64,000 bases of DNA from Burkholderiales bacterium GJ-E10 (GTDB lineage Bacteria > Pseudomonadota > Gammaproteobacteria > Burkholderiales > Burkholderiaceae_F): NCBI GenBank assembly GCA_000828975.1, contig AP014683.1, positions 1,631,700-1,695,699 on the forward strand, given 5' to 3'. Position numbers and translations under genes: made by a program. Every line of letters starts with the position of its first letter. Positions within the stretch are counted from its first letter, which is position 1. Under the pieces are notes generated by a model, which was not told the DNA's origin, did not search any database, and saw nothing but the letters and a program-made list of their open reading frames with translations. This document shows positions 1 to 64,000 of the stretch, one piece after another.

Positions 1-1586
1 CGGGTGACCAGTTCGCTGTCGCCCGTGATTACCTTGACGACCACCCCGCTCGCAGCGAGTGCCTTCAGCGCGTGTCTGGCGCTTGGCTTTGGTGGATCGA
101 GGAATGCTGCGAACCCGACGAAGACGAGTTCGGTTTCGTCGTTGACGATGGCATGCAGCTGCTCCGGGGACACCCGCCGCCGCGCGATGCCGAGCACCCG
201 GAATCCCTCATGTTCCAGGCTGGCCTGCAGCGCCTGAAGTCGCGCCAATGCCATCTCATCCATGGTCAGCACGCTCGCCGGCAGATCGCCTGCGTACTGG
301 GTCGAGAGCCGGAGGATCTCCTCGGGCGACCCTTTGACCACCAGAAGGCGTTCCTGCCCGTTGTCGACCAAGACGGAGACGCGACGCCGCTCGAAATCGA
401 AGGGGACTTCATCGACTTTATGCCAACCGCGGATGTCCACTTCCTCGTGGGCAAGGATCGCCTCGTCCAAAGGGCTTTTCAAACCGGTCTCGAACCAGCT
501 GTTGAGGAAGGCCAGTTCGAGCACCTGCGGGCTGTCCCGCCCATCCGCGCCCAGATGGCGTTCCAGCCGAATTCGCGCCTCGGTCAGCGTCCCCGTCTTG
601 TCGGTGCAAAGGATGTTCATGCTGCCGAGGTTATGAATCGCGGCAAGCTGTTTTACGATCACCTTTTTCCGGGCCATGCGCAGGGCGCCCCGGGACAGCG
701 TCACGGTCACGACCATCGGCAGAAGCTCCGGCGTCAAGCCGACGGCCAAGGCAATGGCGAATAACAGCGAGTCGAGCAGGGGCCGCCGAAACCATGCGTT
801 GACGAGAAAGACGAATAGCAGCATCAGGACGGTCAGGCGCATGACCAACATGCCAAAGCGCTGGGTGCCGAGTTCGAAGGCCGTGGGCGGCGGCTTCGCC
901 GCGAGCGACTCGGCTATCCCTCCGATTGCCGTGTGGGTGCCGATCCGGCACACGACGGCGATTCCGATGCCGGTGATCACGGAGGTGCCCATGAAGAGCG
1001 CGTTCTCGGCCTGATCCAACTCGCTTACTGCGGCAGGCATGTCGCGCGCATGCTTCTCAACCGGACACGATTCCCCCGTCAGCAGGGATTGGTTTACAAA
1101 CAGATCCTTGGCATCCAGAAGACGACAGTCGGCGGGAACGACGTCTCCCGCCGCCAGTTGCACGACATCGCCGGGCACCAGTTCCGCGATGGGGACATCG
1201 CGCCTCTGACGATCCCGCCAGACCGTCGCCGTCACGGCGACGGTCTGCCTCAAGCGATCGGCGGCTCGACCGGCCCGGTTTTCCTGGACAAAGTCGAGCG
1301 TCACGCTCAGAAGCACGATGGTCCAGATGATCACGAACCCCGCAATTTCTCCGGTCAGCGCGGATACCGCGCTGGCCGCGAGCAGGACCAGAACCAGGGG
1401 ATTCTTGAAGTGGGCCAGATATTCGAGGGCCAGGACACGCTCACCACGTAGCCGCAACGTGTTGGGCCCAAACCGCTCCCCTCGCTCCGCGGCTTCCCGC
1501 TGGCTCAGCCCCTCCGCGTTCGTTGCCAGTTCTTCGAGGAGGGATGGGACGGAGATATTCCAGTAGCGTGACGCTTGCGGCTCCAT
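1..1586 (-). CDS. mgtA: Magnesium-importing P-type ATPase (MgtA type), 3' end missing
   Basis: Inner-membrane P3B-type ATPase that probably imports Mg2+ by ATP hydrolysis. The frame opens at the ATG at 1586 (MEPQASRYWN) and runs off the left edge after about 528 residues; the family is near 900, so the hinge end and the last membrane helices are missing. Visible parts: N-terminal cation-ATPase segment, first helix pair (NPLVLVLLAASAVSAL), actuator-domain LTGES near residue 166, helix with LTPELLPM, and the phosphorylation loop CTDKTGTLTE with its Asp near residue 327. The last visible motif is VITGD. The stretch KVIVKQLAAIHNLGSMNILC is very like MgtA of enteric bacteria, which separates it from Ca2+ pumps. 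I recognise no Mg2+ riboswitch upstream. Transport of another divalent ion cannot be excluded. Confidence 0.85.
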   Translation of the reverse strand, partial: MEPQASRYWNISVPSLLEELATNAEGLSQREAAERGERFGPNTLRLRGERVLALEYLAHFKNPLVLVLLAASAVSALTGEIAGFVIIWTIVLLSVTLDFVQENRAGRAADRLRQTVAVTATVWRDRQRRDVPIAELVPGDVVQLAAGDVVPADCRLLDAKDLFVNQSLLTGESCPVEKHARDMPAAVSELDQAENALFMGTSVITGIGIAVVCRIGTHTAIGGIAESLAAKPPPTAFELGTQRFGMLVMRLTVLMLLFVFLVNAWFRRPLLDSLLFAIALAVGLTPELLPMVVTVTLSRGALRMARKKVIVKQLAAIHNLGSMNILCTDKTGTLTEARIRLERHLGADGRDSPQVLELAFLNSWFETGLKSPLDEAILAHEEVDIRGWHKVDEVPFDFERRRVSVLVDNGQERLLVVKGSPEEILRLSTQYAGDLPASVLTMDEMALARLQALQASLEHEGFRVLGIARRRVSPEQLHAIVNDETELVFVGFAAFLDPPKPSARHALKALAASGVVVKVITGDSELVT

Positions 1587-1928
1587 GGGTCAGGTCCCGA
1601 GCTTGCGAAACGGAAGCCCTTGATGCCCGCGATCCTCAGAGGCAAGAGGCACGGCCCGGCGAAAGCCGCGGCGGTTGCGCTCCACCTTCCGCGTGCCCTT
1701 TCGGTCCGCGTAGGCAAGCGCGCGAGGATCTCTTCCATATCGCTGGCGGGACCCATGCCTTTACCACCCGATGGGGATCACGGCCGATCGAAGCCATCGA
1801 AAGAATCCTGGCGACGCCTCCGGATGGTATCGCCATTCGATATGGGCGTACGACGCCCGTGGTTGACGAAGTCCGGTATGCGGAGCATGGAATGCGGCCG
1901 CGCCAGAACGACGAATTCCTTGAATCGC
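1587..1928. other. Intergenic stretch without a recognised gene
   Basis: 342 bases between the mgtA start and the mutarotase stop, both on the minus strand. Short open frames exist on both strands (for example 1505-1756 minus, which overlaps the start of mgtA), but none resembles a known protein or has a convincing ribosome binding site. It presumably holds the mgtA promoter and leader. No clear terminator hairpin with a T tract was found. Confidence 0.4.
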
Positions 1929-2894
1929 CTACCGCGGCTCGACGCGGTACCGCACGGTCAGCCGATGCTCGGCGCCGGGCACCACCGTCACGCAATCCTC
2001 CAGGGCGTTGGCGCTCTCCACGCACAGCATCTCCCGCCAGCCCGCGTCCGCGCCGCGGGTGCCGGACCCCAGGTCGCCGAGTTTCCCGGCCTTCTCCGCC
2101 CAGGGGGTCCAGACCACGGTCGAGGCGCTTGCGTTCTTTTCCACCACGATGCGCCGTCCGAGCACCGGATCGTCGATGACGCACGAGGCGGCGCGATCGC
2201 GGTAGACGCGATCGGTCTCGCCCGCGAACCGCACCGCGCCCTCCTGGCGGCGATGTGCATCCGACCCGGCCTCGGGCCCCACCTTGTCGACATATTCGCA
2301 ACCGTCGAGCCCGATCACCTGCGCGGAGCCGATATCTCCGACGCGGAAATAGGTATGCAGCGCCTCGCCGACCGTGAAGGACGCGGTTCCGCGGTTGCGC
2401 GTGACCAACTCGATCGCAAGCGTCTCGCCGAACGTGGCGTGCAACGCAAGTTCCCAGTGGTTCGGCCAGGCCGCACGCACGGCATCGAATCCCGGCAGAT
2501 CGGATTGCTCCAGCGCGCGCGGATCGAGCCGAAGGGCCACGCGTACGGCGCCGTCGGCGAGGACCGCGGCATCCGCAAGATCCCAGACGAGGTTGCGCGC
2601 GAACCCATGAGCCGGAAGCCCCGGCAACGCATGGGGCCCGAACCAGGGCCAACATACCGGAATGCCGCCGCGCACGGATTTGGCGGGCGCGAACCGCGCG
2701 CCGTTGGACAGCCACACGACATCGTGGGCCTGGCCGCGCGGCTTCCATGTGAGGATCTGGGCGCCCTGCAGACAAAGGCTTGCCGACGCCACCGGCCCCT
2801 CGATATCCAGGACCGTCAGCGCGCCGGCCTCTTCGCGAAACCGCAATGCGCCTACCGACGCGAACCGCTGACCCAGTTCCTGCGCGCTCTGCAT
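1929..2894 (-). CDS. D-hexose-6-phosphate mutarotase (YeaD-like aldose epimerase family)
   Basis: Cytoplasmic galactose-mutarotase-fold enzyme that interconverts the anomers of glucose-6-phosphate and related sugars. About 321 residues, the normal length for the YeaD branch. Family stretches visible: LQGAQILTWKP near the start, SVRGGIPVCWPWFGPH (substrate-binding Arg/His region), GEALHTYFRVGDI, and VVWTPWAEKA followed by CVESANA with the catalytic-type Glu. The start at 2894 (MQSAQELGQRF) fits the family; an in-frame Met two codons upstream (2900) is possible. The gene lies alone, about 70 bases downstream of ubiA on the same strand. Substrate identity is inferred from the family. Confidence 0.85.
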   Translation of the reverse strand: MQSAQELGQRFASVGALRFREEAGALTVLDIEGPVASASLCLQGAQILTWKPRGQAHDVVWLSNGARFAPAKSVRGGIPVCWPWFGPHALPGLPAHGFARNLVWDLADAAVLADGAVRVALRLDPRALEQSDLPGFDAVRAAWPNHWELALHATFGETLAIELVTRNRGTASFTVGEALHTYFRVGDIGSAQVIGLDGCEYVDKVGPEAGSDAHRRQEGAVRFAGETDRVYRDRAASCVIDDPVLGRRIVVEKNASASTVVWTPWAEKAGKLGDLGSGTRGADAGWREMLCVESANALEDCVTVVPGAEHRLTVRYRVEPR

Positions 2895-2966
2895 GACCAT
2901 TTCCCCTCGTCCGGATGCGCCGCCGATCGCGGCCCGGCGAAGGATACCGGCTTCGGCGATGCGCCG

Positions 2967-3881
2967 TCAGCGCAACGCGAAATCGGCAACGATCCCGGCG
3001 AATATGCACAACCCCAGCCAATGGTTGTGCCGGAATGCGCGAAAGCACTGCATGCGGTCCCGCCCGCGGATCCAGATGAGGTGGAGCACCGCGCAGCCCG
3101 CGGCGGCCGCCCATCCGGCATAGAAGACCGGCCCCAGGCCGACGGCATGCGCGGCGGCAGCCAGCATCGCCAGATAACCGCCATAACAGACGCCGATCGC
3201 CAGCACGTCGGCGCGCCCGAAAAAGATCGCCGACGAGCGCACGCCGATGCGCAGGTCATCGTCGCGGTCGACCATCGCATACTCGGTGTCGTAGGCGATC
3301 ACCCAGAGCAGGTTGGCGATCAGCAGCCACCAGCCGAGCGCGGGCACCCGTCCCTGCACGGCGGCGAACGCCATCGGAATCCCGAACGAGAACGCGATTC
3401 CCAGATAGGCCTGCGGCATCGGGAAAAACCGCTTGAAATACGGATAGGTCGCCGCCACCCCCACCGCCACCCATGCCAGAGGCAGCGCAGCCCGATTGAG
3501 AAACGGCAGCGACACGGCCGCGGCGGCAAGCGCCAGGACGACGGCGACCACCAGCGCCTCGCGCACCGAAAGGATGCCGCGCGCCAGCACGCGATCGGCA
3601 GTGCGCTTGACCTGGCCGTCGAAATTGCGGTCGGCGATGTCGTTGACCGCGCAACCCGCCGATCGCATCAACACCGTGCCCGCCGAGAAAATCGCCACCA
3701 GGGCCCAGCCCGGCCAGCCGCGGGCGGCGATCCACAATGCGTCGAGCGTCGGCCACAACAACAGCAGGCTGCCGATCGGCTTGTCGAGCCGGGTCAGGCG
3801 CGCATAGGCCGTCAGCCGCGCAAGAAGCCGCATCCGTCGCCCGGATGTCGACAGGGCGGAAGCCGCATCGCCCGAATTCAT
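2967..3881 (-). CDS. ubiA: 4-hydroxybenzoate polyprenyltransferase UbiA
   Basis: Integral membrane prenyltransferase that joins a polyprenyl chain to 4-hydroxybenzoate, the second step of ubiquinone synthesis. About 304 residues. Both Asp-rich motifs are present: NDIADRNFD (NDxxDxxxD) for Mg-diphosphate binding, and [12 protein letters not shown] in the second loop. [19 protein letters not shown] is the typical opening helix. The ATG at 3881 overlaps the oxyR stop in an ATGA, which favours this start and translational coupling; MRLLAR downstream is an alternative. The gene order recG-oxyR-ubiA is common in betaproteobacteria. Confidence 0.95.
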
Positions 3882-4813
3882 GCCGGCAGCCCGTCGTCGA
3901 TCGGGTTGGCGCCCGGCAACGCACATCGTTCGACCGCGCGGCATAGTGCCTCGATCGCACCGGTCCGCGGGAAGGTCTTGCGCCATGCGAGCACCACGCG
4001 CCGCTGCGGCACCGGAGTGCAAAACGGCACGTAGGCAAGCAGGGAACCACGCACCGGGCGCTCCGGGACACTGGTCTGCGGCAACACCGTGACGCCGATC
4101 CCCGACGCCACCATCTGGCGGATCGTCTCCAGCGACGACCCCTCCAGCGGCCGCCGGATGCCGTCGGTCGTCCCCCGATCCAGTTCGGGACAGGCGGCCA
4201 GCACCTGATCGCGGAAACAGTGGCCACTGCCCAGCAGCAGGGTCGTCTGGCCGGCCAGTTCCGCCATCGCAACCGCCTTGCGCCGCGCCCAGGCATGGCC
4301 CCGCGGCACCGCGGCGACGAACGGTTCATCGTAAAGCGGCCGGATCGCCAGGCCCGATTCCGGCAGCGGCAGCGCGAGCACCGCGGCGTCGATCTCGCCG
4401 TTGCGCAACATCTCCAGCAGCCGGACGGTGAAGTTCTCGGCCAGGAACAAGGGCATCTGCGGCGCGTCCTGCTGCAATTGCCGCACCAGCGCCGGCAGCA
4501 GATACGGGCCGACGGTATAGATCGCGCCCAGACGCAGCGGCCCCACCAGCGGGTCGCGCCCCTGGCGCGCGATCTCGCCGATCCCCGCCGCCTGCTCGAG
4601 CACGCGCTGCGCCTGCACGACGACGCGCTCCCCGATCTCCGTCAGGCGCACTTCCGCCGTGCCGCGCTCGAACAGGCGCACGCCCAGTTCGTCTTCGAGC
4701 TTGCGGATCGCCACCGACACGCTGGGCTGGGTGGCGTGGCACGCTTCCGCCGCGCGGCCGAAGTGGCGCTCGCGGGCGAGGGCTACGAGATAGCGGAGTT
4801 CGGTCAGCGTCAT
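3878..4813 (-). CDS. oxyR: Hydrogen peroxide-sensing LysR-type regulator OxyR
   Basis: LysR-family regulator of about 311 residues: winged HTH at residues 1-60 ([20 protein letters not shown]), then the two-lobed sensing domain. The peroxidatic motif [12 protein letters not shown] holds two cysteines nine residues apart, the spacing of Cys199/Cys208 in E. coli OxyR, so this is a true redox-sensing OxyR and not a generic LysR protein. It should activate catalase and peroxiredoxin genes, none of which lies in this window. It sits 19 bases after recG and overlaps ubiA by 4 bases, so it is probably transcribed with them. Confidence 0.95.
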
Positions 4814-4832
4814 CGTGCAAGTTTATGGCGAT

Positions 4833-6878
4833 TCAGGCCCCGATATAGGCCGCCGCACCCGCGAACCAGCGATCGACGATCGACGCCGCCGCACCTTCGT
4901 CCTCCCGCAACAGCCGATCGGCTTCGGTGCGCGCGATGTCGAGCAGGTCGACGTCCCGTTCGATGTCCGCGACACGCAGCATCGGCAACCCCCACTGCCG
5001 GGCACCGAGGAATTCCCCCGGCCCGCGCAGGCCCAGGTCGGCACGGGCGATCTCGAATCCGTCCGTGCTCTCGTAGAGGATCTTGAGGCGGGCGCGCGCC
5101 GTCTCCGAAAGCGGTTCGTCGAACAGCAGCACGCAGGCGCTTTCGACGGCGCCGCGGCCGACCCGGCCGCGCAATTGGTGCAGCGTCGCCAGGCCGAAGC
5201 GTTGCGCGTGCTCGATCACCATCAGGCTGGCGTTGGGCACGTCGATGCCCACTTCGATCACGGTGGTCGCCACGAGCACGTCGATCGCCCCGGCGGCGAA
5301 GGAATCCATCACCGCCGTCTTCTCCGGCGCCGCCATCTGGCCGTGGAGCAGGCCCAGGCGCAGATCGGGCAGCACCGCCCGCGTCTCTTCGACCATGCGC
5401 ACGGCGGCGGTGGCGTCGATCTCGTCGCTCTCCTCCACCAGCGGACACACCCAGTACGCCTGACGGCCGCGCGCCACCTCGGCGCGGATGCGCGCCAGAA
5501 CCTCGTCGCGGCGCGACCCGGCCACCAGTTTGGTCCGCACCGGAGTCCGGCCCGGCGGCAGCGTCCGGATGACCGACACATCGAGATCCGCGAAATAGCT
5601 CATCGCGAGCGTGCGCGGAATCGGCGTGGCGCTCAGCATCAGCCGATGCGGCACGCAGGCGCCGTCCTGCCGCAGGGCCAGGCGCTGTGCCACGCCAAAC
5701 CGGTGCTGCTCGTCGACGACCGCCAGCGCGAGATTCGCGAACCGCACCGATTCCTGGATGAGCGCATGGGTGCCGACCACGACCCTGGCGGCGCCGGATC
5801 CGATCGCCGCCAGCGCATCGCGACGCGACCCCTCCCGCAGGCGTCCGGCCAGCCAGACCACGCGCACCCCCAGCGGCGACAGCAGGGCGCCGAGGCGCCG
5901 GTAATGCTGCTCGGCCAGGATCTCTGTCGGCGCCATGATCGCCGCCTGGGCCCCGGCTTCCACCGCCCGCGCCGCGGCCAGCGCGGCCACCACGGTCTTG
6001 CCGCTCCCCACGTCTCCCTGGAGCAGGCGATTCATGGGCACGGTCGCGGCAAGGTCGGCCTCGATCTCCGCCCAGGCCTGCCGCTGATCGGCCGTCAGCG
6101 CAAAAGGCAGGCGCGCCAGAAACGCATCGACGAGCCGCCCGTCTCCGGCGAGCGCCGTGCCCGGCTCCCGGCGGCGCTGCGCCCGGGCACGCCGCAACGC
6201 CAACTGCTGCGCCAGCAACTCGTCCAATCGCAGGCGTCGCCATGCCGGTGCCAGCAGGCGATCGAGGTCTGCCAGGCTTCCGACCGCCGGCGGCTCATGC
6301 AGCATGCACAACGCGGACCCCAGACCCGGCAGCGCCAGGCGTTCCCGCAGCGCACCCGGCAGCGCGTCGGGGAATCCCGACTCCCGGCACCGCGCGGCGG
6401 TCATTGCCTTGGCGATGCGACGACGCAACAGCGCCTGCGACACCCCCTCGCTCGCCGGATAGACCGGCGTCAGGCGATCGGGGAGCGGCGCGTCCCGCTC
6501 GCACAGCGTGACGCGGGGGTGGACCATTTCGATCGCCCCCTTCCAGCCCTCCCGGATCATGCCCGCGGCGCGCACCCGGCGCCCGACGGTCAAGCGGGTC
6601 CGCTGCGACGAGAAGAAATGCAACCATCGCAGCGACAGTTCGGCGCGCTCGTCGCGCAGCCGCACCACGAACTGCGGGCGCCCCGCACGGCGCAACTGCG
6701 CGTCGACGATTTCGCCCTCCACCTGCACCCACTCGCCCGGAACGACGGCGTCAATGGGCGCAATGCGGGTCTCGTCGAGGTAGCGCAACGGAAGATGCAG
6801 CAGGAAATCCCAATCGCCGCGCAAGCCCATGCGCGCCAGACCATCCGGCTTCTTCCGGGAGGCGGTCTCAGTCTGCAC
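4833..6878 (-). CDS. recG: ATP-dependent DNA helicase RecG
   Basis: Superfamily 2 branch-migrating helicase that reverses stalled forks and processes recombination intermediates; cytoplasmic. About 681 residues from the GTG at 6878 ([10 protein letters not shown]). Wedge/OB domain at roughly 40-180 ([21 protein letters not shown]), Walker A GDVGSGKT, helicase motif II DEQHRFG, motif [11 protein letters not shown], and the C-terminal motif QLRGRVGRG. The GTG overlaps the 3' end of ridA by 11 bases. A Met at 6830 would cut into the N-terminal domain, so I prefer GTG, although it has no strong ribosome binding site. Confidence 0.95.
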
Positions 6879-7254
6879 GCAGGACCAGGATCGCCTCGAC
6901 CTCGAACTGCGCACCGCGCGGCAAACTCGCAACGCCGACCGTCGAGCGCGCCGGGTGCGGTGCGGCAACGAGTTCGGCCATGATCCCGTTGGCGGCGGCG
7001 AACCGACCGAGGTCGGTCAGGAACAGCGTGAACTTGACGACGTCGGCCAGGCTGCCTCCGGCCGCGCGCGCCACCGCCGACAGATTCGCGAATGCCTGCC
7101 GCACCTGCGCCTCGAAATCGCCCACCAGTTCGCCGGTTGCCGGATCCAACCCGATCTGGCCGGACAGAAACACCATCGGCCCGGCTTTCACCGCCTGCGA
7201 ATACGGGCCGATCGCCGCCGGCGCCTCGGACGTTGCAATGATTTCCCGCGTCAT
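6868..7254 (-). CDS. ridA: RidA-family enamine/imine deaminase
   Basis: Small cytoplasmic Rid-family enzyme (128 residues) that hydrolyses reactive 2-aminoacrylate-type enamines released by PLP enzymes. The family core is intact: [10 protein letters not shown] near residue 16, [16 protein letters not shown], and [22 protein letters not shown] near the end with the Arg and Glu expected for the carboxylate-binding and catalytic positions. The start at 7254 ([10 protein letters not shown]) is the family start; the frame upstream is Arg/Ala-rich and not coding-like. It leads the ridA-recG-oxyR-ubiA run. Confidence 0.93.
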
Positions 7255-7452
7255 CGATCCGCTCCCTGCATCGTTTCCTGAACCGGCGCGATTGTATGCC
7301 GCGCGGGTTGCCAACGCGGTATGCCAAGGATGACGCGCCAAATGGGGATGAGGAGTCCGCCAAATGCGCGCCCCGGCCATCTAAAGTCCTTTCCAGGGAT
7401 GTCGAAATTTCAGCAGATGGCCGGTATTGCGGCCGCTACCCAGGTGCCACAG

Positions 7453-7938
7453 ATGATTCTGTTTCTGGATTTCGACGGGGTGTTGCACCCCGATCCCTGC
7501 CCGGCCGCCGATCGGCTGTTCGAAAACGCGGACCGCCTGTCGGCGACGCTGGAGCAGTTTCCCGAGGTGGGGGTCGTACTCTCGACCTCCTGGCGCACGA
7601 TCTATGCCGAACAGGAGTTGCTGCCCATGCTGCCGGAGTCGCTGCGTCGGCGGGTCGTGGGCATGACCCCCTGTTTCAGCGACTTCTCGACCGCGGCCAA
7701 TCGCACTCCCTACCACCGGCATGCCGAATGCGAACGGTGGCTGCGCGTCCACGACCTGGCCGACAGTCCCTGGGTGGCGCTCGACGATCGCGCGACCTGG
7801 TTCGCGCCATACTGCGAAAATCTCATCGCGTGCAACTCCGAGCGAGGATATGACGACGAAGTCCGCGCCCGGCTGCACAGCGCGCTGACGATCGCGCGCA
7901 AACGGATGGCCGACGACGTCGACTTGTTGGTACTCTAA
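7453..7938 (+). CDS. HAD-domain protein, putative phosphatase
   Basis: About 161 residues beginning with the HAD motif I, LFLDFDGVLHPD (DxDG), followed by VVLSTSWRT, the Ser/Thr motif II region, and VALDDRATWF in place of the usual motif IV. It belongs to the short HAD proteins with little or no cap domain; substrate unknown. The start is uncertain: the Met at 7453 lies five codons before the catalytic Asp, as usual in this group, while 7399 and 7321 are longer in-frame options. Transcribed alone, divergent from ridA. Confidence 0.7.
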   Translation: MILFLDFDGVLHPDPCPAADRLFENADRLSATLEQFPEVGVVLSTSWRTIYAEQELLPMLPESLRRRVVGMTPCFSDFSTAANRTPYHRHAECERWLRVHDLADSPWVALDDRATWFAPYCENLIACNSERGYDDEVRARLHSALTIARKRMADDVDLLVL

Positions 7939-8043
7939 CGTTAATTATTCTTAATCGTTGTTTCTTCACAATTTCCCCGATCGCAAGCGGACTTCCCAAC
8001 CCCCCAATTCCCCCAAGAGCGCTTGACCTCCTCCCGAAAATCG

Positions 8044-9261
8044 ATGTGCGACGAGCAGGGCGCAGCCGAGGTGGAGACGGACGGCTGCCCGCCCGCGTCC
8101 GCCGATCTGCTGGCCCAGCACGCTCCGGCGCTGCTGCATGAAGCGCAAGTCGGACTTTTCGTCCTGGACGTCGTCGATCAGCGCATCCTCTACGCCAATC
8201 CGTACTTCGCCGAGCTGGTCGGCCGCAGTCCGGAAGAACTGCTGACGATCCCCGTCCTCGACATGGTCGAGCCCGAGTACCGGGATCTGGTCGCGGAACG
8301 CCTGCGCGAGCGGATCGCCGGCAAGCCGGTCGCGCCGTATACCGTCATCGGGCGGCGCAAGGATGGAACGAACTTCGATGCCCATATCGCGGGGCGCAGG
8401 CTCGAAGTGGATGGGCGCCTGACGCTGGTCGTGACGATCACCGACCTCAGCGATTACAACCGCGTGTTGCGTCAGACCCAGCGGATCCAGGCGCAAAAGG
8501 AGGCCGCGGAAGCCGCTGCGGAGGCCAAATCCCGTTTCCTCGCGGCGGTGAACCACGATCTCCGCCAACCCCTGCATGCGATCGAACTGATTTCCACGGC
8601 GCTGCGGCGCAATCTGGTTCATCCGGCGGCACTCCTGCTCTGCGACCGGATCGATCAGGCGGGGACGTCGATGACCGCACTGCTCGATTCGCTGCTCGAC
8701 GTCTACCGCCTCGATTCGGGCGCGCTCCATCCGAGCCTGCGGACATTCCCCGCAGGGGATCTGCTCCGCGACCTGGGATCCGAATTCGGTCCGGTGGCGC
8801 GGGAACGCGGGTTGCGCCTGCGGGTGACCCACACTGCCAAAACGGTGGTGAGCGATCCCGCCATCCTGCGCCGGATTCTCGCCAACCTGGTGAACAACGC
8901 GTTGCGCTATACGCAGCAGGGCAGCGTACAGATCGTCTGCCGGCGCGATGCCTCGGGCGTGCGCATCGAGGTCCGCGACAGCGGTCCCGGTATCGCGCGC
9001 GACGAACACCAGCGCATCTTCGACGAGTTCACCCGCGGCGCTGCGTCGGCGGACGGCACCCCGGGGACCGGACTCGGATTGAACATCGTGTCGCGGATGG
9101 CCAGCGCCCTGCAGGCACCGGTCACGCTACGCTCGGAACCCGGGCGCGGCAGCGTGTTCGCCATCACCCTGCCGCGCGGCCAGGATGTCGCAACGCACGG
9201 CACCGCACAGCCGGCCGAGCCGGTGACCGCAACCCTCCCGCAGTTCAGTGAAACAGGCTGA
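8044..9261 (+). CDS. PAS-domain sensor histidine kinase
   Basis: Two-component sensor of about 405 residues with no membrane helix, so probably cytoplasmic. A PAS domain at about 25-145 (VGLFVLDVVDQRILYANPYF) is followed by a short coiled coil (QAQKEAAEAAAEAKSRFLA), a HisKA domain with the phosphoacceptor His in AVNHDLRQPLHAIEL, and an ATPase domain with N box NLVNNALRYT, G1 DSGPGI and G2 GTGLGLNIV. The ATG at 8044 is used; a TTG seven codons upstream (8023) is possible. Its likely partner is the response regulator encoded convergently, with the two 3' ends overlapping by 17 bases. Signal unknown. Confidence 0.88.
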   Translation: MCDEQGAAEVETDGCPPASADLLAQHAPALLHEAQVGLFVLDVVDQRILYANPYFAELVGRSPEELLTIPVLDMVEPEYRDLVAERLRERIAGKPVAPYTVIGRRKDGTNFDAHIAGRRLEVDGRLTLVVTITDLSDYNRVLRQTQRIQAQKEAAEAAAEAKSRFLAAVNHDLRQPLHAIELISTALRRNLVHPAALLLCDRIDQAGTSMTALLDSLLDVYRLDSGALHPSLRTFPAGDLLRDLGSEFGPVARERGLRLRVTHTAKTVVSDPAILRRILANLVNNALRYTQQGSVQIVCRRDASGVRIEVRDSGPGIARDEHQRIFDEFTRGAASADGTPGTGLGLNIVSRMASALQAPVTLRSEPGRGSVFAITLPRGQDVATHGTAQPAEPVTATLPQFSETG

Positions 9262-9901
9262 TGAGGTGACCGCGTGAGCGCACATCCAGGGTCAGCAGGA
9301 TGTCGGAAACGTAGTTCTTGATCGTTCCCACCGAAAGCCCGGTGGCGCTGGCGATCTCGCGGTTGTTGCAACCGGACAGGATGAGTTCCAGGATCTCGAC
9401 GTGCCGCGTTCCGAGATCCGCGATGCGCTGGCGCGGCGGCACGCCGGATGCCGGAATCGCATCGAGATCGTCCAGGTCCCCTCCGACCGCTTCCGCCGGA
9501 TGGAGCAGCACGCGGGTGAACGCCTTCTGCAGTTGCGCCGGGCTCCACGACTTCAACAAATACCCCCGTGCACCCATCGAACGCGCCTGCCGAACGACGA
9601 ATTCGTCCTGAGTGCCGGTCAGCACGACCACCGGGATGGCCGGAAATGCGTCACGCATCACGCGCAAACCCTGCAAGCCCTTGGCATCGCAGACGTTCAG
9701 GTCGAGGAGCATGAGATCGACCCGCGGCTCCGCCGCGCATAGCTCCTTCGCCTCCGCAATCGACCGTCCCTGGAGCACGCGACAGGAGATCCCGTCCAGC
9801 GTTCGCAGCAGGCACTCGATTCCCAAGCGGATCAGGTCGTGATCATCGACCAGCAGGACCGTGCGCAATACCCCGGAAGGCAATGCGCCCGCGGGCTGCA
9901 T
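9245..9901 (-). CDS. LuxR/NarL-type response regulator
   Basis: DNA-binding response regulator of 218 residues. Receiver domain at 14-135: acidic pair in LLVDDHDLIRLG, phosphoacceptor Asp in DLMLLDLN, conserved Thr/Lys in VVLTGT and YLLKSW. C-terminal LuxR-type HTH (HVEILELILSGCNNREIASA then LSVGTIKNYVSDIL). The start at 9901 overlaps the dedA stop in ATGA, so the two are co-transcribed; longer upstream frames are Arg/Pro-rich and unlikely. It overlaps the histidine kinase gene tail-to-tail, so kinase and regulator must come from different promoters. Confidence 0.88.
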   Translation of the reverse strand: MQPAGALPSGVLRTVLLVDDHDLIRLGIECLLRTLDGISCRVLQGRSIAEAKELCAAEPRVDLMLLDLNVCDAKGLQGLRVMRDAFPAIPVVVLTGTQDEFVVRQARSMGARGYLLKSWSPAQLQKAFTRVLLHPAEAVGGDLDDLDAIPASGVPPRQRIADLGTRHVEILELILSGCNNREIASATGLSVGTIKNYVSDILLTLDVRSRGHLISLFH

Positions 9902-10557
9902 CAGGCAGCGGGGGTACCCAGGCGGACGCGGCGCACGAGCCGCAGAAGGGCCATCAGCGCGACGGGACCGAAGGCCCCGGACAATCCGGCCAGAAGTACG
10001 AGCCCGAGGTGGTCGCGGATCAGGGGGACGTTGCCGAAGAGATATCCGCCGCCGATGAACAGCACGCTCCACAGCACCGCACCGACCACATTGAAGACCT
10101 GGAATCGGTGCGACGCCATGCCGGACGCGCCGGCAACGAGCGGCGCGAACGAGCGCACCAGCGGAATGAAGCGGGCAACGACCACCGTCTTGCCGCCATG
10201 CCGTTCAAAAAATGCGTGGGTGCGGTCCAGCGCATGGCGGTTGATCCACCGGATCGTGCCGTCATAGATCTTGTGACCGAACCAGGAGCCGATCAGGAAG
10301 TTGAGCGCGTTGCCCAACACGGCGGCCAAGGCGATGGTCAGGACCAGCGGCACCGGATGGAGGGTTCCCCCGGCCGACATCGCGCCGGAAATGAAGAGCA
10401 TCGAATCGCCGGGCAGAAACGCCATGACGACGATCCCGGTTTCCGCGAACACGATGGCAAAGAGCGCGACATACGCGAGCAGGCCATGGCCCTGCGCCAC
10501 CGACAGCAGGAAGTGGTCGATCGAACTAAACAGCTCGAGCCAGTTGACGTGCGACAA
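9901..10557 (-). CDS. DedA-family membrane protein
   Basis: Polytopic inner-membrane protein of about 218 residues. The DedA signature is present: FAETGIVVMAFLPGDSMLF, GNALNFLIGSWFG and GGKTVVVARFIPLVRSFAPL, the Arg-containing re-entrant segment. Family members act in membrane homeostasis, and some move undecaprenyl phosphate or phosphatidylethanolamine across the membrane; the specific role here is not known. I place the start at the TTG at 10557 (encoding SHVNWLELF next), which has a GGTGGGA ribosome binding site about nine bases upstream; no ATG fits. Coupled to the response regulator by a 4-base overlap. Confidence 0.85.
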   Translation of the reverse strand: MSHVNWLELFSSIDHFLLSVAQGHGLLAYVALFAIVFAETGIVVMAFLPGDSMLFISGAMSAGGTLHPVPLVLTIALAAVLGNALNFLIGSWFGHKIYDGTIRWINRHALDRTHAFFERHGGKTVVVARFIPLVRSFAPLVAGASGMASHRFQVFNVVGAVLWSVLFIGGGYLFGNVPLIRDHLGLVLLAGLSGAFGPVALMALLRLVRRVRLGTPAA

Positions 10558-10726
10558 AGCGGAATTCCCACCGGGAGGAACGAAGAGCCGCCCGACCGCA
10601 GCCGGCAACCGGCGCCCAGGCGAAGACAGGCTCCCATAATACCTTAGCGGGGCCCCCGGGGAAAGACGCGGCAGCCTTGCGACTTGGCCCGGCACGGTCG
10701 TCCCCGCTTGCGCTTTCCATGATTCC

Positions 10727-10732
10727 TATAAT
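10727..10732 (+). promoter_or_regulatory. Probable -10 box of the mutL promoter
   Basis: A perfect TATAAT whose last base is six bases before the mutL ATG at 10739. No good -35 hexamer is visible 17 bases upstream. If used, transcription would start at or within a base or two of the A of the start codon, giving a leaderless message. The space between dedA and mutL is 181 bases and must serve both directions. Confidence 0.45.
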
Positions 10733-10738
10733 TCCGCC

Positions 10739-12670
10739 ATGACTGATTCCCCCGCCCGCGCAATCCAGGTTCTGCCCGACGTCTTGATCAGCCAGATCGC
10801 GGCGGGAGAAGTCGTCGAGCGCCCGGCATCGGTGGTCAAGGAATTGATCGAAAACTCCCTGGACGCGGGCGCGCGGCGCATCGAAGTGCGCCTGCAGGGC
10901 GGCGGCGTGCGCCGGATCGCGGTCTCCGATGACGGCGGCGGCATCCCGGCGGATCAACTCGCCCTCGCCCTGCGGCGACATGCGACGAGCAAGATCGCCA
11001 GCCTCGACGACCTCGAACAGGTCGGAACCTTCGGCTTCCGCGGCGAGGCGCTGGCCGCGATCGCGTCGGTCGCCAACGTGACCATCGTCTCGCGTACGCC
11101 CGATGCCGACCATGCATGGCGGATCGATTCCGTCGACGGACTCGTCGAACCGGCGGCCGGCAATCCCGGAACGCGCATCGAAGTCTGCGACCTGTTCCAT
11201 GCCACCCCGGCGCGGCGCAAGTTCCTGCGCTCCGAAGCCACCGAACTTGCGCACTGCGTGGCGATCGTCGAGCGCGTCGCCGCGGCCCACCCCGGCGTCT
11301 CGTTCCAGGTCTGGCACGACACCCGGCGGGTGCTCGACGCGCCGGCAGGTTCGCTGCGCGACCGGGCCGCCGTGCTGATGCCCGAAGGGTTTGCGGCGGG
11401 AGCCCGGGCGGTCGATGCGGCGGTCACACCCGACGGGCCCGCGGACGGGTCCGGCGCAATCGGCGCCGCCATCGCCTTGCGGGGCTGGGTCGGCGCGCCC
11501 ACCGCGGCCCGCGCGCGCGGCGACGCGCAATTCTTCTACGTCAACGACCGCTACGTCCGCGACAAACTCCTCACCCACGCGCTGCGCGCAGCCTACGCCG
11601 ACGTGCTGCACGGTTCGGCGCAACCGGCCTACTGCCTGTACCTTCGGATCGACCCCACCGCCGTCGATGTGAACGTCCATCCCGCGAAAAGCGAGGTGCG
11701 GTTCCGTGACGGCTCGGCGGTGCATCAATTCGTGCGCAAGGCGGTCGAACGCGCGCTTGCGCCCACCGGCGCTGCGACGGGCCCGAACCCGGCAACCGCC
11801 CACCCCATGACGGCCGCCCCTGCACGCACCCCGGATCTGCCGACACCGCGGCAAGCCGACCTCGCCCTGGCCTTGCAGGCGCCCGTACCACCGGCAGCCG
11901 GTTCCGCGTGGCTCGCCCCCCGCCCTAGCGCAGCGGCTCCGTCGGCGTCGGCGCGGGCGCGGATCGACGCCATGCTCGCGGGCAGCGACCGATCGCCGAC
12001 CGACGCCGCGCGCGAGCCGGCGCCGCCAGGATATGCGGTCGCGGCTGCGGCGGAACGCGCGGCTGCGGCGGAACACGATGCGCTCGCGCCGCCCCTGGGA
12101 TACGCGATCGCCCAACTCGGCGGCGTGTACGTGCTCGCCCGCAATGACCGCGGACTGGTCATCGTCGACATGCACGCCGCCCACGAACGCGTGGTCTACG
12201 AAGAGCTCAAGCAGTCCTGGAATGCCGATGCGCCGGCGAGGCAGGAATTCCTGATTCCCCACGTCTTCCGTGCGGACGCCCTGGACGTCGCCACCGCACA
12301 GGACCACGCCGATGCGCTCGCGCGCATGGGCCTGGACCTGCGTCCCGCCGGCCCCGGCCAGCTCGCGCTGCGCGCCGTTCCCGCGCCGCTGGCCGGTTCC
12401 GACGCGCCGGCCCTGGTGCGGGGCGTACTCGCGCAACTGCGCGAGACCGGCTCGGCGCGCATCCTCACCGAACATCGCGACGAACTCCTCGCCACGATGG
12501 CCTGCCACGCTGCGGTTCGGGCGAACCGCAGCCTCACACTCGACGAGATGAATGCCCTGTTGCGGCGGATGGAGCGGACCGAGCGCGCGGACCAGTGCAA
12601 CCACGGGCGTCCGACCTGGGTACAGCTCGGCATGGAGGATCTGGACCGGATGTTCCTCCGCGGACGATGA
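10739..12670 (+). CDS. mutL: DNA mismatch repair protein MutL (endonuclease type)
   Basis: Links mismatch recognition by MutS to strand excision. About 643 residues. N-terminal GHKL ATPase: [26 protein letters not shown] and [10 protein letters not shown] low-complexity Ala/Pro linker (about 345-455) leads to the C-terminal dimerisation domain. That domain has [12 protein letters not shown], matching the metal-binding endonuclease motif DQHA(X)2E(X)4E with Met for Gln, plus ACHAAVRA and CNHGRP. This resembles MutL of species without MutH. The stop overlaps the miaA start in ATGA. Confidence 0.97.
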
Positions 12671-13590
12671 TCGCAGCGCCTGCCGTTCTCCTGCTGGGCC
12701 CGACCGCGAGCGGCAAAAGCCGGTTCGCGCTCGAACTGGCCCGTGCGCACGATGCCGAAATCGTGTCGATCGACTCCGCGCAGGTCTACCGCGGACTGGA
12801 CATCGGTTCGGCCAAACCCGATGCCGCCGAGCGCGCCCGGGTTCCCCACCATCTCCTCGACATCCGCGATCCGTCGGAGCCCTACTCGGCGGCCGACTTT
12901 CTGCGCGACGCCGAACGCGTCGTCAGCGAGATCCGCGCGCGCGGACGCCTGCCGCTGATTGTGGGCGGCACGATGATGTACGCGCGGGCACTGCGCGAAG
13001 GACTGGCGGATCTGCCCTCGAGCGACCCGGCGGTCCGCCACGAACTGGAGGCCGACGGCGCCCGCCTGGGCTGGCCGGCGCTGCACGCCCGCCTGCAAAC
13101 CGTGGATCCGGAAACCGCCGCCCGGCTCGCACCCAACGACCGCCAGCGCATCGGCCGGGCACTCGAAGTGTTCGCGATCGCCGGCCGCCCTCTTTCCGCG
13201 CTGCTGCGCGAATCGCAACGCCGCCCGATCCCGGTGCGCACCGTGGCGCTCATGCCCGAGGACCGCGAGCGCCTGCACCGGAACATCGAAGCACGCTTCG
13301 ATGCGATGCTGGCCCAGGGGTTTCTGGACGAAGTCCGGGCGCTGCGGGCGCGCGGCGATCTGCACGCCGATCTCCCGGCGCTGCGCAGCGTCGGCTACCG
13401 GCAGGCCTGGGAACATCTGGAACAGGGAACGTCGCCCGCGCAATTCCGCGCGGCGGCCATCGCGGCAACCCGCCAGCTCGCCAAACGCCAGATGACCTGG
13501 CTGCGATCGATGCACGATGCGCGAAGAATCGACCCGTTCGCGGAGCAGGCGCTGCCGCAACTGGAGCGGGAAATCGCGGACCTCTTTTGA
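12667..13590 (+). CDS. miaA: tRNA dimethylallyltransferase MiaA
   Basis: Adds a dimethylallyl group to N6 of A37 in tRNAs that read codons starting with U, the first step towards ms2i6A. About 307 residues. P-loop GPTASGKS near residue 11, catalytic region [34 protein letters not shown] and the prenyl-binding [13 protein letters not shown]; the C-terminal [12 protein letters not shown] contacts tRNA. The start at 12667 overlaps the mutL stop by 4 bases. The tRNA-Leu(CAA) at 18.3 kb reads a U-starting codon and has A at position 37, so it is a plausible substrate. Confidence 0.97.
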
Positions 13591-13591
13591 T

Positions 13592-14647
13592 TTACACCAC
13601 CACGCACGCCGGCGCATCGGCGGCGCAGGCGCGGATCGCACCGATTTCCCAGCAGGTTTCGCCCAACGCGGTGAACTCGGCGACCGCGCGCTGCGCATCC
13701 TGCCGGGCGACGATGATCGCCAACCCGATGCCGCAGTTGAACACGCGGTGCATTTCCTGCTCTTCCACCCGTCCGTGTTCCTGCAACCAATCGAAGATCG
13801 CGGGTCGGGTCCAGGCCTCGCGGCGGACCACCGCCTGCGTGCCCTCCGGCAGCACCCGCGGAATGTTTTCGAGCAGGCCGCCGCCGGTGATGTGCGCCAT
13901 GCCTTTGATCGGCAGCCGATCCAGCACCGCCAGCACCGGCTTGCAGTAGATCCGGGTCGGCGCCAGCAGCGCCTGGGCCAGGGTGCCGCCCTGGAAATCG
14001 CCCTGATAATCGGCCCCGGCGGACTCGACGATGCGGCGGATGAGGGAATAGCCGTTGGAATGCGGACCGCTCGATGCCAGACCGAGCACGGCATCGCCGT
14101 CGCCGATGGTCGAACCGTCGATGATGGCGGATTTCTCCACCGCTCCGACGGCGAACCCCGCCAGGTCGTATTCCCCGTCCGGATACATCCCCGGCATCTC
14201 GGCCGTCTCGCCTCCGATCAGCGCGCAGCCCGCCAGTTCGCAACCACGGGCGATCCCCGCCACCACGCGCTCCGCCACCGCGACGTCGAGCCGGCCGCAG
14301 GCGAAGTAATCGAGGAAGAACAGCGGGCGCGCGCCCTGGACCAGGATGTCGTTGACGCTCATCGCGACGAGGTCCTGCCCCACCCCATCATGACCGTCGA
14401 GCGTGAACGCCAGCTTGAGCTTGGTGCCCACGCCGTCGGTTCCGCTCACCAGCACCGGCTCGCGCATGCCGGCGGGCATCTGGAACAGCGCGCCGAATCC
14501 GCCGATCCCGGCCAGCACGCCGGGAATCATCGTGCGCGCGGCGTGCGGCTTGATCCGCCGGACCAGTTCATCGCCGGCATCGATGGAAACGCCGGCACCG
14601 GCGTAGGTCATGGGTGCGTTGGAACGGGAATCTTGCGCGGAAGACAT
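13592..14647 (-). CDS. purM: Phosphoribosylformylglycinamidine cyclo-ligase PurM
   Basis: Fifth step of purine synthesis: ATP-dependent ring closure of FGAM to aminoimidazole ribonucleotide. About 351 residues, normal length. Family features: [16 protein letters not shown] at the N-terminus, [14 protein letters not shown] (ATP/substrate loop), [23 protein letters not shown] and [13 protein letters not shown]. The C-terminal ends of purM and miaA face each other with no spacer. It diverges from hda across about 100 bases. Confidence 0.97.
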
Positions 14648-14746
14648 ATCGCGTTTCCGTAAACTACCGGGTCTTTAGGGAAGGCTGGGATTGTACCCGC
14701 GCCCCATCGCAGCCCGACCGCCGCCCCGAACCACCCGACGACCACC

Positions 14747-15388
14747 ATGGAATCCGCCCCGCAGCGCAGGCCGCACCAATACGCACTGGACCTGCTCCGT
14801 CCGCCCGCCCCCACGCTCGACAACTTCGTGCCGGGGGAAAACGGCGCCGCGCTCGCCGCGCTGCGCGACTCCCAGGCGGGGCGCGGCCCGCAGTTCGTCC
14901 ACCTGTGGGGCCCGCAAGGCAGCGGCCGTAGCCACCTCCTTGCCGCCCTGCGCGGCACTCCGGGCGTCCTCGTGGACGACGACGTGCACGGCTACGACGA
15001 CGCGGCGCAGGCCGCCCTCTTCATCCGCCAGAACGAAGTCCGCGAACACCCGGGCCGCATCCTCGTGACCGCGGCCGACGCGCCGCCAGCCCAGCTGCGT
15101 CACCTGCGCGAGGACGTCCGCACGCGCCTCGCCTGGGGCCTGGTGTTCGGGTTGCGCCCGCTCACCGATTCGGACCGGGAGACGGCGCTGCGCGCCCATG
15201 CCCGGTCCCTGGGCGTGCGCCTCGACGACGAACTGGTGCCGTACATGCTCACCCGCCTTCCCCGGGACATGCGCACACTCATTTCCGTGCTCGATGCGCT
15301 CGATGCCTACGCCCTGGCACGCAAACGCGCGCTCACGATTCCCCTGCTGCGCGACTGGCTTGCCGCAAAACCGGACCTTGCGTCGTAG
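14747..15388 (+). CDS. hda: DnaA regulatory inactivator Hda
   Basis: AAA+ protein related to DnaA. With the DNA-loaded sliding clamp it stimulates ATP hydrolysis by DnaA and so limits re-initiation. About 213 residues, slightly short of the usual 230. P-loop GPQGSGRSHLL carries Arg where Walker A normally has Lys, as is normal for Hda. LLRPPAPTLDNFVPGENGAA is the DnaA-like N-terminus. I could not identify a clear clamp-binding motif at the extreme N-terminus (MESAPQRRPHQYALDLL). Gene order hda-pcnB-folK supports the call. Confidence 0.85.
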   Translation: MESAPQRRPHQYALDLLRPPAPTLDNFVPGENGAALAALRDSQAGRGPQFVHLWGPQGSGRSHLLAALRGTPGVLVDDDVHGYDDAAQAALFIRQNEVREHPGRILVTAADAPPAQLRHLREDVRTRLAWGLVFGLRPLTDSDRETALRAHARSLGVRLDDELVPYMLTRLPRDMRTLISVLDALDAYALARKRALTIPLLRDWLAAKPDLAS

Positions 15389-15417
15389 AATCCGCCCCAT
15401 ATGACGTACGGTACCCC

Positions 15418-16809
15418 ATGATCAAGCGCCTGGTTCAAAGCGTCCAGACGCTGCTCGCGCGCAAGCCGCGCATCCGCCGCACCCCGCGATGCATTCCCGC
15501 GTCCGAGCACGGCATCGACCGCGCGCTGGTGTCCCGCTCGGCGATCCGCACCTGCGAAACGCTGCAGGCGGCCGGATTCCGCGCCTACCTCGTCGGCGGC
15601 GCAGTGCGCGACCTGCTGCTCGGCGTGGCGCCCAAGGATTTCGACGTCGCCACCGACGCCACGCCGGAGCAGGTCAAGTCCCATTTCCGGCGGGCGATCA
15701 TCATCGGGCGGCGCTTCCGGCTCGTGCACGTGCTCTTCGGCAGCGAAACCATCGAGACCTCGACGTTCCGCGCGCTCGGCGACGCCAACCGCGACACCGA
15801 CGAGCATGGCCGGGTGCTGGCCGACAACGTCTTTGGCGAACAGCACGAGGACGCGGCGCGACGCGACTTCACCGTCAACGCGCTCTACTACGACCCGACG
15901 CGCCAGGAGGTGCTCGACTACCACGACGGCGTTCGCGACGTCCGGCGGCGGCGCCTGCGCATCATCGGCAACCCGGAAATGCGCTACCGGGAAGACCCGG
16001 TGCGGATGCTGCGCGCGGTTCGCTTCGCGGCCAAGCTGGGCTTCGAGATCGACGCCGAGACGCGCGAGCCCATCGGACGCCTGGCCGACCTGATCGGCAA
16101 CGTCCCGGCCGCACGCCTGTTCGACGAGATGCTCAAGCTCCTTACCAGTGGTCACTCCGTCGCCTGCATCGAACGACTGCGCGCGGAGGGCCTGCACCAC
16201 GGCCTGCTCCCCCTGCTCGACGTGATCCTCGAGCAGCCGCAGGGAGAGCGGTTCGTCATGCTCGCGCTCTCGCGCACCGACGAGCGCGTACGCGCCGGGA
16301 AGCACATCGCCCCGGGATTCCTGTTCGCGACCCTGTTGTGGCACGAAGTGCTGGCGCAATGGAACGCGCGCACCGCAACCGGCGCGCACCGCATCCCGGC
16401 GCTTCACGAAGCGATCGACCACGTTCTGGACGTGCAGACGGAGAAATTGGCGATCCATCGCCGCTTCACGTCCGACATGCGCGAAATCTGGGTGATGCAG
16501 CCCCGCTTCGAACGCCGCACCGGACAGATGCCGTTCCGGATGCTCGAACATGTGCGGCTGCGCGCCGGCTACGACTTCCTGCAACTGCGCTGCGACAGCG
16601 GCGAAGCCCCGGCCGAACTCGGGCAGTGGTGGTCCGCTTTTCTGCATGGCAACCCCGATGACCGGGCGCAGATGACGCAGCCGCCCGCGCGTGGCGAAGG
16701 CGCTGCATCCGCATCCGGCAAGCCGCGGCGGCGCGGCGGCCGCCGGCGTCGGAGCGGAGGCGAGTCGGCCGCGCAAGCGCAACCCGACGCCGCAACCGAC
16801 GGGGCGTAA
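15418..16809 (+). CDS. pcnB: Poly(A) polymerase I
   Basis: Adds poly(A) tails to RNA 3' ends, promoting decay by exonucleases. About 463 residues. Class II nucleotidyltransferase head: YLVGGAVRDLLLG then PKDFDVATDATPEQV with the two catalytic Asp, IIIGRRFRLVHVLF, and RRDFTVNALYYDP. The RNA-binding region follows (REDPVRMLRAVRFAAKLGF). The C-terminus ends in an Arg/Gly-rich tail ([15 protein letters not shown]), typical of PcnB and absent from CCA-adding enzymes, which decides between the two. The 3' end lies next to folK. Confidence 0.93.
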   Translation: MIKRLVQSVQTLLARKPRIRRTPRCIPASEHGIDRALVSRSAIRTCETLQAAGFRAYLVGGAVRDLLLGVAPKDFDVATDATPEQVKSHFRRAIIIGRRFRLVHVLFGSETIETSTFRALGDANRDTDEHGRVLADNVFGEQHEDAARRDFTVNALYYDPTRQEVLDYHDGVRDVRRRRLRIIGNPEMRYREDPVRMLRAVRFAAKLGFEIDAETREPIGRLADLIGNVPAARLFDEMLKLLTSGHSVACIERLRAEGLHHGLLPLLDVILEQPQGERFVMLALSRTDERVRAGKHIAPGFLFATLLWHEVLAQWNARTATGAHRIPALHEAIDHVLDVQTEKLAIHRRFTSDMREIWVMQPRFERRTGQMPFRMLEHVRLRAGYDFLQLRCDSGEAPAELGQWWSAFLHGNPDDRAQMTQPPARGEGAASASGKPRRRGGRRRRSGGESAAQAQPDAATDGA

Positions 16810-18288
<1,479 letters not shown>

Positions 18289-18335
18289 CATAATCACGGA
18301 CTTTCCGCACCCGGTCCCGGGTGCGCCGCATCCCG

Positions 18336-18422
18336 GCCCGGATGGCGGAACTGGTAGACGCGCCGGACTCAAAATCCGGTTCTGGCAACAGAGTGTGGGT
18401 TCGATTCCCTCTCCGGGCACCA
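18336..18422 (+). tRNA. tRNA-Leu (anticodon CAA)
   Basis: An 87-base class II tRNA. Acceptor stem GCCCGGA pairs with TCCGGGC; discriminator A and an encoded CCA follow (18420-18422). Anticodon stem CCGGA/TCCGG encloses CTCAAAA, giving anticodon CAA for UUG codons, with A at 37. A long variable arm (TTCTGGCAACAGAG region) and the T loop TTCGATT are present, as expected for leucine. A CATAAT hexamer about 45 bases upstream, overlapping the panC stop region, could be its -10 box. Confidence 0.96.
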
Positions 18423-18477
18423 TCAAGTCGTTTCCGGTAGTCCCAGGAAGTCCAATCCATCCCGGAAAATCAGCGGG

Positions 18478-19254
18478 TTACGCTGGTTTCTCGTCCGGGA
18501 TGGTCGTCCGGATTTTCCGGGCCATCCACTCCAGCAGGCTCCGCTTCACCTGGATCCGCACCGATTCATTGAGTTCGTCATGAATCTGCCGATGCCAGTC
18601 CAGGACCATGGCGTCATCGACCCCCTGCTCCTGGAAGAAATCGGTGATTGGACACGAGGCCAGATCCCCCGGATGGCGCAGGTGCAACGGATCATGCATC
18701 ACCATCCACTCGAACGCCAAGGCGCCGGGCCAGCTGTGCAGGCGAGGATCGTTGGAACCGCGATACGACCGGCTTTCGATCCATTCCGTCAATTCCGCCG
18801 CGGGCATCGGCCGGCCCAACCCGTAACCCTGCCCGAGGCGGCAACCCAATCGGATCGCCGCTTCGATGACGCCGTCGTCCTCGAGACCTTCGACGACGAC
18901 CTCCTGCTCCAGGTCCTGCCCGACCTGCACGAGCGTCCGGATGAGACTCAGAGACTTGATCGGATCCGATAGAAGATCCTTGACGATGTTCTGATCGATC
19001 TTGATCAACTGAAAGGGCAATCGCGCCAGGCGATTCAGATTGCTGAATCCCGCCCCCAGGTCATCCAGCGCAAACCGCACGCCGCCCAAGGCGATGCGGC
19101 GGATCGACTCACCGACCGCATCATCTTCCAGCGTCTGGCTTTCCAGGAGCTCCAGCGTCAGGTGATGCGGCGCCACCCCGGCCTCGCGCAGCGCCTCGTC
19201 GATCCATCGTGCGCAATCGGGATGAACCAACGAACTCGGCGCGATATTGATGGA
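18478..19254 (-). pseudogene. C-terminal fragment of an EAL protein, cut off by the transposon
   Basis: About 258 codons, from SINIAPSSLVHPD through the second half of an EAL phosphodiesterase domain (ELLESQTLED, DDLGAGFSNLNRLARLP, KIDQNIVKD, VVVEGLEDD) to a C-terminal tail with conserved His and Cys (MHDPLHLRHPGDLASCPI). The first half of the domain, including the EAL-equivalent motif, is missing; it is encoded at 24121-27084. Deleting 19255-24123 joins GMDLGLS to INIAPSS in frame. The open frame continues into the transposon end to a Met at 19395, but that extension is transposon sequence. Probably not functional alone. Confidence 0.9.
19252..19254. repeat. Target-site duplication, left copy (GGA)
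   Basis: GGA directly before the TGAGC end of the transposon; the same GGA follows the other end at 24121-24123. Keeping only one copy restores the host reading frame. Three base pairs lies within the 3-5 bp range known for IS3-like elements, but such a short match could also be chance. Confidence 0.65.
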
Positions 19255-19278
19255 TGAGCCGGCGCGAGCAAATTGATG
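19255..19278 (+). repeat. Left terminal inverted repeat of the transposon
   Basis: Begins TGAGC, then 13 variable bases, then TTGATG at element positions 19-24. The right end read inwards has TGAGC and TTGATG at the same positions. Both ends have a second TTTGAT about 20 bases further in (positions 40-45 here, 42-47 at the other end). Repeated motifs like these are likely transposase binding sites. Confidence 0.75.
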
Positions 19279-19419
19279 CTGGTCGCTGGCGGATTTGATC
19301 ACGGTTGTTGAGGTTTGGGTGCCGGATTCCATCGCGTAGCGTGGCAGGAATCGGTGGGCTGGTGCGGGTGATCGCCGGCCGGTTGGCGGACGCACGCGGT
19401 GCGGCGAGCGTTGTCCAGG

Positions 19420-19463
19420 GACGGCCGGTCCGGTCGCTTGCGACGAACCGGGGACCGGCCGTC
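19420..19463. repeat. Inverted repeat (12-bp perfect arms) near the left transposon end
   Basis: GACGGCCGGTCC at 19420-19431 pairs perfectly with GGACCGGCCGTC at 19452-19463; the 20-base loop holds a smaller hairpin GTCGC-TT-GCGAC. It lies about 60 bases downstream of the SEC-C gene stop on the minus strand, so it may end that transcript, though no T tract follows on either strand. A role in transposition is also possible. The rest of 19279-19524 holds no recognisable gene. Confidence 0.55.
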
Positions 19464-19524
19464 GGTGGGCAACGCGGTGATCGCCAAGGCGCCGGGGCGA
19501 TGCGCCTGCGCGTTGTGGTTGCGG

Positions 19525-20007
<483 letters not shown>

Positions 20008-20041
20008 AGTGGGTCAACTTTACCAAGACCGGAGGGAAGCG

Positions 20042-20617
20042 ATGGATACCGCCTTGTTGGCCGATGGCCGACTGCACGCCACATTGCGACACATAGACGA
20101 AGATCTGGCCGCCGAGCAGCGCGCGGCGGGCTGTCCGCGCTGCGGCGCGAGGCTGCACTCGGCGCGCTACCCGCGCAAGCCGCGCGGGGTGCCCCGCGGG
20201 TCGCGCGCCGAGTATGACCGGCGGCTGAGCCTGTGCTGCGCGCGCGACGGCTGCCGCAAGCGCGCCACGCCGCCCTCGGTTCGGTTTCTCGGACCCAAGG
20301 TCTACGTGAGCGCGGTGGTGGTGCTGATCGCGGCGCTGCGTTGCGGGCCGACCCCGGCGCGGCTCCGGGTGCTCGAGGAGCTCGTCGGCGCGAGCCGCCG
20401 CACGATTCTGCGCTGGCGCCGGTGGTGGACCGAGGAGCTGATCGACACGCCGTTCTGGCGCGCGGCCGCGGGCACGCTGATGCCGCCGGTTGCCACCACG
20501 GAGCTGCCGGCCGCGCTGCTGGATCGCTTTGCCGGAGACGCCCGGGATCGATTGCTGGCGGCCCTGCGCTGGCTCTCCCCGACCACGACCGGGAGCGCCG
20601 CCGTGCAAGCTACCTGA
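20042..20617 (+). CDS. Zinc-ribbon / HTH protein of the transposon (DUF6431-like)
   Basis: 191 residues, first gene of the transposition operon, with a GGAGG ribosome binding site. N-terminal zinc-ribbon Cys: CPRCGARLHSARYPRKPRGV, then LCCARDGCRKRA. A central helical region (VVVLIAALRCGPTPARLRVL) precedes an HTH-like segment (LGASRR-type: ELVGASRRTILRWRRWWTEE). I think it belongs to the family labelled DUF6431, known beside such transposases, but this is from memory. Its layout recalls TniQ/TnsD target-selection proteins (zinc finger plus HTH), so a targeting role is a reasonable guess without direct evidence. The stop is 95 bases before the transposase start. Confidence 0.7.
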   Translation: MDTALLADGRLHATLRHIDEDLAAEQRAAGCPRCGARLHSARYPRKPRGVPRGSRAEYDRRLSLCCARDGCRKRATPPSVRFLGPKVYVSAVVVLIAALRCGPTPARLRVLEELVGASRRTILRWRRWWTEELIDTPFWRAAAGTLMPPVATTELPAALLDRFAGDARDRLLAALRWLSPTTTGSAAVQAT

Positions 20618-20711
20618 GGCGCAGGTGCCGGCCCGCAGAGGATGCGCGTGGCGCGATCCGGCGGGCGTGGCTATGGTGCGCGCATCCCCGCTGCAACCGA
20701 TCGGAACCAGC

Positions 20712-22184
20712 ATGAGCGCATCGAAACACGCTTCAGTCCACGAACGTTGGGCGCATCTGCGCTTCTCGGTGATCGGGCAACTGTTGGCGGCCCCGCCGCC
20801 GAAGGGCGAACTGCGCGCCGAGCTCAGGAAGTTGGCTGAGCGCACTTGGCGGCACCCGGTCACGGGCGAGCCGGCGCGCTTTGCGCTCTCGACCATCGAA
20901 CGCTGGCTGTTGCGGGCGCGGCGCGAGCGGCGCGACCCGGTCGGAGTCCTGCGGCGCAAGGTGCGCGCCGATGCCGGGGTCCAGAAGGTGGGCTCGGCGA
21001 TCCGGCAAGCGCTGCAGGCGCAGTACGCCGCGCACCCGAGCTGGTCGGTGCAGCTTCACACCGACAACCTGCGGGCGCTCATCGAGCGCGACCCGGCGCT
21101 GGGGTCTATGCCATCGTACTCGAGCGTCCGGCGGCTGTTCCAGGCGCAGGGTTGGCGCAAGCGCCAGCGGCTCAGCAGCCGCGATACGGCGGGCGCTCAA
21201 CGAGCCGAGGCCCGGCTGGCCGCGCGCGAGGTGCGCAGCTACGAGGCCCACTACGTCGGCTCGCTGTGGCACTGGGACTGCCACGTCGGTTCGCGACCGG
21301 TGTTGACCGCCGCCGGTCGATGGGCCACGCCAGTGCTCTTCGGCGTGCTCGACGATTGCTCGCGGCTGGGCTGCCACCTGCAGTGGTACCTGCGGGAGAA
21401 CGCCGAGTGCGTGGCCCACGGTCTGTCGCAGGCAATCCAGAAGCGCGGGCTGCCGCGCGCGGCCATGAGCGACAACGGTGCGGCGATGCTCGCCGCCGAG
21501 ATCACCGAGGGGCTCGCTCGGCTGGGCATCGCGCACGAGACGACGCTGGCGTACTCGCCATACATGAACGGCAAGATCGAGAACCTGTGGGCGAACGTCG
21601 AAGGAAGACTGATGGCGATGCTCGAGGGCGTGACCGACCTGACGCTCGCCACCTTGAACGAAGCGACCCAGGCCTGGTGCGAGTACGACTACAACCGCAC
21701 CGTGCACTCCGAGATCGGCGCAACGCCGCTGGCGCGTTTCCTCGCCGGCCCCGATGTGCTGCGGCCCAGCCCGGATAGCGACGCGCTGCGGCTGGCCTTC
21801 ACCCGCACCGAGAAGCGCACCCAGCGCCAGAGCGACGGCACGCTGGTGGTCGAAGCCCGGCGCTTCGAGGTTCCCAACCGCTACCGGCACCTGCGCGAGC
21901 TGCACGTGCGCTACGCCGCCTGGGACCTCGCCCGGGTGCACCTGCTCGATGAACGCAGCGGCCAAGTCCTGTGCCGCCTGTACCCGCAGGACAAGCAGGC
22001 CAACGCCCGGGGCGTGCGCCGGCCGCTCGAGCCGCTCGCGGCGGCGGCGGACGCGCCTCGACCGCCCACCGGCGCGATGGCCCCGCTGCTGCAGAGTCTG
22101 ATGGCCAAGCAGGCTGCCACGGGCCTGCCGCCGGCCTACCTGACCAAGGACGAACCACCGGCACCGGAAGGGAACGAACCATGA
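20712..22184 (+). CDS. DDE transposase with Mu-type C-terminal domain (TnsB/TniA/MuA-like)
   Basis: 490 residues. N-terminal helical DNA-binding region at about 10-150 (FALSTIERWLLRARRERRDP; MPSYSSVRRLFQAQGWRKRQ), integrase catalytic core at about 175-345, and a beta-barrel like the Mu transposase C-terminal domain (VEARRFEVPNRYRHLRELHV). Catalytic acids: Asp in LWHWDCHVG, Asp in AAMSDNGAAML, Glu in NGKIENLWANVEG. Joins transposon 3' ends to target DNA. The start at 20712 (MSASKHASVH) is preferred; an ATG at 20673 is possible and neither has a strong ribosome binding site. Stop overlaps the ATPase start in ATGA. Confidence 0.88.
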   Translation: MSASKHASVHERWAHLRFSVIGQLLAAPPPKGELRAELRKLAERTWRHPVTGEPARFALSTIERWLLRARRERRDPVGVLRRKVRADAGVQKVGSAIRQALQAQYAAHPSWSVQLHTDNLRALIERDPALGSMPSYSSVRRLFQAQGWRKRQRLSSRDTAGAQRAEARLAAREVRSYEAHYVGSLWHWDCHVGSRPVLTAAGRWATPVLFGVLDDCSRLGCHLQWYLRENAECVAHGLSQAIQKRGLPRAAMSDNGAAMLAAEITEGLARLGIAHETTLAYSPYMNGKIENLWANVEGRLMAMLEGVTDLTLATLNEATQAWCEYDYNRTVHSEIGATPLARFLAGPDVLRPSPDSDALRLAFTRTEKRTQRQSDGTLVVEARRFEVPNRYRHLRELHVRYAAWDLARVHLLDERSGQVLCRLYPQDKQANARGVRRPLEPLAAAADAPRPPTGAMAPLLQSLMAKQAATGLPPAYLTKDEPPAPEGNEP

Positions 22185-23023
22185 ACAAGAAGCTGCTGTC
22201 GCTCTACGGCCTGAAGTGGAATCCGTTCGCCCCCGATGTGCCGGTCGAGGCGCTGCACGTCGGCGCGCGCCTGGAGTCGTTCTGCTGGCGGGTCGAGCAG
22301 CTCGTCGGCGAGGGCGGCTTCGCGCTCGTCACCGGTTTGCCGGGGGTGGGCAAATCGGTGGCGCTGCGGGTGCTCACCGAGCGCCTGTCGGCGCTGCGCG
22401 ACGTGCAGGTCGGTGTGCTCAGCCGGCCGCAGGCCGGGATGGCCGACTTCTACCGCGAGTTGGGCGAGCTCTTCGGCGTGCAGCTTCACCCCCACAACCG
22501 CTGGGGCGGCGCCAAGGTGCTGCGCGCCAGCTGGCAGGGCCACATCGACGCCTCGCAGTGCCGCCCGGTGCTGATCGTCGACGAGGGCCAGGAGATGCAG
22601 CTCGCCGTCCTCAACGAGCTGCGGCTGCTCGCCTCGGCGCGGCTCGACTCGCACCTGCTGCTCACCGTGGTGCTGGCGGGCGACCAGCGTCTGATCGAGC
22701 GCTTCCGCAGCGAGGAGCTGCTACCGCTGGGATCGCGCATGCGGGTGCGTCTGGCGCTCGATCGCGCCAGCCCCGAGGATCTGCGCGAACTGCTGCAGCA
22801 CGCGCTCACCAAGGCCGGCGCGCCCAAGCTGATGACGCCCGAACTCGTCGCCACGCTCTGCGACCACGCCCAGGGCAATCTGCGCGCGCTGATGAACATG
22901 GGAAGCGAACTGCTCGCCCTGGCCGCGCAGCGCGAAGCGCGACAGATCGACGAGCAGCTGTTCTTCGAGACCTTCGCAGCGCCGGCCCCGGCGCAGCTCA
23001 AGATGGCGGCGCGCCGGCGGTGA
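22181..23023 (+). CDS. AAA+ transposition ATPase (TnsC/MuB/TniB-like, ExeA-related)
   Basis: 280 residues. Walker A GLPGVGKS near residue 52, Walker B VLIVDEGQEM near 135, sensor-like LAGDQRLIERF and the arginine-containing LGSRMRVRL further on. The N-terminus (LYGLKWNPFAPDV) is typical of ExeA-related ATPases found in transposons. By analogy with MuB and TnsC it should bind target DNA in the ATP state and recruit or activate the transposase. Its start overlaps the transposase stop, and its stop overlaps the next start in GTGA, so expression is coupled. Confidence 0.86.
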   Translation: MNKKLLSLYGLKWNPFAPDVPVEALHVGARLESFCWRVEQLVGEGGFALVTGLPGVGKSVALRVLTERLSALRDVQVGVLSRPQAGMADFYRELGELFGVQLHPHNRWGGAKVLRASWQGHIDASQCRPVLIVDEGQEMQLAVLNELRLLASARLDSHLLLTVVLAGDQRLIERFRSEELLPLGSRMRVRLALDRASPEDLRELLQHALTKAGAPKLMTPELVATLCDHAQGNLRALMNMGSELLALAAQREARQIDEQLFFETFAAPAPAQLKMAARRR

Positions 23024-23973
23024 GCACCGCGACGCTGCCGGTCGAGCCGGCCTGGCGCTTGGCCCAGCGGCCCGACGCGCAGCGCTGGCTGGTCAGCGAA
23101 CTCTGGGCCGAGCAGGCGGTGGGCATCGTCGGCGGCGAGCCCAAGTGCTGCAAGAGCTTCCTCGCGCTCGACTTGGCCGTGGCGGTCGCCTCGGGTCGCC
23201 CTTGCCTGCGGCGCTTCGCCGTGCCCAATCCCGGCAGGGTGCTGCTATACGCGGCCGAGGATGCCTCGCACGTCGTGCGCCAGCGGCTCGATGGCATCTG
23301 CGCCGCCGCCGGCTGTCGGCTGGCCGAGTTGGACGTGCAGGTGATCACCGCGCCCATCCTGCGACTCGACCTGCCGGCCGATCGCGCGGCCCTCGAGCGC
23401 ACCGTCGCCGAACTGCAACCGCGCCTGCTGATCCTCGACCCCTTCGTGCGCCTGCATCGCATCGACGAGAACGCCAGCGGCGAGGTAGCCCCTCTGCTCG
23501 CCTACCTGCGCGAGTTGCAGCGCCGCTACGCCGCTTCCGTGCTGCTGGTGCACCATGCACGCAAATCCGCCGGCGCCATGCGCGCCGGCCAGGCGCTGCG
23601 CGGCTCCTCCGAGTTCCACGCCTGGGGCGACTCGAACCTGTACCTGCGCCGCGCAAACGATGCGCTCAGCCTGACGATCGAACATCGCGCCGCGTCGTCG
23701 CCGCCCGGCATCCAGCTCGAGCTGCGGGCCGACGGCGATGCACTGGCCTTGCGACCCGTACAACCGTCGTCCGATCCGCCGCCACCGCCCGCCGGCCTCG
23801 ACGAACGCATCACCGCCGCGCTGCTGGCCGCCGCTAACCCAATGAGCATCCACGCTCTGCGCGCCCAATGCCGCGTACGCAACGCCTCCCTCTACGAGCG
23901 CCTCGCCGCACTGACCGCCGCCGGTCGACTTCAGCGCACCGCCGACGGCTACCGACTCGCCGATCGCAACTGA
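23020..23973 (+). CDS. RepA-like AAA ATPase of the transposon (AAA_25 type)
   Basis: 317 residues, GTG start overlapping the preceding stop. A RecA-fold domain at about 10-225 resembles RepA helicases of IncQ plasmids: GGEPKCCKSFLALDLAVAVA as Walker A, LLYAAEDASHVVRQRL, Walker B LLILDPFVRLHR, and LLVHHARKSA. The Walker A is atypical: Cys stands where the Gly before the Lys is expected. A C-terminal winged-helix-like part (ALRAQCRVRNASLYERLAAL) could bind DNA. As the last gene of the transposition operon it probably acts in transposition or in processing the integrated element, but no biochemical role is known to me. Confidence 0.75.
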   Translation: MSTATLPVEPAWRLAQRPDAQRWLVSELWAEQAVGIVGGEPKCCKSFLALDLAVAVASGRPCLRRFAVPNPGRVLLYAAEDASHVVRQRLDGICAAAGCRLAELDVQVITAPILRLDLPADRAALERTVAELQPRLLILDPFVRLHRIDENASGEVAPLLAYLRELQRRYAASVLLVHHARKSAGAMRAGQALRGSSEFHAWGDSNLYLRRANDALSLTIEHRAASSPPGIQLELRADGDALALRPVQPSSDPPPPPAGLDERITAALLAAANPMSIHALRAQCRVRNASLYERLAALTAAGRLQRTADGYRLADRN

Positions 23974-24096
23974 TCCGCCATCGCGCGCCAGCACCCGCCC
24001 GCCGGCCACGCCTTCTTCCCGTTCCCGCTTCCGCCACTCCCTACAAAGCGCCGGAACCGGTAGCCGGAACTCCATCAAATTCCTCGACCAACGGCA

Positions 24097-24120
24097 CATC
24101 AAGAAGCGGGATCGTGCTCA
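24097..24120 (-). repeat. Right terminal inverted repeat of the transposon
   Basis: Read inwards on the minus strand it starts TGAGC, 13 variable bases, then TTGATG, matching the left end in motif and spacing. A further TTTGAT lies at element positions 42-47. The 123 bases between the last transposon gene and this repeat hold no gene. Confidence 0.75.
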
Positions 24121-27084
24121 GGACAAACCGAGATCCATGCCTTGATCGCGCCAGCGACGAAGGTGGTCGAGTCCCTGCGTCAGTCCCTGTCGGAAAAGGG
24201 AATCGAGGTCGGTGTCGCCCAGCGCGGGAAGGAACCGATCCGGCGTCAGAATTCCGCCCTCCGGGGTCCGCAGCCGCGCCAATCCCTCGACTTTCACCAG
24301 TGCGCCGTCGACGAGGTCCACGACCGGCTGCACGAACATCTCGAGTCCGCCTCCATAGAGCAGCGCTCGGATGTTCGCGGCTTCCGCCTTGTCGATGGCC
24401 CGCCCGCGGTGCCACGCTGCGGCCATCGCATCCCATCGGTGCTGCAGCGACATGCGCCAGGTCCGCATCCATCCCGGGGAAAACTGGTTGGGATAAGTGC
24501 CGAACAGCATCAGCACGGCATGGATCGTGTCCCGCTGATGGATCGGGATCGTCGCCGCGCTGCGGATGCCGAACTGTTTCATCAGCTCCTGCCACGGCCT
24601 GGCGCACGCCTCCGCGGAAAAATTCCCGGTTTCCTGCTGGCTGTCGGAGCGCCACGTCGTGGCAACCAGGCCGCGGCCGCGCGCATCGCGCGGATCCAGC
24701 GTGGGATAAAGGTCCTGCACCCGAAACGCCTCGACCAGCGCGTCGGCCCTCCCTCCCGATGCCCGTTCGACCACCAGCCAGTTCTTCGGATCGGGTCGCC
24801 ATACCAGCGCAACGCACATGCCGGGCAATGCCGCGAGGGCATCGAGTTCCTCGGCAATCCAGTCGGTTGCGAGCGTCCGGCCGCCGATCGGCCGTGCCAG
24901 CAGCGCTTGATACTGCTCCAACACGTTCTGCATCGCGTGCAGCTGACTCTCGAGATCCCGTTGCAGGCGGATATCGGCGGCGCGCAGAATTCGATAGCGG
25001 GTACGGGCCGTGAACAGCATCCCGTCCAGATGCGTTCGCAACAGGTCGCGATACATGCCGACGGCCCAGGTCATCCATGCGCCCGTGACGCCGATCAAGC
25101 CGTGGACGGTGCCGAGCCGCTGCGCCGCCGCGCGCACCTCGTCCTCGGTTGCGAGGGGGTCCAGGAGAAATCGCAGGTGCGAGGCTTGCTTGCGCTTGAG
25201 CAACTGCAGTTCGTCCGCGGAAAGCGAGGCAAGGATGCTTTCGCAACCCGATTGTGCCTCCAGTTGCTGGTAGAACATCACCGTGAACTTCCCCGCCAGC
25301 ACGTTCAGATGCGGCGCCAGTGTCCGCATCAGCTCCTGCGCCTCGTCGCCGAACGCATCGAACGAGGTTTCCTCGCGCTGTTCCAAGGCCGGCGCTGCGC
25401 CGAGCGCCCACCATCGCGCCCGATCCCGCTTGCGCTGCTTGGCCTGATACATCGCGGCATCGGCATGGCGCAGCAGCAATTCGGCCTGAATTCCATCATT
25501 GGGATACAGCGCGACACCCATGCTCATGTCGATCGACACGACGTGCTCTGATTCCGCACCCAATGCGAACGGCGTCTCCACCGCCCGATGCAGGCGGGTG
25601 AGCGCCATCGTCAGCTGCGCAAGCTCCTGACCCGAATCCAGATCCTCCAGCACCACGACGAACTCGTCGCCCCCAAGACGGGCGATGAAATCCGAATCGC
25701 GCAGCAGATCGAGCAGGCTCTGCGAAACCCGCCGCAACAAGTCGTCGCCGGCTTCGTGCCCCAGTTGATCGTTGATCGGCTTGAAGTCATCGAGGTCCAT
25801 CATCCCCACGGCCAGGGACTTTCCCCGCCGCAGCGCGCGGGCGATGGCCTGCGGCAGGTATTCCTCGAGCGCGAACCGATTCGGCAACCCCGTGAGCGCG
25901 TCCGTGCGGGCCATGCGCGCGTCGCGCTCCTGCAAGAAACGGATGCGGCGTTTCAGGTCGAACTCATCGAGGCCATACCCAAGCAGCGCGCCGATGCGTG
26001 AACACACTTCCACCGTCTGGGCGTCGAAGCAGCCCGGTCGCGACGACGCGAACACCAGAATCGCCCACATCTGACCGGCACGCGCGACCGGAATCGCGAG
26101 CACGCTGTGCCAGCCATGCACCGCGAATTCCGCATGCCAAGGCCGCAACGTATCGTCCGACAACGTATCGTTGCAGACGACCACGCCATGGCGATTCCAT
26201 GCCCTGGCCGCGACCGACACCGTGTCGCCGTCGGCAAGTCTCGGCGGCGATTTCCGCACCTGATCCGCCCCTTCCCCGGCCAGCGCGAGGACATCGAATA
26301 TTCCGGAGTCTCCGGGTCTGCCGATCCAGACCGCGCGGAACAACGCTTCCTGCGTCAATCGGCGACAGAGGCTGTCGAGAATGTCCTGCTCGTTCCAGTT
26401 GTGGATCAGCACGTCGGCCGATTGCAAAAGCGCCCGGTGCAGCGCCTGCAAGTCCAGCAACTTCTTCTGCTGCGTCAGCAGATCCAGCGTCTTTTCTCCG
26501 AGCCCGTCGGAGAGTTCGCCGAGAAGGCGGGAAATCTGCAATCGCGCGTTGCCCCGCGGCGCTCCGGCGCCGTTGACGACCTCCGCGCCGCCCTGGCCGG
26601 ATCGGACTTCCCGCGCCATGGCCTGGTCGACCTCCATGATGTGGTACAGCAGCCATTGCGCCAGAAAAGCCAGCAGTTCGGTGCGCACCCCGCCGAGGAA
26701 GTGCCCGATCAACGATCGCGTGCGCCGGAGAAAATCGGCGAACTGCGCATGGGCCTGCAGGTGCATGGCGCGGTGTTCGGGGCTTACCCGCCCGCTCTGC
26801 ATCAGGCGCTCTTCCTCCCGGAAGTGAGAACGGGAGTAATCACCCAACTCATCGAGAAACCCCGCAATCGCTTCCGGCGACATTTCGCCGGCCCCGGCGA
26901 TGCGCCGGAAAATATCCAGCAACTGCCGATGCTCCGCATCCACCGCGGCAATGCCGGTGGCCATTGCGTCATCCCAGTCCAGCAGGCGTGCCTGATCCAG
27001 CAAGACCGCCTGCCGCGGGACGGTGCCATGGCCCGACGAATGCTCGGATCGCTCCTTAGGCATGGTCATTCTCGAATGCGCCAC
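24121..27084 (-). pseudogene. N-terminal part of a hemerythrin-GAF-GGDEF-globin-EAL c-di-GMP protein, interrupted
   Basis: 988 codons before a stop supplied by the transposon at 24118-24120. Domains: hemerythrin at about 35-165 with ligands in AVDAEHRQL, SHFREEERLM, HRAMHLQAH and YHIMEVDQA; GAF at about 200-370; GGDEF at about 385-555 with intact RLGGDEF; globin-type sensor at about 580-720 (KQASHLRFLLDP and VHGLIGV, with the proximal-type His); a GAF-like region; and the start of EAL (MFVQPVVDLVDGALVKVEGL), ending GMDLGLS. Intact, the protein would be about 1,245 residues, with two different oxygen- or redox-responsive modules. The diguanylate cyclase half may still be made and active. Start could be 27084, 27069 or 27063. 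Confidence 0.88.
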
Positions 27085-27183
27085 CGTGCGGCAATCATGG
27101 AGGCGGGTTGGTTCATGGAGGACCGGTGGAGTCAGGCCGTGCCGGGTCTTGGGCCCGATTGGCGAGGCGCCGACTCAGGGCAC

Positions 27184-28303
27184 TATTGATTGGGCCCTTA
27201 AACAGTCTCAGGCGGCGTATTTGACGTTCGGGTCACGGAAGTAGGCTTTGACACGTTCGGGTTCACTGCCGATGACGGCCATGTGTTCCTCGGTCGCGGC
27301 ACGAAGCTTTGCCTTGCTGCGAGCTGGGACCTTGCGGCGGATGACGTGCTTGAGGTCGGCATTGAGGCGCTCCTCGGGGTTGAGTTCGGGGCTGTAGCTG
27401 GGCAGATAGAACACTTCCATCTGAGCGGGGTGCTCGGCCAGCCACGCCTTGACGGGTTTGCAGTGATGGACGCCGAGGTTGTCCAGAATCAGAAACACCT
27501 TGCGTCCGGCGTCGGCCACGAGTGCCTCAAAAAACTCGATCAGTTTCTCGTGATTGAACGCCCCGTCGATGATCATCCAGCGCGCCTTGCCCTGATTGGT
27601 CACGCTGGCCAGCATCGAGAGCTTCTGGCGTGTGCCACCGACGGCCATGGTCACCGGTGTCTTACCTTTGGGCGCGAAACTGCGCCCGCGCACATCGGTG
27701 TTGACCAGGGCCGTCTCATCGCCCCAGTGAATCTCGGCATCCTCAGCCTTGGCGCGCTCGGCAATGGCGGGGTAAGTCTCCTGCAGCCATGCACGAACCG
27801 CTTCAGGCGATTGCTCATAGGCGCGCTTGATCGGCTTCTGAGGCGTGAAGCCCCAGCGCGCCAGGTACTTCCCCACCGAGCGCAGATGCAGCGTGATCCC
27901 GTACTCACGCTCGATGAGTTGCATCACCGCCGCGCGACTCCACAACGCAAACTCCATCTTGAGTTGCTCCGGGCGCCGGTCGCAAATCGTGCGCTGGATT
28001 GCCGCCTCTTGCTCCTGCGTCAGAACGCGCTTGTCGCCCGTTCGCCGCCCGCGAACCCGCGGCGCCAGCGCGGCCATGCCCCCCGCTTCATACCGGTCAA
28101 TGATCTTGCACGTCGCTGAGTAGCTCAGCCCCACATCACGCGCAATCTGACTCTTGTTGACCTTGCGTTTGTAAGCACGAATCACCTGGCGTCGGCGCTC
28201 ATGCTGTTCTGCCGGACTGAGCCGGCGGGCGTCTTCTGTGTCCATGCGCCATGAGACCACAGATCCGCTAAAAAGTCATTACTATTTATGGGTTTTATCT
28301 ATA
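27184..28303 (-). mobile_element. IS630-family insertion sequence
   Basis: About 1.1 kb with one transposase gene. The ends are imperfect inverted repeats: TTGATTGGGCCCTTAAAC inwards from 27186 and TAGATAAAACCCATAAAT inwards from 28301 on the other strand, 11 of 18 matching (T-GAT----CCC-TAAA). Both are flanked by TA (27184-27185 and 28302-28303), the usual IS630 target duplication. Weaker similarity runs about ten bases outside each TA, so the exact ends are uncertain. Inserted about 100 bases upstream of the hemerythrin-GGDEF gene. Confidence 0.8.
27208..28245 (-). CDS. IS630-family transposase
   Basis: About 345 residues, full length. N-terminal HTH domains (VNKSQIARDVGLSYSATCKI and the winged region around QLIEREYGITLHLRSVGKYL), then the DDE core: Asp in IHWGDETALV, Asp in LILDNLGVHH, Glu in YSPELNPEERLNAD. 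All three catalytic acids are present and there is no frameshift, so it looks active. The ATG at 28245 is used; a GTG five codons upstream (28260) is possible. Confidence 0.92.
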   Translation of the reverse strand: MDTEDARRLSPAEQHERRRQVIRAYKRKVNKSQIARDVGLSYSATCKIIDRYEAGGMAALAPRVRGRRTGDKRVLTQEQEAAIQRTICDRRPEQLKMEFALWSRAAVMQLIEREYGITLHLRSVGKYLARWGFTPQKPIKRAYEQSPEAVRAWLQETYPAIAERAKAEDAEIHWGDETALVNTDVRGRSFAPKGKTPVTMAVGGTRQKLSMLASVTNQGKARWMIIDGAFNHEKLIEFFEALVADAGRKVFLILDNLGVHHCKPVKAWLAEHPAQMEVFYLPSYSPELNPEERLNADLKHVIRRKVPARSKAKLRAATEEHMAVIGSEPERVKAYFRDPNVKYAA

Positions 28304-28642
28304 GTGTGCCTCAGCTTTCCCCGCGACGGATGTCATCGGGCAGATTTCCTCCGCCGCCACCCCGGATTTCGGGCGTCGGAGGAAAGACGGCGCCCGAGCC
28401 GCCCCCCATCAGGTCGCCCCGTACGCGACAAGCGCAACGCCACGGGGACGGCCGCTGCGGGCGATTCGCCGGAGACCATGCGTCCCTTGATCCCGATCAA
28501 ACCCCTCCATCATGCGCAAATTAATATCATTCCCGTTATCGTGCGCCGCAGCATGTTGCCGCAGAGGATCCGCGGACCGCCGCGAGTCGATCGCCCCGCA
28601 ACGGCGATCCCCAAACCCGGCATTGCCGACACATCGAAGGTC
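28304..28642. other. Intergenic stretch without a recognised gene
   Basis: 339 bases between the IS630 element and a small hypothetical gene. An open frame running through it from the IS edge is not coding-like. An AT-richer patch near 28517-28545 (GCGCAAATTAATATCATTCC) could contain a promoter for the downstream gene, but no clear -35/-10 pair stands out. Confidence 0.4.
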
Positions 28643-28951
28643 ATGACAAGCCACGCAAGCCACCTTGAAGTCGTCCGTATCGCGACGGACTTTCGACTGT
28701 TCGATGAAGAGTCATACCAGCGGCGATATTCACGCCGGGACGGCATCCCTCTGGAACCGGGAACCTACGTCGTACAGTGGCCGCCGGGGATGGACGCGAA
28801 GAACTACGACGAGCGCACGTCCTTCCACGGCCCGTTCCCAAGTTGGGAAACGGCGCGCGCCAAACTCCGCGAACTGCATTCCGCGACGGGCCAGCGCGCC
28901 AACGCCAAAGCGGCGTCCGGTAGTTATGTGGCGGAATGGGTGATGGGCTGA
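28643..28951 (+). CDS. Small hypothetical protein
   Basis: 102 residues starting MTSHASHLEVVRI. No signal peptide, membrane helix or known motif seen; rich in Arg, Tyr and Trp (GTYVVQWPPGMD and ASGSYVAEWVMG). The coding bias of the last 100 codons is much better than that of the upstream frame, which supports the start at 28643. It meets the dimer glycosylase gene tail-to-tail with a 19-base gap. Function unknown. Confidence 0.55.
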   Translation: MTSHASHLEVVRIATDFRLFDEESYQRRYSRRDGIPLEPGTYVVQWPPGMDAKNYDERTSFHGPFPSWETARAKLRELHSATGQRANAKAASGSYVAEWVMG

Positions 28952-28970
28952 CGCCCGCCAGTACACCCCG

Positions 28971-29402
28971 TCAAGACACCCGCTCCCACGGTTCGACCGC
29001 ACCGGCAACGATGCGGAACAAGGGATGCGCCTGCGGCGCGGCGACCTCCTGCCAACGCGCGAAATCCGCACCGCTGCGGAGCCGCAATTTCTCGAGGAGA
29101 TGGCGCCACTCGTATTGCAGCTGTCCGTCGGTGCAGGGAATCGCCGCCGGCACGCGTGTCGCGCCGATCTTGGTCGGGTCGAAGGAATATCCCCGCGCCT
29201 GCGCCTCGGCCAGCACTGCGGCCAGATACGTGTCGATCGCCGCGACGGGATCCGGCTGCGCCTGAAACCGCTGCAACTGGGGATGATGGCGATAGCCCTT
29301 GGTCTCCCCGCGCAGCACCGCCCGCGCCAACAGCGTCTCCCGCCAGAGTGCAACCAGGCCCTTGGGATCGAGGTATCGGGGATGGACGGTCCAGATTCGC
29401 AT
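28971..29402 (-). CDS. Pyrimidine dimer DNA glycosylase family protein (endonuclease V type)
   Basis: 143 residues. The opening MRIWTVHPRYLDPKGLVALW, with LLARAVLRGETKGYRHHPQL and RFQAQPDP after it, matches the bacterial family annotated as pyrimidine dimer DNA glycosylase (Pfam Pyr_excise, related to T4 DenV). Such enzymes cut the glycosyl bond at UV-induced cyclobutane dimers. Substrate and activity here are inferred; the bacterial branch is distant from T4 DenV and its N-terminal catalytic residue cannot be judged from sequence alone. Monocistronic. Confidence 0.6.
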   Translation of the reverse strand: MRIWTVHPRYLDPKGLVALWRETLLARAVLRGETKGYRHHPQLQRFQAQPDPVAAIDTYLAAVLAEAQARGYSFDPTKIGATRVPAAIPCTDGQLQYEWRHLLEKLRLRSGADFARWQEVAAPQAHPLFRIVAGAVEPWERVS

Positions 29403-29534
29403 GGATTCGCTCCGCCTTGCTCAGCAGCCCCATATTATGGACACCGGATCGATGCCATGCCGCGCAGGCGGGTTGGCGTCTTCGGCGTGCTGCCGACCTG
29501 CGCCTCCCCGCAATGCGGTTCCGCCGCCAGGCCG

Positions 29535-29975
29535 CTACGGACCGGCGGGCGTCGGGGTCACGATCCGCCAGCCTGCTGCACAACTCGGAACGTAAGGGTA
29601 GTAGCCCCGGGCGGAGTCGCAGTAGTACCAGTACTGGGCAGCGGGCGGAACCGATACGTCCGGCCCCGGCGGGACCACCACGGTGGCCGGGGGGATGTAT
29701 GGCACGTAGGGATTCGGATAGGGATAGACGGGCGCCACGTAGAAATACCAGAGGCCGCCGGCGACCCACCACCATCCGAGACGCCCGTCATGCACGCCGT
29801 GGTGCCAGGCTCCCGAACGCCAAACGCCCCAGTCGCGCTCGCGAAAACGACGGATGTCACCGCGGAACCGCTCGTTGTGGCGGTGCTGTCCGAAGGCGGA
29901 TTGGGGGATCGTCCCGGCGCTGATCCCCACCGCGATCGCCGTAGCGAGGAAGGCCAACCGGTGTGCGCGTTTCAT
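29535..29975 (-). CDS. Exported Tyr/Pro-rich protein of unknown function
   Basis: 146 residues. Basic start MKRAHR, hydrophobic segment LAFLATAIAVGISAGTIPQS and a likely signal peptidase site after SAFG give a periplasmic or surface protein. The mature part has a Trp/His/Gly-rich section (DWGVWRSGAWHHG), a Pro/Tyr repeat (PVYPYPNPYVPYIPP) and a C-terminal motif with two Cys (WYYCDSARGYYPYVPSCAAG). The same C-terminal motif occurs in many betaproteobacterial exported proteins of unknown role. The start at 29975 is fixed by the signal peptide. Confidence 0.7.
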   Translation of the reverse strand: MKRAHRLAFLATAIAVGISAGTIPQSAFGQHRHNERFRGDIRRFRERDWGVWRSGAWHHGVHDGRLGWWWVAGGLWYFYVAPVYPYPNPYVPYIPPATVVVPPGPDVSVPPAAQYWYYCDSARGYYPYVPSCAAGWRIVTPTPAGP

Positions 29976-30306
29976 GACATTCCCCCCACGTGTGGATCGG
30001 CGATCCGACCGCTGCCATCCTAGCGCTGCGAGCGCCGCTGCGCCGTGACCGGCGGCAAGGGATTCGCCGACAGGACCACCCGATGGAGCAATCCCGATGC
30101 GGCGATGCCGTCCGCGCCGGCATGGCGCCGCGCACATCGTCAGCCTTTGATCCAGCGCAGGGCCCGGACATGTCGGAGATCACAAGCAGGGAATGGTCCG
30201 ATCGCGGCGACGGCGCGATACTGCCCGCGTTGCATCCGGGCGCCCGTTCGCGGACAGGCTCATCGGGCGCCTTTCATCCTTCTTCCACGGATAAAAAGGT
30301 GACGTC

Positions 30307-30750
30307 ATGGCTATCGTCAAATGGGACCCTTGGCAGGAAATCGAAGACATGTTCGACCGCTACACCCGGGCAGTCGGTTGGCGGCGCCACGGCAAGGCCG
30401 GAGCGTTCACCGGCGATGTGGATTGGTCGCCTCAGGTGGACATCGCGGAAACCCCGGAGGCATTCACGATCAAGGCCGAAATTCCCGAGGTGAACAAGGA
30501 CGACGTGAAGATATCGATCGATCAAGGCATCCTGACACTGCAGGGAACACGCAAGCAGGAAAAGGAGGAAAGGGACAAGACGTTCCACCGCATCGAACGC
30601 TACTACGGCCGCTTCAGCCGAAGCTTTTCGCTGCCGGAGAACGTCGATTCCACCGGGGTCAAGGCAACATTCAAGGACGGCATGCTGACGCTGACGCTGC
30701 CGAAGACTGCCCGCAGCGAACCCAAGGCGATCGAAGTCGCCGTGGAGTGA
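30307..30750 (+). CDS. Hsp20 / alpha-crystallin family small heat-shock protein
   Basis: 147 residues. ATP-independent holding chaperone that binds unfolding proteins in the cytoplasm. Variable N-terminus (WDPWQEIEDMFDRYT), alpha-crystallin domain at about 40-135 (QVDIAETPEAFTIKAEIPEV, GILTLQGTRK, GRFSRSFSLPENV, KDGMLTLTLPK), and a short tail. It is closer to the Hsp20 proteins of environmental bacteria than to E. coli IbpA/B. The start at 30307 follows AAAAAGGTGACGTC, which holds a possible ribosome binding site. A 10-bp stem hairpin follows the stop. Confidence 0.93.
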   Translation: MAIVKWDPWQEIEDMFDRYTRAVGWRRHGKAGAFTGDVDWSPQVDIAETPEAFTIKAEIPEVNKDDVKISIDQGILTLQGTRKQEKEERDKTFHRIERYYGRFSRSFSLPENVDSTGVKATFKDGMLTLTLPKTARSEPKAIEVAVE

Positions 30751-30755
30751 CCCGT

Positions 30756-30780
30756 CGCCTCCGCGCCCCTCGCGGAGGCG
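30756..30780 (+). terminator. Strong stem-loop after hsp20
   Basis: CGCCTCCGCG at 30756-30765 and CGCGGAGGCG at 30771-30780 form a perfect 10-bp stem with loop CCCCT, five bases after the hsp20 stop. No T tract follows (C-rich instead), so it may act as a 3' stabiliser or a Rho-assisted end, not a classic intrinsic terminator. Confidence 0.6.
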
Positions 30781-31078
30781 CGCGTCCCCCCCCGGGGGAT
30801 GGGGACCCCGACCTGCGGGCGCGGCAACGGCAATTCCCCACTGCGATGATGGATTCGCTACAATGAGCCCCGGGGCCGGTTCTGGGTGGGTTCGAGGTGA
30901 TAACTCCGGCTCCCCGACGAACGAAAATCGACCGGCCCGCAGTGCCGCCTTGCCGTCCCCCCCCCCCCCCGACATTCCCCCGTCCCGCAATGAACTTCGA
31001 AGCCATCCTGCGTCCCGGACGGGAACCTGGTCACATCGCCGCAACAACGTTCCGAAAAGCCGGCACCCGCCGCGTTCC
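30781..31078. promoter_or_regulatory. Leader region with a -10-like box and a run of 14 C
   Basis: About 300 bases between the hsp20 hairpin and the CHASE-GGDEF-EAL gene. TACAAT at 30859-30864 is a good -10 candidate with no strong -35. A run of 14 C (30957-30970) would lie in the 5' untranslated region, about 108 bases before the start codon. An open frame from an ATG at 30863 also reads through the run into the gene, but its first 72 codons look non-coding. Confidence 0.5.
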
Positions 31079-33673
31079 ATGACTTCCTCCTTGCCGATGG
31101 GCCGTTCTTTCAACGCCCTTTTGGCAGGGCTCGTTTGGCTGCTGGTCGGCCTCGGGGGCGAATACCGCGCCGGCGTCGACCGCGTCCGCGCCGATGCGCT
31201 CCTCCATGATCGCGCCTTACGTTTCCTCGAGGACAAGCGCGCCGCCCTCGACAGCGTGCTCAACGCCACCATGTTTCTCAACAGCGGGCTGGTGGCATAT
31301 GTGCAGGCCCACCCCAGACTCGACGCCCGCACGGCGAAGAGCATGCTGCGTACGCTGTACGTCCAGGGACACATCCTGCGCAACATCGGTCTGGCGCCCG
31401 GCAACCGCCTGACGTATGTCTATCCCGAGCGGGGGAACGAACGCGCCATCGGACTCTACTACCCCGATCTGCCGGACCAATGGCCGGCCGTGCAACGCGC
31501 CATCCGCGACCATGCGCCGCGACTTGCCGGTCCGGTTCGACTGAAGCAAGGCGGAATCGGGTTCATTTACCGTGTGCCGGTATTCCTCGACCCGAGCGGC
31601 CGATATTGGGGCCTGCTGAGTACGGTCATCAGTGCCGAGGGCCTGTACGGAAGCGCCGGAATTCGCCCGGATACCGACGGCATGGAGGTGGCGTTGCGCG
31701 GGCGCGATGGATCGGGACCGAACGGTGGGGAGTTCTTCGGCATCCTGGGCCTCTTCGGCACGGATGCCCTGCGGGCGCCGATCCACACCCCCGGGGGCAG
31801 CTGGGAAATCGCCGTGCGGCCGATCGGTGGCTGGCGCGCCGGGGAATCGGCCGCCTGGGTTCGCCTGGCGGCATGGCTCGTGGGCGGCGTTCTCGCGCTC
31901 ACCCTCTACCAGTTCCTGCGCATGCGCGCGGCACGCGTGTTCGCGCAGGAGGCGCTCGCTCAAGGCAATGCCAGGCTGAAGGCCTTGTTCGATCTGTCGC
32001 CATTCGGAATCGTGCTTACCGACGTCCAGGGGCGCTTCACCGAATGGAACGGCGCACTGTGCAACATGCTCGGCGGATCCCCCGACGGTCGCGCGCTGCA
32101 CAATATCGAGTCGCGGTTCTCGCGGCATCTCCTCCCCGGCAAGGAGCCGGCCGGCGGCGGCGCCGCGGCGCGCCCCCTCCGCCAGCCGTGGAACGTGGAA
32201 TGTGCGCGCGCAGACGGCGCCGCCATCACCCTTCGCATCCATGGCATCGAAATCCCGCAGGACGGCCCGCAGCGTCCCCAGTGGTACATCGTGGAGGACA
32301 TCACCGAGGCCAAGGCCGCGGAACAGGAAATTCGCCGCCTGGCGTTCTACGACCCGCTGACGCTCCTGCCGAACCGCCGCCTGCTGCTCGACCGTCTGCA
32401 CCATGCACTCGACTCAAGCGCACGCCGGGCGTCGTTCAGCGCGTTGTTGTTCGTCGATCTCGACGACTTCAAGATCCTGAATGACACACTGGGGCACAAT
32501 GCCGGAGACGAGTTGCTGGTTCAGGTGGCGCAACGGATCACCTCCTGCCTGCGTACTGGGGACACCGCCGCCCGCCTGGGCGGCGATGAGTTCGTGATCA
32601 TGATCGAGGATCTCGCGGCCGACGCCGCCGAGGCCGCCAGCATGGCAACGAGCGCCGCGGAGGAAATTCTCGCGGCCCTCAACATCCCCTACCGCGTCGC
32701 CGGGCAGGATCGCCACAGCGGCGCAAGCATCGGAGTGAAGCTTTTCCAGGCGAACCGGGAGCCGGTGGAGGAATTGCTCCGGCATGCCGACTTGGCGATG
32801 TATCAGGCGAAGTCGTCCGGCCGCAATGCGATCCGCTTCTTCGATCCGCGGATGCAGTCGATCGTGAGCCGCAATGCGGCGATCCTCGAAGACCTCCGCG
32901 ACGCGGTTCACGACCGATCCTTTGCGCTCCACTTGCAGCCGCAGGTCGATGCCGCGATGCGCTGCACCGGAGCGGAGGTTCTTCTGCGATGGGTCCATCC
33001 GACATGCGGAGTCCGGCTGCCCGACGAGTTCATCCGCATCGCCGAGGACTCCGGCATGATCCTGTCGCTCGGCCGATGGGTCCTGGAGCAAAGCTGCATC
33101 CTGCTGGCGAATTGGCGTACCACGCCAGGGTTCGCAACGCTGACCTTGTCGGTGAACATCAGCGCGCGTCAATTGCAGCACCCCGACTTTGTCGATCAGG
33201 TTCGCCGTGCACTCGATGCCAGCGGCGCCGACCCATCCGGACTGCGCCTCGAACTCACGGAAAGCTCCATGATGGATGCCATGGAGGACGCCATCGCCAA
33301 GATGGCCGCACTCCGGCGCATGGGGGTGCGTTTTTCCCTCGACGATTTCGGCACCGGGCACTCGTCGCTGGCCTACCTCAAGCGCCTGCCGCTCGATGCG
33401 CTGAAAATCGATCGCTCGTTCATCGACGGGCTCCCGCACGACACCAACGACACGGCCATCGTCCGGACCATCATCGCGCTTGCCCGAAGCCTGGAGCTCG
33501 ACCTCGTCGCGGAGGGCGTCGAATCCGACGAGCAGTTCGATTTTCTTTTGTCCTTGGGCTGCCATACCTACCAGGGCTATCTGATCGACCATCCCATCCC
33601 GATTCCAGAATTCAACCGCCGGGCTGCCTCGGCATGCTACCCGCGGATGCGCCGCGGTGGCGAGGTGGCGTAA
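31079..33673 (+). CDS. CHASE-PAS-GGDEF-EAL membrane c-di-GMP protein
   Basis: About 864 residues. A first helix (FNALLAGLVWLLVGLGGEY) and a second near residue 260-280 (WLVGGVLALTLYQFL) enclose a periplasmic CHASE-type sensor (LNSGLVAYVQAHP, RNIGLAPGNRLTYVYPERGN, QGGIGFIYRVPVFLD). In the cytoplasm follow PAS (FGIVLTDVQGRFTEWN), GGDEF with intact RLGGDEF, and EAL with EVL in place of EAL (GAEVLLRWVHP) but the other motifs (ELTESSMMD, DDFGTGHSS, KIDRSFI, VAEGVES) intact. Both synthesis and breakdown of c-di-GMP look possible. Ligand unknown. The start at 31079 is preferred over 30863. Confidence 0.88.
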   Translation: MTSSLPMGRSFNALLAGLVWLLVGLGGEYRAGVDRVRADALLHDRALRFLEDKRAALDSVLNATMFLNSGLVAYVQAHPRLDARTAKSMLRTLYVQGHILRNIGLAPGNRLTYVYPERGNERAIGLYYPDLPDQWPAVQRAIRDHAPRLAGPVRLKQGGIGFIYRVPVFLDPSGRYWGLLSTVISAEGLYGSAGIRPDTDGMEVALRGRDGSGPNGGEFFGILGLFGTDALRAPIHTPGGSWEIAVRPIGGWRAGESAAWVRLAAWLVGGVLALTLYQFLRMRAARVFAQEALAQGNARLKALFDLSPFGIVLTDVQGRFTEWNGALCNMLGGSPDGRALHNIESRFSRHLLPGKEPAGGGAAARPLRQPWNVECARADGAAITLRIHGIEIPQDGPQRPQWYIVEDITEAKAAEQEIRRLAFYDPLTLLPNRRLLLDRLHHALDSSARRASFSALLFVDLDDFKILNDTLGHNAGDELLVQVAQRITSCLRTGDTAARLGGDEFVIMIEDLAADAAEAASMATSAAEEILAALNIPYRVAGQDRHSGASIGVKLFQANREPVEELLRHADLAMYQAKSSGRNAIRFFDPRMQSIVSRNAAILEDLRDAVHDRSFALHLQPQVDAAMRCTGAEVLLRWVHPTCGVRLPDEFIRIAEDSGMILSLGRWVLEQSCILLANWRTTPGFATLTLSVNISARQLQHPDFVDQVRRALDASGADPSGLRLELTESSMMDAMEDAIAKMAALRRMGVRFSLDDFGTGHSSLAYLKRLPLDALKIDRSFIDGLPHDTNDTAIVRTIIALARSLELDLVAEGVESDEQFDFLLSLGCHTYQGYLIDHPIPIPEFNRRAASACYPRMRRGGEVA

Positions 33674-33767
33674 GCAACCGGGAAACTGCTACGCTCCGCC
33701 GTTTTGACGACGCGACGGCGTGGACGCATTCCGTACATGGAAGGTGTCCGGGAACGCCACGACCCCC

Positions 33768-34613
33768 ATGGATCTCCTGCACATCCTGATTCTCGCCCTG
33801 GTCCAGGGCGCCGCCGAACTGCTGCCGGTGTCGAGTTCCGCCCACGTGATCGTCGCCGAAAAGCTCATGGGGCTCGACCCCACCGCGCCGGCAATGACCA
33901 TGCTGCTGGTCATGCTCCATACCGGCACGATGTTCGCCGTCATCGTGTATTTCTGGCAGTCTTGGCGCAAGACCTACTTCTCCTCGATGGCGGAATTCCG
34001 CCGCCAAGCGTGGTACATCGTGATCGCCACCGCGGCAACGGGCGTCGTCGGGCTGACGCTGCAGGAGGCGATCAAGCGCGGATTCGCCCACAACGCACCG
34101 GATTTCGAGATCGAGCAGCTGTTCGGCAACGCCCGGCTGATGGCGGCAGCGCTCCTGGCCGCCGCCGTGCTCATCATCGGCTCGGCACGCCTGCCGCAAT
34201 CCGGGTCCCGCTCGCTGACGGCGCGACGCGCCGTGTGGATCGGCGCCGTACAGGGCCTGTGTCTACCCTTCCGCGGGTTTTCGCGTTCGGGCGCAACCAT
34301 CTCGACCGGCCTTGCGCTGCGGATCGACCGGCGGCAGGCCGAGGAATTCAGTTTCGCCCTGGCCGTCGCCCTCACGCCCGCCGTGCTCGTGAAGGAACTG
34401 CACCGCCTGTTCAAGACCGGCGCTGCCGGCGCGATCCAGCACCCGAACGGGTGGCTGCACGCCCTCGCCCCCGATCTTGCCGGCATGGTCTTCTCGTTCC
34501 TCGCCGGTCTCGCCGCGCTGCGCTGGCTCTCGGGCTGGCTCGAGCGAGGACACTGGCACTATTTCGGCATCTACTGCGTGTTCGCCGCGGCCGTCGTGCT
34601 CTGGGTCGGCTGA
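33768..34613 (+). CDS. uppP: Undecaprenyl-diphosphate phosphatase UppP (BacA)
   Basis: Inner-membrane phosphatase that recycles undecaprenyl diphosphate to the monophosphate carrier for peptidoglycan and O-antigen. About 281 residues, with several hydrophobic helices. The two family signatures are present in slightly variant form: QGAAELLPVSSSAHVIVAEK near residue 11 (usually EFLPISSSGH) and RGFSRSGATISTGL near 175 (usually PGxSRSG). ATG at 33768 chosen; an upstream in-frame start at 33720 would add 16 residues. The next gene follows on the same strand after 247 bases. uppS, which makes the same lipid, is at 54-55 kb. Confidence 0.9.
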   Translation: MDLLHILILALVQGAAELLPVSSSAHVIVAEKLMGLDPTAPAMTMLLVMLHTGTMFAVIVYFWQSWRKTYFSSMAEFRRQAWYIVIATAATGVVGLTLQEAIKRGFAHNAPDFEIEQLFGNARLMAAALLAAAVLIIGSARLPQSGSRSLTARRAVWIGAVQGLCLPFRGFSRSGATISTGLALRIDRRQAEEFSFALAVALTPAVLVKELHRLFKTGAAGAIQHPNGWLHALAPDLAGMVFSFLAGLAALRWLSGWLERGHWHYFGIYCVFAAAVVLWVG

Positions 34614-34860
34614 GCGTAGGCAACCGTCCGGCGGGACATCCGGATGGTGCGCCATCGCGCACATCCGGAAACATCGAATCGACCTGCCGCACGGTAACGG
34701 CCTCGTCACGGAAACGTCACACCCGAACTGCAAGCTTTGCGGAGCACGCCTGCACGGCCGCCGGGGTTTCGTGGCGATGACATCGCCGCTTTTCATCGTA
34801 TCGCACGATTGCGGTCCTCCGGAAAATTCTTCCCGTTTCCGCAACGACCGGGTCGCATGT

Positions 34861-36666
34861 ATGACGCTCCCCCACTGTCCCGACGCACATCCTTCCACGC
34901 CCGCGGAATTTCCGCGCATCGATGCGATCCGCGCCGCGTGCCGGGGAACGGGGCTGCGCTTCGCCTTTCAGCCGATCTTCGCCATGAACGAAGCAACCGT
35001 CTTCGGCTACGAGGCGCTCCTGCGTCCACCGCCCCCCTGGAAAGACCCGCTGCACCTGCTCGACGATGCCAGGAAATCCGGCCTCGGCATTGCTCTGGAA
35101 CTTGCGTGTTGCGAATCGGCGATCCGGGACTTCGCAGGACAGCGCCTGCCGGGGAAATTGCTGCTCAACCTCGGCGCCCCCACCATGGCCGCCATCGGCG
35201 TCGCGCGCAACCCACTGCTGGCCGCCGCGATCGCCAATGACCTCCTTCCCAGCCGCATCGTCGTCGAACTGACCGAACGCGAACCGATCCTCGACCTCGA
35301 TCGTGTCATCGAAACCACCCGCTCGCTGCGATCCTGCGGCCTCGGGATCGCGCTCGACGACTACGGAGCCGGCTATTCGGGCATGCATCTCTGGCTCGAA
35401 ATCCAGCCCGACATCATCAAGATCGACCGGTATTTCGTGTCGAACCTCCACGCGTCCCCGGCGAAGTGTGAAGCCGTACGCAGCATGGTGCACCTGGCGG
35501 GAAAGCTGGGGACCCGGCTGCTCGCGGAAGGCATCGAAACCCGGGCGGAACTGGCGATCCTGCGAGACCTCGGTGTTCCCCTGGCCCAAGGGTATCTCCT
35601 CGGACGCCCCGCCGTCGAACCGTCCCGCGGCATCCCGCAGGACGTCGCCGCGGTACTGCGCTCGCATCAGGTTGCGGTCATTCCGGAACCGTCGCGCATG
35701 CACGCGCCGGGGGAAACCATCGGGAAGCTGCTGATTCCGGTGCCGCATACCGACAGCCACGCAACGAACCATGAGGTCGATCGGCTCTTCAAGGCATCGC
35801 CGCAGATCCACGCCATCGCCGTCGTGGATGGCGGCGCCCCGATCGGCCTGATCAACCGGCAGCAATTCATCGACCGGCTTGGGAAGCCGTTCCACCGCGA
35901 AATCTATGGCAAGCAGCCCTGCACCACGTTCATGAACGCCAGCCCGTTGGTGATCGAGGCCGACACGCCGCTGGAATCGCTCATGCAGATCCTCTCGGGC
36001 GACGACCAGCGCTACCTGTCCGACGGGTTCATCATCACCCTGAACGGGTCCTACCTCGGACTCGGGAGCGGCGAAGGCCTGGTGCGCGCGATGTCCGCGC
36101 TGCGCATCGAAGCCGCCCGCCATGCCAACCCGCTCACGTTCCTTCCCGGGAACATTCCGATCACCAAGCACATTGCACGGCTGCTGCAGAGCGGCGCCCC
36201 CTTCGCGGCCGCCTATGCGGATCTCGATCACTTCAAGCCGTACAACGATCAGTATGGCTACTGGCAGGGCGACGAAATGATCAAGCTCGCGGCCCAGATC
36301 ATCCTTGCCGAAGTCGACCCGATGATCGACTTCGTCGGCCATGTCGGTGGTGACGACTTCGTCATCCTGCTGCAGAGCGCGGACCATCGGGCGCGTTGCG
36401 AAGCCATCGTCACGAAATTTCGTGATGCCGCGCGCGGCCTGTACAACGAGGAGGACCGGCTTCGCGAGGGCCTCTACGCGGAGGACCGGCACGGCAACCG
36501 GAGCTTCTTCCGGCTCACCGCAATGTCGATCGGCATCGTCGAGATCGCGCCGGGGACGGCCGCCACGCCGGAGATGGTCGCTTCGCGCGCCGCAGCGGCG
36601 AAGCGCCTGGCGAAAAAAACCGGGGATTGCGTGCAGGAGATCGCGGCTAACGCGGGGCGTCCATGA
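34861..36666 (+). CDS. EAL-CBS-GGDEF c-di-GMP protein
   Basis: About 601 residues in the order EAL, CBS pair, GGDEF, the reverse of the common arrangement. EAL at about 20-255 is intact (YEALLRP, ELTERE, DDYGAGYSG, KIDRYFVSN, LLAEGIET). Two CBS-like segments at about 290-420 (AIAVVDGGAPIGLINRQQFI; ASPLVIEADTPLESLMQIL) suggest adenine-nucleotide sensing. The GGDEF domain at about 430-590 has GGDDF in place of GGDEF, so cyclase activity may be reduced or lost. No membrane helix. ATG at 34861; a Met at 34777 is possible. The 3' end overlaps copD tail-to-tail by 20 bases. Confidence 0.85.
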   Translation: MTLPHCPDAHPSTPAEFPRIDAIRAACRGTGLRFAFQPIFAMNEATVFGYEALLRPPPPWKDPLHLLDDARKSGLGIALELACCESAIRDFAGQRLPGKLLLNLGAPTMAAIGVARNPLLAAAIANDLLPSRIVVELTEREPILDLDRVIETTRSLRSCGLGIALDDYGAGYSGMHLWLEIQPDIIKIDRYFVSNLHASPAKCEAVRSMVHLAGKLGTRLLAEGIETRAELAILRDLGVPLAQGYLLGRPAVEPSRGIPQDVAAVLRSHQVAVIPEPSRMHAPGETIGKLLIPVPHTDSHATNHEVDRLFKASPQIHAIAVVDGGAPIGLINRQQFIDRLGKPFHREIYGKQPCTTFMNASPLVIEADTPLESLMQILSGDDQRYLSDGFIITLNGSYLGLGSGEGLVRAMSALRIEAARHANPLTFLPGNIPITKHIARLLQSGAPFAAAYADLDHFKPYNDQYGYWQGDEMIKLAAQIILAEVDPMIDFVGHVGGDDFVILLQSADHRARCEAIVTKFRDAARGLYNEEDRLREGLYAEDRHGNRSFFRLTAMSIGIVEIAPGTAATPEMVASRAAAAKRLAKKTGDCVQEIAANAGRP

Positions 36667-37525
36667 CGCCGAGCAGGAAGGCCACGACGACGACGGCCAC
36701 ACCGAGGGCGAATTCCAGTGCGATGCTCAGGCGCAACCCCCGTTCCGCTTCCCATTGCGCCTGCGGATCGCGACTGTCGAGTGCCGGCGTGTAGCGGCCG
36801 CGATTGAGCAGCGCCGCCAACCCCATGCCGGCGACGAGCGCGACCTTCCCGATCAGTACGTGGGCATAGTCGGCCTTGATCAGCGCCGCAACGCCGCCGA
36901 TCCGGAACCAGGCATTGAGCAGGCCGGTGCCGACGACCGTCGCCACCAGCGCCTGTCCGTAGGCGGAGAACCGCCGCAGCAACTCCGCAAGTACATGCGG
37001 CCGCAAGCGCGCCACAAAGGAGTAGAGAACCGGCAGCGCCCCAATCCAGGCTCCCGCAACGAGCAGGTGCAACGCGGCGGTAAGCCGTTGGACGATCCCG
37101 GACAACCCGGACGCCGCCGCGGCATGGCCAACCATTGCCACGCTGGCAAGCGCCGCCGCCACCAGAACGTAAACGCTGCGCTCCTGCCAGACCGCATCGC
37201 GCTCCGTGGGCAACCACGCCAGGATCGTCGCGCCCAGAACGATCGCCAGCCGCGCCGACCAGATCTGGCCGAACGACGTCTGGCTCATCACGAAACCGAT
37301 CTGCCGAAAGTTGACCGCCGCCGCGGGATCCCCCAGCACAACGGCCGTTTCCACCGCCGGCCACAACAAGCCGGCCACCGAGGCGACGAGGGCGGCTACG
37401 CGAAACGCCTTGCGCTCATTCCAGGCGGGGCGAACACCCAGCACGCGCTCCAGGGACAACACGCCGAACCAGAACATCAGCGCGGCGGCGTGGACGGCTC
37501 CGCAAAGGGCGAGTAGAAGAGTCAA
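36647..37525 (-). CDS. copD: CopD-family copper transport membrane protein
   Basis: About 292 residues with around eight hydrophobic helices; CopD domain (VQRLTAALHLLVAGAWIGAL, with His and Trp typical of the family). Partner of periplasmic CopC in moving copper across the inner membrane. The start is probably the TTG at 37525, which overlaps the copC stop as TTGA; another TTG at 37543 is possible. The frame has no ATG near its beginning. The pair copC-copD is often fused (YcnJ) or adjacent as here. Confidence 0.82.
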   Translation of the reverse strand: MTLLLALCGAVHAAALMFWFGVLSLERVLGVRPAWNERKAFRVAALVASVAGLLWPAVETAVVLGDPAAAVNFRQIGFVMSQTSFGQIWSARLAIVLGATILAWLPTERDAVWQERSVYVLVAAALASVAMVGHAAAASGLSGIVQRLTAALHLLVAGAWIGALPVLYSFVARLRPHVLAELLRRFSAYGQALVATVVGTGLLNAWFRIGGVAALIKADYAHVLIGKVALVAGMGLAALLNRGRYTPALDSRDPQAQWEAERGLRLSIALEFALGVAVVVVAFLLGVMDAPR

Positions 37526-37887
37526 GGCGATGCCGTGAACCAATACGTGCCGTGCATCCGGTGTCCGTCGGCACCGACCGCGACCCAACGAACCCGGTAC
37601 CGGCCGGGGGGCAATTTCTGGTGCAGGTGCAGAACCAGGGTGCGCGGATCACCGCGGGCCACCGTCGCGGCCGGCTCCACCACGGCTTCTCCGGCCCCCG
37701 ATTCCAGATGGACGGTCGAAAGCGCGGGCTCCAGGTCCTCCGAAAATCGCAAGCGGAGCTCGTGCACCGCGCGCGCCCGGCCACCGGCCGCGGGTTGCGC
37801 CGCGCGCAGATGAGGATGCGCGGCGGCGATGCCGCAGGCCAGCAGCGCCACCAGAAACACGGACCAAGGTCTGGGATGAAGGCTCAT
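37522..37887 (-). CDS. copC: Periplasmic copper-binding protein CopC
   Basis: 121 residues. Signal peptide (PWSVFLVALLACGIAA), then the mature N-terminus AHPHLRAAQPA, whose first His residues are the Cu(II)-binding end of CopC. The beta-sandwich core follows (LRLRFSEDLEPALSTVHLES; PPGRYRVRWVAVGADGHRMH), ending GTYWFTA. The Met-rich Cu(I) site of some CopC proteins is absent, so this is a Cu(II)-only type. Diverges from bioB over 64 bases; overlaps copD by 4 bases. Confidence 0.85.
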   Translation of the reverse strand: MSLHPRPWSVFLVALLACGIAAAHPHLRAAQPAAGGRARAVHELRLRFSEDLEPALSTVHLESGAGEAVVEPAATVARGDPRTLVLHLHQKLPPGRYRVRWVAVGADGHRMHGTYWFTASP

Positions 37888-37951
37888 GCGCGGAAAGTGT
37901 AATACTTAAAGGTTTATTGGCTTTCCTTTTCTCCTTTGAGGCGATTTCATC

Positions 37952-38908
37952 ATGTCGGTTCCCCAACCGCAGTGGACCCAGGAACACATCGAGGCGCTGT
38001 TCGCGCTTCCATTCAACGACCTGCTGTTTCGCGCGCAGCAGGTCCACCGCGAGCACTTCGATCCCAACACGGTCCAGCTCTCGACCCTGCTTTCGATCAA
38101 GACGGGAGGATGCAGCGAGGACTGCGCGTATTGTTCGCAGTCGAGCCGCAACGACACCGGTCTGCCGGCGGAAAAACTCATGCCCGTGGCCGATGTCGTC
38201 GATGCGGCCCGTTCGGCAAGACAGACCGGGGCGACCCGCTTCTGCATGGGTGCGGCATGGCGCAGCCCCCAGGATCGACATATCGATGCGCTCACGCAGA
38301 TGATCCGGGAAGTCAAGGCACTGGGCATGGAAACCTGCATGACGCTGGGCATGCTCGACGACTCCCAGGCGCAGGCGCTCAAGGAGGCGGGACTCGACTA
38401 CTACAACCACAACCTCGACACTGATCCGGAGTACTACGGATCGATCATCACAACCCGCACCTATGACGACCGGCTGCGCACGCTGCGCAGCGTGCGCGAT
38501 GCCGGCATCAAGATCTGCTGCGGCGGAATTCTCGGCATGGGCGAGTCGCGCCACCACCGTGCCGGCCTGATCGAACAGCTCGCCAATCTCGACCCCTACC
38601 CGGAATCGGTGCCCATCAACCAGCTCGTTCCGATCGCCGGCACTCCGCTCGCCGACGCCGCCCCGCTCGACCCGATCGAATTCGTGCGCACGATCGCGGT
38701 GGCGCGCATCACCATGCCGCGCGCGCACATCCGTCTTTCCGCCGGCCGGGAACAGATGGGAGACGCGACCCAGGCGCTGGCCTACCTCGCCGGGGCCAAT
38801 TCGATCTTCTATGGCGAGCGCCTGCTGACCACCAACAATGCCGCCGAGAACAAGGACCGTGACCTGCTCCGACGCCTCGGCATCCGCGCGGAATCGCTGC
38901 ACGACTGA
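37952..38908 (+). CDS. bioB: Biotin synthase BioB
   Basis: Radical SAM enzyme that inserts sulfur into dethiobiotin to make biotin. About 318 residues. The 4Fe-4S motif is [13 protein letters not shown] (CxxxCxxC); [17 protein letters not shown] and [11 protein letters not shown] are family motifs, and the Arg of [16 protein letters not shown], a ligand of the 2Fe-2S cluster, is present. No other bio genes lie nearby, and no BirA-type operator is evident in the 64 bases upstream. Confidence 0.96.
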
Positions 38909-39101
38909 CATCCCGTACGAGGAACCCGCGCAACCCCATGAATCCACACGGGTTATAACGGAATTAGATGCAACTGCAAATTAGAATCGATCTCGCTCGC
39001 AAGAGCCTACGAACCGGAAACGATCCGGTCGGCAGGCATGAGATCGCGAAGCCGGACGCGATGCATGCCGCATCCAACAATTTCCGGCAGGGAGTCACCG
39101 C

Positions 39102-39248
39102 ATGCACCAAGTCATTCACTACGGCCAAGTCCAGGCCTTCCTGCACGATCCGGCGACCGCGCCGCTGATGCCCTACATGATCCCGTTCCTGATCCTTACC
39201 GCCGTGTTCCTCGTCGCGACCGCGATGGGCGCGAAGGAAAACAACTAA
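39102..39248 (+). CDS. 48-residue single-pass membrane peptide
   Basis: ATG at 39102, stop TAA at 39246-39248. The product begins MHQVIHYGQVQAFLHDP, has one hydrophobic stretch (MIPFLILTAVFLVATAMG) and ends AKENN. A ribosome binding site (GGCAGGGAG) lies at the right distance upstream, and a hairpin with flanking A and T tracts begins about 70 bases after the stop, so it looks like a complete small gene. No family recognised. It follows bioB on the same strand after 193 bases containing a GGTTATAACGG segment that could be its own promoter. Confidence 0.6.
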   Translation: MHQVIHYGQVQAFLHDPATAPLMPYMIPFLILTAVFLVATAMGAKENN

Positions 39249-39625
39249 GCAACCATTCCGCTCCGGACCGGGACGCGATGCGGCCCGGTCCATTCCCTCC
39301 TCCCCACAAAAAAAACAGGCCGCACGAAGGCGGCCGAGTTCTGGTTTTGGTTTTCCTTGGTGTAGTTATCATTTCGGCCGTTTCCCGGCCATTCCCCCCG
39401 TCTCCCTCCTCGCAATTCCGGTCCAGCGGATCCGACGCAGCGACACCCGCTTCACGCAAGGCCCGCAGCATATTGGGGTCGTGACGCCCGAACAAGTTGC
39501 AGTGCAATCGGTTCGTTGCTTTCCCGCAACGAAAATCAAACCTTCCGAGCGAATCGTTGCACAGGATCTTCCGATCCAGCGATCGATTCACGGTTCGATG
39601 CACGGCCCGATTCGGGCCTTCTTCC
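39249..39625. other. Intergenic stretch with two hairpins
   Basis: 377 bases between the 48-residue gene and the MFS gene, which converge on it. It contains the bidirectional terminator at 39310-39350 and a short perfect hairpin GGCCCG-ATT-CGGGCC (39604-39618) at the 3' end of the MFS gene. No credible gene was seen on either strand. Confidence 0.5.
39310..39352. terminator. Probable bidirectional intrinsic terminator
   Basis: Stem GGCCGC (39318-39323) and GCGGCC (39330-39335) with loop ACGAAG. On the minus strand it is followed by eight T (the A run before 39316), a classic terminator for transcripts from the MFS side. On the plus strand a T-rich stretch (GTTCTGGTTTTGGTTTTCC) follows, which could end the transcript of the 48-residue gene. 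Confidence 0.75.
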
Positions 39626-40855
39626 TCAGCGCACGCGGACCGCGGCTCCCGTCGCCACCACCAGCAGCACCGCCACCGACGCCATCGCCCACGAAAAATG
39701 TCCGCCGTCGAGCAGGCGTCCGATCGCGAGCGGGATCGTCGCCACGCCGATATCGAGGCCCGAATAGACGAATCCGTACACGCGGCCGAACGCGGCGGCG
39801 CCGAACCGGGACGCCGCCGCCTGGCGGACCAGCAGATCACGGCTCGGCCCCGCGACCCCGGTGCCGAATCCCAGGATCGCCATCGCCGGCAGCAGCACCG
39901 CCACCGCCAACGCCTGCATCGCCAATTGCGCCGGCACCACGGCAGCCAGCAGCAACGCCACCGCAATGATGCGGTCGCTGCGCGCGACATGGCTCGCGAG
40001 AAATCCGCCCGCCAACATGCCCGCGGCGCTGCCGAGGAGATACGCCGTCAGCCCCGCGCTGCCCAGCGCGATCGTGATCGGGTACAGATGGGCCAGGATC
40101 GTGGGGGCAAAGTTCTGCAGGATTCCCGCCGCCCCGGTGGAAAAGTAGAAAAAGGCGAAGCAGGTCCAGACCGTTGCCGATCGCAGAAAACCGAACCGGC
40201 TCGATGCAGGCAAACCACCCGGTGCCGTCGGGCCACGCGTTCCGCCGCCGTGCGAGGCATGCGCCGGGGACACGGCGAGGTGACCGCGCTGCGTCCACAG
40301 GAAGCCGCCGACGAGTGCCGCAGCGGCGCCGGCGGCAAACCCCGCCGCATGCCAACCCGCCGCAGCGCCGACCGCGGCCATGAACGACGCCCCGGCCGCC
40401 CAGCCGAGGTTGCCGACCAGACCGTGCATCGCAAATGCGTGGCCCAGGCGGCCCGCCGACACCCGACGATTGAGAATTGTGAAATCGGCCGGATGGAAGA
40501 TCGAATTGCCGGCGCCGGCCAGCGCCGCCACGACCATCAGGCCGGCGTAGGAATGCGCGAACCCCAGCGCGCCCCCGGAAACGGCGAGCAAGGCGATCGC
40601 GCCCAACAACATGCGCAGCGCGCCCACGCGATCGACGGCAAACCCCGCCAACGCCTGCCCGGTGCCGCTCACCGCGAAAAACACCGTCGTCAGAAAGGCC
40701 ACGTCCGTAAACCGCAGCCCCAGATCGCGCATGATCCACGGAAACAGCGGCGGTAACAGCAGGTGGAAGAAGTGCGAGGTGCCGTGGGCCAGACTTACGA
40801 GTCCGACGGTGCTCGCATCCCCACGCCAGGTGCGCGAAAGCGTAGCGTCGTGCAT
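39626..40855 (-). CDS. Major facilitator superfamily transporter (Fsr-like)
   Basis: About 409 residues, twelve predicted helices with a hydrophilic central loop (AHASHGGGTRGPTAPGGLPA). Features such as SLAHGTSHFFHLLLPPLFP, a DRVG loop between helices 2 and 3 (GFAVDRVGALRML) and NSIFHPADFTIL resemble the fosmidomycin-resistance (Fsr) branch. An efflux role is likely; substrate unknown. Start at 40855 (MHDATLSRTW); the divergent DUF2863-type gene starts 37 bases away, so the promoters are close or overlap. Confidence 0.82.
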   Translation of the reverse strand: MHDATLSRTWRGDASTVGLVSLAHGTSHFFHLLLPPLFPWIMRDLGLRFTDVAFLTTVFFAVSGTGQALAGFAVDRVGALRMLLGAIALLAVSGGALGFAHSYAGLMVVAALAGAGNSIFHPADFTILNRRVSAGRLGHAFAMHGLVGNLGWAAGASFMAAVGAAAGWHAAGFAAGAAAALVGGFLWTQRGHLAVSPAHASHGGGTRGPTAPGGLPASSRFGFLRSATVWTCFAFFYFSTGAAGILQNFAPTILAHLYPITIALGSAGLTAYLLGSAAGMLAGGFLASHVARSDRIIAVALLLAAVVPAQLAMQALAVAVLLPAMAILGFGTGVAGPSRDLLVRQAAASRFGAAAFGRVYGFVYSGLDIGVATIPLAIGRLLDGGHFSWAMASVAVLLVVATGAAVRVR

Positions 40856-40892
40856 GGTGCGATAATAGACGGCTTTCCAACCGGAACTTCCC

Positions 40893-42083
40893 ATGCGCCG
40901 ATCGCGTTACTTTTCCCGCGCCCGCCACCACGCGGACGCGGAAACCTTGTCCAAACTCGCGCGCCGAATGTCCGAGTCCGGCAGCCGGATCGAGGATCGG
41001 ATCTGGGAGCGCCGTCTGGTCGAATTGATCAATGACCGGCTTTCCCGCGGCTTCGACGAGGTGATCGATGCCGCACTGGACGACCTGGCCACCAACCATG
41101 CCGGCGCGTACGACGACCTGGCCGATCTTGCCGAGTCCTGCGCCGAAAGCGGCGCAGTCGAAATCGAGGGCAAGCGCTACGAAGGCCTGTTGATCGCGCT
41201 GCCCGTGCTTGCCTGGTCGCGCTACAAGCTGCCGTCCGGCCCCCTCCCGTCGGCGGTGGTCGACAACGCGGCGGTGCAGATCGGCGCACACCTCGCTGCC
41301 CGCGGCGCGCGCTGTGCGGTCGCCGACACGTTCTACTCCATCGACCAACTGCCGGAATCGCTTGGCGAGGTGCGCGACGTCGCGGAGTCGCTGTTCGACG
41401 CTGCGACGCGCGGCCAACCGCTCAAGGTCGACCAGAAATCGCTGCGCGAGCCCATCCTCATGCTCGCCGACTCGCGCTACCTGCTCGCCGCCGTCGTCGT
41501 TCCGGAGGGCACGCCCGTGTATCACTGGCAGGAAACCGGCGTCGACCCCGACTCGAAATCCACGGCGGAACAAGCCTTCTCCGAGCAACTGACCAGCGTC
41601 CTGGCGCCGGTGATGACGGGATGCCGCTACCGCGTGCTGGCGCCCAACGCGTTCCACGCGGCGCTGCGTTTCGGCGACCGCGAACTGCGGGCGTTTTCGC
41701 TCGATGCCGCCGTGTCGTATCTCAAGCTCACCTACGAACTGCTGCCCACCTCCCTGCAGGCCACCATCGCACCGTATGAAAACAAGCGCGACCGGCCGGC
41801 GACCGAACTGCGGATCGGCATCTCGCGCGCCGACGACGACGATGCCGTGATCGAGGGCGTGGTCTGGCCGCTGCTGGGCGACGACGAAGAGCAGGCGACG
41901 GAAGAGGTGGAAGCGGCGATCAAACGCATGGGCATCCACAAGATCGTGACCCACGCGCACCGGTTCCCGCTCGAATACTGCGACGATTGCGGCGCGCCGA
42001 TGTTTCCCAACCCATCCGGCCACTCCGTGCATACGGAACCGATGGAAGATGAAGGCGACCGGCCGGCGAGTCCGCTGCACTGA
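40893..42083 (+). CDS. DUF2863-type protein (betaproteobacterial)
   Basis: 396 residues, soluble, no signal peptide. The N-terminal SESGSRIEDRIWERRLVELI and the overall layout match a family restricted, as far as I know, to betaproteobacteria and known as DUF2863. Function unknown. The C-terminus has a Cys pair and His (YCDDCGAPMFPNPSGHSVH) that could form a zinc knuckle, and an acidic stretch (LLGDDEEQATEEVEAA). It is followed after 18 bases by the SEC-C gene on the same strand, suggesting an operon. Confidence 0.75.
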   Translation: MRRSRYFSRARHHADAETLSKLARRMSESGSRIEDRIWERRLVELINDRLSRGFDEVIDAALDDLATNHAGAYDDLADLAESCAESGAVEIEGKRYEGLLIALPVLAWSRYKLPSGPLPSAVVDNAAVQIGAHLAARGARCAVADTFYSIDQLPESLGEVRDVAESLFDAATRGQPLKVDQKSLREPILMLADSRYLLAAVVVPEGTPVYHWQETGVDPDSKSTAEQAFSEQLTSVLAPVMTGCRYRVLAPNAFHAALRFGDRELRAFSLDAAVSYLKLTYELLPTSLQATIAPYENKRDRPATELRIGISRADDDDAVIEGVVWPLLGDDEEQATEEVEAAIKRMGIHKIVTHAHRFPLEYCDDCGAPMFPNPSGHSVHTEPMEDEGDRPASPLH

Positions 42084-42101
42084 AAGGCGACGGGATCCAC
42101 G

Positions 42102-42848
42102 ATGAAGATCGGCCGCAACGACGCCTGCCCCTGCGGCAGCGGAACGAAGTACAAGCGGTGCTGCATGGCCCGCGACCAGGCGCGGGAGGCGGAAGAACGC
42201 GAACACGCCGGTGCGACGGAGCGCGCGATCCGTTGGCTGGCCGAAACGCACCGCGACGCGATGGTCGCCGCGTATGAGACGCTGCGGATCTCCCTGGCCG
42301 GCGAATCGCGTCGCGCGGCCCTCGACGCCTTGGACGCGGAAACCCAGTCGCTGCTGCGGATCAACCTGATGGAATGGCTGCTTGCCGAAGGAAGCCTGGT
42401 GGGAGACGATGGACCGCGGCGGATTTCGGATCTGCTGCTCGGCGCACAGGAACTGGCGTGGACGCCGGGACAACGCGCTTGGCTGCAGCGCCTGTCGGAA
42501 CACCCGCTGCGTCTTTATGAGGTGCTGGACATCGTTCCCGGGCGCCAGATCACGTTGCGCGATGCGATCCTTCCCGACGCCGCACCCATCGTGATCGGCG
42601 ACACCTCGGTCAGCGAATGGGTCCCTGCGGGCTCGATGACCGGCCCGAGCTACGTCGCCTGCCGCGTGCTGCCGGGGCGCGAGGGCAACGAACTGTCCGG
42701 CGCGGCGTTTCCTTTCCCGCGGCTCACCGGCCCCGCGGTGGCGGCGATGCTGCGCACCGCCGTCGCCGAACCCGGGAAATCGGCCTCCGACATCGGCCGG
42801 GCGATCATGGCCGCGTGGGTCGAGCACCTGTTCACGGAACCGCAGTAG
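42102..42848 (+). CDS. SEC-C motif protein
   Basis: 248 residues. N-terminal SEC-C zinc motif GRNDACPCGSGTKYKRCC (CxCx8CC), an Arg/Glu-rich helix, then a helical domain and a C-terminal alpha/beta part (ITLRDAILPDAAPIVIGDTS) of unknown function. Similar SEC-C proteins of unknown role occur widely; zinc binding is likely. Probably co-transcribed with the DUF2863-type gene. Its 3' end overlaps the rRNA methyltransferase gene tail-to-tail by 17 bases. Confidence 0.78.
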   Translation: MKIGRNDACPCGSGTKYKRCCMARDQAREAEEREHAGATERAIRWLAETHRDAMVAAYETLRISLAGESRRAALDALDAETQSLLRINLMEWLLAEGSLVGDDGPRRISDLLLGAQELAWTPGQRAWLQRLSEHPLRLYEVLDIVPGRQITLRDAILPDAAPIVIGDTSVSEWVPAGSMTGPSYVACRVLPGREGNELSGAAFPFPRLTGPAVAAMLRTAVAEPGKSASDIGRAIMAAWVEHLFTEPQ

Positions 42849-43698
42849 GGGACGCGGCACGCGCCTCGTCCGGGCGCCGCGAAGCCGGGAGATCCACCAC
42901 CCGGCGCCGACGCTCGAACAGGCACACCGCCGCAGCGGCGGCAACGTTGAGCGACTCCACCGAGCCACTGGTCGGGATGCAGACGCGCCGCGCGCACACC
43001 GCGAGGGACTCCGCGGTGATCCCCGCTCCCTCGCCGCCCAGGATCCAGCCTACCGGACCACCCGCGGGCAGATCGGTTTCCCACAAGGTTGCGGCGCCGT
43101 GCGCAACGGCGGCGATCCACTCGCCCCGGAGCATGGCGGGCAGATCGTGCGCCGCGACGTGCTCATGAATGGCGATCCGGAAATGGGCTCCCATGCCGGA
43201 TCGCAACACTTTCGGCGCCCAGAGGCCGGCGGTATTCGCCGACGCCAGCACATGGCGGATCCCTGCCGCCGCCGCGGTGCGCAACAGCGTGCCGGCATTG
43301 CCGGGGTCCTGGACGCCATCCAGATACAGAAGATCCTCGTCGGCGGCATGCAGGCGCTCCGGACGCGGCACCGGCACCAGCAGCGTCAGACCGGCGCCGC
43401 GTTCCACCGGCGCGATCCGGTCATACAGCGCCGGAGCGATTTCGTAGCACGGCAGCGGGCTGCCGCCCGATGCGGCGCGCGCACGCAGCAGGTCCTGCAC
43501 CATCGCCGCCACCGCGCCCTGCGCCGCACCGCGACGCAGGAGGATCGCGTCGACGGGAAACCCCGCATCCCGCGCCGCCTGCGCCAAATGAAGCCCTTCC
43601 GCCAAGGCCTGGCCGAACTCGCGCACAGCCCGCGGCGCCGTCGCGACCCGCAACCAGCGGCGGTACGACGGGTTCGATTCAGAGGTGATCTCGATCAC
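42832..43698 (-). CDS. SpoU/TrmH-family RNA 2'-O-methyltransferase
   Basis: About 288 residues. SPOUT enzyme that methylates ribose 2'-OH using SAM. N-terminal RNA-binding domain (residues 1-110), then the knotted catalytic domain with motif 1 [20 protein letters not shown], motif 2 [11 protein letters not shown] and motif 3 [20 protein letters not shown]. Target (23S rRNA or tRNA) not decided. ATG at 43698 overlaps the rnhB stop in ATGA. It closes the long lpx operon. Confidence 0.88.
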
Positions 43699-44291
43699 GG
43701 CCGGAACCAGTCCAGGCTACGGTCGGCACGCGCCGCCGCTTCGCGTACCGGCGCGAAGGAACGGCGGTGCGCCGCACATGGCCCGCGCTCGCGCAGCAGC
43801 GCCAGGTGCCGCGGCGTGGGGTAGCCGAAATGGTCGGCGAATCCATACCCCGGATACTGTGCATCGAGCGCCCGCAACAGCGCATCCCGATGGGTTTTGG
43901 CAAGGATCGAGGCGCAACTGATTGCGGGCTCGGTGGCGTCGCCGCCGACGATCGCGCGCGCGCCGATGGCAAGTCGCGGCAACGTGTTGCCGTCGATCAG
44001 CGCGAATTCGGCAGCGGGCGACAGCGCCTCGACGGCGCGGCGCATCGCCAGCAGGCTTGCCTGCAGGATGTTGTGCGTATCGATCTCCTCCACCGTCGCG
44101 ACCGCCACGCTCCAGGCCAATGCCCGCTCCCGCACCGCCTCCGCCAGGTGCTCGCGCTGCCGCGCCGACAGGCGTTTCGAGTCGCGCGCTCCATCGACCG
44201 GTCGGTCCGGATGCAGGATCACCGCCGCAGCGACGACCGGGCCGGCCAGCGGCCCGCGGCCCGCCTCATCGACACCGGCGACATATTTCAC
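43695..44291 (-). CDS. rnhB: Ribonuclease HII
   Basis: Cuts RNA in RNA/DNA hybrids, including single ribonucleotides misinserted in DNA. About 198 residues. Catalytic acids in [14 protein letters not shown] (Asp-Glu), ALIDGN and [16 protein letters not shown] (Ser-Ile-Leu-Ala-Lys region). Start is the GTG at 44291, overlapping the lpxB stop in GTGA, and the stop overlaps the next start; a longer frame upstream is antisense-like. The order lpxB-rnhB is conserved in proteobacteria. Confidence 0.95.
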
Positions 44292-45466
44292 CCTTGCCCC
44301 TTCCTTCGCGCCGTTTCCATCGTCTGCAGAATCGCCGCCGTCGCCAGGGCCGGCGTATCGCGCTGCAACGACTCGTGCATGACGCAATAGTGCTCGTGGA
44401 GACGCCGCCGGCCGGCTTCGTCGGCGAGCACGTCGAGCAGGGCCCGGGCGATCGCCGGTGCCGTCGCCCGCTCCTGCAACAATTCCGGCACGATCGCCGC
44501 GCCGGCCAGGATGTTGGGCAATCCCACCCACGGAAGGTAGCCACCGATCCGCCGCATGATCCACGCCGACGACACCGGCATGCGATAGGCGATCACCATG
44601 GGACGTTTGTAGAGCGCCGCTTCCAGCGTCGCCGTGCCGCTGGCGACCAGCACCGCATCGCAGGCTTCCAGGCAGTCATGGGAGCGGCCATCGAACCAGT
44701 GCAGGCGCTCCTGCACCTCCGGGCGCGACGCGATCTGCGATTCCACCATCGCCCGCAGGCTGCGATCGGCCACCGGCAGCAGGAACCGCGCGGCGGGATG
44801 CGCGCGTGCGATCTCCCGCGCCGCGTCCAGGAACACCGGACCGATGTACTCCACCTCGGCACGCCGGCTTCCCGGCAGCAGCGCGACGATCGGCGACCCT
44901 TTTCCGGCAGATCCGTCCAGCCCCAGCCGCGCGCGGGCGGCATCTGCATCCGGATTCATCGGAATCTCGCTCGCCATCGGATGACCGACATAGCTCGCCG
45001 GGATCCCGGCCCGATCGTAGATCTCCTGCTCGAACGGAAACACCAGCAGCACGCGGTCGGCGGCCTTGCGGATCCGCTCGATGCGCCCGCCGCGCCACGC
45101 CCAGATCGACGGGCTCACGTAGTGCACCGTCGGGATCCCCGCGCCCCGCGCCTTGGCCTCCAGCGCGAGGTTGAAATCCGGCGAGTCGACCCCGACCAGT
45201 GCCGCACAGCGGCTCGCGACCAGCCGCTCGAACACGCCCCGGCGCAGCCGCAACAGTCGGGGCAGCTCCCGCAGGACCTCGACGTACCCGCGCACGGAAA
45301 GCTCGCGCACGTGATGCCACGCCTCGCAGCCCGCCGCGATCATGCGATCGCCCGCGATTCCCGCCGCGGCGTACGGCGGATCGTGCCGCCGCAGCGCCGC
45401 CACCACCGGCGCCGCGAGCAGATCCCCCGACGCCTCTCCGGCCACGAATGCAATTCGCTCGGACAT
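44288..45466 (-). CDS. lpxB: Lipid A disaccharide synthase LpxB
   Basis: Glycosyltransferase that joins UDP-diacylglucosamine and lipid X into the lipid A disaccharide. About 392 residues. [20 protein letters not shown] near the N-terminus, [37 protein letters not shown], and [13 protein letters not shown] are family motifs. Peripheral inner-membrane enzyme. Preceded by lpxA with 27 bases between, followed by rnhB with a 4-base overlap. Confidence 0.96.
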
Positions 45467-45493
45467 ACGGAACGATTCGACGCCCGGCGGCTG

Positions 45494-46285
45494 CTAGCGG
45501 ACGATCCCCCGCCCCGGCACCGCCAGAAACTCGGTGAAGACCCGCAGCACCGCGGCGCAATCCTCCGCAAGTCCGGCGATCCGCGACTCCAGCGTCGCGC
45601 GTGCCTCGGCGAGCGGCAGATTTTCCCGATACACCGTGCGATACGCGCGCCGCAGTTCCCCAATCGCGTCCGCCGAAAAGCCGCGCCGCCGCAGGCCCTC
45701 GACATGAACGCCATGGGCCTGCGCCGGATTGCCGCTGCACATCACGTAGGGCGGGAGATCCTGCAACAGGATCGTGCCGCCGCCGCACATCGTATGCACG
45801 CCCACCCGCACGAACTGATGCACGGCCGACATGCCGCCGATGATCGCGTAGTCGGCCACCTGCACGTGTCCGGCCAGCTGTACCGCGTTGGCGAGAATCG
45901 TGTTGCTGCCCACGACGCAGTCATGCGCCACGTGCACGTAGCCCATGATCCAGTTGTCCGACCCGATCCGGGTCACGCCGCCGCCCTGCACCGTCCCGGT
46001 GTTGATCAGGCAGTGCTCGCGAAACAGGTTGCCGTCGCCGATGATGAGCTGCGTGTCTTCGCCGGCATATTTCTTGTCCTGCGGTTCGGTGCCAATCGAG
46101 CTGAAGGGGAAAATGCGGTTGCGGGCGCCGAGGACGGTGTTCCCCGCTACTACGGCGTGCGCACCGATCGAGGTTCCGGGCCCGACCCGCACCTTCGCGC
46201 CGATCACCGCATACGGCCCGACGTCGACACCCTCGGCCAGTTCCGCACCGTGCTCGACGATCGCCGTCGCATGTACCTTGGCCAT
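45494..46285 (-). CDS. lpxA: UDP-N-acetylglucosamine acyltransferase LpxA
   Basis: First step of lipid A synthesis: acyl transfer from acyl-ACP to the 3-OH of UDP-GlcNAc. About 263 residues. Left-handed beta-helix of hexapeptide repeats; catalytic His in [25 protein letters not shown] is family-specific. The C-terminal helical domain follows. It starts four bases after the fabZ stop. Confidence 0.96.
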   Translation of the reverse strand: MAKVHATAIVEHGAELAEGVDVGPYAVIGAKVRVGPGTSIGAHAVVAGNTVLGARNRIFPFSSIGTEPQDKKYAGEDTQLIIGDGNLFREHCLINTGTVQGGGVTRIGSDNWIMGYVHVAHDCVVGSNTILANAVQLAGHVQVADYAIIGGMSAVHQFVRVGVHTMCGGGTILLQDLPPYVMCSGNPAQAHGVHVEGLRRRGFSADAIGELRRAYRTVYRENLPLAEARATLESRIAGLAEDCAAVLRVFTEFLAVPGRGIVR

Positions 46286-46288
46286 CGA

Positions 46289-46798
46289 TCAGGCCCCCGG
46301 ACCATTGCACAAGCCGCCGGAGGCCTCCGCGCCAGCCGCGCCGCCGTCGGTGCCGGGCGCTTCGATCTGCCGATACGCGCACATCAACTCCGCCTCGCAG
46401 GCGACTTGTCCGTCGACCAGCGTCCGGCCGATGAACTTGGCGATGCCGCGCATCTCGCGTTCCATCGTCACCTCCAGGCGCATTTGGTCACCGGGCATGA
46501 TCGGCCGCTTGAAACGCGCCTTGTCGATGCCCGCGAAGTAATAGAGCCCGTCGGAATGCGCCTTCTGTCCATGCGTCACGAACGCCAGGATCGCCGCCGC
46601 CTGCGCCATCGATTCGAGGATCAGGACCCCGGGCATGACCGGATAGTGGGGGAAATGCCCGGTGAACACCGGCTCGTTGGCCGACACGTTCTTGAGCGCG
46701 ACGATGCGCTTTCCGGATTCCACCTCCAGCACCCGATCGACCAGGATGATTGGGAAGCGGTGGGGCAGCAGGGACAGGATTTCGCGAATGTCCATCAT
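46289..46798 (-). CDS. fabZ: 3-hydroxyacyl-ACP dehydratase FabZ
   Basis: Hot-dog-fold dehydratase of fatty-acid elongation, competing with LpxA and LpxD for hydroxyacyl-ACP. About 169 residues, longer than usual because of a C-terminal Gly/Ala tail ([15 protein letters not shown]). Core motifs [34 protein letters not shown] (active-site His) and LESMAQAAA (Glu). The ATG at 46798 overlaps the lpxD stop in ATGA; the next codon is also ATG. Confidence 0.95.
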
Positions 46799-47919
46799 GA
46801 TGTTTTCTCGTCTTGATCGCCCGACCCAGGGGCGTTGGCAGGGTTCGATTTCTGCAGGGCTTCCAGCCGGCGGATGCGATCGCGCAGCTCGACCAGATGC
46901 CGCAACAGCGCCGCATTGCGTTCCCAGTCGCGGTTGCGCATCATCGGGAACACGCCGGTGTAGAAATCCGGCTCGCGCAGACTGCGCGAAACCAGCGTGC
47001 CGGCGGCGACGATCGTGCCGTCGACGATCTGCAGATGACCATGGATCATCGCCGCACCGCCGATCTGGCAGTTGCGGCCGATGACGGCGCTGCCGGCGAT
47101 CCCGACGCAGCCTGCGATTGCCGTATGCGCGCCGATCCGGCAATTGTGTCCGATCTGCACCTGGTTGTCGATTTTCACGCCGTCCTCGACGACCGTGTCC
47201 TCCGCCGAGCCGCGGTCGATCGTCGTGTTCGCGCCGATCTCGACGTCGTCCCCGATGCGGACGATCCCGGTTTGCGGAATCTTCACCCAGGTGCCGCGCA
47301 AGGGCGCGAATCCGAACCCATCGGCGCCAATCACTGCGCCCGAATGGATGATCGCCCGGCGACCGATCCGGCAGCCGGCGTAGATCTGCACTCCGCCGTA
47401 CAGCCGGCTCTCCGCGCCGACCTGCACTCCGGAACCCAGTACGCAACCGGGTCCGATCCAAGCACCGGCCTCGACCACCGCCCCCGCCCCGACGACGGCA
47501 TGGGCGTCGATCCGCGCCGCCGGATCGATCCGGGCGTCGGGCGCGACGGCCGCACTTGCGGCGCAGCCCGGCACCACCGTCTCCGCCGAGGCAAGCGCCT
47601 GCGCCGCAAAGGCATACCACGCATAGGGCGCATCGCAAACGATCAGCGCGCCGTGCGCCCGCCCTTCCGGAAACAATGCCGCGCAGTCCGCACCGGACAG
47701 CACGATCGCGCCCGCGCCGCTCTGCGCCGCCATGGCGCGGTAGCGCGGATTGGAAAGAAACGCAAGATCCCCGGGCCCCGCGGCGTCGAGCGCGGCGGTG
47801 CCGGATACGGCCACGCCTGCCCCGCCCTGCGGCACGGCCACGAGCGCCCCGTGGCTTCGCCGTTGCACCTCGGCGATCAGATCAGCGACCGAAAATGTCC
47901 CGCCAGGCGCCTCCGCCAT
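46795..47919 (-). CDS. lpxD: UDP-3-O-acylglucosamine N-acyltransferase LpxD
   Basis: Third step of lipid A synthesis, N-acylation of UDP-3-O-acyl-glucosamine. About 374 residues. N-terminal uridine-binding domain ([14 protein letters not shown]), then hexapeptide beta-helix ([40 protein letters not shown], catalytic His in QIGHNCRIG) and a C-terminal helix ([20 protein letters not shown]). Start at 47919, four bases after the ompH stop. Confidence 0.95.
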
Positions 47920-47923
47920 CGGC

Positions 47924-48442
47924 TCAATGGGCGTTCTGATCCAGGGCCTTGAGCACCTGGTCGGTGATGTCGATCTTCGGGTTGACGTACACCGCATCCT
48001 GCAGGATCACGTCATATTTTTGCTGCTGGGCGATCTGGCGCACGATCCGCTGCGCGTTGCCGAGCAACGTCTGCAACTCCTCGTTCTTGCGCTGATTAAG
48101 GTCGTCCTGGAATTCGCGACGCTTGCGCTGGAACTCGATGTCCATCTCCTGCAGCGCGCGCTGGCGCTGCGCCCGCTGGGCGTCCGTGAGCACCGGACCA
48201 TCCTTCTCGAACTGGTCGGCCGCCGCCTTGAGCTTGGCGCTCATGGCCTGGAGTTCCTTGTCGCGGGGTGCGAATTCCTGGGAAAGCCGTTCCTCCGCCG
48301 CCTTGGCCGCCGTGGACTCGCGCATGATGCGCTCGGTGCTGACATAGCCGATCTTGACCACCGGGTCGGCAATGACCGCTGGCGCGGCCGACGCCAAAAG
48401 GACGGCCAGCATTCCCGCTGCCAGCCATTTCGTACGTTGCAT
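47924..48442 (-). CDS. ompH: Periplasmic chaperone OmpH/Skp
   Basis: About 172 residues. Signal peptide ([20 protein letters not shown], cleavage near VIA-DPV), then [14 protein letters not shown] and a long charged coiled coil ([20 protein letters not shown] onward) that forms the tentacles of the Skp trimer. It holds unfolded outer-membrane proteins for BamA. Start at 48442 fits the signal peptide. Located 51 bases after bamA, as in most proteobacteria. Confidence 0.93.
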
Positions 48443-48493
48443 CGAAGTCCCTTCGGAGTGTGGATGGCGGAATTCTGCCACAGCGCCGAGCGG

Positions 48494-50833
48494 TCAGAAT
48501 CCGGTTCCGATCTGGAACTGGAAACGCTGGGTCATGTCGTACGGCTGCATGTGGAACGGGAAGGCGTAGCTCAGCTTGAGCGGGCCCATGGGCGAAATCC
48601 ACGCGATCCCGATACCCGTCGCGTAGCGCATCTGGGCCAGGGTCACGTTCTGGCCGGGCCCCCAGACGTCGCCGCCGTCGAGGAACATCAGCGCCCGCAG
48701 CGAGCGATCGGCGCCGGGCAACGGCGCCTGCAGTTCCATCGAGCCGGTGAGCATCTTGTTGCCACCGATCGGATTGCCGTTCGGATCCCGCGGACCTAAG
48801 GTCCCCCAGAGGTAGCCGCGGACGCTACCGATGCCGCCGGCATAGAAGTTCTTGAACAACGGGAACTCCTTGCCGTTGTAGGCATTGCCGTATCCGCTCT
48901 GACCGTCGAACGCGAGGGTGAAATCGTCCGGCAGCGGCAGATAGTCCTGGATCTGGTAGGTCGCCTTGTAGTACTGCAGATTGAGCAGCGGCGTACCGGC
49001 TTCCATCGACAGGTTCTGGTAGGTTCCACTGGTCGGAATCATTGCGCTGTCGCGATGGTCCCGCGCCCACCCGAGCGTGGCGATCATGCCGAGCGCCGCG
49101 TTGCCGTAGCGGTTGACGTAGTCGATGTAGCTGAACGGGCTCGCCGACGTCAGCGTGACGTCGTCCTCCTCGAGGCCCGCCCCCAGGAACACCGTGTCGA
49201 ACTCGGTGAACGGGATGCCGAATCGCTCGGAGAACCCCTTCGATCCGATATCCACCGTCGCCAGGTTCAGGCGCGAAAAATTCGAGTTCTGGATATAGAT
49301 CGAATCCGTGCGGCTGACCCCGTCCTGGGTGAAATACGGATCGGTATGGGTCAGCATGTACGTCCGCGACACGAAACTGGTGTCGAGCTGCAGACTGAGC
49401 GAATGCCCGGTGCCGAAGATGTCCTGCTGGGTGTACGAACCCGAAAGCACCAGGTGCTCCGCGCTGCTGTACCCGGCGCCGGCGGAGATCGAGCCCATGG
49501 GCTTCTCGTTGACGTTGTAGTTGACGTCGATCTGGTCGTGCGTCGCCGGCACCGCCGGCGTGTCGACGGTCACCTTGTCGAAGTAGCCGAGCCGGTCGAT
49601 CCGGTCCCGCGACAGGCGCACCTTGTCCGAGTCGTACCACGCCGACTCGAACTGCCGGATTTCGCGCCGGATCACCTCGTCGCGCGTATGCGTGTTGCCG
49701 CTGATGTTGACGTGGCGGACGTAGGCCCGGCGCCCGGGATCGATGAGGAAGGTGAACGCCACCAGTCGCTTCGCCTTGTTCGCCTCGGGAATCGGCGTGG
49801 CGGTCGCGAACGCGTAACCCAGCTCGCTCAGCCGGTCGGTCATCCGCTTGGCGATCGCCGTCATCTTCCCGCCGTTGTAGATGTCCCCCGCCTTGACGTC
49901 GATCATCTTGCGGAACTCGGAATCGAGTCCCAGCGTTTCCCCGGCCAGGCCCACCTTCGACAGGCGATAGCGCTCGCCCTCGGAGACGTTGATGGTGATG
50001 TAGATGTTCTTCTTGTCCGGGCTGATCGTGACCTGGGTCGATTCGATGCTGAAATCGAGATAGCCCCGCGCAAGATAGAAGGACCGCAGCGTCTCTTCGT
50101 CGGCCTGCAGCTTCTGGCGCGCGTATTTGTCGTGGTTCGAATACCAGGTGAACCACGTCGGCGTCGAAAGCTTCATCTGCTTGAGCAGTTCTTCCGACGA
50201 AAACGCATGGTTGCCCGTGAACTGGATCGCCCGGATGCGCGCCATCGAGCCCTCGTCGATCTGGATCCGGACGTTGACGCGATTGCGCTCCACCGGGGTC
50301 ACGGTCGTCGCGATGTGGACGCCGTACAGCCCCTTGGTGAGGTACTGCATCTTGAGTTCCTGCACCGCGCGGTCGAGCAGCGAACGGTCGTAGACCCGCC
50401 CCGCCGTGAAGCCCACTTCCTTGAGCGACTTCTTCACCGCATCCTTGTCGAACTCCTTCATGCCGCTGAGTTCGACCTTTGCGATCGCCGGACGCTCCTC
50501 GAGGTCGACGATCAGGACGTTGCCTTCCGCCTCCAGGCGGATGTCCTTGAACAACCCGGTATGGTAGAGCGCGTGGATCGCGGCGATGCCCTTCGCCGGC
50601 GTATAGCGGTCGCCGACGTGGATCGGCAGATAGCTGAAGACCGTTCCGGTCTCGGTGCGCTGCACGCCCTCGACGCGGATGTCCCGCACGACGAAGTCCT
50701 GGGATTCCTGCGCCAGCGCGCTGCCGCCCACCGCCGCCAAGGCTGCCAGCACTGCGGCGCGCATGACCGTCGCATGCAAACGCGCAGCCTGCGGGCGGCG
50801 CGCACCGCCCGATGTTTCTACATTCCGACGCAT
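48494..50833 (-). CDS. bamA: Outer membrane protein assembly factor BamA
   Basis: About 779 residues, normal length. Signal peptide (VMRAAVLAALAAVGGSALAQ), five POTRA domains at about 45-425 beginning FVVRDIRVEGVQRTETGTVF, and the 16-strand Omp85 barrel. Barrel motif GSVRGYLWGTLGPRD (the RGF/VRGF-type lid lock) is present and the last strand ends in Phe (RFQFQIGTGF), the usual C-terminal signal. Inserts beta-barrel proteins into the outer membrane. Confidence 0.97.
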   Translation of the reverse strand: MRRNVETSGGARRPQAARLHATVMRAAVLAALAAVGGSALAQESQDFVVRDIRVEGVQRTETGTVFSYLPIHVGDRYTPAKGIAAIHALYHTGLFKDIRLEAEGNVLIVDLEERPAIAKVELSGMKEFDKDAVKKSLKEVGFTAGRVYDRSLLDRAVQELKMQYLTKGLYGVHIATTVTPVERNRVNVRIQIDEGSMARIRAIQFTGNHAFSSEELLKQMKLSTPTWFTWYSNHDKYARQKLQADEETLRSFYLARGYLDFSIESTQVTISPDKKNIYITINVSEGERYRLSKVGLAGETLGLDSEFRKMIDVKAGDIYNGGKMTAIAKRMTDRLSELGYAFATATPIPEANKAKRLVAFTFLIDPGRRAYVRHVNISGNTHTRDEVIRREIRQFESAWYDSDKVRLSRDRIDRLGYFDKVTVDTPAVPATHDQIDVNYNVNEKPMGSISAGAGYSSAEHLVLSGSYTQQDIFGTGHSLSLQLDTSFVSRTYMLTHTDPYFTQDGVSRTDSIYIQNSNFSRLNLATVDIGSKGFSERFGIPFTEFDTVFLGAGLEEDDVTLTSASPFSYIDYVNRYGNAALGMIATLGWARDHRDSAMIPTSGTYQNLSMEAGTPLLNLQYYKATYQIQDYLPLPDDFTLAFDGQSGYGNAYNGKEFPLFKNFYAGGIGSVRGYLWGTLGPRDPNGNPIGGNKMLTGSMELQAPLPGADRSLRALMFLDGGDVWGPGQNVTLAQMRYATGIGIAWISPMGPLKLSYAFPFHMQPYDMTQRFQFQIGTGF

Positions 50834-50882
50834 GGAAAAAGGATTCGCGAAGCCAGTTTCGATTCTTGTGTGCCCGCGCGCT

Positions 50883-52226
50883 TCAGGAAAGCAAACGCAT
50901 CACATCGTTGTATAGGGCAAGCAAGGTCAGCAGGACCAGTATGCCGACGCCCGCACGCTGCGCCATCTCCATCGCGCGTGCCGACGGCGGCTTTCCCCTC
51001 ACCACCTCGATCGCATAGTACAGCAAGTGCCCTCCGTCCAGAATCGGAATCGGCAGCAGGTTGAGCACACCCAGGCTGATCGAAACCAGGGCGAGAAAGC
51101 CCATGTACGCCTCGATTCCGATGCGCGCCGTCTTGCCGGCGGCGTCGGCGATGCTCACCGGCCCGGAAAGATTCCGCCAGGACGCCTTGCCGACGATCAT
51201 CCGGCCCACCATCCGCAGGGAAAACACCGAGGTCTCCCAGGTCTGGTCGGCGGCCCGGGCCAAGGCCGCGACGGGCCCGTAGCGCACCCGCTGCCATTGC
51301 GAAAAATCGATCCCGACCCGCCCGATCGCCTTGCCGCCCGGGATCGCGACCGTCCCCGGCACGATGGCCACCGTACGACGCACGCCGTCGTGCAGGATTT
51401 CCCAGGTCTGCCGTTTCCCGGCGGCGGGCCGGACCGCGAGGCCGACCTCCGAGGCCGTCCGGATGGCAGCGCCGTCGATGGTCAGGATCCGGTCGCCCAC
51501 GGCAATTCCCGCCCGCTCTGCCGGATCGCCGGGCAGCAGGCCCCGCACCACCGGCGCCCCCGCGCCGCGCACGATGCCCAGCCGGTCGAACCACGCCGCG
51601 TCGACGTCGCCCGCCCCCTGGGTCGAAAGATCGAGCGTCGCCACCCGCTCGGCGCCGCCGATCCCCCGCACCCGCAACCGGACCACGCCATCGGAGACCG
51701 CATCGTCCAGCACATCCCAGCGCAGTTCGTTCCAGGAACGAACTGCCCGCTCGTTGCACGCCAGGACGAGATCGCCATCGCGCAGCCCGGCTTCGGCCGC
51801 CGGACTGCCGGCCGGCGCCGGCCCGAGGATCGGCAGCGGCTCCCAGGTGCCGGCCATGTGCAGGATCCAGTACAGCAGCACCGCGAACAGCAGGTTCGCC
51901 GCCGGCCCGGCGGCCACGATTGCCGCCCGCTTGGCGACGTGCTGGCGGGAAAACGAGCGCGGCAGCTCGGCCGGCGCGATCGGCAGGCAGTCCGGATCGC
52001 GCTCGTCGAGCATCTTCACGTACCCGCCGAACGGAACCTGCGAGATCACCCACTCGGTGCGGTCGGGACCGGAAACCCGCCGCAGCAGCGGCTTGCCGAA
52101 CCCGACCGAGAACCGCAGCACCTTCACGCCGACGAAGCGCGCCACCGAGTAGTGGCCCAGCTCGTGGACCACGATGAGGAGCCCCAGCGCGACGACGAAC
52201 GCCGCGATGGTGATCAGGAAGTCCAT
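50883..52226 (-). CDS. rseP: Site-2 protease RseP
   Basis: Inner-membrane zinc metalloprotease that cuts RseA and other anti-sigma factors to release the envelope stress sigma factor. About 447 residues. Zinc site HELGH in [14 protein letters not shown], second motif [10 protein letters not shown] with the third ligand, two PDZ domains in the periplasmic part ([40 protein letters not shown]). ATG at 52226 overlaps the dxr stop by 13 bases. Confidence 0.95.
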
Positions 52227-53428
52227 GCGCCTCCGCGCACCGCCTTCTCGGCAACGCTGCGCGCCCAGGCATCGATCTCCAGCACCTCCTCGACCGAGGC
52301 CGGCGCTGCCGCCTGCAACGCATCGAGGGTGCATTCGATCGTGGCGGCGATGCCCAGGAACGACAGGCGGCGCTCCAGGAACGCGTTCACCGCCACCTCG
52401 TTGGCGGCGTTGAGCGTGATGCTCGCCGCCGGCCCGGCGGCCAAGGCACGATAGGCCAGCCCCAGGCAGGGAAACCGTTCGAGATCCGGCGCCTCGAACT
52501 GCAGCGCGCCAAGGCGCAGGAAATCGAGGCGGGGCGAGCCGCTCTCGATCCGCTCCGGATATCCCAGGCAGTACGCGATGGGGGTGCGCATGTCGGGCGT
52601 TCCCAATTGCGCGAGCACCGAGCCGTCGCCGAATTCCACCATCGAGTGGATCACGCTCTGGGGGTGGACGACGACGTCGATGCGATCGCGCCCGAACCCG
52701 AAGAGCCAACTCGCCTCGATGACCTCGAGGCCCTTGTTCATCAAGGTTGCCGAATCGACCGAGATCTTGCGGCCCATGCTCCAGTTGGGATGCGCGCAGG
52801 CTTCCTCCGGCGTGATGCCGGCAAAGTCGCGCCGTTGCCGGAAGGGTCCGCCCGAGGCGGTGAGGATGAGGCGGCGAACCGCGGCAGAACCCTCGGCGGA
52901 GCCATTGGCCGACACGGCCCCGGCGAGGCATTGGTGGATCGCATTGTGTTCGCTGTCCACCGGCAGCAGCGTCGCGCCGCCGGTCCGTACCGCATCGAGC
53001 AGCAGCGCACCGGCGCAGACCACCGATTCCTTGTTTGCGAGCAGCAGCCGCTTCCCGGCCCGCGCAGCGGCGATCGAGGGCAGCAGACCGGCCGCGCCGA
53101 CGATCGCGGCAACGACGATCTGCGCATCTTCGCACTGCGCCGCCTCGACCAGCGCGCCCGGGCCGCTGCGGACCTCCACGGCGCCATCGGCCAGACCGGC
53201 CGCGCGCAGCGCATCCCGCAGCGCACCCTCGCGCGCCGCATCACCGATGACCGCCAGCCGGGGGCGGAAGCGCACGCACAACCGCGCCAGTTCATCGACG
53301 CGCGACTGGGCTGTGAGCGCGATGACGCGGAACCGGTCGGGATGGCGGGCGATCACGTCGAGCGTGCTCGCGCCGATCGATCCGGTCGCGCCGAGAATGC
53401 TTACCCCTTGGGAAGGTGCGTGTTGCAT
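52214..53428 (-). CDS. dxr: 1-deoxy-D-xylulose-5-phosphate reductoisomerase
   Basis: First committed step of the MEP isoprenoid pathway: DXP to MEP using NADPH. About 404 residues. NADPH-binding [15 protein letters not shown], metal-binding [11 protein letters not shown], substrate loop [27 protein letters not shown] and [11 protein letters not shown]. Feeds uppS and ubiA through isoprenyl diphosphates. It is the target of fosmidomycin, and an Fsr-like transporter lies at 39.6-40.9 kb. Confidence 0.97.
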
Positions 53429-53444
53429 GGAAATTCGGGTCCTG

Positions 53445-54293
53445 TCAGGAAACGGGCATCAGCCACCACTGTGCGAAGACGGCGAGCGCAACCGCCGGCA
53501 GCGTCGCGTCGATCCGGTCCCAGACTCCGCCATGGCCGGGAAGGATCGTACCGCTGTCCTTGACCCCCGCCTGCCGCTTGACGAGGCTCTCGAACAGATC
53601 GCCGACGACGCTCAACGCAACGAATACCACCAGGAGGGCGGTCCCGCCGACCGGCGCCGCCCGCAGGAGCGCCACCGGCCAGAGATCCGCGCCCGGTGAC
53701 GACAGCCGCAACGCCCAGGCGCACAACGCGACCGCCACCACGGCACCGCCCACGCCCTCCCAGGTCTTCCCGGGACTGATCCGCGAGGCGAGCTTATGTC
53801 TGCCGATTGACCGGCCGGTGAAATATGCGGCGGCATCGGCCAGCCAGACCAGCACGAGCACCGAAAGCGTCCAGCCGGCCCCCTGGTGCAACAGCCGCGC
53901 CACGCACAGCCACGCCGCACCGCCCAGCGCGAACGCCGCGCCGATCGAAACCGCCGGCGGGATCCGGATCGCACGCTCCGCCGGCCGCCCTTGCGCCGCG
54001 ACCAGCACCGCCGCGATCGCGAACCAGAGCGCCACGGCACCGCCCGCGACCGCGGCGAGCGCCGCCGGCGCAGGCCGGAATCCCATGCGGTCCAGCGACC
54101 AGGCGGCCACCGCCGCGATCGCCGCCGCCGCCGCCGCCATCGGCGTGCCGACGCCCGCCAGCCGCAACCATTCGAAGAGCGCGACCCCGAGAAACACCGC
54201 CGCGGCCGCCACCAGCCAGGGAGCGCCGAGCACGCCCAGCAGCGTCACGCCGGCGAGCAGCACGGCCGCCGTATAGATGCGGGTTTTCAGCAT
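53445..54293 (-). CDS. cdsA: Phosphatidate cytidylyltransferase CdsA
   Basis: Makes CDP-diacylglycerol, the precursor of all phospholipids. About 282 residues with around eight hydrophobic helices. The family signature is present: [20 protein letters not shown] followed by VWDRID, and SPGKTWEG earlier. Start at 54293 (MLKTRIYTA) overlaps the uppS 3' end by 7 bases. Confidence 0.95.
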
Positions 54294-55057
54294 CGCGCGC
54301 CGCCCGGACCCCGAACCTGCTCGCTCGTCCGTCCGAAGCGGCGCTCGCGCCCCGCATACCAGGCCAGCGCCCGGGAAAACGCCTCGGCACCGAAATCGGG
54401 CCACAGCGCCTCGGTGAAGTAGATCTCGGCGTAGGCCAGTTGCCACAGAAGAAAGTTGCTGATGCGCTGCTCGCCGCTGGTGCGGATCAGCAGATCCGGG
54501 TCAGGAGCAAAGGACAACGCCAGGTGTTGCGCAAACGATGCCTCGTCCGGCAGGACCCCCGTCTCGCGGCATGCCTGGGCAAGTTTGGATGCCGCCTGCA
54601 CGATGTCCCATCGGCCGCTGTAGCTGGCGCAGATCGTCAGATGCAGCCGGGTTCCCGCGTCCCCCAGCACTGCCGTGCGATCCTGGGCGCTGCGGATGAG
54701 TTCGCGCAGCTTCGGCTCGAACGTGTCGATCTGGCCCACGACGTGCAGCCGCACGCCGTTGCGGATCAAGCCGTCGATCTCCTTCTGCAAGGAACTCATG
54801 AAGAGGCGCATCAGCACCGAAACCTCTTCCGCGGGCCGGGCCCAGTTCTCGGAGCTGAACGCGAAGAGGGTCAGGTATTCCACCCCGTGCGCGATCGACG
54901 CCTCGATGACCGCGCGCACCGACTCCACGCCGCGGGAGTGCCCGGCGACGCGCGGCAGAAAGCGTGCCTTGGCCCAGCGCCCATTGCCATCCATGATGAT
55001 GGCAACATGGCGCGGAACCGCCACGCCCGAAGAGACGGGATGCCGATCCGCCGTCAT
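54287..55057 (-). CDS. uppS: Undecaprenyl diphosphate synthase UppS
   Basis: cis-prenyltransferase that builds the C55 lipid carrier from FPP and IPP. About 256 residues. [16 protein letters not shown] (catalytic Asp), [22 protein letters not shown], and [20 protein letters not shown] with [12 protein letters not shown]. The product is recycled by UppP at 33.8-34.6 kb. It follows frr after about 60 bases. Confidence 0.97.
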
Positions 55058-55118
55058 CGGACCAACCGGGCCAAAACCGGAGCGACCGGATCGGCCGCAT
55101 CGACAAATTGCGCGGCCA

Positions 55119-55679
55119 TCAGACCGTCATGATCTCTTTTTCTTTTTCCGCGACGAGGCGGTCGACGTCGGCGACGAAGCGATCGGTCAGCTTCTGGATG
55201 TCGTCCTGCGCCCGCCGCTCCTCGTCCTCGGAAATTTCCTTCTTCTTGAGCAGTTCCTTCAGATGCTGATTGGCGTCGCGTCGCAGATTGCGGACGGCAA
55301 CCCGCGCATCCTCTCCCTCGCCCTTGACCACCTTGGCCAGATCGCGGCGTCGCTCCTCGGTGAGCGCCGGCATGGGAACGCGCAACAGGTCGCCCTGCGC
55401 GGCGGGGTTCAATCCGAGGTCCGATTCGCGGATCGCCTTCTCGATCGCCGAGAGCATTTTCTTCTCCCACGGCTGCACGCTGAGGGTGCGCGCGTCGAGC
55501 AGACCGACGTTGGCCACCTGGGTGATCGGAACCATCGATCCGTAGTAGTCCACCTGCACGTGGTCGAGAATGCCGGTGTGTGCGCGTCCCGTCCGCACCT
55601 TTGCCAGGTCCGTCTTCAATGCCTCGATCGACTTGAGCATGCGGCTCTCGGTCGTCGTTCGAATTTCCGCGATGGTCAT
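55119..55679 (-). CDS. frr: Ribosome recycling factor
   Basis: Splits post-termination ribosomes together with EF-G and IF3. 186 residues, normal length. Typical segments: [54 protein letters not shown] and [16 protein letters not shown]; the C-terminus is a Lys/Glu-rich helix. It follows pyrH after 20 bases. Confidence 0.97.
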
Positions 55680-55699
55680 GGAGTCTTCCCCGCTGCTGT

Positions 55700-56410
55700 T
55701 TATGCGTGTACCAAAGTACCTTCATCTTCGCCGTTGACCGCGCGCATCAGCGCACCCGGCCGCGAGATGTTGAACACCCGGATCGGCAGCCGCTGGTCAC
55801 GGCACAAGGCAAACGCCGTCGCATCCATGATGCGCAGGTCGCGCGTCAAGGCATCGTCGAACGTGATGCTCGCGTACCGCACGGCGCCCGGATCCTTGCG
55901 GGGGTCGGCCGAATACACGCCGTCGACCTTGGTCGCCTTGAAGACGACCTCCGCTCCGATCTCCGAACCGCGCAGCGCCGCCGCGGTATCCGTGGTGAAG
56001 AACGGATTTCCGGTCCCGGCGGCGAAAATCACGATCTTGCCTTCCTCGAGATAGCGCATCGCCTTCGGGCGGATGTACGGCTCGACCACCTGCTCGACAT
56101 GGAGCGCCGATTGCACCCGCGCCTCCATCCCGGCATGACGCATGGCATCCTGCAACGCCATCGCGTTCATGATCGTCGCCATCATCCCCATGTAATCCGC
56201 CGTGGCGCGATCCATCCCCGCGGCGCCTAGCGCGACGCCGCGGAAGATGTTGCCGCCGCCGATGACGATGGCGACCTGCACGCCCATGCGCTGCACGTCG
56301 CCGATGTCGCGGACCATGGTTTCGATGGTATTGCGGTTGATGCCGAATGCGTCCTCGCCCATCAGGGCTTCACCCGACAACTTGAGCAAGATCCTCCGAT
56401 ACATGGCCAT
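55700..56410 (-). CDS. pyrH: UMP kinase PyrH
   Basis: Phosphorylates UMP to UDP, specific for prokaryotes and controlled by GTP and UTP. 236 residues. [43 protein letters not shown], and [20 protein letters not shown] are present. Start at 56410 (MAMYRR) has GGAAGGG upstream; a second Met two codons on (56404) is possible. Tsf stop is 17 bases upstream. Confidence 0.97.
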
Positions 56411-56427
56411 GGTGCCGCGCCCTTCCG

Positions 56428-57333
<906 letters not shown>

Positions 57334-57399
57334 TTCTTTCTCTCCAATACGCGAAAGGGGCATCCCTGCCCCTTTCACCATCCATCAAAAATCCGGGGC

Positions 57400-58158
<759 letters not shown>

Positions 58159-58281
58159 GATCGACTTCTCCAAGGTTGGGTCTGACGCAACTGCCAAAAA
58201 ACCGGAAAGCACCTTGGCGGCAGCGCGCGCATTTACGAAACGTTCGAAGCATCTCCCGAACCCAGGATGCCCGCGGGGCGA

Positions 58282-58297
58282 ATTTTCCCGGGAAAAT
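58282..58297. promoter_or_regulatory. 16-bp perfect palindrome at the start of the rpsB leader
   Basis: ATTTTCCCGGGAAAAT, symmetrical over all 16 bases. With transcription from the -10 box at 58312-58317 it would fall about 8-23 bases into the rpsB-tsf message and could form a 5' hairpin, or act as a protein-binding site between rpsB and map. It is AT-richer than its surroundings. Confidence 0.5.
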
Positions 58298-58311
58298 CGG
58301 TAGAGCTTTGT

Positions 58312-58317
58312 ATTATA
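58312..58317 (-). promoter_or_regulatory. -10 box of the rpsB-tsf promoter
   Basis: A perfect TATAAT on the minus strand about 150 bases before the rpsB start. No consensus -35 is visible. Predicted transcription start is near 58305, giving a leader of roughly 147 bases. The divergent map gene begins at 58345, so its promoter must lie in the same 186-base space. Confidence 0.6.
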
Positions 58318-58344
58318 TCGGTTCTTGGAAACGACACCCCCTTC

Positions 58345-59187
58345 ATGCCCCCGACCATCAAATCCCCTGCCGAAATCGAAGCCATGCGCGTCGCCTGCCG
58401 CCTGGCGGCCGAAGTCCTCGATTTCATCGCCCCCCACGTCGCCCCCGGCGTGACGACCGAGCATCTGGACAAGCTCTGCCACGACTACATGGTCGATGTG
58501 CAGGGCTGCATTCCTGCGCCCCTGCACTACGCGCCCAAGGGCTACGCCCCCTACCCCAAGTCGATCTGCACCTCGGTCAACCACCAGGTCTGCCACGGCA
58601 TCCCCGGGCCGCGCGTGCTCAAGAACGGTGACATCGTCAATCTCGACATCACCGTGATCAAGGACGGCTGGCATGGCGACACCAGCCGCATGTTCACGGT
58701 CGGGGAACCCTCGATCGCGGCGCGGCGGCTATGCGAAGTCACCTATGAATGCATGTGGCGCGGCATTCTCGCGGTACGCCCTGGCGGCCACCTGGGCGAC
58801 ATCGGTGCGGCCATCCAGACCCATGCCGAGCGCAACGGCTATTCGGTGGTGCGGGAGTTCTGCGGGCACGGCATCGGCCGGCGGTTCCACGAGGACCCGC
58901 AAGTCCTGCACTACGGCCGACCCGGGACCCTCGACAGGCTCTTTCCGGGCATGACGTTCACGATCGAACCGATGATCAACGCCGGCCGGCGCGAGATCCG
59001 CGAGCTCGGCGACGGCTGGACCATCGTCACCAAGGACCACAGCCTTTCCGCGCAATGGGAGCATACGATCCTCGTCACCGAGACGGGGGTCGAGGTCCTG
59101 ACCCTGTCGGCCCAGGCGCCCCCGCCCCCGGCTTTTGCCCAGGAAGCGATCGCCGCCCGCTCCCCGGCCGTCACCCCCGCGCCATGA
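58345..59187 (+). CDS. map: Type I methionine aminopeptidase
   Basis: Removes the N-terminal Met from new proteins. About 280 residues. Metal ligands: Asp in [19 protein letters not shown] (two Asp), His in [11 protein letters not shown], Glu in [10 protein letters not shown] and Glu in [11 protein letters not shown]. Start at 58345 ([15 protein letters not shown]). An Ala/Pro-rich C-terminal tail of about 20 residues is unusual but harmless. The stop overlaps glnD in ATGA. Confidence 0.97.
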
Positions 59188-61760
59188 CCACAACCGCCGC
59201 CGCCGCCGCGACGAGCGCGCAACTGCGCGAACGCTGGCGGCGCGGACAGGACGCGATCCTCGCCGGGCTCGCGCGCGGCGGCTCCGTTCTGCCGGCCCTC
59301 CGCAGCCTGGCGCGCGTGACCGACGGCATCGTCCGCACCGCAGCCGCGCACACGGGCGTTTCGCGTTTCGCGGCGGTGGCGGCGATCGGCGGCTATGGCC
59401 GCGGCGAACTCTTCCCCTACTCCGACGTCGATCTGCTGATCGTGCCGGCGCTGCCCCCCGCGGAAGGGGAGCAGAACCGCATCGCCGCGCTCGTGCAGCT
59501 GCTCTGGGACACCGGCCTCGCCGTCGGCCACGCCGTGCGCTCCCCGGCGGAGTGCGTACAGGAGGCCCAGCGCGATGTCACCGTCATGACCGCGCTGCTC
59601 GAAGGGCGGCAGATCTGCGGGCCGAGACCGGCGTTCGAGGCGGTCCAGGCGGCGCTGCGATCGGCCACCGACGCGCGCGCCTTCCTGCGCGCCAAGCTGC
59701 TCGAACAGCGGCAGCGCCATGCCAAGTTCGAAGACACGCCCTACGCGCTGGAGCCCAACTGCAAGGAAAGCCCCGGGGGTCTGCGCGATCTGCAGATGCT
59801 GCTCTGGGTCGCCCGCGCCGCCGACCTGGGCTCGACCTGGGAGGAACTGACCCGCAACGGCCTGATCACCACCGCCGAATGCGCCGGTATCCGCAACGCC
59901 GAACGGCTGTTGAAGCGGGTCCGGGCCCATCTGCACGCGGTTGCGGGGCGGCGCGAGGACCGGCTGGTGTTCGACCTGCAGCATGCGCTCGCCGTCCGGC
60001 TGGGAATCGCCGGGACCTCGGCGCGCCGCGCCAGCGAGGTACTCATGCAGCGGGTATACCGCGCCGCCAAGACGGTCACCCAGATCAACACCCTGGTCCT
60101 GCTCAGCATCGAGCAGCGGATGAACCCGGGCGCGGATTCCCCCCCCCAGATTCTCGATGAAGCGTTCTGCACCCGCGCCGACCTGCTCGACCTTCGCGAC
60201 GACGACGGCGTATTCGAGCGCGACCCGGCGGAGATCCTGCGTGCCTTCCTCGTGCTCGAACGTCATCCCGAATGCCGGTCGATGACGCCGCGCATGCTGC
60301 GCGCGATCTGGAACGCACGGGGCCGCATCGACGGCGGTTTTCGCCGCACCCCGGCAAACCGCGCGCGCTTCCTCGCCATCCTGCAGGAACCCCAGGGCGT
60401 GCTGCACACCCTGCGCCGGATGAACGACTGGTCGGTCCTGGGACGGTATCTGCCGCCATTCCGTCGCATCGTCGGCCAGATGCAGCACGATCTCTTCCAC
60501 GTCTATACCGTCGACCAGCACATCCTCATGGTCGTGCGTAATCTGCGCCGCTTCGCCAGCAGCGACTATGCCCATGAGCACCCGGAGTGCAGCCAGCTCG
60601 TCGCCGATTTCGAGCGTCCCTGGCTGCTCACCATTGCCGCCCTGTTCCACGACATCGCCAAAGGCCGCGGCGGCGACCACAGCACCCTGGGTGCGCGCGA
60701 AGCGCGACGCTTCTGCCTCGATCACGGCCTGTCGCAGGAAGACACCGCCCTGGTCGCATTCCTCGTCCAGCACCACCTCACCATGTCGCAGGTCGCGCAG
60801 AAGCAGGATCTTGCCGACCCCGCGGTCGTCGCGGAATTCGCGCGAACGGTGGGCACCGATCGGCGCCTGGTCGCCCTCTACCTGCTCACCGTGGCCGATA
60901 TCCGCGGCACCAGCCCGAAGGTCTGGAATGCCTGGAAAGCCCGCCTGCTGGAAACCCTCTTTCGCCTCACCCGCCGCAGTCTCGGCGGACAGACGCTCGG
61001 CCCGGAAGCCGAACTCGAAGGGCGCAAGCGTGAAGCCCGGCGCATCCTCGGGCTGTACGGCATTTCCGAGACCGCGCACGAGCCGCTCTGGCGCGAACTC
61101 GACGTCGTCTATTTCCTGCGCAACGCGGCGCCCGATATCGCCTGGCACACCCGCTGTCTCCTCGTCCACGTCCACACCGACCGGACCATCGTCCGCACCC
61201 GGCTCGCACCGGCGGGAGAGGGGATCGAGGTGCTGCTGTACGCGCGCGACCGCAAGGATCTGTTCCTGCGCGTATGCGGCTATTTCGAAAGCCGACGCAT
61301 CAGCATCCTGGACGCCAAGATCCACACGACGCGGCATGGCTATGCGCTCGACACCTTCGTGGTCGTGGACCAGTCGCAGTCGAGCCATTTCCGCACGCTG
61401 CTCGCAAGCGTGGAACAGGAATTGGCGACCCGGCTCACGGGCAGCGCCGAGCCCCCGCCGCCGAACCCCGGCCGCCTGTCGCGTCAGTCCCGCCACTTTC
61501 CGGTATCGCCGGCGGTGTACCTGGAAGCGGAGGAACGCCCCAACCAGTACCGGCTCTCGCTCGTCGCGACGGACCGCGTGGGTCTGCTCTACGCGGTCGC
61601 GCAAGTGCTTGCCCGCCACCACGCCGACGTGCTGACGGCCAAGATCCTCACCCTGGGCGAACGCGTCGAGGACGTATTCCGGATCGAAAGTCCCGCGCTG
61701 GAGAATCCCCGCGCCCAGTTGCAGCTGGAAAACGAGCTGCTGGAAGCGCTCGCGCCCTGA
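59184..61760 (+). CDS. glnD: Bifunctional PII uridylyltransferase / uridylyl-removing enzyme GlnD
   Basis: Nitrogen sensor that adds UMP to PII when glutamine is low and removes it when glutamine is high. 858 residues. Nucleotidyltransferase domain GGYGRGELFPYSDVDLLIV near 70, HD phosphohydrolase with HDLFHVYTVDQHI and LFHDIAKGRGGDHS, and two C-terminal ACT domains (LFLRVCGYFESRRISILDAK; DRVGLLYAVAQVLARHHADV) that bind glutamine. Overlaps map by 4 bases; glnD next to map opposite rpsB-tsf is the usual order. Confidence 0.97.
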   Translation: MTTTAAAAATSAQLRERWRRGQDAILAGLARGGSVLPALRSLARVTDGIVRTAAAHTGVSRFAAVAAIGGYGRGELFPYSDVDLLIVPALPPAEGEQNRIAALVQLLWDTGLAVGHAVRSPAECVQEAQRDVTVMTALLEGRQICGPRPAFEAVQAALRSATDARAFLRAKLLEQRQRHAKFEDTPYALEPNCKESPGGLRDLQMLLWVARAADLGSTWEELTRNGLITTAECAGIRNAERLLKRVRAHLHAVAGRREDRLVFDLQHALAVRLGIAGTSARRASEVLMQRVYRAAKTVTQINTLVLLSIEQRMNPGADSPPQILDEAFCTRADLLDLRDDDGVFERDPAEILRAFLVLERHPECRSMTPRMLRAIWNARGRIDGGFRRTPANRARFLAILQEPQGVLHTLRRMNDWSVLGRYLPPFRRIVGQMQHDLFHVYTVDQHILMVVRNLRRFASSDYAHEHPECSQLVADFERPWLLTIAALFHDIAKGRGGDHSTLGAREARRFCLDHGLSQEDTALVAFLVQHHLTMSQVAQKQDLADPAVVAEFARTVGTDRRLVALYLLTVADIRGTSPKVWNAWKARLLETLFRLTRRSLGGQTLGPEAELEGRKREARRILGLYGISETAHEPLWRELDVVYFLRNAAPDIAWHTRCLLVHVHTDRTIVRTRLAPAGEGIEVLLYARDRKDLFLRVCGYFESRRISILDAKIHTTRHGYALDTFVVVDQSQSSHFRTLLASVEQELATRLTGSAEPPPPNPGRLSRQSRHFPVSPAVYLEAEERPNQYRLSLVATDRVGLLYAVAQVLARHHADVLTAKILTLGERVEDVFRIESPALENPRAQLQLENELLEALAP

Positions 61761-61838
61761 GAACCCGGAGCAACCGGCGCCGACCGAGCTTGCATCCCGC
61801 CAAGCGCGGCCGGCGCGGGGCCACATTCCGGAACCCGC

Positions 61839-62048
61839 CTATCGCAGGCCGAGCAACGGAAAGATGTAGTACCAGGTCACCAGACCCGCCACGACGTTGA
61901 ACACCAGCGCGGCGATCACCATATCCCGCCAGAACCGGAACCAGTCGATCTTTCCCGCGACGGCCCCTCCGCCGGCCCGACCACCCGCCGTCGTTCCCGC
62001 GCCCCGCCGGGAGCGCCCGGCACCCGCGTCTTCCATCATCCGCTCCAT
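61839..62048 (-). CDS. Small membrane protein (69 residues)
   Basis: ATG at 62048 preceded by a strong ribosome binding site GGAGGAG. The first 30 residues are Gly/Ala/Arg-rich (AGTTAGGRAGGGAVAG), then KIDWFRFWRDM and one helix (VIAALVFNVVAGLVTWYYIF). No family recognised. It lies 24 bases downstream of the 36-residue gene and probably forms an operon with it, divergent from the membrane protein/MocR pair. Confidence 0.6.
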   Translation of the reverse strand: MERMMEDAGAGRSRRGAGTTAGGRAGGGAVAGKIDWFRFWRDMVIAALVFNVVAGLVTWYYIFPLLGLR

Positions 62049-62072
62049 GTTGTGCTCCTCCGCCCTCTCCGT

Positions 62073-62183
62073 TCACTTTTCCAGCCGTTCGATCCAGCGG
62101 TCGATCACGCCGATCCGCTGCAGCACGAAAAACAACACGATTCCGATCACGAACCCGATGCTCAATGCGTGGGCGATCGCCAT
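62073..62183 (-). CDS. Very small membrane protein (36 residues)
   Basis: ATG at 62183, TGA at 62075-62073. Ribosome binding site AAGGAG seven bases upstream. The product begins MAIAHALSIGFVIG, has one helix through VLFFVLQ, and ends in an amphipathic charged tail (RIGVIDRWIERLEK). No known family. The good ribosome binding site, coding-like composition and position before the 69-residue gene support it as real. Confidence 0.55.
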   Translation of the reverse strand: MAIAHALSIGFVIGIVLFFVLQRIGVIDRWIERLEK

Positions 62184-62229
62184 TTCCGTCTCCTTTCCGG
62201 CCTCCTGCCGATGAACACCAAAGAAAAAC

Positions 62230-62280
62230 ATAATACATACAATGATCGATCATTGTTGCATTATTGTATTGCATACATTA
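62230..62280. promoter_or_regulatory. Divergent operator region: 18-bp palindrome and CATACA repeats
   Basis: AT-rich patch between the two divergent units. ACAATGATCGATCATTGT (62239-62256) is a perfect palindrome. CATACA occurs at 62236-62241 and again at 62272-62277 in the same orientation, 36 bases apart; MocR-type regulators such as GabR and PdxR bind direct repeats near their promoters. A minus-strand -10 candidate (TATTAT, 62230-62235) lies beside the palindrome. Binding by the MocR protein encoded downstream is inferred. Confidence 0.6.
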
Positions 62281-62372
62281 CCATCACAAAAACCAAAACG
62301 GAAGCGATCCGTTGCCGAAAACCCGATCAAAAGCCGGAACCCCCGTCGATGCCACGGGAAAAGGAGTGCGTC

Positions 62373-62864
62373 ATGACTACGGAACAGACACCGCCCCCGG
62401 TCGCCCGGCCGGACTGGGCTTCGCAACATCGATTCGCAGCGGGGGTCGCCGCGGTGCTCGCCGGCATGGCGGTGGGGGCGCTGGGAGACTGGATCTCGGG
62501 CGTACGCCTCGAAATCTTTCAGGGCATGGCGACTTTCACCCCGGCGTGGATGGGGGACGTTTTCGTCGTCAACTTCGTCGTCGGCCTGGTGGTCGCCGCG
62601 ATCTTCGGGCGCCACGCCAAATGGCTGGCGATCGTGCCGCCCGTGCTCCTGCGGTCGATCAGCTACCTGTATCTCTATTTCACGATGCCCCACCCCGACT
62701 TCTTCCTGAACCTGCACCTGTTCTACTGGGGGCCGACGCTGATCCTGGCGGTCGAGTGCGCAAACCTCGGCGCGATCCTCGGCGAAGTACGGAAGGGGGT
62801 CTACCGCCGCAAGCCCTACAATCCCGCCGACTTGTCGCCTCGACCGGACGCCCCCCATTCATGA
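62373..62864 (+). CDS. Membrane protein of unknown function
   Basis: 163 residues with about four helices (FAAGVAAVLAGMAVGALGDW; VFVVNFVVGLVVAAIFG; LAIVPPVLLRSISYLYLYF; GPTLILAVECANLGAIL) and a basic, Pro-containing C-terminus. ATG at 62373 with AAGGAG upstream. The stop overlaps the MocR start in ATGA, so it is translationally coupled to the regulator and probably belongs to the function it controls. No family recognised. Confidence 0.65.
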   Translation: MTTEQTPPPVARPDWASQHRFAAGVAAVLAGMAVGALGDWISGVRLEIFQGMATFTPAWMGDVFVVNFVVGLVVAAIFGRHAKWLAIVPPVLLRSISYLYLYFTMPHPDFFLNLHLFYWGPTLILAVECANLGAILGEVRKGVYRRKPYNPADLSPRPDAPHS

Positions 62865-64000
62865 CCGATGCCGCCCCCCACTGGCTGCCCGCCCGACTTT
62901 CGACCGACAAGCCGGCATACCTGGCGATCGCCGATGCGATCGCCGACGACATCCGTCAAGGCCGGCTCCGTCCCGAGGACCGACTGCCGCCGCAGCGGCA
63001 ACTGGCCGAGGCGATCGGCCTCAATTTCTCGACGGTCAGCCGCGCATACACCGAGGCGCAACGGCGCGGACTGATCGAATCCCGGGTCGGCCACGGCAGT
63101 TTCATTCGCGCCGACGCAACTCCCCGTGCCCCGGCCGCCCGCGGCAGCGCAACCATCGACATGTCGATGAACCTGCCGCCGGAGCCGGACGATCCGGTTT
63201 TGCTGGCAAAGATGGGGGCAACGTTCGAGCGGATCGCAACCGACGTCCGTCCGCTGCTGCGCTACCAGCCGTTCGGCGGCCACGACTACGACCGCGCCGC
63301 GGCGGCGCAATGGCTGGCTCGGCGCGGGATCCGGGCGCCGCTCGAACGGATCCTGATCTGCGCCGGCACCCATAGCGCGCTCGACGCGCTGTTCGCGATG
63401 CTGGCCCCGGGGACCGACGGCATCCTCTGCGATCCCCTGACCTACACGGGCGTGCGCGCGATCGCGGCGGTCCGCGGCATCGCGCTCATTCCGCTGGACG
63501 CCGACGCCGACGGGATCACCCCGGAATCGCTGGACCGTGCCTGCCGGGCGCATCGTCCCGCGGCGCTCTACTGCAACCCGACGCTGCAGAACCCAACCAC
63601 GATCACGCAGCCGGCGGCCCGCCGGCGCGCCATCATCGAAGTGGCGGAGCGCCATCGGCTCCCGATCATCGAGGACGACATCTACGGCATGTTGCCGCCG
63701 GAGCCGCCGCCGTCCTACGCCGAACTGGCAGCCGATCGCACCTATTCGATCTCCGGCCTCTCGAAAACGCTGGGTGCGGGCTTGCGCCTGGCCTACCTCG
63801 TCCTGCCCGACGAGCGCGCCACCACCCGGGCGACGGCCGTGCTGCGAGCGACAACGGTCATGGCCTCGCCGATCACCACCGCCATCGCGACGGACTGGAT
63901 CCAGAGCGGCGTCGCGTCCGAGCTGGTCGCGTTCCTCCGCGCAGAATCGCAGGCACGCCAGGAAATCGCCGCCTCGGCCCTCGCCGGAGCCGACGTGCTC
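62861..64000 (+). CDS. MocR-family PLP-dependent transcription regulator, 3' end outside window
   Basis: At least 380 residues, cut by the window edge. N-terminal GntR-type winged HTH at about 18-85 (AYLAIADAIADDIRQGRL; DRLPPQRQLAEAIGLNFSTV) joined to a class I aminotransferase-like domain: NPTLQNPTTITQP, IIEDDIYGMLP, and the PLP-lysine region SISGLSKTLGAGLRLAYLV. MocR proteins sense PLP or an amine/amino acid through this domain. Overlaps the membrane protein gene by 4 bases; the likely targets are that gene and the divergent small genes. Confidence 0.88.
   Translation, partial: MTDAAPHWLPARLSTDKPAYLAIADAIADDIRQGRLRPEDRLPPQRQLAEAIGLNFSTVSRAYTEAQRRGLIESRVGHGSFIRADATPRAPAARGSATIDMSMNLPPEPDDPVLLAKMGATFERIATDVRPLLRYQPFGGHDYDRAAAAQWLARRGIRAPLERILICAGTHSALDALFAMLAPGTDGILCDPLTYTGVRAIAAVRGIALIPLDADADGITPESLDRACRAHRPAALYCNPTLQNPTTITQPAARRRAIIEVAERHRLPIIEDDIYGMLPPEPPPSYAELAADRTYSISGLSKTLGAGLRLAYLVLPDERATTRATAVLRATTVMASPITTAIATDWIQSGVASELVAFLRAESQARQEIAASALAGADVL

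Follow-up and report, generated by a model that had tools for sequence, protein, structure and literature searches.

The distal end of the analysed window, a stretch of 64,000 nucleotides, may well encode an accessory kit for respiration of the cbb3 type, switched by a MocR regulator and with a cyanide-type signal as the most likely inducer, a reading to which we assign a probability of about 0.5. It would probably assign three unannotated membrane proteins to respiratory metabolism, and it offers a candidate regulator-operator pair that is open to experiment.

The module consists of two divergent gene pairs. On the plus strand, the gene of a four-helix membrane protein of 163 amino acids (62373-62864) precedes that of a MocR regulator of 463 amino acids, which occupies 62861-64000 in the window and ends at G000:C1:1695951 (G000 being this genome), 252 bases past the window end. 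The two genes are joined by an ATGA overlap, the MocR start at 62861 lying inside the end of the membrane protein gene, as the first-pass annotation had reported. The four-helix fold is backed by a confident AlphaFold2 model (pLDDT 89.3) calculated from an alignment of 58 of the 76 family rows. The minus strand carries the genes of tiny protein 1 (36 amino acids, 62073-62183), which has one predicted transmembrane segment, and tiny protein 2 (69 amino acids, 61839-62048), which has one near its C-terminus. Both were correctly described earlier as small divergent membrane proteins with ribosome binding sites; these are AAGGAG-like for tiny protein 1 and GGAGGAG-like for tiny protein 2, at the usual spacing. 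The genes flanking the module differ between loci.

A search for the same neighbourhood in relatives, as had been suggested, recovered all four genes together in four of seven genomes of the genus. The remaining three genomes (88, 83 and 64% complete) contained neither the MocR nor the orphan membrane protein. Summed over six genome pairs, pN/pS values were 0.077 for tiny protein 1, 0.38 for tiny protein 2, 0.114 for the last 154 codons of the four-helix protein and 0.114 for MocR. Joint recurrence in four genomes and these pN/pS values place the module genes beyond chance. The view that they constitute one MocR-linked module is supported.

Gene order, a phylogenetic tree and sequence comparison together show that the four-helix protein is related to, but detached from, a component of a divergent cbb3-type oxidase cluster. 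This cluster, present in Gallionella, Sideroxydans, Nitrotoga and others, likewise encodes a four-helix relative; its gene lies between the cytochrome c and FGE genes, whereas the window copy stands beside the MocR and tiny protein genes. The position between cytochrome c and FGE genes was found for the class-level relatives in 29 of 29 loci read, which were 2-3.4 kb each and thus too short to reveal subunit I (a second match in G692 was left out). In 19 longer loci, order-level or named, the relative shares one cluster with a CcoN-like subunit I. The subunit I of the Gallionella cluster matches the solved cbb3 CcoN structure 3mk7 (E 1.4e-60) and scores below the ccoN cut-off (233.6 versus 583.15). 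In a tree built from 76 rows, 16 orphan and 60 cluster-type, all orphans fell on one side of a single branch (100/100). This tree was calculated without L030 and L032, which are the same records as L017 and L018, and without other second copies (L003-L013, L024-L026, L033-L035, L037 and L040-L069).

Fold matches to the four-helix model were not informative on function. Foldseek returned nothing at E <= 0.001, and the best VIA-align Z was 7.4, which according to the tool perhaps reflects only a common helical-bundle arrangement. When the family profile was run against the sequences of solved structures, the only match had an E of 0.18. The DUF6069 model (PF19545) was not reached (20.7 bits, cut-off 27.2), and the plasmid collection yielded no match to the protein. 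The first-pass annotation had assigned none of the three membrane proteins to a family. No transporter family was matched by any of them; the four-helix protein does have relatives, in divergent cbb3-type oxidase clusters.

The oxidase clusters encode a relative of the four-helix protein only and of neither tiny protein. Tiny protein 2 was matched in all four module genomes, with a longer frame of 77 amino acids in G021. Homologues of tiny protein 1 adjoin genes of a second MocR type, here called Gal-type, in other families, and also exist as stand-alone copies elsewhere; none was found in L081 or L086. Short open reading frames that resemble tiny protein 2, as judged by eye, follow tiny protein 1 in L083, L084, L085 and L188. 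Neither tiny protein gave a Pfam or NCBIfam match above cut-off, CcoQ and known small oxidase subunits included, a result to be read in the light that short proteins often escape profiles. A match of tiny protein 1 to a tape-measure family in PHROGs (E 0.011) was taken as chance.

The window MocR combines a GntR winged helix (PF00392, 56.3 bits, cut-off 27) with a fold-type-I aminotransferase domain (PF00155, 69.4 bits for the part inside the window, cut-off 19.7). Its PLP-site residues are K302 in the motif SGLSKT and Y275 in DDIYG. It shares the overall MocR architecture with the NCBIfam models EhuR (NF052286) and PdxR (NF052282), and misses both curated cut-offs (429.1 versus 480 and 192 versus 320, respectively). 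The sister clade of the window MocR is formed by Nit1C-linked MocRs, encoded beside MSMEG_0572/Nit6803 genes. Within the order, ten of the 11 MocRs most closely related to that of the window have Nit1C marker genes as neighbours. MSMEG_0572 is also present in five of ten annotated plasmid loci of such relatives, in one of them together with cydAB-DUF2474 beside MocR, and a sixth plasmid locus has ccoG in this position. The Nit1C-linked MocRs flank nitrile or cyanide genes; in contrast, the Nit1C marker MSMEG_0572/Sll0783 was found in none of 11 genomes including G000, a search run without positive control and thus weak evidence of absence.

The two gene pairs are separated by an AT-rich regulatory spacer (62184-62372), which was aligned from four genomes. 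Its 18-bp perfect palindrome (62239-62256), the second longest of ten perfect palindromes of at least 14 bp in the window, is present as first reported and intact in this genome only. None of the three sister genomes has it unbroken, and a role as conserved operator is therefore not supported. The same annotation had noted two CATACA words, which start at 62236 and 62272, 36 bp apart; both are kept in four of four genomes. Box 1, CATACAAT (62236-62243, plus strand), and box 2, CATACATT (62272-62279, plus strand), define the word CATACAWT, and box 2 is contained in a 32-column block (62255-62286, plus strand) identical in all four genomes. A doubled CATACAWT box with a gap of 2-32 occurs once per genome in four whole genomes, between the two transcripts, and the reversed control pattern is absent from the same genomes.

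Three words, CATACAA, CATACAWT and CRATCAWT, were counted upstream of related MocR genes. CATACAWT had 17 sites in ten of 15 regions upstream of plasmid-borne relatives (shuffle mean 0.35, 0 of 500 shuffles as high); five of the 15 loci, the ccoG-linked and cydAB-linked ones among them, contained none. In loci fetched once the word was fixed, 12 sites were found in seven of ten (shuffle mean 0.18, 0 of 2000 as high). All three words exceeded shuffles in the plasmid set. In the Burkholderiales set, from which L144 was excluded as a near copy of L143, only CRATCAWT did so, and CATACAWT was found in none of the ten members scored. Within the Nit1C-linked clade, plasmid-borne members thus share CATACAWT with the window, whereas Burkholderiales members carry CRATCAWT instead. 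CRATCAWT was also considered as operator of the window itself. Its match CGATCATT (62247-62254, plus strand) is weak, 33 of 1000 shuffles scoring as high in G000, 28 in G023, 136 in G022 and 350 in G021, where the site is lost. Taken together, the CATACA repeats look like operator boxes, and binding of MocR to them is predicted.

Outside the genus, seven of 12 orphan four-helix loci lie beside the Gal-type MocR, which is 25% identical and has a different operator. This MocR gene is divergent from the membrane protein gene, usually accompanied by tiny protein 1 and tiny protein 2 or a protein of 58-63 amino acids. The pairing with a MocR gene is seen again in four group-coded families (f1, f24, f37 and f42) and in a named Gallionella. 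Exceptions exist on both sides: five of the 16 orphan loci lack a neighbouring MocR (L028 and L095-L098), and three Gal-type MocR loci have no membrane protein gene beside tiny protein 1 (L188, L189 and L232). In L188, a CcoG-like gene follows tiny protein 1 and the frame resembling tiny protein 2. The Gal-type spacers contain TGTACMTGTAYTGT, exact in nine of ten and with 13 of 14 letters in the tenth. As this motif was read off eight aligned spacers, only L086 and L232 test it; they were scored separately, L086 with an alternative MocR start chosen by the analyst. Independently of this derivation, TGTACMTGTAYTGT is absent elsewhere in 1.09 Mb of loci. CATACAWT occurs in none of the eight spacers.

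Regulator and predicted operator differ together between window-type and Gal-type loci, one gene set being joined to two unlike MocRs with two unlike operators. The Gal-type MocR is PdxR-like and falls outside the Nit1C-linked clade; therefore cyanide sensing would not be shared by descent. Two of its plasmid relatives lie beside GABA-type and other genes, with no module genes. The first-pass annotation had named MocR orthologues linked to unrelated genes, without palindrome or repeats, as counter-evidence to its proposal, and the outcome is divided. Relatives of the MocR do have other genes, those of Nit1C, as neighbours, and no sister genome has the palindrome. On the other side, CATACAWT is shared by ten of the 15 plasmid loci, though by none of the ten Burkholderiales loci, and the membrane genes often retain a MocR partner, even of another subfamily.

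Gene linkage shows that the genes of the four-helix protein and the two single-transmembrane proteins form a small set beside MocR in several families of the order, with exceptions. Conservation and enrichment of the CATACAWT boxes suggest that MocR binds them and governs transcription in both directions from the spacer, that of its own gene included. The PLP domain would sense the inducer, upon which the three membrane proteins may join, help to assemble or tune a terminal oxidase. By analogy, cyanide, a nitrile or another heme-copper-oxidase inhibitor is the most likely inducer class, because the nearest relatives of the MocR mostly flank Nit1C genes, and singly cydAB and ccoG, and because MpaR, a MocR of Pseudomonas aeruginosa, controls the orphan cbb3 subunit gene ccoN4 in response to cyanide, as described in PMC10790758. 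More tentatively, a response to respiratory poisons, previously undescribed, can be envisaged: on sensing cyanide or a nitrile, a PLP-domain regulator would call up three small membrane proteins as exchangeable subunits or assembly factors of the divergent cbb3 oxidase, the kit being wired to two distantly related MocRs, each with its own operator. Should cyanide or a further inhibitor of oxidases turn out to be the inducer, control of orphan oxidase parts by MocR, which is described in Pseudomonas, would also hold for relatives of Gallionella, Sideroxydans and Nitrotoga.

The cyanide-inducible MpaR/ccoN4Q4 cluster, as described in PMC10790758, resembles the window module in that the gene of a MocR-type regulator adjoins a cbb3-related orphan. 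There, the orphan is the catalytic CcoN4, whereas the window holds the four-helix protein and two tiny proteins, and none of the four module genes is ccoN-like. In P. aeruginosa, mpaR shares its transcript with the gene of a CcoG orthologue; in the kin of the window module, the CcoG-like gene of L188 is found after the tiny protein genes. The ATCTGAT motif of MpaR promoters is absent from the spacer (62184-62372). A second comparable case, presented in PMC8567248, is Pseudomonas pseudoalcaligenes CECT5344. Here too the context is one of cyanide, and a MocR gene beside the cio (cyanide-insensitive oxidase) cluster diverges from genes that surround an oxidase. That MocR has been suggested to repress the cio cluster with nitrilase Nit4, and both the oxidase and the genes differ from those of the window. 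It counts against the main reading that the nit1C regulator described for Pseudomonas in PMC11049912 is NitA, which is not a MocR.

The same kit might answer to a signal other than cyanide, namely NO, copper, redox stress or PLP status, with its proteins protecting or maturing a cbb3 oxidase. The CcoG-like gene in L188, the window-type MocR with ccoG beside it in Azospirillum and the failure to find a Nit1C marker in this genome, in a search without positive control, are consistent with such a signal. So is the account in PMC5320631 that cytochromes and cytochrome oxidases are frequent members of MocR regulons, the excerpt at hand stating no cyanide link. The predominance of Nit1C genes beside the closest MocR relatives argues against it, and we regard this alternative as doubtful. 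Sensing of an amine or B6 vitamer, with the membrane proteins taking part in transport, was the lead given by the first-pass annotation and would fit characterised MocR proteins, which control PLP, GABA or taurine genes according to the same excerpt. This lead was not sustained: no transporter family was matched, and the four-helix relatives reside in cbb3-type oxidase clusters, which makes it unlikely.

It is less likely still that the module serves to take up or detoxify a nitrile or cyanide, in which case the regulator would have kept a Nit1C-type signal and the membrane proteins would handle the compound rather than serve an oxidase. The Nit1C linkage of the sister clade favours this idea, but other families pair the same membrane genes with a different, PdxR-like MocR, and the gene of the four-helix relative belongs to oxidase clusters. 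Finally, the MocR might regulate only itself or distant genes, the membrane genes being incidental neighbours. The five orphan loci without MocR and the differing flanks would agree with linkage of this kind; nevertheless, we consider it very improbable in view of the recurrence in f1, f24, f37, f42 and the named Gallionella, where the MocRs are of two dissimilar kinds and the operators differ as well, and of the doubled box, which is found once per genome, between the two transcripts.

The module lies in the single-contig, 3.28-Mb genome of Burkholderiales bacterium GJ-E10 (window G000:C1:1631700-1695699), where it follows a gene that ends at 61760 and was judged glnD-like by eye. The minus strand carries two very small frames, tiny protein 2 (61839-62048, 69 aa) and tiny protein 1 (62073-62183, 36 aa). 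An AT-rich spacer of 189 bp separates tiny 1 from a plus-strand gene for a 163-aa membrane protein (62373-62864), whose stop codon overlaps the start of the MocR gene at 62861; the latter encodes 463 aa and ends 252 bases beyond the window. The gene overlap and the divergent orientation of the two small frames had both been proposed in the first-pass annotation and were confirmed. The model of the membrane protein contains four long helices (15-42, 57-78, 88-104 and 116-140; mean pLDDT 89.3). Comparison of the four genomes carrying the module gave pN/pS values, summed over six non-independent genome pairs, of 0.077 for tiny 1, 0.38 for tiny 2 and 0.114 for both the membrane protein and MocR. 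These values support the view that the tiny frames are translated, though the support is weaker in the case of tiny 2. At synonymous sites tiny 1 has diverged about 3-fold less than the remaining module genes (pS 0.079, from 12 differences, against 0.22-0.25), a hint of constraint at the nucleotide level inside this gene.

MocR, the orphan membrane protein, i.e. a copy of the four-helix family outside its usual gene cluster, and both tiny genes were present in four genomes of the genus (G000, G021, G022 and G023). MocR and the orphan membrane protein were absent from G024, G025 and G026 (88, 83 and 64% complete), where the MocR search returned just 31 and 29% identity matches to the aminotransferase part in G024 and G026 and no match in G025. 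The module is followed by a LysR gene and a YeiH-like gene in G000 and neighbors a cold-shock gene in G022, while in G023 a GGDEF/EAL-like gene separates glnD from the module (all named by eye). The flanking genes thus differ among these genomes, indicating that the module stays together while its neighbors change.

A paralogue of the four-helix protein in G000 is 39% identical to the window copy (genus homologues 41-44%) and is clustered with FGE-domain, spermidine-synthase-domain and CcoG-like ferredoxin proteins. Scanning of genome contigs revealed 16 family loci in unclassified Proteobacteria MAGs, peat MAGs, Gallionella, Sideroxydans, a Nitrosomonadales MAG and Nitrotoga. The family was found in 23 of 399 order-sample and 30 of 369 class-sample genomes, both counts including G000. 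A cytochrome c gene and an FGE gene flank the four-helix gene in every one of the 29 loci read from class members outside the order; these stretches, of 2-3.4 kb, stop short of any oxidase subunit. A CcoN-like subunit I is part of the same cluster in 19 longer loci from the order or from named genomes. Subunit I of Gallionella matches solved cbb3 oxidases (3mk7, E 1.4e-60) and scores 233.6 against the ccoN model, below its cut-off of 583.15; its partner is a CcoO match, likewise under that model's cut-off. Judged by these sequence matches, we call the cluster holding the four-helix relatives a divergent cbb3-type cluster. The accessory cluster is separate from subunit I in the window's genus. 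Its position in G000 is 1.583 Mb, where it lies behind two-component genes (L022), and the subunit I/II genes are at 2.315 Mb (L190, G000:C1:2300000-2319900); in Gallionella and others the two parts are contiguous. A four-helix tree was calculated from 76 rows, 16 orphan copies and 60 others, seven of the latter from the window's genus. All orphan copies fell on one side of a single branch (support 100/100, present in 100% of 200 bootstrap trees). This pattern fits a single origin, predating the genus, of the detached form, provided that the root is outside it.

A MocR gene adjoins 11 of the 16 orphan loci, four in the window's genus and seven elsewhere (L027, L081-L086). The latter contain a different regulator (Gal-type), which is transcribed divergently from the membrane gene and, in L027, is 25% identical to the window MocR. 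No MocR was present in the stretch read at the other five loci (L028, L095-L098). In L027 and L082-L085 the membrane gene overlaps at its end with a tiny 1 homologue, which was not found in L081 and L086; next in line are tiny 2-like ORFs (L083-L085) or a membrane-type protein of 58-63 aa (L027, L081, L082 and L086). The linkage has further exceptions. L188 lacks the membrane gene, and its Gal-type MocR faces tiny 1, followed by a tiny 2-like ORF and a CcoG-like gene that scores 71.1 bits (cut-off 316.7). In L189 and L232, both on short contigs, this type of MocR faces tiny 1 with no membrane gene between. At E <= 0.05 the tiny 1 profile gave hits, many of which were marginal, in 33 of the 399 order genomes. 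Some of the strong additional hits are second copies that stand alone, as in G000 (40 aa, L221 7523-7645, near G000:C1 3209549). Stand-alone copies also occur in other genomes, where one of them precedes a 53-aa membrane-type ORF (L234). In L086 the orphan membrane gene and a 63-aa ORF are followed by CbbQ/NirQ/NorQ-type AAA and VWA-domain genes (8306-10890). By eye, photolyase-like genes were noted near the MocR-less orphan genes of L095-L098, and a small cupredoxin-like gene in L095, L097 and L098.

The window MocR has a GntR domain and an aminotransferase domain, the latter carrying Y275 and K302. It scores under the cut-offs of the EhuR and PdxR models; among four PdxR matches in G000 it alone aligned from the model start, the others from position 91 or later. 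Across 300 genomes of the order, the 11 relatives closest to it share 43-51% identity with it. A tree of 53 rows, built by a quick method, groups the four module MocRs with 12 others, ten of which have MSMEG_0572- and Nit6803-type genes, markers of the Nit1C cyanide/nitrile genes, within 1.5-kb flanks. We opened 15 plasmid loci with window-type MocRs, ten of them annotated. MSMEG_0572 occurs in five of the ten, including Methylocystis with cydA-cydB-DUF2474 directly upstream of MocR; two of these five (Methylorubrum CM4 and Agrobacterium) also have a long Nit1C-type gene run. The other five comprise Azospirillum ramasamyi, with ccoG directly upstream of MocR, Roseateles, with a divergent cysteine-synthase-family gene, and Thioclava, Sinorhizobium and Tabrizicola, with no such gene in the stretch read. 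A search of G000 and ten more genomes, run with no positive control, yielded no MSMEG_0572. Genes of the DUF983 family were seen repeatedly at a distance of a few kb or less from window-type MocRs (L240, L247, L251 and L253).

Alignment of the four module spacers displayed an invariant block of 32 columns at 62255-62286. The CATACA repeats proposed from the sequence were retained in all four genomes as two CATACAWT boxes 36 bp apart; an 18-bp palindrome put forward with them was not kept. Each of the four whole genomes has a single doubled box, always at the module spacer. Upstream of the 15 plasmid MocRs, CATACAWT occurred 17 times in ten loci (shuffle mean 0.35; 0/500 as high). Ten plasmid loci that were retrieved once the word was settled gave 12 occurrences in seven (shuffle mean 0.18; 0/2000 as high), several of these loci being from related genera and hence not fully independent; control stretches inside their MocR genes contained none. 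The 350 bases upstream of MocR in L242 (Methylocystis iwaonis, after cydA-cydB-DUF2474) and L252 (Azospirillum ramasamyi, after ccoG) lack the word. Ten Burkholderiales MocR relatives had no CATACAWT; CRATCAWT was found in six of them with 20 occurrences (shuffle mean 1.18; 0/500 as high). ATCAWT words in 11 loci were mostly in direct orientation (25 forward, 2 reverse), often 11 bp apart. Gal-type spacers contain another word, TGTACMTGTAYTGT, which is exact in nine of ten spacers and matches in 13 of 14 letters in the tenth, having been defined from eight of the ten. All seven exact occurrences in 1.09 Mb of loci above 7 kb are inside Gal-type spacers. Thus a different type of regulator goes with a different candidate operator word.

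The module is a defined gene set, linked with exceptions, whose four-helix protein is related to an oxidase-cluster protein and whose candidate operator words are conserved and recurrent. MocR would bind the CATACAWT boxes and control both directions, the membrane proteins may act on cbb3 respiration, and the inducer might be an oxidase inhibitor or a nitrile. No description of the module appeared among the matches listed in the open-access literature (titles and abstract openings). The closest worked example is P. aeruginosa MpaR, described as responding to endogenous cyanide and thereby controlling ccoN4, the gene of an orphan subunit; mpaR is co-transcribed with a CcoG orthologue, and cyanide-modified PLP has been proposed to activate MpaR (PMC10790758). 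Judged from the description of MpaR, the module resembles this arrangement in outline; we do not claim membership, and the CcoN protein (ccoN4) and ATCTGAT motif of the MpaR system are both missing here. A MocR adjoining the cio cluster of P. pseudoalcaligenes was suggested to be a repressor there (PMC8567248). Against a general rule, the regulator described for Pseudomonas nit1C is NitA, of the sigma-54-dependent type (PMC11049912). According to a regulon survey, cytochromes and cytochrome oxidases are often in MocR regulons, and direct repeats are common in the operators (PMC5320631). Concerning the oxidase, a Ferrovum genome is reported to encode cbb3 subunits I and II with co-localized cytochromes c and no recognized subunit III (PMC4725956). 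Proximal or distal ccoN is described from most Gallionellaceae genomes (PMC10734462), and Sideroxydans ES-1 has both forms, which differ in their electron-donor responses (PMC8788666).
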